The notes under the pieces are model-generated. The model was not told the DNA's origin, ran no database searches, and saw only the letters and a program-made list of their open reading frames with translations. This document shows positions 1-46,692 of a stretch of DNA of 46,692 nucleotides, piece after piece. The stretch is from NCBI GenBank assembly GCA_938075565.1, contig CALJGU010000145.1, positions 1-46,692 of the forward strand, in the 5' to 3' direction. Made by a program: the position numbers and the translations under genes. Each line of letters opens with the position of its first letter. The first letter of the stretch is position 1. The stretch is from an uncultured Opitutales bacterium (GTDB lineage Bacteria > Verrucomicrobiota > Verrucomicrobiia > Opitutales > UBA2995).

Positions 1-42
1 ATGAGTCCTGGTCAATTTCGAGAAAGCCCTGATATTAACTGA
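1..42 (+). CDS. Possible 3' tail of an upstream gene
   Basis: An open frame runs from the window edge to a TGA at 40-42 and encodes about 13 residues. It could be the end of a gene that starts upstream of the window. The next start codon lies only 9 bases later, which would fit a shared transcript with the cupin gene. The fragment is too short to recognise, and it could be chance. Confidence 0.25.
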   Translation: MSPGQFRESPDIN

Positions 43-51
43 GAACAAATT

Positions 52-570
52 ATGATAAACAAAACCTTCCTTGTATTTCTGTGTGCATTATGGGGCATAT
101 TCTTAAATGGTCTGACTGCGCATCCATCTAAGCATGCTGCCGGTGACTCTCCTGTTACTGAGCTTAAATTGGAAAGCTTGCTCTCCAGTCCTTTGGCAGG
201 AGTCGAAGGTAAGGAAGTCATAGTCAGCAGGGTAGAGATTCCTCCTCATACCACTTTGCCCAAGCACTGGCACCCAGGTGAGGAGTTTGTGTATGTCTTG
301 GATGGATCCGTGACTCTTTGGCAGAAAGGTAAAAAGGATATCGTTTTCGTAGCAGGAGAGGCAGGGATGGTACCGCTGAAACAGATACATACTGCTGTTA
401 CGACTGATGAAGGTGCCACCTTGGTTGTTTTCGTGTTCACGAGCAAGGACAGCCAGAGCGTATTCTGGGTGAATGACGTATCAAACCTCACGCATCGATG
501 TGATGATAAAGTGAACTTTGTTTTTCCTCTTACTAGTTATACCCATGAAATATCGAACTTCAAACAATAG
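52..570 (+). CDS. Exported single-domain cupin protein
   Basis: This 172-residue protein starts with a hydrophobic signal-like segment (residues 4-23) and carries one cupin_2 domain at about residues 55-130. The first cupin motif is visible as HWHPGEEFVYVLDG and the second as a G-x-x-P-x-x-x-x-H pattern around PLKQIHTAV. These residues normally bind a metal ion. Proteins of this type are small periplasmic cupins of unknown substrate. The 3' end overlaps the start of the next sulfatase by 26 bases in another frame, so the two are probably cotranscribed. No strong Shine-Dalgarno sequence precedes the ATG. The fold is clear; the function is not. Confidence 0.8.
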   Translation: MINKTFLVFLCALWGIFLNGLTAHPSKHAAGDSPVTELKLESLLSSPLAGVEGKEVIVSRVEIPPHTTLPKHWHPGEEFVYVLDGSVTLWQKGKKDIVFVAGEAGMVPLKQIHTAVTTDEGATLVVFVFTSKDSQSVFWVNDVSNLTHRCDDKVNFVFPLTSYTHEISNFKQ

Positions 571-2014
571 CTGCTTAGTGCTGGTAGTCGGGCTTCTGCT
601 TTATGGATCCCTTGTGGGGCAGGATCCACCAAATGTATTGTTTATTGCCGCCGATGACTTACGGAATGAGTTGAACTGCTATGGTGCAACTCACGTTCAC
701 ACGCCGAACTTCGATCAGCTGGCTGCGGAAGGTGTTCTCTTTGATCGGGCCTATTGCCAGCAGGCCGTTTGTCATCCTTCGCGGGCAAGTCTGATGACAG
801 GGAAGCTTCCGGATACCTTGGGTATCACAAATCTTTATACCGGACTTCGGACCGCGGCACCGGATGTGGTGACACTCCCACAGCATTTTAGGAAGCATGG
901 TTATGTCGCAGAGTCGTTTGGAAAAATCTTTCATACAGGGCATGGGCATGGAGGGGATCCTGGCTCCTGGACGGTTCAGCCGCACCGCTTCGGAGATGGG
1001 GAGCAATACATGCTGGAAGAGAACCGTGAGATGAAACGACTCAATCGCGTAAAACTGGCTGAAGCGGAGAAGGCTGGAAAGTCTCTGGCTGGTCCTAAAA
1101 ATGCCTGGGTTGTAGAGAGTGCTCCGGATACATATGATGAATATATGGATGGTGCCATGATGGTAAATGCACGGGCAGGGCTAAAACGCCTGGCGGCTGG
1201 ATCTCAACCATTCTTCCTCGCAGTCGGATTTTCAAAGCCTCATTTACCTTTAAATGCTCCCAAGGAGTTTTGGGATCTGTATGAGCGAGATTCTATAAAG
1301 CTACCCGATAATCCTTATCCTACGAAAGACGTATCCAAATATGCCATGCACACGAATGGCGAACTGCGGTCTTATTCTGGAGTGCCATGGAATGGAGAAA
1401 TCTCCGATGAGCTGACTCAAGAACTGCGTCATGCTTACTACGCCTGCGTCAGTTATATCGATAGCTTGTTGGGAGATCTAATGCGCGACTTGGATGACCT
1501 TGGATTACGAGAGAATACCATCATCGTATTCTGGGCGGATCACGGTTTTAAGTTAGGGGAGCATACACTCTGGCACAAGCACACCAACTTCGAGTTGGAT
1601 TGCCGAGTGCCGTTCATGATTTCGACTCCGGGTTATCGAAACGGCCAGCGCACAGGATCCCTGGTCGAGCTGCTCGATATCTTTCCAACGCTCTGTGATC
1701 TAGCCGGGCTCCCTACACCAGGCGACCTTGAAGGAAAGAGCCTTTTGCCCATTCTGCAGGATCCCCACAACTCCATCCGTTCCTATGCACGCAGCCAGTA
1801 TCCTCGTGGTAGGAACATCATGGGCTACACGATCAAAACGGACCGTTACCGCTATGTGGAGTGGACCGTGATTGATTCAGGCAAAGTGGTGGAACGAGAG
1901 CTCTACGATCACTTTACCGATGGCGATGAGAATGTGAACCAGGCAGGGAACGCTAGCTATCATGGTGAAATGTCCAGACTGGCGGCGCTGCTACGAAACT
2001 CTCGAAAGTCGTAA
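545..2014 (+). CDS. Exported sulfatase, iduronate-2-sulfatase-like
   Basis: A type I sulfatase of 489 residues that would hydrolyse sulfate esters on glycans after export. The signal peptide covers roughly residues 1-25. The metal-binding pair follows at D37-D38 (FIAADD). The formylglycine motif is canonical: C76-H-P-S-R80 followed by xSLMTG. A second metal-binding region, ADHGFKLGEH, lies near residue 331. The ATG at 545 was chosen over a TTG at 518 because it begins directly at the basic n-region of the signal peptide. It overlaps the 3' end of the cupin gene. The overall pattern (DDLRNELNCYG, SKPHLPL, WADHGFKLGEH) resembles iduronate-2-sulfatase-like enzymes; the natural substrate cannot be read from sequence. 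Confidence 0.93.
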   Translation: MKYRTSNNSCLVLVVGLLLYGSLVGQDPPNVLFIAADDLRNELNCYGATHVHTPNFDQLAAEGVLFDRAYCQQAVCHPSRASLMTGKLPDTLGITNLYTGLRTAAPDVVTLPQHFRKHGYVAESFGKIFHTGHGHGGDPGSWTVQPHRFGDGEQYMLEENREMKRLNRVKLAEAEKAGKSLAGPKNAWVVESAPDTYDEYMDGAMMVNARAGLKRLAAGSQPFFLAVGFSKPHLPLNAPKEFWDLYERDSIKLPDNPYPTKDVSKYAMHTNGELRSYSGVPWNGEISDELTQELRHAYYACVSYIDSLLGDLMRDLDDLGLRENTIIVFWADHGFKLGEHTLWHKHTNFELDCRVPFMISTPGYRNGQRTGSLVELLDIFPTLCDLAGLPTPGDLEGKSLLPILQDPHNSIRSYARSQYPRGRNIMGYTIKTDRYRYVEWTVIDSGKVVERELYDHFTDGDENVNQAGNASYHGEMSRLAALLRNSRKS

Positions 2015-2018
2015 TATT

Positions 2019-2200
2019 TTATTCTGCAACTGCCAGATCCAGGATGGGTCGAGCGTTTGAAAGAACCTCCTGTTCTCTTTCTTCCGCAAGCTGTGTGAGC
2101 ATTGATACGACCTTTGATTATTCCGGATAGAGATCGTTCAGTTCCCTTGGATCATCTTTGAGATTTGTTCTTTTTTCGCCGTGCATCCTGAGGTTATCAG
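2019..2200 (-). pseudogene. Remnant of a sulfatase C-terminus
   Basis: Reading the minus strand gives a stretch that resembles the end of a sulfatase: LRMHGEKRTNLKDDPRELND, then LYPE, an in-frame TAA, then SKVVSMLTQLAEEREQEV and a final stop at 2019-2021. The DDPRELNDLYPE segment matches the usual sulfatase ending of 'DPxELxNL' followed by a helix. Both halves share one frame, so a single stop codon splits them. No catalytic part of the gene is present; the frame continues upstream only to the stop of the enolase-like gene at 2268. The identification rests on this C-terminal pattern alone. Confidence 0.45.
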
Positions 2201-2267
2201 GCAAGCCACTACAAAGCAATGAAGGTAGCACCTTAGGTTGCCAAACTGTTGCTTGCGAGCTGTCATA

Positions 2268-3551
2268 CTAAACAGTCTCCACCTTGTGAGTCTTGATGTA
2301 GTCGGGATCGATGGTGACGCCCAAGCCAGCGCCCATGGGGACTTTAATGACGCCATCGATACTTTCGAAGGGTTCAGCTTTGCTTTCGACTGGAACTACG
2401 GTTCCGTTGGCGTCGCGGGTATGAAACATTTTGAATTCGTGATAATCGGATGTGGCTGGGCAAACGGATACCATTTGTAGCATATAAACGTATCCCAGGC
2501 CCCCGCCGGAGATGTGTGGCGTGATGGTTAGTCCTGCGGCTTCGGCCATCCTTGCTACCTGCATGGAACGGATCATACCCCCACAATAAAAAGTGTCGGG
2601 TTGAATGACCTGGAAGACTTCATTGCCAATCAAATAACGAAAGAGGTGCATGTTGAATTCTTCTTCGCCACCAGCCATGGGAATGGTGAGGGCTTCCTCG
2701 ACTTGTTTCTGTTCCTCGTACCAATTCCAGGGCACTGGCTCTTCCCAGAAATAGTAATTATACTCTTCCAGAATCTTGCCGATACGAATGGCTTCGGCGG
2801 CATCGTAGGTTCCGTTGCCATCATTCATTAGGACCATCTCGTCTCCAAACATTTCGCGCGTCATCCGAATAAGTGTTTCGGTACGTCTTGGAGCATTTTC
2901 GTTGTTCTGTCCAAGGTTGTCACCTGCTCCGGCTCGTATCTTGATCGCCTTAGCTTTGGTTGCTTCCCAGTCTTGGCGGACAAGCTCGAGGGATGCTTCA
3001 GGTTCGCTTCGTCTAAGATCGCCCAGCCGAGTGCCAAGATAGATGTCGACCTTGGGATTGAGCAGATCACCAATCAGTTGTCCCGCCGGCTTGTTGGCGA
3101 TGTTGCCCAGCATATCGAGGATGGCGAACTCGATGCCTGCGATCTGAACGCACAGTGGAATACCCTGACGTTTGATGTTTCTTTCGTGGGCGTTGAAAAT
3201 GAGTTGGTCGAGATCTCGCGCATCTTTGCCAACAAAGTGATTGCGCAAGTTATGCTGAACCATGGGCCAACTCGACTTGGCGATAAAGGGATGTCCTATG
3301 GAAAAACCCTCTGCTCCGTCTTTAGATCGAACTCGATAAATGCAATTGCTCCGGTCGCGCAGTAATTCAAGGGATTCGATAATGACCGAATCAGGAAACA
3401 GTTCTCGTTTTAAGACCGGCTTTTTTAGAACCTCGTCCAGGATTCCATAGTTGGATTGAGCTCCTGATGAATGGGAGGTGAGGGGTAGGGTCGCTGCGGC
3501 GCCTCCGGTGATTAATGTGGATTTAAGAAATGAACGTCTATCAATTTTCAT
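2268..3551 (-). CDS. Tat-exported enolase-superfamily (MR/MLE-like) protein
   Basis: A 427-residue member of the mandelate racemase/muconate lactonizing enzyme group. Family members abstract a proton next to a carboxylate, often to dehydrate or epimerise sugar acids. The N-terminus has a twin-arginine signal (DRRSFLKS). Visible active-site elements are K204-I-R206, metal ligands near D244 (MNDGNG), E270/E271 (WEEPV) and E296/E297 (GGEEEF), and a possible D319/H346 pair (QPDT and TPHISGG). The second basic residue of the usual KxK motif is Arg here. The start at 3551 is preferred over 3572 because it places the Tat motif next to the N-terminus. Export of such an enzyme is uncommon. Substrate unknown. 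Confidence 0.88.
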   Translation of the reverse strand: MKIDRRSFLKSTLITGGAAATLPLTSHSSGAQSNYGILDEVLKKPVLKRELFPDSVIIESLELLRDRSNCIYRVRSKDGAEGFSIGHPFIAKSSWPMVQHNLRNHFVGKDARDLDQLIFNAHERNIKRQGIPLCVQIAGIEFAILDMLGNIANKPAGQLIGDLLNPKVDIYLGTRLGDLRRSEPEASLELVRQDWEATKAKAIKIRAGAGDNLGQNNENAPRRTETLIRMTREMFGDEMVLMNDGNGTYDAAEAIRIGKILEEYNYYFWEEPVPWNWYEEQKQVEEALTIPMAGGEEEFNMHLFRYLIGNEVFQVIQPDTFYCGGMIRSMQVARMAEAAGLTITPHISGGGLGYVYMLQMVSVCPATSDYHEFKMFHTRDANGTVVPVESKAEPFESIDGVIKVPMGAGLGVTIDPDYIKTHKVETV

Positions 3552-3629
3552 AGGAATAGGGGTGATGATCACATCCTATTCGTACGTTCGATCTTAGAGC
3601 AATCCGTAATCGGAAGTCAGAGACAAATA

Positions 3630-3674
3630 GCCTCGGTCTTGAGGCCTTCGGGTTTTATCACCTGGACGGTGATA
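3630..3674 (-). terminator. Possible terminator hairpins after the VPEP protein gene
   Basis: Two perfect short inverted repeats lie just beyond the end of the gene at 3678. One is tatcacc/ggtgata (3656-3662 with 3668-3674). The other is gcctc/gaggc (3630-3634 with 3641-3645). Neither is followed by a good T-run on the minus strand, so rho-independent termination is only a possibility. Confidence 0.35.
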
Positions 3675-3677
3675 TCC

Positions 3678-4559
3678 TTAATCTAGGACGGGAGGGAAGG
3701 AGCCTTCTCTTCTCCGTCGTTGATGACGGATAACAATGACTACAGCCAGAGCTAAGCCGCCGGCTAGTCCATAGTTTGAAGGCTCTGGAACGGCAACTCC
3801 TGCAGCTCTTGCCAGGGCTACTCCGTTCTTGAAATTGAATTCAAGTCGAGCAGAAGGGTAGAGGTGACCATTTTCTCCACCATCCTGACTGCCAGGAGGG
3901 GCTAAATCTTTTCCACCGAACATGCCGGTCTGGTTTTCAGAACTCGCTCCCATTGCGAACTGTCCGCCTTGGTTGGTCCAGATATCGATGAGAGCATCGG
4001 AGTTCAGGTAAAAGTTTACCCAAGATCCATCGCTCGACGAATCGACTGTCGTGGACGCATACTTCGTGCCTGATGTTAAATCTTGAACGCCGTCGTCCCA
4101 TTCTGAAGTCGTGCCTGGTGGCGAAAAGTAGGTGTTGAAGTCCGTATCAAACATCGACTTGTCACTCGAGTAATCCCAGAGAGATATTTCTGCGGGTGAG
4201 CTAGTGTTATCAAAGCCTTGATCAAACAATAGGAAATCTCCGGCTTTAACATCGGCGGGATTTTAGATCGATAAAGTCACAGATTCAATCGCCTGAGCAA
4301 AGTCGGGGATATCGAACACAAAATAGGGTATTCCTATTAAGGAAGTTACCGGGTCCATGCCTAAGCGGTAGCTTTGGGAGGAGGAGTCGTGAGACATGCC
4401 ATAGGGACTGAGCTCGATATTACCTTGTTCAGAGCTATGGAGCACCAGTTGTGAGAAGAGGGTTTGGTTTCCTAAGAATAAACCGACAAACAAAAGGCAG
4501 AGGGAAAGGGTTCTGGAGTGCATGCAATAGGATGATTTGCTACAGATTCGTTTCTTCAC
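3678..4559 (-). pseudogene. VPEP-tailed (PEP-CTERM) exported protein, broken by one in-frame stop
   Basis: Two open stretches (4559-4263 and about 4259-3678) lie in the same reading frame and are separated only by a TAA at 4263-4265. Read through, they form one protein of about 293 codons. It has an N-terminal signal peptide, a beta-rich body, and the C-terminal signature VPEPSNYG, a hydrophobic helix and RHQRRRR, as expected for exosortase-dependent sorting. The segment FVFDIPDFAQAIESVTLSI, stop, NPADVKAGDF continues smoothly across the stop. The body resembles surface proteins with repeated 'ESATLSxYNP' and 'NGSWVxxxLNSxAL' patterns. It may be a recent pseudogene, a read-through gene or an assembly error. 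No exosortase gene is in the window. Confidence 0.75.
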
Positions 4560-4771
4560 GTGGTTAGTATTAAGTTGTACTCCTGTCCTGTAGTAGTTTA
4601 ATTCCCTGCAGAATGTTGAGTATTTCCATGTGAAAGAGTTATTGAAAAATGCCTACGCTAGTGCGAAAGCCAACTCTTTTTTAGGTAGATTTTGACAAAA
4701 ACCCTAACTTTTTTGCGTATTTGGACTAACTCGAGGTCGAAATTGCTAGGGATTTCCTTCCCCAGGCGTAG

Positions 4772-4798
4772 AAGCCCGCTCATTCGCTTCCCGGGCTT
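4772..4798 (-). terminator. Possible terminator hairpin after the DUF1552 gene
   Basis: A perfect inverted repeat aagcccg/cgggctt (4772-4778 with 4792-4798, loop of 13) lies about 55 bases beyond the stop of the DUF1552 gene. The T-run on the minus strand is weak. The rest of the 293-base stretch 4560-4852 shows no gene and presumably carries the promoter of the VPEP gene at its left end. Confidence 0.4.
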
Positions 4799-4852
4799 TA
4801 AACCTGCTTTTGGGGCTCCCTAGAGCCGAATACTCCCCTGATAGATCTATAA

Positions 4853-6142
4853 TTAGACCATTTCCAGACCCGTCATAGTGCCGGTACTGGTGGCAAACTT
4901 ATCGGTCTCGAGCCCCACTCTTTGTAGAGCGCTCACGAAAAGGTTGGGAAGTGGATAGTTGTTATCCTGATCAAAAGCGATGTGCTGGCCGTGTTTGAAG
5001 CCTCCTCCGGCAAACAGAACCGGCATGTTTTGGTTATTGTGAGAACTAGCGTTACCAAGATTGGAGGTCATGAGGACCATGCTGTCGTCGAGTAGGTTGC
5101 TGTCACTTGATGGTGTTTCTTTCAATTTGCGAACAAATCCCCCCCAAGCTTTCACCAATTCTGATTCTACGAGCGTCAACTGATCGATCTTGGTTTCATC
5201 CAGGCCGTGGTGACTGAGTGAGTGGTAGCCTTCTTCGACTCCTTCGATGGGAATCGCTCCTCCGTTACCATTCAGGTGAAGGGTCATGAAACGGGTCGAG
5301 TCGGTTTGTAATGCCAGATACATGATATCCAGCAGCAATCTCTTTTTGCGAATGACGGCATTGTTGTCGGCGATATTGATCGGCCGGGTCATATTGACTT
5401 TTGGCTTCGGTCGCCCCGCCCATGCTTCAGCCTCGGAAAGGCGATGTTCGAAATTGCGGACGGAGGTGAAATACTGGTCGAGTTTTTCGCGGTCGGCTTT
5501 TCCAACATCCTTTTGCAGGCGCTTCGCGTCGTCCGACACAACATCCATGATGCTACGTCCTTGTCGCAGTCGGGACTTCTGTTGTTTGATGGCTGCCGGT
5601 GTGTCGGTGACAAACAACATGTCGAAGAGTTTCTCTACGGAATACTCTGCCGGAATCATACTACCGTTTTCGGTATAAGAGGGACTGTTGTTGGTGTTGA
5701 CGTTCAGTGCTAAAGACGGATAGCGTGTATAGTATCCCAGATGTTTCGCCATGTATTGATCTACAGATATCGAGTTTCTGAATACACCATTGGGGAAGTA
5801 GGGAGCTCCGGTAAGAATACTGCCTTCCGCTTTGTGTCCACCGGATACCTGCGGATGCGAAGATCCGGTCACGATCGTCATATCGTTTTGTAGGTCCTTG
5901 ATCTTATCCAAGTATAGGGAAGGGGTGTAACCGAATCCTGATTCGGTGGGATTAAGGTTAGGAGCATGCAGTCCAAGTGCGAGGCTTACACTAACGAAGC
6001 GTTTCGGTTGGGTTGCCGCCGATGAGGCTGCAAACGCAGGAATCATCGAATCGAGCCAGGGAAGTGCCATCGATACTCCCGCCCCTTTGAGGAAAGTTCG
6101 GCGGGAAACGTTTTTAGAGAAACTGAAATTTACGCGTTTCAT
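4853..6142 (-). CDS. DUF1552 protein with Tat signal
   Basis: A 429-residue protein of the DUF1552 family, which is abundant in Planctomycetes and Verrucomicrobia and has no established activity. The Tat signal SRRTFLKG lies at about residues 13-20, followed by a hydrophobic stretch ending near AFAAS. Family-typical blocks are visible, including YPSLALNVNT, YHSLSHHG and NLGNASSHNNQNMPVLFAGG. Members almost always sit beside DUF1592 proteins, as here, 48 bases downstream of one. It is the last gene of a three-gene minus-strand unit. The leader upstream of the ATG reads ccctaccct instead of a purine-rich ribosome binding site. Confidence 0.92.
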   Translation of the reverse strand: MKRVNFSFSKNVSRRTFLKGAGVSMALPWLDSMIPAFAASSAATQPKRFVSVSLALGLHAPNLNPTESGFGYTPSLYLDKIKDLQNDMTIVTGSSHPQVSGGHKAEGSILTGAPYFPNGVFRNSISVDQYMAKHLGYYTRYPSLALNVNTNNSPSYTENGSMIPAEYSVEKLFDMLFVTDTPAAIKQQKSRLRQGRSIMDVVSDDAKRLQKDVGKADREKLDQYFTSVRNFEHRLSEAEAWAGRPKPKVNMTRPINIADNNAVIRKKRLLLDIMYLALQTDSTRFMTLHLNGNGGAIPIEGVEEGYHSLSHHGLDETKIDQLTLVESELVKAWGGFVRKLKETPSSDSNLLDDSMVLMTSNLGNASSHNNQNMPVLFAGGGFKHGQHIAFDQDNNYPLPNLFVSALQRVGLETDKFATSTGTMTGLEMV

Positions 6143-6190
6143 AGGGTAGGGCTTAAAGGGTTCTTTTGAAAACGATTGAGACGCATCAGA

Positions 6191-8542
6191 TTACTTATTT
6201 AGAAAAATGGGACTTTGCACCACGGCGTGAATGAGTGATCGGAAGCCGTAGCTTTCGTCAGAAATTTGATGAATGATATCTTCCATGACTTCACGGTCCG
6301 CAAACTCAATGCTCGCACCGGTAGAGTAGATAATACATTTCTCCACCAGGTTGTGGGCAATCTTTTCCGGTTGGTTGAGGAGAATCGCCTTGAATTCCTC
6401 CATTGAATTGAAGGGCGTTCCGTCTGGCATTACAAAGCTCGGATCTACTTCCGGCCCGGATTGCCATCGTCCCTTCTCTTGAATTGCCCGGTAGTTTTGA
6501 CGCCAGCCTCCAATCACATCGTAGTTTTCCAAAGCAAATCCAGGAGGATCAATCTTTACATGGCATGCGGCGCAATCCGGTGTATTTCGATGCTTGTCCA
6601 ATTGCTCGCGAATGGATTGAGCTCCACGAATATCTGGCTCAATGGCCGGCACATTGGCTGGAGGAGGCAAGGGCTTTTGACCCATAATCTTTTCCATCAT
6701 CCAAACGCCTCGAACGACTGGTGAGGTAGTCGTGCCATTGGCTGTAACTTTATGGACGCTCGCATGTGTGATGATTCCACCGCGGCGATGCTCGGGCTTC
6801 AATGTGACTTTCCGAATGTCAGTTCCACTAACTCCTTTGATTCCGTAGTGGTGGGCGAGTCGTTCGTTGAGCATTGTGAAATCTGAATCGATCACGTTGG
6901 TGACACTTAAATCATCGCGAATCATTTCTCTTAAGAACGCGTGTGTCTCTCCGACCATCGCCTCTTGGAGAATGAGATCAAACTCTGGATACAATTTAGA
7001 ATCGGGAGTCGTAAAGTCGATGTCCTTAAGATTGAGCCATTGATCAGTGAATTCCTTAATAAACACCTCTGACCTTGGGTCATCGAGCATGCGGTTCACT
7101 TGTTGTTTCAAAATCGATGGTTTGCTCAGTTTCTTTTGCTTGGCCAGGCCGAGTAGTTTATTGTCTGGGAAGGTGCCCCAAAGAAAATAGCTGAGTCGTG
7201 AAGCGATGCTGTAGTCATCCAACTTTCCAACCGGTTCGTTGAAATATAAAAAGCGGGGTGAGCACAGTAGGGCACGATAACCACTATAGATGGCCTCCTT
7301 TAGAGGAAGTCCTTCATCGAGGGTCTCAAATGCTAGAGCCAGGTAAGGCGCTAATTCATTTTCTGAAACCGGTCGGCGGAAGGCTTTAATGGCAAACCGT
7401 TCCATGAGGCGGGCCAAATCGCTTTTCGGATTCGAACTGATCAGCTGCTGGTCTTCTACCTGGAGGTTTCCAAAAAGCTGTCGTCGAAGATCCTTCGGTG
7501 TAGGGCCTTTATAAATACGTTCCATCTCGATCCAATCCATTGCGACCTTGGAAACGGTAGGGTCTGTGAATGTCTCTTCGTTAATTGAACCAGCCCCGAC
7601 ACGTTTCAAGGTGTAATCAAACGGTCGGATCTCAAGCCTGTGTCCTTCGAGGATCCAAGCGGTGAATTCATACACTTCAGGCTCCAGGTTTGCCTGGAAG
7701 CTTCCTACCCAAAACATAAGCGGCGCTTTCGCATAGCAGAAGCCGCTACGAACGGCGGTCCATACTCCTCGTCCTTCGGGTGGATCAATAGCGTGGGCGC
7801 TTACTCGGATGCGGTACCACCCACTTTCCGGTACGGTGGTTTCTTCCATTCTTCCCTGGTAATTTCCGGAGTTGGAAACTGAAACAGCCTGGTCATTCCA
7901 GAGCCAAGGGCCTCGGTTTCTACTCGGGAAGCTGGCAATATCTGTTCCATCTAGCTGAACATTAAAAGCCTCAGCCGGTGCAAGCGCGCGGTTGAAGGCT
8001 TCGTCCAAACCTGCATCCGCAGCAGCCAAGTAGGTTTGCAACAGGTGGTAGGACATCTGTTGTGCATCAGCTACATTATTGAATCCTTCCTGTGTGGCAT
8101 CCTCAGGGATCAATCCGCTTAATGGAATATCAACGCCCAGAAGGTCCTGGACCGTCTTTTCGTATTCGGCACGATTGAGACGACGAGATCTTACACGACC
8201 AACCTCTTGTTGTTGTTTTGTGGATACCTCGTGGAGTGTTTCTCCTAAGGCCGCAATGAAGTCTGACTTCTCATCTGCTGGAGGTTGCATGTCCTCCTCA
8301 GGAGGCATCTCTCCGTCTTTTACTCGATCGAACATTAGAGTCCATTGATTCATGGAACCAAGATCGTTGGGATCGAACTTGGCGTTCTCCAGATCCAGAC
8401 CGCCTTCCTTATCGACCTCGTTGTGACAGTCGAAGCAGTTTAGGTCGATGAAGTCATGCACCGATTTAGAAATGATATGCTCCGATTGGGCAGAGACAGC
8501 AATCGGGACGACTAGTAAACTGGCGAAAATCAGGGAGCGCAT
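6191..8542 (-). CDS. DUF1592-family exported protein with cytochrome c-like motifs
   Basis: A 783-residue exported protein with the DUF1587/DUF1592/DUF1588/DUF1585 array common in Planctomycetes and Verrucomicrobia. A signal peptide covers residues 1-19. A first CxxCH heme-type motif (NCFDCHNEV, C36-C39-H40) opens the protein and a second (PDCAACHVKIDPPGFALENYD) lies near residue 655. Other family blocks are SRLSYFLWGTFPDN and YGIKGVSG. Such proteins are predicted periplasmic electron-transfer proteins, but their substrate is not established. Its start lies 2 bases after the stop of the DUF1080-like gene, so translation is likely coupled. Confidence 0.93.
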   Translation of the reverse strand: MRSLIFASLLVVPIAVSAQSEHIISKSVHDFIDLNCFDCHNEVDKEGGLDLENAKFDPNDLGSMNQWTLMFDRVKDGEMPPEEDMQPPADEKSDFIAALGETLHEVSTKQQQEVGRVRSRRLNRAEYEKTVQDLLGVDIPLSGLIPEDATQEGFNNVADAQQMSYHLLQTYLAAADAGLDEAFNRALAPAEAFNVQLDGTDIASFPSRNRGPWLWNDQAVSVSNSGNYQGRMEETTVPESGWYRIRVSAHAIDPPEGRGVWTAVRSGFCYAKAPLMFWVGSFQANLEPEVYEFTAWILEGHRLEIRPFDYTLKRVGAGSINEETFTDPTVSKVAMDWIEMERIYKGPTPKDLRRQLFGNLQVEDQQLISSNPKSDLARLMERFAIKAFRRPVSENELAPYLALAFETLDEGLPLKEAIYSGYRALLCSPRFLYFNEPVGKLDDYSIASRLSYFLWGTFPDNKLLGLAKQKKLSKPSILKQQVNRMLDDPRSEVFIKEFTDQWLNLKDIDFTTPDSKLYPEFDLILQEAMVGETHAFLREMIRDDLSVTNVIDSDFTMLNERLAHHYGIKGVSGTDIRKVTLKPEHRRGGIITHASVHKVTANGTTTSPVVRGVWMMEKIMGQKPLPPPANVPAIEPDIRGAQSIREQLDKHRNTPDCAACHVKIDPPGFALENYDVIGGWRQNYRAIQEKGRWQSGPEVDPSFVMPDGTPFNSMEEFKAILLNQPEKIAHNLVEKCIIYSTGASIEFADREVMEDIIHQISDESYGFRSLIHAVVQSPIFLNK

Positions 8543-8544
8543 AC

Positions 8545-9279
8545 TTAGCTCTTTGCTTTCTCGGGTTTGAGGATTTTGTGAGGGGCGGGCTGAAAGCGTC
8601 TCAAATGCGTTGCCCAGCTTTTGTTTTTAGAATCCTTGACCGACCAAATCTTGATGTCGTCGAGTTCGACTCGTCCGCCACGAAATCCGGCTACTCCGAA
8701 TCCATCCTTCTTTGAATCCAGACTTGGGTGTTTCCCATAGAGTATCGGGCCATGAGAAAAGCGTATCAGAACTTCGTCACCTTTGATTTCTGCGAGCGCG
8801 TGATACCAGGTATCCGGTTCCAACTTGAAGTTGGAATCATGATCCAATTGGACGGATTCACCATTGGCTAACAATTGGGCTCCTTGGTCGCTCCAGAATA
8901 TGCGAGCCTTATGATGGCCGAACTCTACGAACGGGCAGAGGGGTGTTTGATCCCCTTTAAGAAAGCGAATTGAAAATTGGATGGCATACTCTTGGGGACA
9001 GGATGGAATCGAGAGACGTGGCTCGAGTCCCTGGTGGTGATCCTGACTCGCTTGAAATGCTTTTGTGGAAGGTTGTCCGCGGAGGACATCATTCTTTATG
9101 GCCCAACGAGTATGCTGCCGGGGCTTCCAGTTTTCCTTTTCGAGCTCCTCGGATTTCGAGAAATCGGCATCGAGAACCAATGTATCCAATTGGACCAGTT
9201 GAGGAGACAGGGATTCAGCGGTAACCGATTGCGTGGCTAATCCAAGCAACAAGAAGCCTAGGGTAAATCTGTAGTTCAT
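8545..9279 (-). CDS. Exported DUF1080-like (3-keto-disaccharide hydrolase fold) protein
   Basis: A 244-residue protein with a signal peptide (residues 1-21, cleavage near TAES). It has a concanavalin-like beta-sandwich of the DUF1080 type: LDADFSKSEE near the N-terminus, then PDTWYHALAEIKGDEVLIRF, and a final GFRGGRVELDDIKIW strand pair. Some DUF1080 proteins are now described as 3-keto-glucoside hydrolases; others may simply bind glycans. It is the first gene of the unit with the DUF1592 and DUF1552 genes. The leader reads ccctacccta before the ATG. The family assignment is by pattern, so moderate confidence. Confidence 0.75.
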   Translation of the reverse strand: MNYRFTLGFLLLGLATQSVTAESLSPQLVQLDTLVLDADFSKSEELEKENWKPRQHTRWAIKNDVLRGQPSTKAFQASQDHHQGLEPRLSIPSCPQEYAIQFSIRFLKGDQTPLCPFVEFGHHKARIFWSDQGAQLLANGESVQLDHDSNFKLEPDTWYHALAEIKGDEVLIRFSHGPILYGKHPSLDSKKDGFGVAGFRGGRVELDDIKIWSVKDSKNKSWATHLRRFQPAPHKILKPEKAKS

Positions 9280-9552
9280 TAGGGTAGGGACGGTAGATTA
9301 TCAGTGAACTTAGATCGGTTTGCTTCCCTTTCGCAAGCGGTGAAATTTGTTGTTTGGCGACCCCATGATAGAATTATGGTACATTTGCCGATGGAATTCC
9401 TCTGGTTTGCTACGGTTCAAATTCCCTTTGTTTCGGGGTATTTATCTATATTTCCCGCCTAGTAGAGCCGAAAGCCTACGCCTTGGAACGGTTTCAAACT
9501 GTCCGCAAATCTCCGACTGGACAAATAAGATTCGATTGCCACACTGGGGGTT
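9280..9552 (+). other. Divergent intergenic region with promoters for both sides
   Basis: These 273 bases separate the minus-strand DUF1080-like unit from the plus-strand oxidoreductase, so promoters for both directions must lie here. I see no clear sigma-70 box pair and no hairpin. An open frame covering 9347-9694 overlaps the oxidoreductase in another frame and looks like chance. Confidence 0.4.
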
Positions 9553-11022
9553 ATGTCAGAACTACCCACTAAAAATACACCCGAAGATACTCCTTCTAAA
9601 CTTTCCCGTCGTAAGTTCGGTAAAGTGTCCGCCACCGCTGCATCTGCGGCCTTTGGCTTTCAGTTTATTCCAAGCCATGCCTGGGGCAAATTAACCAAAC
9701 CAACGCTGGTAGCGATTGGTATCGGTGGTAAAGGAAACGCCGACACCCGCGGCTGCCAGGATGCCGGTTTCGATATCGTCGGTCTCGTCGATGTGGTTGA
9801 TTCCACCAAGTTTGACGGTAAGGCGCGCAGTAATCGCCGCTTGAAGTCTGTTGATGAAGTGCGTAATCGTTACCCCAAAGCCCAATTCTGGACCGACTAC
9901 CGTGAAATGATCGCGGAGATGGAAGGAAAGGTTGATGCCGTTACGGTTACACCACCTGATCACCATCACTTCCACGCGTCCGCCCTAGCGATGCAGGCTG
10001 GTATGCATGTCTATTGCCAGAAGCCTTTGACTCACGGTATTTGGGAAGCTCGGATGCTTGCCCAGATCGCCGCTGAAACCGGTGTGAAAACCCAAATGGG
10101 CAACCAGGCTCACGCCGAGGATCACATGCGTCGTTGTGTGGAACTCATTCGTGCAGGAATCATCGGCAAAGTAAGAGACGTTCACATTTGGACCAACCGT
10201 CCGATTTGGTCTCAAGGATTTCAAAAACCACCTACCAAGCAAGACGTCCCAGAATGGATCGACTGGAAGCAATGGGTAGGCCCCGCAGCACACGTTGATT
10301 ATAATGAGAATATCGCACCATTCTCATGGCGTGGATGGTGGGAGTATGGAACGGGTGCTCTCGGTGACATGGCCTGCCACATTATGGACATGCCGCACTG
10401 GGCATTGATGCCAGGTGCACCGAAGAACGTTACAGCTGAGCAATCCGGCGCCACTGATATTTCACCTCCGATTAATTCGAAGATTACTTGGGAGTTCGAA
10501 CCGAATCAATACACGCACAGCCGCGGTGTTCGTTTCAATTGGTATGATGGTTACCTCGATGCCAAGTTCGATCGCAAGACCTGGAAACTCGTTAAAGGCA
10601 GCGAAGAATATAACCACCCATCAGCTGAAGTTTTGGATGGTCGTCCATTTGATGACTACGGTTGCGTGATCATTGGTGAAGAAGGTAAAATGTTCTTCCA
10701 CCGCCACAACGAAAACTGGGTGATTAATCCAACCACAGCGGTTGATGGATTTACCTGGCCTGCAAATTCGATTCCTCGTGCCACGAACGAAGAGAATTAC
10801 GACGAGTTCTATGACGCAGTAGTTGGTAAGGTAGTTAAATGCCAATCCAACTTCGATCACGCTGGACCGTTTACAGAAACCATCTTGTTAGGTGTGGTTG
10901 CTCAGCGCTCTCCAAACGAGAAACTCCAGTGGGATGCCGAAAAGATGGAAATCAAAGGCAAACCCGAACTTAAGAAATACATCCAGCGCAAGTACAGCAA
11001 GGGCTGGAAGTGGAAAGCTTAG
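9553..11022 (+). CDS. Tat-exported Gfo/Idh/MocA-family oxidoreductase
   Basis: A 489-residue NAD(P)-dependent sugar oxidoreductase of the Gfo/Idh/MocA family. A Tat signal (SRRKFGKVSA, residues 18-27) suggests export in folded form. The nucleotide-binding loop is VAIGIGGKGNAD at about residues 53-64. The catalytic-lysine motif is CQKPLTHG at about 155-162, with Gln where many members have Glu (EKP). The middle region GDMACHIMDMPHWAL carries the family's histidine motif. The length agrees with exported members in this phylum. A ggggg stretch 4 bases before the ATG may serve as ribosome binding site, and a good terminator follows. It may act on sugars or ketosugars released by the neighbouring glycoside-handling proteins; this is inference. 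Confidence 0.92.
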   Translation: MSELPTKNTPEDTPSKLSRRKFGKVSATAASAAFGFQFIPSHAWGKLTKPTLVAIGIGGKGNADTRGCQDAGFDIVGLVDVVDSTKFDGKARSNRRLKSVDEVRNRYPKAQFWTDYREMIAEMEGKVDAVTVTPPDHHHFHASALAMQAGMHVYCQKPLTHGIWEARMLAQIAAETGVKTQMGNQAHAEDHMRRCVELIRAGIIGKVRDVHIWTNRPIWSQGFQKPPTKQDVPEWIDWKQWVGPAAHVDYNENIAPFSWRGWWEYGTGALGDMACHIMDMPHWALMPGAPKNVTAEQSGATDISPPINSKITWEFEPNQYTHSRGVRFNWYDGYLDAKFDRKTWKLVKGSEEYNHPSAEVLDGRPFDDYGCVIIGEEGKMFFHRHNENWVINPTTAVDGFTWPANSIPRATNEENYDEFYDAVVGKVVKCQSNFDHAGPFTETILLGVVAQRSPNEKLQWDAEKMEIKGKPELKKYIQRKYSKGWKWKA

Positions 11023-11045
11023 TTCTCGTTTCAAAATAAACTTTC

Positions 11046-11077
11046 AAAGGGCAGTTCCAATCGGGGCTGCCCTTTTT
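11046..11077 (+). terminator. Rho-independent terminator after the oxidoreductase
   Basis: A perfect stem aaagggcag/ctgcccttt (11046-11054 with 11067-11075) ends in a T-run. It begins 24 bases after the oxidoreductase stop codon. Confidence 0.85.
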
Positions 11078-11153
11078 CATGTTCCCGTAGCCACGGTCGT
11101 GTTCACGAGTGAAACGAGAAGGCCTGACAACCGTGGATCCGATGGAGAATTTC

Positions 11154-11190
11154 GGGAGCTATTCGAATCGAGAGCAAGCTCCCTCCTACA
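11154..11190. repeat. REP-like palindromic element with 'ctcctaca' end
   Basis: The sequence gggagct (11154-11160) pairs with agctccc (11177-11183), and the element ends in ctcctaca. The core gagagcaagctccctcctac resembles bacterial REP elements, which commonly end in tgtaggag or ctcctaca. A second element ending in ctcctaca occurs at 29552-29634. The gene-free stretch 11023-11356 holds the terminator, this element and the next one, with nothing else recognised. Confidence 0.5.
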
Positions 11191-11219
11191 TCTTGTGGCA
11201 GTGGTTTCTTGGAAGGTAG

Positions 11220-11240
11220 GGCGGGATCGCCGAGCCCGCC
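11220..11240. repeat. Short GC-rich palindrome
   Basis: ggcggg (11220-11225) pairs with cccgcc (11235-11240) around a 9-base loop, preceded by gta. It has the look of a dispersed intergenic repeat and lies 30 bases after another palindrome. Only one copy is present in the window, so its repeat nature is inferred. Confidence 0.4.
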
Positions 11241-11356
11241 GTTTCGGAAGCATAAGTAACGTGAGGCATTTGTTGTATGAAAAAGGTTTCTACCCTTAAT
11301 TTCAGTTTTCCGACAATTGACTGGAATCACTATCCACTTCATGGTCGCATGAATAC

Positions 11357-12034
11357 ATGGCCCTGTGGAATAGCGACGAAGAACTCTTTCAACTCGCCCG
11401 GCGCGAATTGTTTACCGCTGTCGTAGGCGACGTGCTCGACAAGATGGGACTGCTCAAACAGTTCCTCCCGCCGTCGATCAAACCACTTGATGATTCCATG
11501 GTGGTGATTGGTCGGGCCATGACAGTTTTGGAGCAGGACCTTGATCAGTTGGACAAGGAGCCTGACCAGAATGATTTCGGGCTCATGTTTGATGCCTTGG
11601 ATGGCTTGCAAGCAAACGAAGTCTATGTCTGTAGTGGAGCTTCTCCTAGCTACGCTTTGTGGGGAGGGCTCATGAGCACAAGAGCTCTCAAGCTCGGCGC
11701 TGTCGGAGCCGTCATGAATGGTTACTCCCGCGATACGCCTGAAATCCGTGAGCTTGAATTCCCTACATTTTCATTAGGTACCTACGCCCAAGACCAAGGA
11801 CCGCGCGGAAAGGTGGTTGATTATCGATCGCCGATTGATTTTGGCGGAATCCCAGTTGCTTCGGGTGACATTGTTTATGGCGATTTGGACGGTGTTCTGA
11901 TTATTCCCTCAAATGCGGTTGAAGAAGCTTTCACGAGTGCCTTGGAAAAAGCACGAGGTGAGAAGCTGGTACGAAAGGCACTTGAAGATGGTATGCCTGC
12001 GAAAGAAGCGTTTGAGGAATTTGGTATTATGTAA
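11357..12034 (+). CDS. RraA-family protein (HMG/CHMG aldolase-like)
   Basis: A 225-residue protein of the RraA/DlpA family. The visible core is WGGLMSTRALKLGAVGAVMN (about residues 102-121) followed by GYSRD (R125, D126), the substrate- and metal-binding elements of class II 4-hydroxy-4-methyl-2-oxoglutarate aldolases. A second block, GDIVYGDLDGVLIIP, lies near residues 173-188. There is no signal peptide, so it is cytoplasmic. Members either inhibit RNase E (true RraA) or cleave 2-keto acids; the conserved R-D and the sugar-acid context favour an aldolase. It follows the oxidoreductase after a terminator and two palindromes, so it probably has its own promoter. Confidence 0.85.
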   Translation: MALWNSDEELFQLARRELFTAVVGDVLDKMGLLKQFLPPSIKPLDDSMVVIGRAMTVLEQDLDQLDKEPDQNDFGLMFDALDGLQANEVYVCSGASPSYALWGGLMSTRALKLGAVGAVMNGYSRDTPEIRELEFPTFSLGTYAQDQGPRGKVVDYRSPIDFGGIPVASGDIVYGDLDGVLIIPSNAVEEAFTSALEKARGEKLVRKALEDGMPAKEAFEEFGIM

Positions 12035-12156
12035 TCGGATACTTTTTTGTTGGCTGCGGTGAAGGAAACTGATCCCTGCCTCGTAGCTCGAGCACCAGAA
12101 AGTTTTTATTGGCCTATGGCTTCGTACTTGTGCTAGTGCTGGTAGCTTATTTTTCA

Positions 12157-12684
12157 ATGCCTCCCGAGAATACAGAAAAAAGCCGCTGGTTCGCAGAACA
12201 TCTTCAACCGCATGAGCCTATGCTCAGGGCTTGGTTAAAGAGTCGGTTCTCAAAGGGCGTTGATGTGGATGATATTATTCAGGACGCATTTCTGAAAGTG
12301 CTGAAGGCCCGCGAAAACAGAGAATTGCATTCACCCAAGGCGTTCCTTTTCGCGACGGCGCGCAATATGGCCCTCGATGTAGTGAGACGGTCAAAAATTA
12401 TTCAATTTGATTCTTTACCCGAAAATGAACTCTCGGACGTCTTGGATGATAGTGACTCTGTTCAAGAGTCGATTGAACGTAACCAAGAGTTAGAAATGTT
12501 AACCAAAGCCATACAGTCATTACCTGCCAGATGTCGCCGTATATTTACACTGCGAAAAGTGTATTGTATGTCGCAGGCTAGTATTGCTGAAGAATTAGGT
12601 ATCTCGGTCAACACGGTGGCCACTCAATTGAAAATCGGCGTTCGGAAATGCAGCGCTTTTATGCACGAGCATAGTGGAAAATGA
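12157..12684 (+). CDS. ECF sigma factor, FecI-like
   Basis: A 175-residue RNA polymerase sigma factor of the ECF type. Region 2 is at about residues 15-75 (VDVDDIIQDAFLKVLKAR, then SPKAFLFATARNMALDVVRR). Region 4 is at about 110-165 (LPARCRRIFTLRKV, then SQASIAEELGISVNTVATQL, a helix-turn-helix). The start was placed at the ATG at 12157, because the upstream TTG start at 12109 would add a hydrophobic segment foreign to sigma factors. The stop codon overlaps the FecR start (ATGA). With the FecR gene and the TonB receptor next in line it probably forms a FecIRA-type cell-surface signalling set. Confidence 0.93.
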   Translation: MPPENTEKSRWFAEHLQPHEPMLRAWLKSRFSKGVDVDDIIQDAFLKVLKARENRELHSPKAFLFATARNMALDVVRRSKIIQFDSLPENELSDVLDDSDSVQESIERNQELEMLTKAIQSLPARCRRIFTLRKVYCMSQASIAEELGISVNTVATQLKIGVRKCSAFMHEHSGK

Positions 12685-13745
12685 ACGATCCTGAACAGTC
12701 TCCTAATGAGGAACACCGAATCGATGAGGAAGCTCTCGACTGGGTCATCAAGCTGGATGGTGATTTAAACTCCGCAGAACAGGATGCATTTTTTGACTGG
12801 TTGGCCGCTGATGCTCGCCACGGGGAATGGTTTGCCAAACATAAGGCTGACTATCAGCAATTTGATCCCCTGGTGCAATGGCGTCCAGAACACAGCGATA
12901 AGCCCAATCCGGACTTGTTGGCGACCTCTTGGATAAAACAACCTTGGTTTTTAAGTTTATCCTCCCTTGGAGTAGCGGCCGTATTGCTGTTTGGTTTGTT
13001 CGTCTGGAGTCCCTGGAATAAAAACCAAAATTTTAATGGATTCCTCCCAGAAAAGGGTGCGATGGCTCTCGATTATCAGATCCATCGACTGCAGGATGGG
13101 TCTATCGTTGAACTTAACATAGGGGCGCAGATCGCAATTCGATATTCGGGTGAAGAAAGGCGTGTAGATCTCCTGTCGGGAGAAGCGTATTTCGAAGTCG
13201 CAAAAAACCCGAATCGACCATTCATTGTAAGCGCTCGCGGGATTGATGTAAAAGCTGTGGGCACGGCTTTTAATGTGAAGCTGGAAGGTGATTCCTTGGA
13301 AGTTTTGGTAACTCATGGACGGGTGCTGATGGATTCATCAGCTTTGGTTAACACCAGTGATCTTGTTGGCACGGACGAGCCAATTGTGCTTACTCCAGAG
13401 TTGGGAGCTGGTCAGCGGTCCCTCGTTTCATTTATTACTGAAGTGGTCCAACCTGAAGTCGCTGAAGTTACGGAAGAGGAGGTGGATGAGGAATTAGCCT
13501 GGAAGCACCAAGTGCTTGAGTTTACCTCTCGTCCGCTGGGTGTAATCGTCAGGGAATTTAACCACTACAACACCCGACAAATAACTATCCAGGACAAGGA
13601 TCTATACGATATGGAGATTACTGCTACATTCCGGTCCTATAACTTGGATGGCTTTGTGAGGCTGCTGGAATTGACCGGCCCGATTAGGTCCACCATAGAA
13701 AACGACGAATCGATTACTCTGACTCGAGAAGTATCAATCGATTAA
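12681..13745 (+). CDS. FecR-like anti-sigma factor
   Basis: A 354-residue inner-membrane regulator. The cytoplasmic N-terminus (about 1-87, with EEALDWVIKLDGDLN and QDAFFDWLAAD) is the DUF4880-type sigma-binding region. One transmembrane helix lies at about 88-109. The periplasmic FecR domain follows (about 125-240; RLQDGSIVELN, DLLSGEAYFEVAKNPNRPFIV, GTAFNVKLEGDSLEVLVTHG). The C-terminal part (FTSRPLGVIVREFNHYN) is an STN-like or DUF4974-like domain. It overlaps the sigma gene by 4 bases, which implies coupled translation. It is expected to hold the sigma factor inactive until the TonB receptor signals. Confidence 0.92.
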   Translation: MNDPEQSPNEEHRIDEEALDWVIKLDGDLNSAEQDAFFDWLAADARHGEWFAKHKADYQQFDPLVQWRPEHSDKPNPDLLATSWIKQPWFLSLSSLGVAAVLLFGLFVWSPWNKNQNFNGFLPEKGAMALDYQIHRLQDGSIVELNIGAQIAIRYSGEERRVDLLSGEAYFEVAKNPNRPFIVSARGIDVKAVGTAFNVKLEGDSLEVLVTHGRVLMDSSALVNTSDLVGTDEPIVLTPELGAGQRSLVSFITEVVQPEVAEVTEEEVDEELAWKHQVLEFTSRPLGVIVREFNHYNTRQITIQDKDLYDMEITATFRSYNLDGFVRLLELTGPIRSTIENDESITLTREVSID

Positions 13746-13922
13746 GGAAGATTTGAGAAAGGAACCTTGGGGCAATTGGCTCTCAAAAGCGTGGAATTTG
13801 GCAAGCTGACTGCCCGTTCTATTTGGTCCACTTGGGATTCTCTATAATTTTAATTTATTTTTTCACCCGATCAATCAGTATGATCGTCTCTGGAGTAGTA
13901 GACTATTGCTCCATGGCTACAA

Positions 13923-16900
13923 ATGAACCGAACCACGCTCTGGCTATCGCCCTGCGGCTTAGGCAAAATACGCCTATTGCTCATTTTCTTGGGTACGCTT
14001 GCTTCGTCCTTGCATGGTTTGGATCACGTTGCTTTGGAAAGACATGTCTTCGAAATCAAGTCTGGGGAGGCTACATCGACCTTACCTCAAGTCGCACGAC
14101 AAGGCAGCGTAGACGTTATGTTCGCCGTGGGGATTGCGAAAGGGGTTCAGACAAACCCGGTCGATGGGGTTCATACTCCCTTGGAAGCACTGGAAATCAT
14201 GCTGGCGAATTCGCCGCTGAAAATCGTGGAGGACCGAGAGACTGGCGCCTTTGCAATCATCCGTGTATCTGAGGAAGTAATCTCCGCACCCAAGCCTGAC
14301 CCGACACCTACAAAACTCGTTACAGAACCTAGAACTACTCCAGAAGATATGACCCAGAAAAAAGGATTATTCCGCAGCCTCCTTGGAGGGGTTGCCGCCG
14401 TACTTACCTTTAGTGGAAATACAACCAACGCGCAGGAGGCTGATGAGGAAATCGTCACTCTTCAGGCCTATGAAATTTACGGGGCTGCCCAGGCCGCTTC
14501 GGTGGAAAGGCAAAAGCAATCTGACATTATTGGCAGCTATCTTAGCTCCGATGCACTCAGTGAATTACCCGATGATGACTTGGGGGAAGCGCTATCTCGT
14601 TTGGCCGGCGTCAACGTGGTCGGCGGTCAGGGAAACGCCGAAGGCAGTGTCACCATTCGTGGTGCGGATGGTCAGTACAACACCATCAGGATCAACGGTG
14701 CCTCACAAGCCAACGCCCGGCTGGGTTCCCGGAATTTTGACGTGACCCAAATACCATCCGAAATGGTATCAGGTGTAGAGATCATTAAAAGTATTACCGC
14801 CGAGCATCCTGCTGATTCCATCGGTGGATCCGTCAATGTCGAAACGGCCAACGCCTTTGACCTTGGCCGTAAGACCTCTCGTTACAAATTCGAAGTTCGC
14901 AATCGTGATCAAGGGGACGAGAACGGCTGGGGTGTGAACTTTGTCCATTCCGACATTCTCGATGCTTTTGGAGGAAAAGGTAATCTTGGTATCTTGTTCA
15001 ACGTCAACTACGTCGACGAAGACCTGGTAGAATGGTCTACCCAAAACCGCTTTCTGGATCAGACTAACCGTACACCCCATAAATCGGATCCTAACCGGGA
15101 CAGCTTTCTGGAGCAAACCGTACTGGCTGTGAATCCCAATGCATCCATTCCCATCTGGGATCGTTTTGACCCGAATGAAGTTCGCACCACACGGGATGAG
15201 TTTACCTTCAATGCCAGCATTGACTTGATTCTTTCAGATACTACCTCGCTTTATTTTCGCCCCTGGTATCAAAAAGAAAGGGATGTTCGAGACAGCTTTG
15301 CTTTCCGGGTGGATCGATTGGAGCGCGCGTTCCGCGGAAATTACTGGTTCCTGGATGACGCGGGTAACCCCTTGGGAGAATGGATCGAAGATGATGATGA
15401 TCCCGTTTTGGGAAGCGAAGGTGATACCTTTGTTCAGGCTACAGACGGCAGTGGAAACATCATCGTAACGCCGGATTTCGAAGCCAATTTCGACGGCCGG
15501 GTGGATCGAATCATCACCGGCAGTAATATTGACAGCGAAACCTACACCTTTGATTTCGGTGGCGAAACACAGTTGGACCGAGGTTTGATCGAATACCGGG
15601 TACTATTTTCAACAGATGAAGGTGATAACTTCCGACGCCAATGGCGTTTCCAGGAGGATTTCCGCAGAACGACTGCCGGTGATCCTCTCAGAGCTCGTTG
15701 GAACGGCGCTACACCTTTGCCAACCTTTTCGGTGTTTGAAGTAACCGAAGGCCGCGGCCATGTCCCTTCCAATGGAGGTGTGAATGTATTCAGCGATGCC
15801 AACCGAAGTTTTAGCAACACCTCCCCACGTTTTCTTTATGAAAATGTAACTGAGGATGTACTCTTGGCCAGTTTCGACGTCGAGCAGGAGGTGAATGACT
15901 TTCTGATGCTTAAGGCGGGTGCCCGTTTCCGTAGCGCCAAGCGGGACAACCAGACCACCGAATTATTTATCAACCCGATCGAAGGAAGCAATGCGGTCTA
16001 TCCAGCCGGTCAATTTGCTGATCCAGCTGATGGCAACTTTACCCTTTGGGATGGCATCTATTCCGATATCGCCGGTCCTTTTGTGAGGGCGGATCCGGCT
16101 TATGATTTCTTTTTCAGTGACTATCAATCCAGTCCTGACAACTGGGAATGGAACCGCTCGGATTTGCGGGACGCAGCCGATACGGCTGAGTTGCAGGAAG
16201 ACATCATGGCTGGTTACATGCAGGGAACCTTTCGCTGGGACAACTTCACTCTGGTGACTGGTCTTCGCGTGGAGAGCACACAATTGGATACAACCTGGAA
16301 GCCTTCTAACTTCATCATTGATGGAAGTAATATTCCGAACCTCAATTCGGACCAGCAGGGCATTCTTAATGAAATCCTGCAGGAAGGCGTTCAGGATCTC
16401 GGATTTGTCGGACCAGACGGCACCTTTTCTTTTGGTGATATTGTGGATGATATTCGCCGTACTAATAGCTACGACAATGCGCTTCCGAGTGCAGTACTAT
16501 CTTACCGAGCTGGTGATAGTGGCCACGTATTCCGCTTTGCTTGGACGAACACATTGACTCGTCCGGATTACCGGGAACTGGTTCCCTTTGACTTGGGTGA
16601 AGCCAATCGTCAACTGCAGGCAGCTGGCGTGCTCAACCTGACCAATCGCGACGATGAGTTTGACTTGGGAAATCCAAATCTGCTGGAGCAGACCTCTGAA
16701 AACTTCGATCTGGCTTGGGAATATTATTTTGGCCCACAGCAACGAAATATGATTTCGGTGACGGCTTTCAAAAAGGACCTCGAGGATTTCTTGCTCGAAT
16801 ACACCTTTCAGCGGGACATTGAAGTACTGGTGGATCCGGAAGATGCGAGTCTGGGAACGGAAATGGTAACCTCTGACACCAATTTCTGGACCAATGCATC

Positions 16901-17438
16901 TACCAGAAGTATCGAAGGGGTGGAGTTCACCGGTTATTTCAACTTTGAAGACCTGCTCCCGGAATGGGATATCCTGGATGGACTCAGCTTCGTACCCAAC
17001 TACGCCTACATTACGGGTGACCAGAGTGATCCGGTCTTCGACGAGGATAAGTTGGCAGACGGCGTTTTCGATATTCTTGGATACCAACTAACGGACTCTC
17101 TGACCAATCAGGCTAAAGAGATCTACAACCTCCAGTTGTTCTACGAGCGGGAGCGCTTCAATGTACGTCTCTCTTATAACTGGATCTCAAGTTTGCAGCG
17201 GACACCGTCCACGGCTGCCATTTCGGCCATAACCTTTGATCGTGAGCAGGAGAACCTGGACCTTTCTGTTCAGTATCGCTTGTTTGCCGACAAAGACATC
17301 CGTCTGTTCTTTGAAGCTGATAACCTCACAGACACACCGAACGACGAACGCTATATCGGACCGACCGCCGGACTTTTTACAACGTCCTACCAGACCATCG
17401 GTCGCAGATACGTTTTAGGCGTGCGAGGTTCTTTCTAG
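13923..17438 (+). CDS. TonB-dependent receptor with N-terminal STN signalling domain
   Basis: An outer-membrane transporter of 1171 residues. In order: signal peptide (about 1-32), STN domain (about 40-117), a linker rich in Pro and Thr, a second hydrophobic signal-like stretch (about 146-170), a possible TonB box (EEIVTLQAYEIYG, about 175-187), the plug (about 195-315; DDDLGEALSRLAGVNVVGGQ, VTIRGADGQYNTIRINGAS), and a beta-barrel ending in the aromatic residue of YVLGVRGSF. The STN domain normally contacts the FecR C-terminus, so it fits the upstream sigma/anti-sigma pair. The likely ligand is an oligosaccharide, given the downstream glycosidases. A strong terminator follows. Confidence 0.95.
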   Translation: MNRTTLWLSPCGLGKIRLLLIFLGTLASSLHGLDHVALERHVFEIKSGEATSTLPQVARQGSVDVMFAVGIAKGVQTNPVDGVHTPLEALEIMLANSPLKIVEDRETGAFAIIRVSEEVISAPKPDPTPTKLVTEPRTTPEDMTQKKGLFRSLLGGVAAVLTFSGNTTNAQEADEEIVTLQAYEIYGAAQAASVERQKQSDIIGSYLSSDALSELPDDDLGEALSRLAGVNVVGGQGNAEGSVTIRGADGQYNTIRINGASQANARLGSRNFDVTQIPSEMVSGVEIIKSITAEHPADSIGGSVNVETANAFDLGRKTSRYKFEVRNRDQGDENGWGVNFVHSDILDAFGGKGNLGILFNVNYVDEDLVEWSTQNRFLDQTNRTPHKSDPNRDSFLEQTVLAVNPNASIPIWDRFDPNEVRTTRDEFTFNASIDLILSDTTSLYFRPWYQKERDVRDSFAFRVDRLERAFRGNYWFLDDAGNPLGEWIEDDDDPVLGSEGDTFVQATDGSGNIIVTPDFEANFDGRVDRIITGSNIDSETYTFDFGGETQLDRGLIEYRVLFSTDEGDNFRRQWRFQEDFRRTTAGDPLRARWNGATPLPTFSVFEVTEGRGHVPSNGGVNVFSDANRSFSNTSPRFLYENVTEDVLLASFDVEQEVNDFLMLKAGARFRSAKRDNQTTELFINPIEGSNAVYPAGQFADPADGNFTLWDGIYSDIAGPFVRADPAYDFFFSDYQSSPDNWEWNRSDLRDAADTAELQEDIMAGYMQGTFRWDNFTLVTGLRVESTQLDTTWKPSNFIIDGSNIPNLNSDQQGILNEILQEGVQDLGFVGPDGTFSFGDIVDDIRRTNSYDNALPSAVLSYRAGDSGHVFRFAWTNTLTRPDYRELVPFDLGEANRQLQAAGVLNLTNRDDEFDLGNPNLLEQTSENFDLAWEYYFGPQQRNMISVTAFKKDLEDFLLEYTFQRDIEVLVDPEDASLGTEMVTSDTNFWTNASTRSIEGVEFTGYFNFEDLLPEWDILDGLSFVPNYAYITGDQSDPVFDEDKLADGVFDILGYQLTDSLTNQAKEIYNLQLFYERERFNVRLSYNWISSLQRTPSTAAISAITFDREQENLDLSVQYRLFADKDIRLFFEADNLTDTPNDERYIGPTAGLFTTSYQTIGRRYVLGVRGSF

Positions 17439-17454
17439 TATAAATGTTTTGTGG

Positions 17455-17488
17455 AGTCCCCGGGAGCCAATTCCGGGGACTTTTTTTT
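17455..17488 (+). terminator. Rho-independent terminator after the TonB receptor
   Basis: A 9-bp perfect stem agtccccgg/ccggggact (17455-17463 with 17473-17481) is followed by eight T residues. A shortened relative of this element follows the receptor remnant near 23880. Confidence 0.9.
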
Positions 17489-17541
17489 ATCCAAGGGTTT
17501 TATACTGTTCGCTTCCGGTCTTGGATGCCTAATTTACACCT

Positions 17542-19398
17542 ATGGTAATTATGAGAATTGTCCTGATAGTGAGCCAGATGTTTGTCGTTTTCAGCATATT
17601 TGGAAACCAATGGCAGTCCACAGACATTCGAATAGCTTCCCGATGGGCCAAGGAGGTGACTCCTGAAAATGTCTGGCAGGAATACCCGCGACCGCAGTTT
17701 CAGCGGGCGGACTGGATGAACTTGAATGGGCTTTGGGACTTTGCCCTGCAGAAAAAAGCGGATCCGCAGCCTGAAGCGTTCGAGGATAAGATCCTGGTAC
17801 CGTTCTGCGTCGAATCATCTCTGTCTGGCGTCGGTGAAAAAGTAACACCGGAGGACCGGCTCTGGTATCGGCGGACTTTTCAGTTGCCCGACGACTGGGT
17901 GGCCAAGGAAGTACTCCTTCATTTCGAGGCGGTTGATTATGCGACGGTCGTATGGGTCAATGGCGCTTACATCGGGTCACATAAAGGAGCTTTTGACCGC
18001 TTCTCATTTAAGATAACGCCGTACCTTCGTCAGGATGGACCGCAGGAAATTGTGGTTGCTGTCGACGACTTAACTAGCTTTGGAGCTCAAGCACGAGGTA
18101 AACAAAGCCTCCATGAGTCAAAGATCAGCTACACTCCGGTGAGCGGCATCTGGCAAACCGTTTGGTTGGAGGCGGTGTCGCCCGAGGCTTACATTGGAGA
18201 AGCCAGGGTGATTCCCGATATCGACCGTGAGGTGGTATCCGTTCTTCCACTACTCGACGAAGCATCCCGAACCGGTCATACAGTGCAGATCAAAGTGTCT
18301 GCTGGAAAGAACCTCGTAGCCGAGACGACGGTTGCTGCGCATGAGCCATCCGAGATAAAAGTTCCTTCTCCCCGCTTATGGTCACCGGATGATCCGTTTC
18401 TTTATGGTTTGCACCTGACCCTGCTCAACCTGGAGGGGAACATCATTGACGAAGTCGACAGCTACTTCGGCATGCGCAAAATCAGCCTCGGCGACCGGAA
18501 TGGTTCGAAATACCTTTTTTTGAATAATAAACCGCTTTTCCACTACGGTTCGCTCGACCAGGGTTGGTGGCCAGCCGGACTTATGACACCTCCTTCGGAT
18601 GAAGCTATGCGCTACGACATCGAGATCACGAAACAAATGGGTTTCAACATGATCCGTAAGCATCTCAAGGTAGAGCCGGACCGTTGGTATTACCATTGTG
18701 ACAAGCTTGGCATGCTGGTCTGGCAGGACATGCCGTCCGGGATGGCAGTCGTCGATGTAAATGCGAAAGGAAAGCCTAAACCAGTTCCTCGTACGCTCAA
18801 GACCGGGCCGGATGCGCATCGGACCACGCTGGATGCGGCACAGTTTGAATGGGAATTGCGGCGTATGATCGACATTCACATCAATGCGCCAAGTATCGTT
18901 ATGTGGGTGGTCTTCAATGAGGGTTGGGGACAATACGATACTCAACGGATAACGGAGTCCGTCCAGGCCTACGATCCTGCACGGCTGATCAGTGCGGCCA
19001 GTGGCTGGGCCAATCGCCCAGTGGGGGACATCCATGACATTCACTCCTATGACATAGGAATTCCTGTGCCACCGACCTCATTGGACAAGGCTTCCGTGAT
19101 CGGGGAATATGGTGGCATTGCCTGGCCGGTCGACGATCACATTTGGGATTCAACGATACCACACTGGGGGCACCAACTAGTTTACTCGGAAGAAAAACTT
19201 CTGCGGGCCTATCAAGGCCTGTTTGATCAGGTGCTGGACATGCAGCGCACGAAAGGGTTGTCGGCGGCCGTCTACACACAGATTACCGACATTGAAGGCG
19301 AAATGAACGGCCTCATGACCTACGACCGGGAATTGATCAAGATCCCGCTTGAGTCACTGCGAAACATTCACTCTCAGATATTTGAGGAAGATGAATAG
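17542..19398 (+). CDS. Exported glycoside hydrolase family 2 enzyme
   Basis: A 618-residue GH2 enzyme with a short signal peptide. The N-terminal jelly-roll sugar-binding domain spans about 45-200 (WMNLNGLWDFAL, LWYRRTFQLP, VVWVNGAYIGSHKGAFDRFSF), an immunoglobulin-like domain about 205-310, and a TIM barrel about 320-605. The acid/base is E460 in VVFNEGWGQ and the nucleophile is probably E522 in VIGEYGG. Family members are beta-galactosidases, beta-glucuronidases or beta-mannosidases; the exact specificity is open. An alternative start three codons later (17551) gives a tidier signal peptide. The gene overlaps the following GH28 gene by 8 bases, forming an operon with it and the propeller gene. 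Confidence 0.93.
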   Translation: MVIMRIVLIVSQMFVVFSIFGNQWQSTDIRIASRWAKEVTPENVWQEYPRPQFQRADWMNLNGLWDFALQKKADPQPEAFEDKILVPFCVESSLSGVGEKVTPEDRLWYRRTFQLPDDWVAKEVLLHFEAVDYATVVWVNGAYIGSHKGAFDRFSFKITPYLRQDGPQEIVVAVDDLTSFGAQARGKQSLHESKISYTPVSGIWQTVWLEAVSPEAYIGEARVIPDIDREVVSVLPLLDEASRTGHTVQIKVSAGKNLVAETTVAAHEPSEIKVPSPRLWSPDDPFLYGLHLTLLNLEGNIIDEVDSYFGMRKISLGDRNGSKYLFLNNKPLFHYGSLDQGWWPAGLMTPPSDEAMRYDIEITKQMGFNMIRKHLKVEPDRWYYHCDKLGMLVWQDMPSGMAVVDVNAKGKPKPVPRTLKTGPDAHRTTLDAAQFEWELRRMIDIHINAPSIVMWVVFNEGWGQYDTQRITESVQAYDPARLISAASGWANRPVGDIHDIHSYDIGIPVPPTSLDKASVIGEYGGIAWPVDDHIWDSTIPHWGHQLVYSEEKLLRAYQGLFDQVLDMQRTKGLSAAVYTQITDIEGEMNGLMTYDRELIKIPLESLRNIHSQIFEEDE

Positions 19399-20767
19399 TA
19401 TCCATAAATTAATTACAAAGTTTCTCGTGACCCTAATGGCAATGGGGGCCTCTGCGCTTGTTGCTAACGAAACGGATAGCTTTTCTTGGGACCATATGGA
19501 AAAGCTCCGGCAATCCATAGTGGTTCCGGAATTTCCGGATAGGGATTTTCTCGTTCAGGATTTCGGCGCCATACCCGATGGTAAAACCGATTCTACCGAA
19601 GCCTTTCGGAAAGCCATAGCCGCCTGCTCCAAGGCCGGCGGCGGCCGAGTCGTCGCCTCCGGAGGGATTTTCATAACCGGTCCGATTCATTTGAAAAGCC
19701 AGGTCAATCTACATGTATCGGAGGGCACGATACTCCGCTTTCACACGGACCGGGAAAAGTTTTTACCAGCCGTACTGACACGCTATGAAGGTGTCGAGGT
19801 CATGAGCTATTCGCCCCTGATTTATGCTTACGGGGAGACCAACATTGCCGTGACAGGCAAGGGCACTTTGGATGGAGCGGCGGATGAGACCAACTGGTGG
19901 AGTCTGATTCCGCCAAAACTCAGCCAGCTGGATCGGGAACCCGATCATACTAAAGTACTTTTGTTTGATATGGCTGAGAAGGGCATCCCGGTAACCGAGC
20001 GTAATTTCGGACTGTCTTCAAAATTAAGACCCAGTTTCATCGAACCCTATGCCTGCCGGAATGTGCTCATTGAAGACATCACCATCATCAATGCTCCGTT
20101 CTGGATGATTCATCCTGTGCTCAGTAAAAACGTAACGGTTCGAGGCGTCACCTGCACAAGTGAGGGGCCCAACAACGATGGCTGCGATCCGGAATCGAGC
20201 GAAAATGTGCTCATCGAACATTGCACATTTAATACCAAGGACGACGGGGTGGCTATCAAGGCGGGCCGCAATGCTGACGGTCGGCGCATTAACCAGCCGA
20301 CCCGCAATGTCATCATTTCTAACTGCGTCATGAACACGCAGCACACTGCGATTGCCATCGGCAGTGAGATGACCGGAGGCGTGGAGAATGTATACGTCGA
20401 GAACCTGACTTGTGGAAAAATCCAACGGGTATTCCGTATCAAAACCAACAGCATGCGCGGCGGATTCGTTAGGCACGTGGGTATGAGGAATATCACCATC
20501 AAGGAAGCTACAGGAACGCTCATCAATTTTGTCACTAATTATGGCAAGGAAGAGGGACCTTTCTATCCCATCGTTGAGGATATTCACCTGAGTGACATTC
20601 ACTGTATCAAAAGCGAGCAAGCTATAGAGTTTAAAGGTAAGGTCGCCATGCCTATCAAGCACCTCAGCCTATCCAATATATCAGTGAAAACGTCTGAGAA
20701 GAAATCGCTCTTTCACCACGTGGAGAATTTAACCATCGAAAATCTGAAGATTGAGACTGGGCCGTAG
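19391..20767 (+). CDS. GH28 polygalacturonase-family enzyme
   Basis: A 459-residue exported GH28 right-handed beta-helix enzyme that should cleave alpha-linked galacturonate or related bonds. After the signal peptide (about 1-24) comes FLVQDFGAIPDGKTDSTEAF, the family's N-terminal signature. Catalytic elements are NNDGCDPES (D263, D266), KDDGVAIKAG (D284, D285), QHTAIAIGSE (H318) and FRIKTN (R349-I-K351). The start at 19391 was chosen because it lies 7 bases after gaggaag and yields a signal peptide; an earlier ATG at 19349 lies inside the GH2 gene. All canonical residues are present, so an active enzyme is likely. Confidence 0.95.
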   Translation: MNSIHKLITKFLVTLMAMGASALVANETDSFSWDHMEKLRQSIVVPEFPDRDFLVQDFGAIPDGKTDSTEAFRKAIAACSKAGGGRVVASGGIFITGPIHLKSQVNLHVSEGTILRFHTDREKFLPAVLTRYEGVEVMSYSPLIYAYGETNIAVTGKGTLDGAADETNWWSLIPPKLSQLDREPDHTKVLLFDMAEKGIPVTERNFGLSSKLRPSFIEPYACRNVLIEDITIINAPFWMIHPVLSKNVTVRGVTCTSEGPNNDGCDPESSENVLIEHCTFNTKDDGVAIKAGRNADGRRINQPTRNVIISNCVMNTQHTAIAIGSEMTGGVENVYVENLTCGKIQRVFRIKTNSMRGGFVRHVGMRNITIKEATGTLINFVTNYGKEEGPFYPIVEDIHLSDIHCIKSEQAIEFKGKVAMPIKHLSLSNISVKTSEKKSLFHHVENLTIENLKIETGP

Positions 20768-20771
20768 TTGT

Positions 20772-22118
20772 ATGGAGTATAATTTACTGAGAATGATGAG
20801 CGTTCTGCTTTTAGGATGTTGCAGCTTGGTTTTCGGAAAGGATCAAGGACCGGAGGGCCTAGGTTCCATTTTCTTAAACGTCGAAAGGCTAACCTCTGGA
20901 CCGGCGCATCATCTTTTTGGATACATTGGGCAGTCACTGACCATCCCCTGGAATGCCAGTGGCCGTTATGTGGTGACCCTGAGGACGGGTTTTCACGATC
21001 GTCTCCCGGGCACTGATGATGCAGCGGATGTGGTTCTAGTGGATACGCAGGACCAAAATAAAACCATAGCTTTGGATCAAACCCACGGGTGGAATCTGCA
21101 ACAGGGGTCTATGCTTTACTGGAATCCGTTGCAGCCTGATTCTCAGTTTTTCTTTAACGATCGGGATCCCGAGGATGGACGCGTGTTTACGGTCCTTTAC
21201 GACGTAAAACAACGAAAACGGCTAAAGGAATATCGATTTGAAGGAGGATCCATAGGGAACTCGGGAGTTGCTCCAAAAGGTGGTTTCTTTGCCGCCATCA
21301 ATTATGGTCGATTGGCCCGACTGCGTCCTGTGACGGGTTATGCAGGAGCCATGGATGAAACTGACGGATTCCTCGCACCTGACAACGACGGCATTTTCAT
21401 TATCAATGTTCAATCCGAAGAAGTTCGATTGATTGTGTCTTTCAATGAACTGTTAGGCCTCCTCCAATCGGCTCCAGCTTGGAATTTGGTGGGTAAACGA
21501 TGGACACCCACACAACCATCCGAACGAAGTACCAAGTCGCTGGATCTTAGTAAGGCTTCTCTTTACATTAACCATACCCTGATAAGCCGTGACAATGAAT
21601 GGATCTACTTCTTTGTGAGAGGCCAGGTGGGCACGCGTTCGCTTTGGTTGAACGCTCCCTGTACAATTAAAACCGATGGCTCCGAGCTGACACTGCACAC
21701 GACCTCGATTGGCGGGCATCCTGAATGGGCCGAAGGATCGCTGATGATTGGCGCACTTGATGGACAGCAAGTCGTTTACGATGTTGCTCAGCAGGAAATT
21801 ATTTCGGCTCGTACCTTGGGGAATTCAACTATTTTCCCTGATCCTGAAGGAGATGTTTCTCTGTCGCCTGATGGTCGCTGGTTCGTCAACGGATACACGA
21901 GTGAAGATCGACAATCGATCAGTTATGTAGTGATGGATCTTTCAGATGGGACGTATGCACGATCAGATCCGTTTGACCGCGGTCCCTATACGAAAGGAAA
22001 TTTGAGGACGGATCCTTCACCTCGTTGGAATCGTGAAAGCAACGCTCTATTGGTCCCTGGATGGACGAAGGAAGGTACTCGGCAGTTACATGTGATACAT
22101 GTAGAGGCCCAGCTCTAG
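20772..22118 (+). CDS. Exported TolB/WD40-like beta-propeller protein of unknown function
   Basis: A 448-residue protein with a signal peptide (about 1-22; possible lipobox LLLGC). Repeated strand pairs such as FGYIGQSLTIPWNASGRYVV, GHPEWAEGSLMIGALDGQQV, DVSLSPDGRWFVNGYTS and DPSPRWNRESNALLVPG indicate a six- or seven-bladed propeller. The fold is like TolB-type and oligogalacturonate-lyase (PL22) propellers, but I cannot see the PL22 active-site pattern with confidence. The gene starts 4 bases after the GH28 stop codon and is clearly part of that operon. A role in binding or processing the released oligogalacturonides is plausible but unproven. Confidence 0.75.
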   Translation: MEYNLLRMMSVLLLGCCSLVFGKDQGPEGLGSIFLNVERLTSGPAHHLFGYIGQSLTIPWNASGRYVVTLRTGFHDRLPGTDDAADVVLVDTQDQNKTIALDQTHGWNLQQGSMLYWNPLQPDSQFFFNDRDPEDGRVFTVLYDVKQRKRLKEYRFEGGSIGNSGVAPKGGFFAAINYGRLARLRPVTGYAGAMDETDGFLAPDNDGIFIINVQSEEVRLIVSFNELLGLLQSAPAWNLVGKRWTPTQPSERSTKSLDLSKASLYINHTLISRDNEWIYFFVRGQVGTRSLWLNAPCTIKTDGSELTLHTTSIGGHPEWAEGSLMIGALDGQQVVYDVAQQEIISARTLGNSTIFPDPEGDVSLSPDGRWFVNGYTSEDRQSISYVVMDLSDGTYARSDPFDRGPYTKGNLRTDPSPRWNRESNALLVPGWTKEGTRQLHVIHVEAQL

Positions 22119-22156
22119 GTGATCGGCTGAACGGTAAATGTTATAGATCGCTCGAT

Positions 22157-23647
22157 TTAGTTCCTGAAACGAACGTCGCGTGAGTAAGGACCGAGTTCGA
22201 GTTGAGCACCGTCTGCTGAATCGCGATATGAGCCAGCAATCTTGAGGCGAACGATTCGCACGTCTGAAATGCCGTTTCTATTTGTCAGGCCTCGGATTAG
22301 GGATGGTTTCGGCCAATACTCATTCGCCGTGCAATCTTGGATCAGAATATTGGATATGTGGCTTAAGCCATGACGTTTCTGTACTCGGAAGTGAATGAGG
22401 CGTTGCTCGTAATCCGGGTAGTTGTTTTCAAAGTGATTCCCGATGAATCTGATGGAATGCATGTGGGTCCCATCTCGCGCATAAAGGGCCATCCCCCGGT
22501 CACATTCCATCACATGATTATTAGCAAATGTGATGTCTTTCATTTCTGACGCATGCGATTCCGTTCCTACTTTCAGGGCACTCTTTTTTGTAAGTATTAT
22601 GTTATCGCGTACTACGATGTCGTAAACGTCTTCAAAGCGACCATTCCGATTCGTGCTTTTAATCGCTACGGCATCGTCACCGCAGTAAAAGAAATTCTTT
22701 TCGATCAATATATGCCTGGATGAATCTGGGTCTATTCCATCTGTGTTCGATACGTAGCGATCGTGAAGCAGCTTGAGGTTTCTTAAGGTGACATTTTCTG
22801 ATCGAAGGACTTGCGTGTTCCAGGACCGTGGATCTCGGAGGATTAGATCTTCGATCGTCACATATTGGCTGTCCCGAATGGCTAAGAGTCGGCCGCTGTT
22901 ACCAGTTAGATGCCTCAAGAAAGCTCCAGAGCCATCAATGGTTCCTCTACCGGCAAGCTTGACATTTTCAGCATTTTCAACCACGATAAAGGCCGCTTGC
23001 TTCTGCTCAAATTCAGCAGGATTACCGGAAGCCTGCAATAAGGCTCCGGCATCCAACCATAGTGTGGTTTCGCTTCTGAGAAATAAAGTTCCGCTCAGGT
23101 AATGGCCCGGTGGAATTCGTACCAAAGAACCTTTTGGCGCCTTGTCGATGGCTTCCTGAATCGCTGAGGTGGAATGGGTTTTTCCGCTTGGGTCTGCTCC
23201 ATAGTCGAGAATATTGATTCCCCTTGGGTGGGAGTCTTCCTCTTGTTCCGGAAATATAAAAAGCCGTTCTTTCCCGTCCAGTGTCACGACCACCTTTTGT
23301 GGTAATTCCAATTTAAAATCGATTTCCTGTGAATCTACATTCACGACCGGATCTATACCTACTGACCTTGGGCCTACTTCTACAGAATGAAATGGCCGAC
23401 GAATTTCTAAATGAATGTGTATCTTACTGTTTACGAGATGAGGAAATTGAGCGTAATGGATATCCTTAAACTTGTAAACGAAGGTAGGTTCTCCGTTGAT
23501 TTCCATCTCGAATCGATTACTGGAAAACGCCTTAGGAGTAATGGGATAATTTGCGAGTAAGGTCTTGCACCCCATTAGGACAGCAAACGCTATAAAAACT
23601 TGGACGTATCGCCGTTGATGAATGGGGGCGGATTTGAAAAAGTTCAT
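22157..23647 (-). CDS. Divergent GH28-family enzyme with N-terminal beta domain
   Basis: A 496-residue exported protein, possibly a lipoprotein (VLMGC, C27). A beta-sandwich-like region at about 40-135 precedes the GH28 beta-helix, which begins with INILDYGADPSGKTHSTSAI. The acidic residues are present: NTDGIDPDSS (D303, D306) and CGDDAVAIKS (D324, D325). In the position of the usual His motif the sequence reads TKKSALKVGTE, and the usual RIK motif is not seen (RGMALYARDG). It could act on a different substrate from the first GH28 enzyme. It is convergent with the propeller gene and probably transcribed alone. Confidence 0.88.
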   Translation of the reverse strand: MNFFKSAPIHQRRYVQVFIAFAVLMGCKTLLANYPITPKAFSSNRFEMEINGEPTFVYKFKDIHYAQFPHLVNSKIHIHLEIRRPFHSVEVGPRSVGIDPVVNVDSQEIDFKLELPQKVVVTLDGKERLFIFPEQEEDSHPRGINILDYGADPSGKTHSTSAIQEAIDKAPKGSLVRIPPGHYLSGTLFLRSETTLWLDAGALLQASGNPAEFEQKQAAFIVVENAENVKLAGRGTIDGSGAFLRHLTGNSGRLLAIRDSQYVTIEDLILRDPRSWNTQVLRSENVTLRNLKLLHDRYVSNTDGIDPDSSRHILIEKNFFYCGDDAVAIKSTNRNGRFEDVYDIVVRDNIILTKKSALKVGTESHASEMKDITFANNHVMECDRGMALYARDGTHMHSIRFIGNHFENNYPDYEQRLIHFRVQKRHGLSHISNILIQDCTANEYWPKPSLIRGLTNRNGISDVRIVRLKIAGSYRDSADGAQLELGPYSRDVRFRN

Positions 23648-23719
23648 TTGTTAAAATGTATTGTGTTGTTTGATTGATTAATCGGGTGATCACTTAAATG
23701 GACGAACAGGGATCCAAAA

Positions 23720-23860
23720 TAGGTGAAAAATATTAGAACCTTGATTTGTAAGTGGAGTATCGTCTGTTTGCAGATAAAGACATGCGCTCGTTCTTCGAGG
23801 GAGATAATCTGCCAGACCATGGCTCGCCGATACATTTTGGGTGTTAGAGGATCTTTCTAG
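23720..23860 (+). pseudogene. Eroded 3' end of a second TonB-dependent receptor
   Basis: The stretch encodes NLDL, stop, VEYRLFADKDMRSFFEGDNL and, after a shift of frame, QTMARRYILGVRGSF and a stop at 23858-23860. The complete receptor upstream ends NLDLSVQYRLFADKDIRLFF... and YQTIGRRYVLGVRGSF. Relative to that gene about 62 bases are missing between two cagac repeats (17329 and 17391 in the intact copy). In-frame stops and the shift show it is not translated as a barrel. The part upstream of about 23720 is gone. Confidence 0.85.
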
Positions 23861-23877
23861 TATCACCAACAAATGCC

Positions 23878-23898
23878 ACTAGTCCCCGGGGCTTTTTT
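23878..23898 (+). terminator. Shortened terminator after the receptor remnant
   Basis: Directly after the remnant lies agtccccggggcttttttga, a self-complementary core without a proper loop followed by a T-run. It appears to be a shrunken relative of the terminator at 17455. Whether it still works is uncertain. Confidence 0.5.
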
Positions 23899-23970
23899 GA
23901 TTTAGTAACATTGTCATTGAGAGTTTACATACTCAATATCCAATACTTGTTAACAAATCTTCTACACATA

Positions 23971-25335
23971 ATGCGTATAAAATTTCTCTCCATTCTGATA
24001 CTGTCATCTTTTTTTGCTGCTTGTAGTTCCAATCAGCCTGAAGAGCTGAAGGACCATAAGCCCAACATCATCTTTATCATGGCCGATGATATGGGCTATG
24101 GTGATTTGGGCTCCTATGGTCAGACAGTAATTCAAACGCCGCATCTCGATCAAATGGCGAAGGAGGGACTCCGGTTTACAAACTGTTACGCTGGCTCAAC
24201 CGTCTGTGCTCCGTCGAGGTCAGTGCTCATGACAGGCAAGCATACAGGACACACCACGGTCCGCGGCAATTTCGGAAAGTATGGAGTTGTGGGTTTAGCA
24301 GGCGGCAAGGGTAGGGTGCCTTTAGAGGCAGACGATGTTACTGTCGCTGAAGTTTTGAAGGATGCAGGTTACGTAACCGGAATAACGGGTAAGTGGGGAC
24401 TGGGAGAACCAAATACGACAGGCCACCCCAACGATCAGGGATTCGACGAGTGGTTTGGTTATCTAAATCAGCGTCGAGCACATTCCTATTACCCGACCTT
24501 TATCTGGAAGGATAAAATGAAGGTGGAGTTTCCAGACAATGCAGACGGGAACCAAGGCACTTATACCCACGATTTGTTCACCGAGTTTGCTTTGGACTTT
24601 GTTACACGTCATCAGGACGAGCCGTTCTTTCTCTACATGCCCTATACCATTCCGCACTCACGGTATGAAATTCCGGATACGGCTCCCTACACCAATCAAC
24701 CGTGGACCGATGATGAGAAAGTGCAGGCCGCGATGATCACTCGGCTCGATCGTGATATAGGAAGCTTATTTAAACAGTTGAAGGATCTCGATATCGACGA
24801 GAATACACTCGTGTTTTTCTGTTCGGACAACGGAGCTGCAGAACGATGGGAAGGTCGATTTGGTGCATCGGGTGCACTCAAAGGTAGGAAACGGGATATG
24901 TATGAAGGAGGTATCCGTACGCCGATGATTGTCCGTTGGCCGGGTAAGGTGGCTGCAAGTAAAACGAACGATACTGCTTGGTATTTTGCGGATGTGCTAC
25001 CGACTTTGGCCGATCTTGCGGGAGCAAATGCCCCAACCGACGTCGATGGTGTCAGTGTTCTTCCAACCATCCTGGGAAAAGATCAGAACTTAAGCGATCG
25101 CACGCTCTATTGGGAATTTTTCGAGAGTGGATTTCAGCAAGCGGTTCGCCAGGGTGACTGGAAAGCCATCCGTTTGAAGTTGGGAGAACCGCTTGAGCTC
25201 TATGACCTTTCAAAGGATGAAGCTGAAAACAATAACGTTGCCGCACAGCACCCTGAGGTAGTTGCTGAACTCGAGGCCATACTGGCTACTGCAAGAACGC
25301 CCTCAGAAAACTGGCCGGTGCCGGAGCTAGATTAA
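23971..25335 (+). CDS. Arylsulfatase-type sulfatase lipoprotein
   Basis: A 454-residue sulfatase resembling arylsulfatase A-type enzymes. A lipoprotein signal (FFAACSS, C18) suggests anchoring in a membrane. Metal residues D39-D40 (FIMADD) and the formylglycine motif C79-A-P-S-R83 are intact. Further family elements are TGKWGLGEP, SDNGAAERW and LKGRKRDMYEGGIRTPMIVRWPG. The start at 23971 was preferred over 23911 because it begins at the lipoprotein signal. It starts about 70 bases after the receptor remnant's terminator and probably has its own promoter there. It is convergent with the broken lectin gene. Confidence 0.94.
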   Translation: MRIKFLSILILSSFFAACSSNQPEELKDHKPNIIFIMADDMGYGDLGSYGQTVIQTPHLDQMAKEGLRFTNCYAGSTVCAPSRSVLMTGKHTGHTTVRGNFGKYGVVGLAGGKGRVPLEADDVTVAEVLKDAGYVTGITGKWGLGEPNTTGHPNDQGFDEWFGYLNQRRAHSYYPTFIWKDKMKVEFPDNADGNQGTYTHDLFTEFALDFVTRHQDEPFFLYMPYTIPHSRYEIPDTAPYTNQPWTDDEKVQAAMITRLDRDIGSLFKQLKDLDIDENTLVFFCSDNGAAERWEGRFGASGALKGRKRDMYEGGIRTPMIVRWPGKVAASKTNDTAWYFADVLPTLADLAGANAPTDVDGVSVLPTILGKDQNLSDRTLYWEFFESGFQQAVRQGDWKAIRLKLGEPLELYDLSKDEAENNNVAAQHPEVVAELEAILATARTPSENWPVPELD

Positions 25336-25364
25336 CCAAAGACTTCGAAGTAATCTATAGATTC

Positions 25365-26320
25365 TTACCGAGGTCCGATGGCGATGAAATCGAAGCCTCC
25401 TCGACGATTCCTTGTCCAGGTATCTTTGTTATCACTCTCCCACACATAAATTACGAAACCTCTTTCGGCGCCGGAGCTACTAGGACTCTTTGAAATCCTG
25501 TGAGGTCGGTCATTGGTGTGCCAAGTTTGAACAACCACCGCTGGAGCGGAATCAAAAGCGGGACTAAAATTGATATCAAACCTGCCTGCGTTACCACCTA
25601 GCGTAACTGAAAACCCATCTCCGTATGCAATGGTGCCATTCCCATTCACGCCTCCCCAAACGATTCGGAGGTCGCTGTTGGCTGCTACTGCAGCGAGTGA
25701 GGCGGTAGGGCCGAGCTTGATATCGCCGTGGACTTCGAGGTCGGCGTTATCTGCATCGGTGCCAACTGTTACCTGCCCGTCTACAAAAAGATTGGCACCA
25801 TCTTCGGAGGCTCCGATCGTCACTTCGGGAGGAGTAACATTCTGATTTAGTTCGACCGTATAGCCCAGGCCGTCTGCGCTTGTTGCGTGCAATGCAGACA
25901 AGCTTTGAAGAAGTTCTTGTCGAGGAAGGGGAGGATCGGTGTTCACTTGAAGTTGTAGGAATTTTGAACCTTGGATCTGGGAATAAACCTGATCCAAGGA
26001 TCGAGGTGAGGGATCGTCATCCCCAGGTCCGTCAGCGTGGCTTCCAGATCTTTAAACCAGTTTTGCAGAGTCACCGAGTATTGTACCTGTAAATTGGTTA
26101 CATCCGGATCAGTAGGGCCGATATCCAAATAGACGATGTCGTCTTCTATTCGAAATTCTGTGACCTCGATCTCTACGGTTTCCTGCGCCTTTGCGGTTGA
26201 AACAAACCCAAGGCATACACCGCCCAACAGAAGAAACCCTTTAGCGGTTTTGCTTAGGAAATTGATTGTCTGAAATGTTGAATCTAGGCAATAAAATGCC
26301 TTAGTGGAGGTAGGTAGCAT
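25365..26320 (-). pseudogene. Exported H-type-lectin-like protein, frameshifted
   Basis: The 5' part (26320 to about 26021) encodes a signal peptide (ending near STAKAQ) and a beta-rich region VQYSVTLQNWFKDLEATLTD. The 3' part (about 26020-25365) is in another frame and ends with a domain like H-type lectins: FSPAFDSAPAVVVQTWHTND and GFVIYVWESDNKDTW then GGFDFIAIG. One extra G in the gggg run on the coding strand (plus-strand cccc, 26021-26024) would join the two as LTDLGDDDPSPRSLDQVYSQ, a natural sequence. It is a recent pseudogene, a slippage site or a base-calling error. Confidence 0.75.
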
Positions 26321-26490
26321 ATTTTACTAAAGCCGCTTGGTTCTTAGCCAGAGGCTGAATGGGAGTTTAGTTAAGTCTGGGGGTTTATCCTCACTAATCA
26401 AGGCCTATATTCCTTCTTCCGGAATATTAAATTACTGTGTAATCAATTAATAGATATTGATTCGTACACTTGTGCAGGTCTGTTTTCCGC

Positions 26491-27930
26491 TTACTCCACC
26501 TCTATGAAAATCGGATTTGAATAAAACCACAGGTCCGACCATGGGTCTTCGCCTAGCGGATCTTGTTCAGGCTCCAATTCTTGTCCGTTCGTGCCACGAA
26601 TTCTTAGGTAGCTATTGCTTGTGATGTTTTCCAGCCGATAGCTCATCACTTGGTAGGGGCCTTCGGTTCGCCAATCTTGCTCAGAGAATCGGGTTACGAC
26701 TTTTGTAGTGGGATTGGTATCCGTGGTTCGGTCGGAGAGTGGACCGGTCACTTGTCCGGTAATCACATCAACACGCGCTACCTTTGGATTCTGTTCTCCA
26801 GCATTGAGTGTTGAGGGATCGAGAAAACGAATCGTCACTTCCACATCGGCTCCGGATTTCACTGCGAGGGTTCCGCCAATCTCGGTAGACTCGCCGTCGT
26901 TACTCGCAGTCACTTGTAATTCTGATATCAGGTCACCCAGTGTGACGAAGACCCGACCGTGTCGGATACCATCCAGAATGTCGTCGTGATTCTTTTCCGC
27001 CCAGACGTAGGTTTTGGAATACTCACCCGGCCAGAAATCGGAACCGCCTTCACGCCAGTTGATGTGAGAGTCGGAGTTGGCGGTGATCCACCAACGGCGG
27101 CCCTCGCCGAGCATGGAATCCCAGAAGCCTCCCAGTCGAGCGGTCATCTGGTCGAATCCACCCATCGTGGGAAAGGTTTTGTAGGAACCTCGGGCCTCTT
27201 GCCGAATCGTACCGTCTGGATTGAGTGCCTTTGCCTGATGACCAGGAGCCCCGGACATGCCAACTGCGATTTCGGGGGCTGTATCGTTCCAATCGCGCAA
27301 CTCTGCCGGATCATCTTTTCCATATTCACCCAGGCCGGTAGCCGAGCGGGAAGGGTGGTTGGCCGTAACGACTGGCTTTGTTTCAAACTGGTTCATCGCC
27401 TTAAGTGCTTCCAGCATGCGTGGTTCTGTATCCCAACTCTTGTCTGCCGGGTGTGGTTCGTTCTTTGCAAACCTGGATTCGATGTCGAAGAGGCGATCCA
27501 CTTCATCATGGGTATGTGGAATAATGAGACTCGAGTGATCTGCTCCCGGAGTGTCGAACTCCATACCATAAAATTGAACCACATCGGGAACTGTCTGCCT
27601 GGATATTAACAGCTCCGGGTAAGCGATATCCTTGTTCACCTTGCTATGATTCGGCCCTCCATGGTCGGTTGTCACTATCCAGCTTAAACCATAGTATTTT
27701 CCCATTACTGCGTTCATCGGGGTGGGGTAGATTGCGTCGCCTCCAAGCTTGGGTGTTGGCGGATTGGTCGTCCGGTCCCAACCTACGCTAAAACGGGAAT
27801 GAATGTGGTGGTCCCCGGCATGCCATTGGCGATTGGAATCAGCAGAGTCGGACTTACTGGATTGAGAACAGGAGAAAGCCGAAATACTCAGGCCTAGGGT
27901 TAGAAGAATTTGTAGGTGTTTTGTGCACAT
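26491..27930 (-). CDS. PHP-type metallohydrolase lipoprotein
   Basis: A 479-residue exported protein with a lipoprotein signal (AFSCSQ, C21). The core is PHP-like: GDHHIHSRFS (H41, H42, H44), TTDHGGPNH (D89, H90), VTANHPSRSA and ITANSDSHINW carry the metal-binding histidines and aspartates. Characterised PHP proteins include phosphoesterases, and exported relatives of this kind have no assigned substrate. The C-terminal third (about 330-479) is beta-rich and may be an accessory domain. It is divergent from the sulfatase at 28072, with 141 bases between them. Confidence 0.82.
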   Translation of the reverse strand: MCTKHLQILLTLGLSISAFSCSQSSKSDSADSNRQWHAGDHHIHSRFSVGWDRTTNPPTPKLGGDAIYPTPMNAVMGKYYGLSWIVTTDHGGPNHSKVNKDIAYPELLISRQTVPDVVQFYGMEFDTPGADHSSLIIPHTHDEVDRLFDIESRFAKNEPHPADKSWDTEPRMLEALKAMNQFETKPVVTANHPSRSATGLGEYGKDDPAELRDWNDTAPEIAVGMSGAPGHQAKALNPDGTIRQEARGSYKTFPTMGGFDQMTARLGGFWDSMLGEGRRWWITANSDSHINWREGGSDFWPGEYSKTYVWAEKNHDDILDGIRHGRVFVTLGDLISELQVTASNDGESTEIGGTLAVKSGADVEVTIRFLDPSTLNAGEQNPKVARVDVITGQVTGPLSDRTTDTNPTTKVVTRFSEQDWRTEGPYQVMSYRLENITSNSYLRIRGTNGQELEPEQDPLGEDPWSDLWFYSNPIFIEVE

Positions 27931-28071
27931 AGAAGTTTTAGGGTATCGGATTGGATGATATCCATGTATTAGCCATTCAAGTCAACTACCGTGAATTCAT
28001 TTTCCAATTGAGTGGGACTCAGATTGAACTCGTCAGACCCTAAGTTGAGCTTTCATTCTAGGACCGATACT

Positions 28072-29538
28072 ATGCGAAGATTATATACAATACCCCTGAC
28101 CCTATTTTGTTTTCTTTTGAGTGGTCTGATTGCTCAGGCGAAATCTCCCAATGTCCTCTTCATTGCGATTGATGATCTAAACGACTGGGTGGGTGTGATG
28201 GAGAGTCATCCACAGGTAAAGACGCCGAACATCGATGCGTTGGCTGAACGAGGAACCTTGTTTACCAATGCACACTGTCAGGCTTCGGTTTGTAATCCAT
28301 CTCGCACCAGTGTGATGACTGGGCTTCGACCCTCATCCACAGGTGTCTACGGTTTGGCGCCCTGGTTCCGCACGGTGGATGAACTGAAGGATCTGGTAAC
28401 TTTGCCCCAGCACTTCTCCAAGGCTGGCTACAAAACCTACACGGTCGGAAAAATTTATCACGGCCGGGATTGGAATAGCATGGGCGTGACGGAGTTCGAT
28501 GTGGTTGGACAGACAGAACCCGGATTGTCACCGAAGCAGAAACGGGTGGCTACTCCTCGCGGTGGTCGCGGAATGGACTGGGCCGTTTATCCTTATGAGG
28601 ATTCGGATCACAAAGATTGGAAAACCGCGAGCTGGGCTGTTGAGCAATTGGACGAGATGCCCACAGATGACCCATTCTTCATGGCGGTGGGTTTCGCCCT
28701 TCCTCATGTTCCATTGTTCGCGACAAAGAAGTGGTTTGATTTGTATCCGGAGGATGAAGTGGTGTTACCTCGCATGCTTTTAGACGACCGTTCTGATACG
28801 CCTCGGTTCAGTTGGTACCTACACTGGAAACTTCCAGAGCCACGTCAGAAATTTTTATTGCAGGCAGGTGAGCAAATCAAAATCGTTCAGGCCTACCTGG
28901 CCAGTGTGAGTTTCATGGATAGTCAGGTCGGAAGAGTGCTTGAAGCACTGAAACGGAACGATCTAGAAGACGACACTATTGTAGTTCTTTGGTCGGACCA
29001 TGGCTACCACTTAGGAGAAAAGGAGATCACCGGTAAGAACACATTGTGGGATCGATCAACCCGGGTTCCTTTGGTCTTTGCTGGCCCCGAAGTGAATTCA
29101 GGACAGAGGGTTCAACGTCCTGCGGAATTGTTGGATATGTATCCCACACTCAGCGAAATGTGCGGATTGGATATACCCGATCATTTGGAGGGATTAAGTT
29201 TGGTTCCTCAATTGAACAATCCAAATGCACCGCGTACCCGACCAGCCATTACAACTCATAATCATGACAATCATGGGCTGCGCACTGAGAAGTGGAGATA
29301 TAATCAATATGCGGATGGTTCGGAAGAATTGTATGACATGATGGCTGATCCCGATGAGTTTACCAACCTGGCTGGCCAGGCACAATATGCAGCCGTTAAG
29401 GATCAGTTGAGAAGCCTTCTACCAACCGTAAATAGAAAGCCTGTCCTGGGGAGTGCTAAAAGAGTGTTGGTTTATGAAAATGGAATCGCGAATTGGGAAG
29501 GGGAGGACATCGATCCGAACGAGCCGATACCGGAGTAA
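28072..29538 (+). CDS. Exported sulfatase, iduronate-2-sulfatase-like
   Basis: A 488-residue sulfatase. The signal peptide spans about 1-23. The metal pair is D34-D35 (FIAIDD) and the formylglycine motif is C74-N-P-S-R78 followed by TSVMTG. The second metal site is WSDHGYHLGEKEITGKNTLW. The ATG at 28072 was chosen over 28012 because it begins at the basic signal-peptide start (MRRLYTI). It is closely related to the next sulfatase (shared DDxNDWVG, TPxIDxLAERG and LFTNAHC blocks), so the two look like tandem duplicates separated by an inverted repeat. Confidence 0.94.
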   Translation: MRRLYTIPLTLFCFLLSGLIAQAKSPNVLFIAIDDLNDWVGVMESHPQVKTPNIDALAERGTLFTNAHCQASVCNPSRTSVMTGLRPSSTGVYGLAPWFRTVDELKDLVTLPQHFSKAGYKTYTVGKIYHGRDWNSMGVTEFDVVGQTEPGLSPKQKRVATPRGGRGMDWAVYPYEDSDHKDWKTASWAVEQLDEMPTDDPFFMAVGFALPHVPLFATKKWFDLYPEDEVVLPRMLLDDRSDTPRFSWYLHWKLPEPRQKFLLQAGEQIKIVQAYLASVSFMDSQVGRVLEALKRNDLEDDTIVVLWSDHGYHLGEKEITGKNTLWDRSTRVPLVFAGPEVNSGQRVQRPAELLDMYPTLSEMCGLDIPDHLEGLSLVPQLNNPNAPRTRPAITTHNHDNHGLRTEKWRYNQYADGSEELYDMMADPDEFTNLAGQAQYAAVKDQLRSLLPTVNRKPVLGSAKRVLVYENGIANWEGEDIDPNEPIPE

Positions 29539-29551
29539 GCCCGGATTAATT

Positions 29552-29634
29552 TTGTAGGAGTTGCTTTAGCTGTGACTCCGAGAGTGTCCGTCGTTCGGTG
29601 CGATAATAAATCGCAGCTAAAGCAGCTCCTACAA
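29552..29634. repeat. Long inverted repeat between two sulfatase genes
   Basis: Two 24-base arms (29552-29575 and 29611-29634) are complementary at 22 positions; the two differences would be G-U pairs in RNA transcribed from the plus strand. The left arm starts ttgtaggagttgctttagct and the right arm ends agcagctcctacaa. The loop is 35 bases. The arms recall the tgtaggag-type REP elements found between genes in many bacteria, and this one may influence termination or mRNA stability between the sulfatases. Confidence 0.8.
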
Positions 29635-29677
29635 TTGCCTTGTATCTGAGTAAGCCCATTCACGATAATCTATCCCT

Positions 29678-31348
29678 ATGTCTACCCTAGTTAAGTTCTT
29701 CTTCTCTTGTTGCCTGCTTTGTGTATTTGCAAGCCTCGCTTCAGCAGACAAACCCAACATCCTCTACGTGACCTTCGACGATATGAATGATTGGGTAGGT
29801 TGTCTGGACGGTCATCCTCAAGCGCAGACGCCACACATCGATCGCCTCGCTGAGCGTGGGGTGCTCTTTACAAATGCTCATTGCGTGGTACCAGCCTGTA
29901 GTGGTTCGCGAGCTGCCAACTGGACCGGGCTCAATCCCGTTAACAATCTGGTCTACGGTAATGGACAGAAACTTGAGAAGACTATGCCCAATGCCATGGT
30001 CCTATCCAAGGATTTGGAGAACCAAGGCTACGCCACTTATGGGACGGGGAAACTCTTCCACGGGGGCAATGAATCTCGTTTCCAGGAATATGGCCCAACC
30101 TACAACAAGTGGTGGCCGATTACGGATGAAGAGAAGGTCATTCCACAGTCAGCGATCGATGCAGGAGGTCCGTATGTGAAACACTACATTCCTCGCCTGG
30201 GCATTACCATGCCTTTGAATCAGATGCCTCGGGATCGCAACCCCGGCTCGACGACCATCGAGTCCTTTGACTGGGGAGTCATCGATCGACCGGATGAAGA
30301 GTTTACCGATACGCTCTGCGCTAACTATGTGATCGAAAAGCTCAACCAGAAGCATGACCAGCCGTTCTTTCTCGGCCTCGGTATCTATCGACCACACCAA
30401 CCACTGTGGGCTCCGAAACGGTTTCATGATTTGTATCCACCCGAGTCCGTTCAACTCCCTGCTGTTTACCAGGATGACTTGAAGGATGTGTCTCGTATTG
30501 CCCAAGGTATTGGGCGTTATGCTGTAACGAGTGGGGCCCACAATACCACGGTGGAGTGGGGGCAGTGGCGGAATGCAGTGAGCGCTTACTTGGCCAATGT
30601 CAGTTTCGCCGATGAACAACTCGGTCGTGTGCTCGATGCACTGGACGCGTCTCCCTACGCCGACAATACCATGATCGTCGTTTGGTCTGACCATGGCTGG
30701 CAGCTGGGGGAAAAAGAACACTGGGGTAAATTTACGGCTTGGGAAGCATCCACACGAGTCCCACTCATCGTAGTGCCTCCAAAGAATGGAAAGCTTCGCG
30801 GATTCGAACCGGGCTCCCGAGTCGATCAACCGGTGTCTTTGCTCGATGTATATCCGACGGTGATGGATTTGGGAGATCTGGAAAAACGCAAAGACCTCGA
30901 TGGTCATTCGCTTCTTCCACTGATCAAGAATCCGCAGGCGAAGCGGAAGCATCCCGCGGTTACAGCCATTGGTCGTGGCACCTGGTCGATTCGCGATTCG
31001 AAGTGGCGCTTCATTCAATACTTCGATGGATCGCGTGAACTTTACGATTTGGAGAACGATCCTGAAGAGTGGAAGAACCTCTATGGCGACAAACAGTATG
31101 CTAAAGTTGTGAGCAAGCTAGCCAAGCACGTTCCCGAGGATCCGAACTGGAAGCACTTTGTTTACTTCGGTGAATTCAAGGCAGTGATTCCAGCCAATGA
31201 CTCTGCGATGTTACTCTATGGCCCAGGTTCTCAGATCGTTTATGAATCCAAGAGTGTGGCTAAGGACTACCCGGAAGTCGTCAAAGCGATAAAAACCTAT
31301 CTTAAAGACAATCGGGTGACGGACAAGTATGTCCGTATGGATGGGTAA
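29678..31348 (+). CDS. Sulfatase homologue with altered maturation motif (CSGSR)
   Basis: A 556-residue sulfatase-fold protein, paralogous to the preceding gene. The signal peptide spans about 1-23 and the metal pair is D34-D35 (TFDDMNDW). At the maturation site it reads C74-S-G-S-R78 where the usual motif is CxPxR, and the following MTG is WTG. The rest of the fold is complete, including FLGLGIYRPHQPLWAP and WSDHGWQLGEKEHWGK. Formylglycine-generating enzymes usually need the Pro or Ala position, so modification may be poor. The leader is ctatccct directly before the ATG. A different reaction or a binding role is possible. Confidence 0.9.
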   Translation: MSTLVKFFFSCCLLCVFASLASADKPNILYVTFDDMNDWVGCLDGHPQAQTPHIDRLAERGVLFTNAHCVVPACSGSRAANWTGLNPVNNLVYGNGQKLEKTMPNAMVLSKDLENQGYATYGTGKLFHGGNESRFQEYGPTYNKWWPITDEEKVIPQSAIDAGGPYVKHYIPRLGITMPLNQMPRDRNPGSTTIESFDWGVIDRPDEEFTDTLCANYVIEKLNQKHDQPFFLGLGIYRPHQPLWAPKRFHDLYPPESVQLPAVYQDDLKDVSRIAQGIGRYAVTSGAHNTTVEWGQWRNAVSAYLANVSFADEQLGRVLDALDASPYADNTMIVVWSDHGWQLGEKEHWGKFTAWEASTRVPLIVVPPKNGKLRGFEPGSRVDQPVSLLDVYPTVMDLGDLEKRKDLDGHSLLPLIKNPQAKRKHPAVTAIGRGTWSIRDSKWRFIQYFDGSRELYDLENDPEEWKNLYGDKQYAKVVSKLAKHVPEDPNWKHFVYFGEFKAVIPANDSAMLLYGPGSQIVYESKSVAKDYPEVVKAIKTYLKDNRVTDKYVRMDG

Positions 31349-31351
31349 GGC

Positions 31352-32338
31352 TTAGATATCCGCCACCGCCCGATCGTAGAAAGCAAGGTAATCGTCTGGC
31401 GAATCGCCTTCACGGCATGCCATGGCACTTCTTGGGTGACGGTTTAACTGTCCGGTGATGTGGTAGGGTATGGATGGCCCCCAATCGAATTCTGCCTTAA
31501 GCGGAAGTATGGTATTTTGAATCACATCGAGAATCGGGCGAAGCTTGAACTTAGGATTACGCAGGAAGCCCAGTAGCAGTTCCATAGGACAGTTCCCGGC
31601 TCCACGCCCGAGGCCGAGCATTGTGGCATCGACTCGATTACTTCCCAGGATAATGGCTTCGATGGTATTCGCGAATGCCAGTTGCAGGTTATTGTGAGCG
31701 TGGATGCCAACATCCATGCCTGTGCCTTCCACGGCTGTTGCGTATTTCTTTACCAAGTAATCAATTTGTTCGCGGAAGAGATTTCCAAAACTGTCTACGA
31801 CTACGATGGCGTTGGCAGGTGATTTTGCGACGATCTCCAGTGCTTGGTTGAGCTCCAACTCTTTGACGATCGAGATGGCCATGATGTTGAAAGTCGTTTC
31901 ATAGCCGAGGTCATGGCAGTGTTGCACCATCTCGGCTGCTTCTGAGATCTGGTGCACGTAGCAAGCAACACGAATCATATCCAGCACGCTGTCCTTGGCT
32001 GGAATGATCTGGTTTTTCCAGTCACTTTTTCCTCCAGCGTCGGCCATGGCGCAAAGCTTCATGCCTGTCTTTTTAAAACTGTGATCTCCCACGACGCGGC
32101 GCATGTCTTCTTCGTCGCAATGACGCCAAGGACCATAGGTTTCTTTAGGAAATTGCTCGTGTGAATTCTTATAACCGATTTCCATATAATCGACACCGGC
32201 CTCAAGGCAGGCATCGTATACTTCACGTACTTGTTTGTCCGAGAAGTTGGAATTGTTCATCAGTCCACCGTCGCGAATGGTGCAGTCAGTGACCTTGAGT
32301 TCGGGGCGGTAGGTTATCCAGGGAGCAGAATCTGTCAT
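31352..32338 (-). CDS. HMGL-like aldolase (4-hydroxy-2-oxovalerate aldolase type)
   Basis: A 328-residue TIM-barrel protein of the HMGL/DRE-TIM superfamily. The N-terminal motif VTDCTIRDGG (D18, R22, D23) and the IHAHNN motif near residues 208-213 provide the divalent-metal site. The family cleaves or forms C-C bonds next to a keto acid, as in 4-hydroxy-2-oxovalerate aldolase. No signal peptide; cytoplasmic. The start at 32338 was preferred over 32587, because the longer version would run back into the neighbouring sulfatase gene and adds no recognisable sequence. The true substrate is unknown. Confidence 0.88.
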   Translation of the reverse strand: MTDSAPWITYRPELKVTDCTIRDGGLMNNSNFSDKQVREVYDACLEAGVDYMEIGYKNSHEQFPKETYGPWRHCDEEDMRRVVGDHSFKKTGMKLCAMADAGGKSDWKNQIIPAKDSVLDMIRVACYVHQISEAAEMVQHCHDLGYETTFNIMAISIVKELELNQALEIVAKSPANAIVVVDSFGNLFREQIDYLVKKYATAVEGTGMDVGIHAHNNLQLAFANTIEAIILGSNRVDATMLGLGRGAGNCPMELLLGFLRNPKFKLRPILDVIQNTILPLKAEFDWGPSIPYHITGQLNRHPRSAMACREGDSPDDYLAFYDRAVADI

Positions 32339-32429
32339 AATAAGAAGAGTGTAAGGTATAAAGCAATTAGAGTATCGATAGTCGGCAAGCAAGCCTGCTC
32401 TCGGCTGAAACGATACAATTTTTAATTCC

Positions 32430-33989
32430 TTATTTCTTTTGCTGGAAAGCGGGATTGTATTCTCCGCGCTTCTTAAATCCTGGATAGTAGCGCATGCCTC
32501 CAAATCTTGGATACGATTCAAAGATGTCACCCTTCCCGTGGACTCGTGGGTCACCTTGTGCTTTGAGTTGAGACAACAGCTCCTCACTCAGTTCGGCACG
32601 TATTGATTCGTAGTCCGGATTCCGTGCCAGGTTGTTCAGGCATCCAGGATCGTTGGAAATGTCATAGAGTTGTTCTTCAGGTCGTCTTCCAAAAGCCAGA
32701 TGAAAGAGGTCCGGGTAAGTGTCTTCATTTTTATAAATAAAGGTTTTGCTTGGGGAGGGGTCGATATCGGGAAAACCTACCCCCATCGACTTGAAGTCTC
32801 TGGAGAATGAGCCGGTGATATGGGCCTCGTCCATACCTTCCGGTGTGGGGTTTCCCGCTGGCCAACGTTCAGGTTTTATATTCCAAACATAAAGGTAGTC
32901 CTCGGTACGAATCGCACGTGCTGGGTAGCCAAAGTTTTCAGGTCTTGCATGGGAATGTCGTTCTCGGCCAGTCAGCACGTAGGGTCTGTGAGGGGCCATG
33001 CGTTTAAGGAAAGGCATCAGACTCTTGCCGGTGATGCCTGGGAATGGATCGACGTTGGCAAGCTCGAGAAAAGTGGGTGCCAGATCAATCAGGCTGACCG
33101 GAGATTTGGATATGCGGCCTCCTGGGAAAAATGCATTGCCGGATACAACCAATGGCACGTGCGTCCCGAACTCCTGCAGGTTGGCTTTCGCGTAGGGAAA
33201 GGGCATTCCATTGTCGGCAGTGATTACCACGACGGTATTGTCCAATTCACCTATGGCTTCGAGCTTGGCAAGGATACGTCCTAAGTGCGTGTCGAACCAA
33301 TCGATCTCCAGTGAGTAATCGAGCACGTCGTTTTTAATCAGTTCTTCCTGGGCTGGCAGGAAGGCTGGGACGGCAGCTTCTTCGAGTTGTTTGCCTGCCT
33401 TTTCACCAGAACCATATTCGTAGACCCTGTGAGGTTCTTTGCAGCCATACCAAAAGAAAAAGGGCTGATCATCTTCACGCTTTTCGATGAAGTCCTCGAA
33501 GTTGGCGGCGTAGTCGATATCAGACATTCCCTTGGCGGGCGGTTTCAGCTTTTTACTGCTGTATTCGGTGCCCACCGGGTTTCGTTTCCAACCATTGTCC
33601 AAGTAATTCCCGGGGCTCCAGGCTTTGCCCGTCCACCCCACGTGGTAACCGGCCCCTTCGAGGGTTCGAGTAAAGACGGGGAATTTTTTAGGAAAATGAC
33701 TGCCGTGAGTGCCGGCCTCTTCGATTTGCCAAATGTTTCGACCGGTCAGGATTGCGGCTCGGCAAGGGCTGCATTGGGGAGCAGGAGCAAACGCATTGTG
33801 GAACAGCACTCCTTGCTCTGCCATCCGGTCAAAGGCGGGTGTATTCACGCCGCTCGTGCCATAGGCCGAGGCGTAGGGGTAGGATTGATCGTCGGCTATC
33901 GCGAAGAGGAAATTCGGGCGGGCTGATGCCAGAGGGGAGACGTAGAGCAGGGCGCTTGCCAGGAGGATAATGCTTCGAAGAGTAGACAT
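32430..33989 (-). CDS. Exported sulfatase, heparan N-sulfatase-like
   Basis: A 519-residue sulfatase. The signal peptide covers about 1-23. The metal pair is D33-D34 (AIADDQSYPYA) and the formylglycine motif is C73-S-P-C-R77 followed by AAILTG, which fits CxPxR. ADNGMPFPYAKANLQEFGTHVPL matches the second metal region of N-sulfoglucosamine sulfohydrolase-like enzymes. The C-terminal end is GEYNPAFQQKK. It lies upstream of the aldolase on the same strand with a 91-base gap. Subfamily assignment is by motif resemblance only. Confidence 0.92.
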   Translation of the reverse strand: MSTLRSIILLASALLYVSPLASARPNFLFAIADDQSYPYASAYGTSGVNTPAFDRMAEQGVLFHNAFAPAPQCSPCRAAILTGRNIWQIEEAGTHGSHFPKKFPVFTRTLEGAGYHVGWTGKAWSPGNYLDNGWKRNPVGTEYSSKKLKPPAKGMSDIDYAANFEDFIEKREDDQPFFFWYGCKEPHRVYEYGSGEKAGKQLEEAAVPAFLPAQEELIKNDVLDYSLEIDWFDTHLGRILAKLEAIGELDNTVVVITADNGMPFPYAKANLQEFGTHVPLVVSGNAFFPGGRISKSPVSLIDLAPTFLELANVDPFPGITGKSLMPFLKRMAPHRPYVLTGRERHSHARPENFGYPARAIRTEDYLYVWNIKPERWPAGNPTPEGMDEAHITGSFSRDFKSMGVGFPDIDPSPSKTFIYKNEDTYPDLFHLAFGRRPEEQLYDISNDPGCLNNLARNPDYESIRAELSEELLSQLKAQGDPRVHGKGDIFESYPRFGGMRYYPGFKKRGEYNPAFQQKK

Positions 33990-34053
33990 AATGTTGTTTG
34001 GGTAAAAGCAGAGTAGTTATTTGAGTAAAAACAACTACGCTGCACTTTTGGAG

Positions 34054-34084
34054 AAAAAAAGGGGCCGCAATTGCGACCCCTTTT
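34054..34084 (-). terminator. Rho-independent terminator after the HtrA gene
   Basis: aaaagggg (34057-34064) pairs with cccctttt (34077-34084), and the self-complementary gcaattgc in the middle extends the hairpin. On the minus strand a run of seven T residues (34054-34060) ends it. It lies 24 bases past the protease stop codon and may also affect the sulfatase promoter nearby. Confidence 0.85.
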
Positions 34085-34107
34085 GGGAAAAGTGAATGTT
34101 TAAACCA

Positions 34108-35571
34108 TTAATCTACCCGTATCGGTAGATAACCGGTGCGACCACGATTGAAAATGTAGAGTTTGTTGACTCCGGTTTTAATCTGCTCACGTGCTTCACG
34201 AATGGATGTAATTTCAGTGTCGTTTACCTCCATGATGACCATCCCCTCCGCCAGGTGGCGAGAGTAGGGCGATTCTGGGCTGACCGATGAAATGATAATT
34301 CCCGTGATATTGAGCGGGATTCGGAACTGCTTGGCTTTTTCTTCATCGATGTCGGAAACTTCAACGCCATCGATGAGTTCATTAGCCGACATGGCAAAGC
34401 GACCGGATGCGGTTCCGACGTTGATTTCTAGCGGGATCCTTTCTCCATTTCGAACAACCTCTAATTGAACCGGTGTTCCAGGAAGCGTATGGCCGATGCG
34501 AATACGAAACTCATTACTGGAATCGACTGTCTTGCCATCAACGGCTACGACAACGTCACCACGCTCCATACCGCCTTCGTCTGCGGCTGAACCTTCTTCC
34601 ACGTCGTTAATCAATACGCCCTTGGATTCATCAATCTCAAATGCCTCAGCCAGATCAGGAGTTAAGTCCGAAATACTAACCCCGAGGAAGCCACGACGGA
34701 CTTCACCCGTTTCTACTAATTGGGTTACAATGTTTGAGGCCAGGTTGGAAGGAATGGCGAACCCGATACCAATGTTCCCACCGCTTTGGGAAAGAATGGC
34801 TGAATTGACTCCGATTAGTCTGCCGTAGGAATCGATAAGTGCGCCACCTGAGTTACCGGGATTGATAGACGCGTCCGTTTGGATAAAGCTTTCATAACCG
34901 TCGTCACCATAAATGCCGATCTGACGTTGAGTCGCTGAAATGATTCCTTGAGTAACTGTAAGACCGACTCCGAGTGGATTGCCGATCGCGAAGACTACAT
35001 CGCCCACCTCAATATTGTCACTATCAGAGACCTTGATCGCCGGCAGGTCATCCGCATCTACTTTGAGGATGGCTACATCGGTCCGGGGATCGCGGCCTAC
35101 GATGGTTGCTTCGAGCTCCCGTCCGTCTGAAAGTTGAACCAATACTTCGTCGGCATCTTCACCGCGTTGGTCCATTACGACGTGATTGTTCGTAACGATG
35201 AATCCATCTTTGGAAATGATAACTCCAGATCCCACGCCTTGTGGCATTCTGCGTTCTTCAGGCTCCGCTTCCGGTTGCTGTTGATTGGGAGCTGGAAATC
35301 CGAAGAACCTTCGCAGCATTTCATCCTGAGGTGATAGACCTCTTGATTGGGAGACGCGGACGATGGTTGCGGTGTGAACCGATACGACTGCCGGTGTGGC
35401 CGTTGACAGCATATTTGCATAGCTGTGTGGCATGAAATTCTGATTTCGATCGATGGATTCTTCTTCAATCTGAATATCGATATGGAGATCCTTGATGTCG
35501 TCCGCAGCGCAGGCAGAACCGAGCACCAGGGTCAGACTAGATAAGGTTAATAGGAAGTGTGACTTTTTCAT
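34108..35571 (-). CDS. HtrA/Deg-family periplasmic serine protease
   Basis: A 487-residue Do/Deg protease that degrades or refolds damaged envelope proteins. The signal peptide covers about 1-22. The trypsin-like domain spans about 55-280, with the catalytic triad H130 (TNNHVVMD), D165 (DPRTDVAIL) and S241 (NPGNSGGALID). Two PDZ domains follow at about 295-385 and 400-487 (RRGFLGVSISDLT and GIIISSVSPESPYSRHLAEG). The start at 35571 was chosen over 35613 because it begins with the signal peptide (MKKSHFLL). It is divergent from the efflux operon. Confidence 0.95.
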   Translation of the reverse strand: MKKSHFLLTLSSLTLVLGSACAADDIKDLHIDIQIEEESIDRNQNFMPHSYANMLSTATPAVVSVHTATIVRVSQSRGLSPQDEMLRRFFGFPAPNQQQPEAEPEERRMPQGVGSGVIISKDGFIVTNNHVVMDQRGEDADEVLVQLSDGRELEATIVGRDPRTDVAILKVDADDLPAIKVSDSDNIEVGDVVFAIGNPLGVGLTVTQGIISATQRQIGIYGDDGYESFIQTDASINPGNSGGALIDSYGRLIGVNSAILSQSGGNIGIGFAIPSNLASNIVTQLVETGEVRRGFLGVSISDLTPDLAEAFEIDESKGVLINDVEEGSAADEGGMERGDVVVAVDGKTVDSSNEFRIRIGHTLPGTPVQLEVVRNGERIPLEINVGTASGRFAMSANELIDGVEVSDIDEEKAKQFRIPLNITGIIISSVSPESPYSRHLAEGMVIMEVNDTEITSIREAREQIKTGVNKLYIFNRGRTGYLPIRVD

Positions 35572-35799
35572 TTTTATTGGAATGGTAAATAGGGCTAGTT
35601 GCCTCTGAATCAATACTTAGATTTTGGTTTCTCCGATTCGTTCAATATTTGGCAATATTTGTAGAAAAGACGGTTGGCCGTTTACTGGTAATCGACTCAT
35701 TGGGCATCAATTGGGACGAAAATCCGTTTGCTTTGTTCCGTCCTGACCTCAGTGTATTTAAAATTACCTAATATTTATTCTTCTCCCCTAAGATCGTTG

Positions 35800-37227
35800 A
35801 TGAATTCATTCTGCTGTAGGCTTTGCATCATTGCCGCCATTCTCAGTGTTTCTAGTGGTTGTGCGCTGCACCGCGTTGATGAAAATGCTCAACGTTTGGA
35901 GACTCAGGTTCCCAGTGCCTATGCAGAGCATTCAACCGGTGCTTGTTTGCCAGGCAGCTGGAGCCGATCCTGGTGGGAGAGCTTCGATGACGAAGAGTTG
36001 AATCGCCTTGTCTCAATTGGACTGACGAACAGCTATTCCATTCAACAGTTTACCGCGCGGATTGATCAAGCTTTGGCCCTGAGCAAACAGGCTGGCGCTC
36101 GCTTATATCCTTCGATCGATTTAGCAGCGGGGTACGATATGGAGTGGGATGGTGAAACGTCCTCGGGATCCTCAGGTGATCGAGAAGAGTTCTCCAATGT
36201 GGGGTTGTCACTTCGCTGGGAGGCGGATTTGTGGAGACGGTTATCTTCAGTACGTCGTGCCGAAGTACTCGAATTCGAAGCTTCAGTGGAGGATTGGTTG
36301 GGAGCTCGACTTTTACTTTCGAGCGCAATCGCGGAAACCTATTTTGAAATCAAGGAACAGCGCCGTCAGTTGGAAGTGATTCAAGCTCAACTGGAGATCA
36401 ATGAGTCCTTGCAAAAGCTTACGTCGCTGCGTTTTGGCCAAGGTCAGTCTTCTATTGTGGATGTGCTTCAACAGCAGGAGCAATTGGAGGAAACAAAAGC
36501 GCGTGTGCCACAGGCAGAATTTAGAATTGGACAACTTGAGTATGCGCTAGAGGTTCTACTTGGTCGGACTCCAGGAGGAGAACCGTTAGCTACTTCAACA
36601 GAACTTGGTCGACCACCCATGTTACCAGCCGTTGGAATACCATCTGAATTGTTAACGCGACGTCCTGACTTAAGGGCTGCTCAAAAACGCGTGCTTGCGT
36701 TGGATTATGATGTCGGTTCTGCTGTGGTGAACCAGCTTCCTTCACTTGTTTTGGGTGGATCGGTTGACTGGCGAGGGGACCCGAGCCTCGGAGATGAAAT
36801 CAGTTCCGTATTCGCCCGACTGAGTGCTCCCTTGTTTCGTGCTGGAGAATTGAAAGCGGAAGTTCGATTTCGGAAAGCGCGCCTCGACGATGCCTTAGCC
36901 GGTTACGCCAATCAGTATCTCATCGCGCTGGCGGAAGTAGAGAGTGCATTGCTCGAAGAGCGCAAGTTTGAGGAGCGCTTAGAGTTAGTCGAAAATCAGC
37001 TTGTTACTGCTCAACGATTGCTTGCCGAGTCGCGCAATCGATTCAGTCAGGGACTTACTGATTATCTTCCCGTTTTTACCTCCCTCAATATTGTTCAGAA
37101 TTTGGAGCGCGATGTTGTCGTTGCGCGCCGCTCGGTGCTTAGCGCCAGAGTCGGACTACACCGATCATTAGGTGGCCCCATGGTTACACCTGAGACTCCC
37201 AATTTGTATTCCCTTTCGAATGATTAA
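35800..37227 (+). CDS. Outer-membrane efflux lipoprotein (TolC/OprM family)
   Basis: A 475-residue outer-membrane factor of the NodT/OprM type. The lipobox VSSGC gives a lipidated C21. Two OEP repeats are visible: the first with WWESFDDEELNRLVSIGL and the long helix around LGARLLLSSAIAETYFEIKE, the second with ELLTRRPDLRAAQKRV and LLAESRNRFSQGLTDYL. It should form the trimeric outer-membrane channel for the RND pump encoded next. The start at 35800 was chosen at the basic start of the lipoprotein signal. It overlaps the adaptor gene by 8 bases (ATGATTAA), so the two are translationally coupled. Confidence 0.94.
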   Translation: MNSFCCRLCIIAAILSVSSGCALHRVDENAQRLETQVPSAYAEHSTGACLPGSWSRSWWESFDDEELNRLVSIGLTNSYSIQQFTARIDQALALSKQAGARLYPSIDLAAGYDMEWDGETSSGSSGDREEFSNVGLSLRWEADLWRRLSSVRRAEVLEFEASVEDWLGARLLLSSAIAETYFEIKEQRRQLEVIQAQLEINESLQKLTSLRFGQGQSSIVDVLQQQEQLEETKARVPQAEFRIGQLEYALEVLLGRTPGGEPLATSTELGRPPMLPAVGIPSELLTRRPDLRAAQKRVLALDYDVGSAVVNQLPSLVLGGSVDWRGDPSLGDEISSVFARLSAPLFRAGELKAEVRFRKARLDDALAGYANQYLIALAEVESALLEERKFEERLELVENQLVTAQRLLAESRNRFSQGLTDYLPVFTSLNIVQNLERDVVVARRSVLSARVGLHRSLGGPMVTPETPNLYSLSND

Positions 37228-38428
37228 GAAATCCACCATCAGTACTTTTTTTACGATAATTATCATCCTCGCCGTTGGTGCCGGAGCATTTTACCTCCTC
37301 ATCACCACAGGACCTGAAACCCTGCCAGAGGAGCAGGCCAGTTCGGCCAAATTAGTTCAGACTATTCCATTGGTGCCGTATACTCGGTCCGTCTCCGTAA
37401 GCGCTCAAGGGAGTGTAATTCCTTCCAGGACGGTGACTATTAAGCCTCAGGTATCCGGTCAGGTGATCTGGCAGAGTGATTCTGTAACTGTCGGTGGTTA
37501 CGTGAAGGCCGGCGAAGAATTAATCCGAATTGATCCTAAGGACTATGAGCTGGCTTTGTCTGAGACACGTTCGAATTTTGAGACGGCACGTTTTGAACGG
37601 GAGGTCGAAAGTGGCAGGCAGGTAATAGCTCAGCGTGAGTGGAATGAGCTTCAGTCAGATCTTGATATGGAAGAGGTTAACCGGTCGCTGGTGTTACGTG
37701 AACCTCACCTCAGGAGAGCGGAGGCCCTGATGGAGAAGGCTAACAACGATATTGAAGTGGCTGAGCTGCAGATTTCCCGAACGGTGATTGAGGCTCCCTT
37801 TAATGCCATGGTTGTAAACGAATCGGTTGAAGTGGGTCAGCTCCTGAATCCCGGTTCTGAAATCTGCGAATTAGTAGGCACAGACGAATTTTGGATACAG
37901 ACCAAGATTCCCTTTTCTGAATTGAAGTGGGTCAAGTTTCCCAAAGATGGAGAACCCGGTGCACTGGCCCGCGTCTTATTGGACGTTGGAGATGGTCAGG
38001 TGGAACAGTGGGAAGGCGAAGTGATACGATTGTTGAGTGACCTCGATCCACTCGGACGCATGGCTCGTGTAATCATCTCAGTCAAAGATCCTCTGGCTCT
38101 CTATGGCAAATCCAGCAGCACGCTTCCTTTGCTACTTGGTAGTTATGTCGAAGTGGAGATTGATGCAGGGGAGTTAGAGAATTCTATCACGATTCCGAGA
38201 GAGGCTTTACGGGAGGGAAACAAAATCTGGGTTGTTGGACCTGATAAGCTTCTAAAGGTCGTTGAGGCTAGTGTACTCTGGCCTGAAAAAGACACTTTGT
38301 TGATATCCGGCGATCTTGAAAGAGGTGAGGAACTGATTGTTAGCGATCTTCGTGTCGCTTTACCGGGAATGGAAGTCGACCCTCAACCCTCTACTGCATA
38401 CTCCGAACTTTTGACAGGAACCCCATGA
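37220..38428 (+). CDS. RND efflux membrane-fusion (periplasmic adaptor) protein
   Basis: A 402-residue HlyD/AcrA-like adaptor. One N-terminal anchor helix (about 6-27) is followed by a lipoyl/biotinyl-like motif (TIKPQVSGQVIWQ, then VGGYVKAGEELIRIDPKDY), a coiled-coil hairpin (about 110-180), and the second half-lipoyl segment (TVIEAPFNAMVVNESVEVGQ). The start at 37220 was chosen over 37172 because it begins the anchor helix and overlaps the previous stop codon. It links the inner-membrane pump to the outer-membrane channel. Confidence 0.95.
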   Translation: MIKKSTISTFFTIIIILAVGAGAFYLLITTGPETLPEEQASSAKLVQTIPLVPYTRSVSVSAQGSVIPSRTVTIKPQVSGQVIWQSDSVTVGGYVKAGEELIRIDPKDYELALSETRSNFETARFEREVESGRQVIAQREWNELQSDLDMEEVNRSLVLREPHLRRAEALMEKANNDIEVAELQISRTVIEAPFNAMVVNESVEVGQLLNPGSEICELVGTDEFWIQTKIPFSELKWVKFPKDGEPGALARVLLDVGDGQVEQWEGEVIRLLSDLDPLGRMARVIISVKDPLALYGKSSSTLPLLLGSYVEVEIDAGELENSITIPREALREGNKIWVVGPDKLLKVVEASVLWPEKDTLLISGDLERGEELIVSDLRVALPGMEVDPQPSTAYSELLTGTP

Positions 38429-38438
38429 GGAAAGCGCT

Positions 38439-41400
38439 ATGAAAAGTAACAGCTTTAATGACACCTCGAACGTATCAGGCCTCATCGCCTGGTTTGCCAG
38501 GAACCATGTAGCTGCCAACTTACTTATGTTGGCTATTATTGTGGTTGGCCTGGTCGTAGCCCGAAATATTCGTCAGGAAATTTATCCCCTGTTTGAAGTC
38601 GATACGGTTGAAGTCGATATGCAATACCGAGGCGCGAGCCCCGAAGAAGTTGAGCAATCCGTTATTCTGCCTATTGAGTCGGAGTTACGTGGACTGGAGC
38701 TTACACGGCGTATCGAATCTTCTGCGTCCGAAGGTAGAGCCAGCGTATCGGTCGAGATCATGCCAGGCTTTGACCGCAATCGAGCCCTGCAGGAAGTTAC
38801 AGCCTCAGTCGCCCGTATCAGTTTATTTCCTGATGAGACCGAACCTCCTATTGTCTCACTTGGAACAAGTCGGCGCCGAGGGGTTAATTACGTAGCGGTC
38901 TCCGGAAATATCGATATTCGAACTTTGATTCAATTTGCCCACGAGGTTGAGGATGGTCTACTGGCTCAACCCGAGATCGCTTTGGTTGAATTGACCGGCG
39001 TTCGTCGCCCGGAAATCTTGATTGAAGTTCCCCAGACCCAACTTCGGTCCTTAAATCTAACCCTTCAGCAAATTGCCCAGGCCATAGACCGTGCGGCTTT
39101 AGATGTTCCGGCGGGTACTATGAAAACAGCGGGCGGTGATATTCTATTGAGGACGACCGAGCGCCGCTACTTCGGCAGTGAATTTGAGGAGATCCCGATT
39201 AAGAGCAGTAACACAGGAGCCGAAATTAAACTCGGAGATATTGCCTACATTGAAGACGGGTTTGAAGAGACCAAACGTGAATCGTATTACAATGGTAAGC
39301 AGGCCGTATTACTTTCCGTTTATGCATCAGAAAGTCAGCCACCGATTAAAGTGGCTCATGCTGTTAGCCGCTACATTAAGCAGTTGGCTCCCACGCTCCC
39401 AGAATCCGTTGATGTAGAGGTGAGTTATGATCGGACTGAAGATTATCGAGAGCGGATCAATCTCCTTCGCTTCAACGGAACGATCGGGTTGCTCTTAGTT
39501 CTGCTGGCACTCGGAATGTTGCTCGAACTACGCGTGGCATTTTGGACGGCTATCGGTATCCCGGTTTCTATTCTTGGTTCCTTGATTCTTCTTCCAATGA
39601 TGGATGCCAGCGTAAATATGATCTCGGTTTTTGGCTTCATCGTGACGCTTGGAATTGTAGTCGATGATGCGGTGGTTGTAGGGGAGGACATCTTTCACAA
39701 AATATCTCAGGGGATGACGCGCTTAGACGCAGCGGTGGCCGGTGTAAGAGAAATGACAATACCTGTCATATTTGCGGTGAGTACCAACATCATTGCTTTT
39801 CTGCCACTCTTCTTTGTGCCCGGTGAAAGTGGTCGGTTCTTACATGTATTACCCGCGGTGATCATCGCTGTATTCACTGTTTCTTTGATCGAAGTGCTTT
39901 TCATTCTTCCTTCTCATCTGGCTTTCTCGAAAAAGAACCCTCATACGAATTCTCTGTTTTCTCGCTTTGATCGGTTTCAGACGAAACTGCGGTTGAAATT
40001 GGACGCCGGGATGGAGAATTTCTACCGCCCGATTTTGCATACTGTCATCCGTTTTCGCTATATAACCATAGCCGTGTTTGCTGCATCGCTCATGATCGTC
40101 ATTGGTTATACTTGGAGTGGGCGAGTGAACTTTACTTTCAATCCGACGATTGAGAATGATTATATTCAGGGCGAATTGGAGATGCCTACAGGAACCCCAA
40201 TTAAACGAACCCGTGAAGTGATTTTTATTATAGAGGAAGCCGCTAAGCGTGCGATTGCCAAATTGGAAGATGAGAATCCGGATTTCGTTCGCAATATTCG
40301 TGTGTCAGTCGCAGACCGTGGCAATGACAACGCAGCCCGAGTAGCCATCAAGCTGGTGCCGCAAAACTATCGCAAAGTAACCGGTGCTGGATTTGTCAAC
40401 GTATGGCGAGAGGAAGTCCCCGAGATTCCAGATATTGAATCGTTGTTCTTTGACTACCTGGCTGGTCCCGGAGGAGAAGCTGCGATTTATATTCAGTTGT
40501 CTCATCCCGATGTTGATACACTGCGCCAGGCCGCCGAGGAACTCGGTGAAATGGTGGCTCGTTATCCAGGGGTAACCGATATTCGTAAAGGATTTGGACG
40601 TGAAATGCCTCAGCTAAGTTTCGAAATCAAACCTGCTGGACAGGCCATGGGAATTACCGCTCGTGACCTAGGGCAACAGATTCGCAACGCCTTCTACGGG
40701 GCGGAAGCTCTTCGGCAACCACGTGAACGTGAAGAACTTCGAGTCATGGTTCGCTTGCCCGAAAAGGATCGTCGTTCTCTAAGTGCTCTGGAGGGATTAT
40801 TAATCAAGGCACCCAATGGAGCAGAGATCCCCATTTCTCAGGCTGCTGAAATCACGGAAACTACAGCACCCGTGCGGATTACTCGTGTGGATGGAGCTCG
40901 CGTGGTGAATGTGACGGCCAATGTCATCGCCAGTGTGACCAATGGAAACAAAGTGCTGACATCTATGGAGAAAAAAGAACTTCCGGAACTGCTGAATCGT
41001 TTCCCGGGATTGCGTTATACCTTTGAAGGGGAACAGCGGGATCAGCGTGAAGCCACGAGTAGTTTGAGCGTCGGTTTGACTGCCTCTCTATTTGCTATCT
41101 TTGCCATCATGGCTTCTTTTCTTCGCAGCTATATTCAATCTGCGGTGGTCCTAATGACGATTCCTTGGGGCTTAGCCGGTGCAGTCGTGGGGCATATCCT
41201 ACTTGGTTTCGACCTGAGCATTTATAGTGTTCTGGGGATGATCGCACTCTGTGGAATGGTCGTAAATGGAGGCTTCGTGCTGGCGGTGACTCGAAACAGA
41301 TACGTGGATCGTGGACTCTCATTAAATGAGGCAACGATCGAGGCAGCTAAGCGTCGATTCAGGCCGATTTTTCTGACCGCTATTACAACTTTCCTGGGAT

Positions 41401-41627
41401 TGGGTCCCATGATTTTCGAGACAAACGAACAGGCGCTTTTCCTAGTTCCCATGGCTATCTCATTGGGGGTAGGAACTTTGGCTTCCTCTCTAGTGGTCTT
41501 GATTCTGGTTCCGGTGGCCTTTGTGATCATTGAGGAGATCAAAGGCCTTAGATCCGGAGAGAAACAAGAGGAGGATTCACTGCCTCCTTTGGGGGGTGAG
41601 GTCTTTCATGCCCGTCAAAAACTGTGA
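38439..41627 (+). CDS. RND-superfamily efflux transporter
   Basis: A 1062-residue inner-membrane pump of the RND superfamily. It has twelve transmembrane helices in two halves, with large periplasmic loops after the first and seventh. TM4 carries the proton-relay acidic pair in LGIVVDDAVVVGEDI. Other family elements are YRGASPEEVEQSVILPIE and IPVSILGSLIL. A gagga ribosome binding site lies 8 bases before the ATG, and the gene starts 10 bases after the adaptor stop codon. The efflux substrate cannot be inferred. Confidence 0.96.
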   Translation: MKSNSFNDTSNVSGLIAWFARNHVAANLLMLAIIVVGLVVARNIRQEIYPLFEVDTVEVDMQYRGASPEEVEQSVILPIESELRGLELTRRIESSASEGRASVSVEIMPGFDRNRALQEVTASVARISLFPDETEPPIVSLGTSRRRGVNYVAVSGNIDIRTLIQFAHEVEDGLLAQPEIALVELTGVRRPEILIEVPQTQLRSLNLTLQQIAQAIDRAALDVPAGTMKTAGGDILLRTTERRYFGSEFEEIPIKSSNTGAEIKLGDIAYIEDGFEETKRESYYNGKQAVLLSVYASESQPPIKVAHAVSRYIKQLAPTLPESVDVEVSYDRTEDYRERINLLRFNGTIGLLLVLLALGMLLELRVAFWTAIGIPVSILGSLILLPMMDASVNMISVFGFIVTLGIVVDDAVVVGEDIFHKISQGMTRLDAAVAGVREMTIPVIFAVSTNIIAFLPLFFVPGESGRFLHVLPAVIIAVFTVSLIEVLFILPSHLAFSKKNPHTNSLFSRFDRFQTKLRLKLDAGMENFYRPILHTVIRFRYITIAVFAASLMIVIGYTWSGRVNFTFNPTIENDYIQGELEMPTGTPIKRTREVIFIIEEAAKRAIAKLEDENPDFVRNIRVSVADRGNDNAARVAIKLVPQNYRKVTGAGFVNVWREEVPEIPDIESLFFDYLAGPGGEAAIYIQLSHPDVDTLRQAAEELGEMVARYPGVTDIRKGFGREMPQLSFEIKPAGQAMGITARDLGQQIRNAFYGAEALRQPREREELRVMVRLPEKDRRSLSALEGLLIKAPNGAEIPISQAAEITETTAPVRITRVDGARVVNVTANVIASVTNGNKVLTSMEKKELPELLNRFPGLRYTFEGEQRDQREATSSLSVGLTASLFAIFAIMASFLRSYIQSAVVLMTIPWGLAGAVVGHILLGFDLSIYSVLGMIALCGMVVNGGFVLAVTRNRYVDRGLSLNEATIEAAKRRFRPIFLTAITTFLGLGPMIFETNEQALFLVPMAISLGVGTLASSLVVLILVPVAFVIIEEIKGLRSGEKQEEDSLPPLGGEVFHARQKL

Positions 41628-41635
41628 AACCTTAG

Positions 41636-41665
41636 GGGTAAATCAGGGGTTCTACTGATTTACCC
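41636..41665 (+). terminator. Hairpin after the efflux operon
   Basis: A 10-bp perfect stem gggtaaatca/tgatttaccc (41636-41645 with 41656-41665) lies 8 bases past the pump stop codon. It lacks a T-run, so termination may need Rho, or the hairpin may stabilise the 3' end. Confidence 0.55.
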
Positions 41666-41703
41666 GCGGTTGACCTCCGCAGTTTATTTTCTAAAGTAAT
41701 GAT

Positions 41704-42399
41704 ATGATTCGCCGTGTTTCAGCCTTTGTTTTGATGGTAGTTACTAGCCTGTTGTCGGGCCAGGTAGCTCACGCAATCATTAAGGTCAAAGAGCTTGAAT
41801 CTTAGTACGGCGAGCTGCATGGGCATCTCAAAATGTCTGATAAGACGGTTCTTCTCTTTCCCTCTGCAAAAGTGAATGTTTCACATACCACTGGACAAGC
41901 GACGATTGAGCCCATCGAGGTTATACAATCGACACCTGTTCCGAGAACGGCTGTTGCGCCAGATATTCGAACTCTCAAACGAAAGATCGATCGTCTGTCA
42001 GCTTACGAACAACTAAGATACTGGAAAATGCATCAGATACTTTATCCAGCTAGTAATGTGGAGGATGAGCTGAATCGGGCGTTGGACTTGGTCGAGGCGA
42101 TTCGTAAGCAATCGATAGAAGATCGACAAAAACCCATGGACGCACCTGTGGTCGCTCAGCGTACTTATCGTCGTTCTCGATCTTCCAGTTCTTTCTATTA
42201 TCCGAGCTACGGTTATAGTTCAGCTTATCGTTATCGAAGAGCACATCGTAAAGATACTCAGATCTAATTGGACCGCGTTTATCAACCGCCTGTAGCTGAG
42301 AGTTGGAATACCGCTATGAGTATGGCAGATCGTGGTCGTTCCGAAGCGCTTAGTCTTGTGGAAGGTAGCCGCTCCGCGATTCTAGGAAATACTCGCTAG
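41704..42399 (+). pseudogene. Secreted protein of unknown function, broken by two in-frame stops
   Basis: From the ATG at 41704 one frame encodes a clear signal peptide (MIRRVSAFVLMVVTSLLSGQ, then VAHA), then meets TAG at 41803-41805, continues for 153 codons to TAA at 42265-42267, and runs on for 43 more codons to TAG at 42397-42399. All three parts share the frame and read smoothly across the stops. The middle part has a charged, possibly helical segment (IRTLKRKIDRLSAYEQLRYW) and a Ser/Tyr/Arg-rich stretch near codons 155-180. The whole is 231 residues if the stops are ignored. I do not recognise a family. It may be a pseudogene, a read-through gene or a consensus error. Confidence 0.65.
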
Positions 42400-42505
42400 G
42401 TATTAAACATTACTGCGGAATTCTTAGAGAACATCCCCCATGTATTTATAAGGGACTGGACTCCATGGATGTGAATTCATTAACTAAGTTTTTCTATCCC
42501 GATTT

Positions 42506-43723
42506 ATGAGCTTTCAATCATGGCCGGTGTTCCGGTCTCTTTTCATTTTCAGTTGTTGGATTGTCGTTCTTTCAGTTGCTGTGCATTTGCATGCACAATC
42601 TGCGAGGACCTTCGAATTGGAGGATGGCGACCGTGTTGTTTTTATCGGTAATACGTTTGTAGAACGTGCCATTGACTACGGACATATCGAGACGGCGTTA
42701 ACGACCCAATGGCCCAACAAAAATATAACCTTCCGAAACTTGGGATGGTCAGGCGATGATGCGCGGGGTCGCTCTCGTCGATTCTTTGGTCCGGTTGAAG
42801 ATGGGTTTAAGCATTTGGAAACACATGTAGATGGATTGGCTCCGACGGTGATATTCGTCTCTTATGGAGCGATGGAATCTTACGAGGGCAGGGAAGGCCT
42901 GGCCGACTTCGAGGCAAACATGAACACCTTGTTGGATATGCTGAAGTCTACGAATGCGCGGATCGTCTTACTTTCTACCATTCCACAAGAAAACATGGGA
43001 CCTCCACTTCCTGACCCAGCGGAGAATAATGCCAATCTTAAGTTATACGCTGCTTCCATAGAATCTCTTGCGGCAAAGCGAGACTGCTGGTTCATCGATC
43101 TATTTAGCTATATGGAAGCCGCACTCAAACAATCGAATTCACCACTGACCGATAATGGCGTTCATCTAAACCAGGAGGGTTATCAGGCCGCTGCTCAAGG
43201 GATCTTAAATGGTTTGAGATCTCCATCCCCTCGCAAGATTGTCCAAATCGATGGGCAAGGAAATGTGAATTCCGCAATAGATACGAGGGTTCAACGCGTG
43301 CAGGTTTTGGGCAATGGCTTACTCGTCACGCTGCAGGATAAAGGTCTAAGCAGTGACAAAAAGCTTAGGCTCTCCATCCCTCGCTTATTTAATGGAAGTT
43401 ACAACCTTCGGGTAAACGGTCGGAACCTAGGCACCTATAGTTCTCAGGAGTGGGCAGCTGGTATTGAACTTCCTTGGACACCCGAGGTCGATCAGACAGC
43501 GCTTCTGATGCAAACAATCGTCAAGAAAAACGAACTCTACTTTCACAAATGGCGACCCCAGAACGAAACCTACCTCCGTGGTTTTAGGAAACATGAACAA
43601 GGTCAGAATGTGACCGAGCTTGAGGAGTTCGATCGATATATCGAATTAGAGGAGAGTAAGATCGCAGACTTGAAGCGTCCGCGAACTTACACCCTGCAAC
43701 TTCAACGCGTAATGGAGAGATAA
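42506..43723 (+). CDS. Exported SGNH/GDSL-like protein
   Basis: A 405-residue exported protein. The N-terminal half is SGNH-like: block I reads VVFIGNTFVERA (G48-N49-T50) where active enzymes have GDS, block II includes NLGWSGDD, and block V is DNGVHLNQEGY (D216, H220). Many Planctomycetes and Verrucomicrobia homologues keep this GNT form. The C-terminal half (about 245-405) is a separate region with beta-strand and helical parts. It lies 2 bases before the heme-binding dehydrogenase gene and is probably cotranscribed with it. Hydrolase activity is doubtful because the usual Ser nucleophile is Thr. Confidence 0.8.
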   Translation: MSFQSWPVFRSLFIFSCWIVVLSVAVHLHAQSARTFELEDGDRVVFIGNTFVERAIDYGHIETALTTQWPNKNITFRNLGWSGDDARGRSRRFFGPVEDGFKHLETHVDGLAPTVIFVSYGAMESYEGREGLADFEANMNTLLDMLKSTNARIVLLSTIPQENMGPPLPDPAENNANLKLYAASIESLAAKRDCWFIDLFSYMEAALKQSNSPLTDNGVHLNQEGYQAAAQGILNGLRSPSPRKIVQIDGQGNVNSAIDTRVQRVQVLGNGLLVTLQDKGLSSDKKLRLSIPRLFNGSYNLRVNGRNLGTYSSQEWAAGIELPWTPEVDQTALLMQTIVKKNELYFHKWRPQNETYLRGFRKHEQGQNVTELEEFDRYIELEESKIADLKRPRTYTLQLQRVMER

Positions 43724-43725
43724 TC

Positions 43726-46692
43726 ATGAGAGCTTCGAATTTTATTTATAGTCTAGTCCTTCTCCTTACCTGCGGATCTGCCGTTGCTCAACGAGCGTTG
43801 ACCGAAATTCCAAATGCCGATCCTGCCTATCAGTTGAGTCTGCTAAAACCGGCCGAGGGATTTGAAATTAATCTCTTTGCTTCGGATCCTATGATCGCGA
43901 AGCCCACCGCTATTGCCTTTGATCGAAAGGGTCGACTCTTTGTGGCGTGCACTCCCATTTACCCGCACATCAAACCCGGCGATTTACCATCTGATCAAAT
44001 TATTCGACTTGAAGACACCGATGGGGATGGAGTGGCTGACAAGCATACTGTGTTTGCTGATGGACTGTTAATCCCTACAGCAGTACTTCCCAATCCTGAT
44101 GGGGTCTATGTCGCAAATTCCACCGAACTATTATTTTTCGTGGACAAGAACGATGATGGTGTAGCTGATTCACGAAAGGTTATTTACTCCGGGTTTGGCA
44201 CGGAAGATACCCACCATATTATTCACACTTTGCGGCAGGGTCCCGGTGGACGTATCTACTTCAATCAATCCATCTACACGCACTCGCATGTGGAAACTCC
44301 ATACGGCTATCGCGATCTTCAAGCGGGTGGGGTGTGGCAATTTCGCCCGGAGACCTTGGAGCTGGGTGTTTATATGAGAGGATTGGTAAATACCTGGGGA
44401 CTACAATTTGATCGCTGGGGACAAACCTTTCAGACAGACGGAGCAGGTTCAGAAGGGATCAATTACTCATTCCCAAATTCCGTTTTTCGAGCCAATGTCG
44501 GCTATGAAAAATTCTTGGACGGTCTGAATCCTGGCCAACCAAAGATGTCAGGTTTGGAAATCATCAACGGTCATCATTTTCCTGAAGCCTGGCAAGGGCG
44601 TCTGGTGACCAACGACTTCAGAGGAAATCGCATTAATACGTTCGAAGTAAGTGATTCTAATAGTGGGTATATTTCGCGCAAAAAAGAGGACCTTGTTACA
44701 TCCGTCCATGGGGCATTTAGGCCCATCGATGTACAGAATGGCCCCGATGGTGCGTTGTATGTGGCTGACTGGTACAACCCGATCATCCAACATGGCGAAG
44801 TGGACTTCCGCGATGAGCGCCGTGATCATACCCATGGTCGCATATGGAGAGTTACCGCCAAAAATAGACCACTGCAAAAAGCTCCTGACTTTGCTTCATC
44901 TTCGGTAACGAGGCTGTTGGAACAACTTAAGTCCGTGGATGCCTTTGTTCGGGATCACGCGAAACGGGAACTCAAATTTCGCGGCAAAGAAGCCGTGTTT
45001 TCTGAACTCACTAATTGGATTCGTAGATTGAATCATGGGCATCCAAACTACGAGGAATTCTTGCTGGAAGCCCTTTGGGTGTCGCAGACGCTCGATGAAT
45101 TAAACCCGCAAGTGCTCGAAGCCTTATTGAACTCGGACAATTTCAAGGTCCGGGCTGCCGCATTGCGTGTGCTGGAAGAACGTCCGGCCAATTATCCGAC
45201 AATTATGAGTCGCTTGGAAAAGGCGGTGACTGACGAGTCGCCTCGCGTCCGCAATGAGGCCATTCAGGTTCTTCTTAAATTGGGTACCGTAGAAGCGGCC
45301 AAACTGGTTGTTAAGGTGTTGGATTTGCCGATGGACGAAAACCTCGAGTTCTCTATGAGGAATGCCATGCGGCAGTTGCAATCGGTCTGGTTACCACATG
45401 CTCGTAACAAGCCAGACTTCTTTGGAGAAAATTTATCCCACCTATTCTGCGCCATTCGCTCGGTTGAGGTGGAAGAGGCGATTCAGCCATTGGAGCGATT
45501 ATGGCAAAGCGGACGGGTCGGAGATGACTATAAAGCGGAAGCTTTGGTGTTATTGGCCGAACGCGGGAATGCTTCTATTTTAAAAGAAGTGGTGCAAGAA
45601 GTTGCCGAGTTTGCTGATACAGATCCAGAAGGTACAGCGAGAGCCTTGGCAGCTTTAGGAACCGCTGCCAAGCAACGTGGGGTGAAACCGGATGCCGATC
45701 TGAGTTTTTTGTTACCACTTATATCTCATCCGAATTCCCCCGTTCAAGTGGCAGCCATTCAATTGGCTGGAAATTGGAAACTGGAACCATCAATTTCCAC
45801 CCTTAAAATGATCATTTCGAATCCTGATACACGGGGTTTTATTCGCAATATTGCCGTGGCATCTCTGGTAGAGATTGGATCAGGAAATGCAAAGGTCGCA
45901 TTATCTGAGTTGGCGGAGTCCGAATTGCCAATAGCAACCAAAATCGATGTGGCAGCGGGTTATGCCTCCGCCGATCCAAGACAGGCAACTGACCTGGTGG
46001 TGAAACTCCTTGAAGGTCTGGAAGCCAAAGACGACGGGACAGCATTAGTGGTACCTTACATCGCAAAAAGGCAATTGCCTGCTTTATTGGCTAAGGCACT
46101 TGGAACAAGCACTCTGAATGCAGAAGCTACCACTCGCCTCATGCGTCGTGTAAGTACGGCTTCGATCGATACCACGACTTTACAGTCCGCCTTGCAAAAA
46201 GCTGCTGGTATTGAATCTGTAAATATGAATCTCTCACCCGACCAAATGGCTGCGATGGTTGATTTTGTAGAGAGTCAGGGTGACGCCGTTCGCGGCGAAG
46301 AGGTGTATCGTCGTGAAAATTTACTCTGCATGACATGCCACGCCATCGGCGGGGCAGGGGGAACGCTCGGCCCTGATTTTACCAGTATTGGTGCCAGTGC
46401 TCCGGTGGATTATTTGATCGATTCATTACTCCAACCGCAGAAGCAAATCAAAGAAGGCTACCATGTGGTGATGGTGACTCGAAAAGATGGAACGGTGGCT
46501 GCGGGAAGATTAGCTACGGAAAACGATACCTCTATCACCTTGCAGGATCCTGCCGATCAGTTGATTGAAATTCCTAAGTCAACCATCGCTTCTCAGGAGA
46601 TGAGCCCCATTTCATTGATGCCACCTGGCCTGACTGCGTCGCTTCGCAAAGACGAGTTTGCCGACCTGGTAAAGTTCATGTCTCGTTTGGGG
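43726..46692 (+). CDS. Verrucomicrobium/Pirellula-type heme-binding dehydrogenase, 3' end beyond window
   Basis: An open frame of 989 codons with no stop before the window end. After the signal peptide (about 1-22) comes a propeller-like membrane-bound dehydrogenase domain (about 35-400; GFEINLFASDPMIAKPTAIA, VQNGPDGALYVADWYNPIIQ, HTHGRIWRV), HEAT-like repeats (about 400-830) and a C-terminal cytochrome c-type domain with CMTCH (C868-C871-H872), followed by LGPDFTSIGA. This matches the TIGR02604/TIGR02603-type proteins of Planctomycetes and Verrucomicrobia. The last residues DLVKFMSRLG indicate only a short stretch is missing. It may pass electrons from an exported oxidation to the respiratory chain; the substrate is unknown. 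Confidence 0.93.
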   Translation, partial: MRASNFIYSLVLLLTCGSAVAQRALTEIPNADPAYQLSLLKPAEGFEINLFASDPMIAKPTAIAFDRKGRLFVACTPIYPHIKPGDLPSDQIIRLEDTDGDGVADKHTVFADGLLIPTAVLPNPDGVYVANSTELLFFVDKNDDGVADSRKVIYSGFGTEDTHHIIHTLRQGPGGRIYFNQSIYTHSHVETPYGYRDLQAGGVWQFRPETLELGVYMRGLVNTWGLQFDRWGQTFQTDGAGSEGINYSFPNSVFRANVGYEKFLDGLNPGQPKMSGLEIINGHHFPEAWQGRLVTNDFRGNRINTFEVSDSNSGYISRKKEDLVTSVHGAFRPIDVQNGPDGALYVADWYNPIIQHGEVDFRDERRDHTHGRIWRVTAKNRPLQKAPDFASSSVTRLLEQLKSVDAFVRDHAKRELKFRGKEAVFSELTNWIRRLNHGHPNYEEFLLEALWVSQTLDELNPQVLEALLNSDNFKVRAAALRVLEERPANYPTIMSRLEKAVTDESPRVRNEAIQVLLKLGTVEAAKLVVKVLDLPMDENLEFSMRNAMRQLQSVWLPHARNKPDFFGENLSHLFCAIRSVEVEEAIQPLERLWQSGRVGDDYKAEALVLLAERGNASILKEVVQEVAEFADTDPEGTARALAALGTAAKQRGVKPDADLSFLLPLISHPNSPVQVAAIQLAGNWKLEPSISTLKMIISNPDTRGFIRNIAVASLVEIGSGNAKVALSELAESELPIATKIDVAAGYASADPRQATDLVVKLLEGLEAKDDGTALVVPYIAKRQLPALLAKALGTSTLNAEATTRLMRRVSTASIDTTTLQSALQKAAGIESVNMNLSPDQMAAMVDFVESQGDAVRGEEVYRRENLLCMTCHAIGGAGGTLGPDFTSIGASAPVDYLIDSLLQPQKQIKEGYHVVMVTRKDGTVAAGRLATENDTSITLQDPADQLIEIPKSTIASQEMSPISLMPPGLTASLRKDEFADLVKFMSRLG

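Follow-up and report, generated by a model that had tools for sequence, protein, structure and literature searches.

The window analysed here, a stretch of 46,692 nucleotides from an uncultured Opitutales bacterium, contains the operon of an intact TonB-dependent receptor, and glycosidase genes, a gene of unknown family and a sulfatase lie behind it (Table 1). Between the minus-strand GH28 gene and the plus-strand sulfatase, in the divergent upstream region of both, there is a short segment that resembles the 3' end of the receptor gene. The locus was compared with those of two genomes of the same genus (G001 and G004), an Opitutaceae MAG (L060) and two further relatives (G005 and L061).

Table 1. 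Genes and sequence features at the receptor locus, in window coordinates.
Feature	Position	Strand	Remarks
Sigma-70 ECF-like gene	12109		Receptor operon
FecR gene	12681		Receptor operon
Intact TonB-dependent receptor, homologue of the relic	13923..17438	+	Above TIGR01782 cut-off; Plug domain; 93% identical in G001
Intact terminator of the receptor gene	17453..17490	+	-22.4 kcal/mol, z -3.8
GH2 gene	17542		After the receptor
First GH28 gene	19349		After the GH2 gene
Gene of unknown family	20751..22118	+	In the receptor's cluster in L060 (62% identical); beside the same enzymes in G005 (64%); missing from the site in G001
GH28-type (polygalacturonase-like) gene	22157..23647	-	No close relative in searches of order and phylum samples (at most 38% identical)
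Relic, 3' end of a TonB receptor gene	23736..23863	+	75% over 128 aligned bases to the receptors of the window and G001; two in-frame stops; frameshifting 62-base deletion
Junction of the 62-base deletion	23806..23819	+	One CAGAC remains in the alignment, two in the intact gene
Collapsed terminator	23881..23899	+	AGTCCCC abuts GGGG-CT and the T-run; loop and one CCCGGG repeat gone
Sulfatase, 3' of the relic	23971..25335	+	In G001 directly after the first GH28 gene

The product of the gene of unknown family is conserved and about 450 amino acids long. It had no significant match in Pfam, NCBIfam or PDB sequences, and its relatives across the order are found beside polysaccharide genes or sulfatases. 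A promoter-like element, TTTCACCCGAT...GATCGTCTCTGGAG, precedes the receptor gene at 13858-13920; it is conserved in the window, G005, L060 and L061 and is more diverged in G001. The neighbouring ECF sigma factor plausibly acts on this element, whose complete pattern is found at a single place in the genome. At 23675-23689, oriented like the minus-strand GH28 gene and 27 bases ahead of its start, there is a near copy of the left part, TCACCCGATTAATCA, with the right part absent.

Homology and decay of the receptor relic

Local alignment of 23720-23898 with 17240-17490 gave a score of 104, while 1,000 dinucleotide shuffles averaged 19.6 and never exceeded 34. The match to the end of the receptor that had been proposed in the first-pass annotation is thus upheld, but the clear homology starts at about 23736 rather than at 23720 and runs to about 23863, corresponding to roughly the final 190 bases of the receptor gene. 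When the receptor tail was used as a DNA query against the whole 4.6-Mb genome, E values below 1 were obtained only at the receptor itself and at the relic, where 23809-23863 matched at 82% (E 2.4e-8). At the protein level, the match covered 23725-23820 with an E value of 1.3e-6. Neither the sequence before the relic (23648-23733) nor that after it (23899-23970) showed homology to the receptor or its flanks, both scoring no better than shuffles, and no trace of the rest of a second receptor gene is left beside the relic.

The reading frame of the segment is disrupted. The first frame reads EKY(stop)NLDL(stop)VEYRLFADKDMRSFFEGDNL, where the two in-frame stops are a TAG and a TAA. The second frame, entered after a gap in the alignment, reads RRYILGVRGSF(stop) and ends in the same TAG as the intact receptor. 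Both peptides quoted in the first-pass annotation were therefore found, in two different frames, and the stops that it reported are present. The deletion, which it had put at about 62 bases, is 62 bases long, lies between CAGAC copies and shifts the frame. The segment combines significant homology to the TIGR01782 family with a disrupted frame, as befits a pseudogene of a TonB-dependent receptor. By these comparisons the relic at 23736-23863 is confirmed as a real, if ordinary, pseudogene scrap of about 130 bases.

A degraded terminator that had lost its loop was also predicted behind the relic, and the comparison with the intact terminator agrees with this. The 10-mer AGTCCCCGGG occurs at two sites only in the window, at 17455 in the intact terminator and at 23881 behind the relic. 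The fold energy is -22.4 kcal/mol for the former and -5.3 kcal/mol for the latter, which is no better than shuffles. The element at 23881 lacks the stable hairpin that precedes the T-run of an intrinsic terminator; the most that can be drawn is a stem of 5 pairs with a 3-base loop. The similarity of the terminator stretch taken alone is moderate, since its score was reached by 164 of 2,000 shuffles in the comparison with the window's own terminator and by 10 of 2,000 in that with G001. The case for a terminator relic is made because the unique 10-mer stands at the expected distance past the stop, not because of the score of the stretch. The G001 terminator has two complete CCCGGG copies; in the window's own terminator the second is CCGGG. 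Since CCCGGG reads alike on both strands, the two copies in the terminator hairpin are at the same time direct repeats, and slippage between them would remove the hairpin loop.

Descent of the relic and the locus in relatives

Over the 128 aligned columns, the relic is identical to the window's own receptor and to the G001 receptor at 96 positions each (75%), and these two receptors agree with one another at 107 of the same columns (84%). The relic sides 8:8 at the 21 sites that separate them. A tree of the columns placed the relic beside the two receptors with bootstrap values of 55-63, a weakly supported position because only 128 bases could be aligned. Over about 55 bases the relic had seemed nearer to the G001 receptor (87% vs. 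82%); this difference was gone over the full 128 bases.

The changes found only in the relic, at positions where the window and G001 receptors are the same, affected 12 of 28 third codon positions and 7 of 79 first and second positions (p = 0.0002), an excess that speaks of past coding constraint. A freely decaying fragment would not give such an excess, and the relic therefore comes from a receptor that stayed under selection during most of its separate history. By the same reasoning, most of its divergence would have arisen during the life of the working receptor, and its death would be recent. The pattern shows that the relic derives from a functional receptor with an evolution of its own, and that the gene at 13923 was not partially copied here in recent times.

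G001 is collinear with the window over most of 4.8-46.7 kb. Its sulfatase comes almost directly after the first GH28 gene; the two genes that lie between them in the window are absent along with the relic, which is at the edge of the missing 3.2-kb stretch. A misassembly is made less likely by the synteny on either side. Elsewhere in the collinear region, at 35740-41592, the window has an RND efflux set (OEP, HlyD-type and AcrB-type), and G001 has about 64 bases instead. In G004 the genes on either side are present, and the receptor operon and the relic are absent. The place of the operon in this genome (L088:5858-6680) is taken by about 825 bases with no large reading frame and no similarity to the operon; a ferredoxin-like snippet was seen there by eye. 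The relic was sought in this 825-base gap before the G004 sulfatase and at the G001 junction, and was found at neither. In L060 a DUF4962/heparinase-like gene and then a relative of gene 20751 come after the receptor, and in G005 a heparinase-like gene precedes gene 20751, which precedes the first GH28 gene, the three being spread over two contigs. This polysaccharide locus is reshuffled fast among close relatives.

The first-pass annotation had proposed that related genomes be compared for a full second receptor at this place. None was found there in G001 or G004, and the contigs of G005, L060 and L061 stop before that point. A search of 373 genomes of the order for a second receptor turned up close relatives in single copies only.

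Origin of the relic and comparison with known systems

The best explanation, to which we give a probability of about 85%, is that 23736-23899 holds, as an unconstrained stump, the 3' end and terminator of a second TonB-dependent receptor, which belonged to the same family as that at 13923. This receptor lineage would have remained functional while it evolved in parallel with the receptors of the window's species and G001, and would then have been lost recently. In the probable order of events, the upstream parts were all removed, with the break at about 23736; the 62-base deletion between the CAGAC copies and the nonsense changes would have followed, and the terminator loop would have been lost by deletion between two CCCGGG copies. 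A terminator on the plus strand serves no evident purpose at this site, and the relic is expected to have no function.

The second receptor may either have stood here as a paralogue or have supplied only a tail that came with recombining DNA. Two receptors flanking the glycosidase genes had been suggested initially. The third-position excess bears out a second working receptor, but a complete one at this place has no counterpart in relatives. The possibility was considered that a full paralogue existed here before the window's species and G001 split, in the order receptor, glycosidases, second receptor and sulfatase, and was lost in both, leaving its tail in the window only. The relic is equidistant from the two receptors, its split from them is deeper than theirs (75% vs. 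84%), and its codon pattern is that of a once-working gene. However, no relative has two receptors at the locus, and independent losses would be required, including a clean one in G001; this history is a tentative one, with a sizeable minority chance. The recombination scar offered as an alternative in the first-pass annotation fits equally well. There is close to an even chance that no complete second receptor was ever present here and that the tail arrived with, or marks the edge of, DNA of a related species that recombined into the locus along with gene 20751, the GH28 gene at 22157 or both. This would agree with the position of the relic at the edge of the stretch absent from G001, with a GH28 gene that has no near relative in the genus, and with the variable gene order around the receptor among relatives. 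A single-crossover insertion in a receptor tail would, moreover, leave a tail without its 5' part ahead of the former downstream gene. Against it, no donor locus was found, and the sulfatase flank is 83% identical to G001, diverged no more than its surroundings.

If the segment were instead a copy of part of the window's own receptor tail and had never been functional, the presence of a tail and terminator only, with no homology upstream of about 23736, would be accounted for. This is unlikely, since the concentration of the differences at third codon positions largely excludes it and the relic resembles the window's receptor no more than that of G001. Retention of the segment as a functional RNA or regulatory element is highly improbable. 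Judging from gene order, the divergent intergenic site must hold two promoters, but an Rfam search of the segment was empty, the terminator remnant has no stable fold, and similar segments in the other genomes of the family are receptor tails only, rather than a conserved functional element. There is a slim chance that the receptor tail and terminator act as crossover homology by which enzyme cassettes behind the receptor are swapped, in which case such stumps would mark a recurrent exchange site in Opitutales polysaccharide loci.

The relic preserves a trace of gene turnover on a small scale. It shows that the locus received a contribution from a second receptor lineage that once worked, that close relatives exchange the enzymes behind the receptor, and that the cluster has been rearranged. 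The relic suggests no new mechanism and is of modest interest, being well explained in kind.

No specific precedents for the relic were found in the literature. Receptors of the TIGR01782 (TonB-Xanth-Caul) type occur with an ECF sigma factor and FecR in polysaccharide-utilisation-like loci. The intact homologue at 13923 is the same, in that it passes the cut-off and follows sigma-70 ECF-like and FecR genes, whereas the relic encodes no protein. With pseudogene remnants in rearranged catabolic gene clusters the relic shares truncation, stops, a frameshifting deletion at a short direct repeat and a decayed terminator. Compared with these it adds nothing beyond the ordinary, the neat detail being the loss of the terminator loop between the CCCGGG arms.
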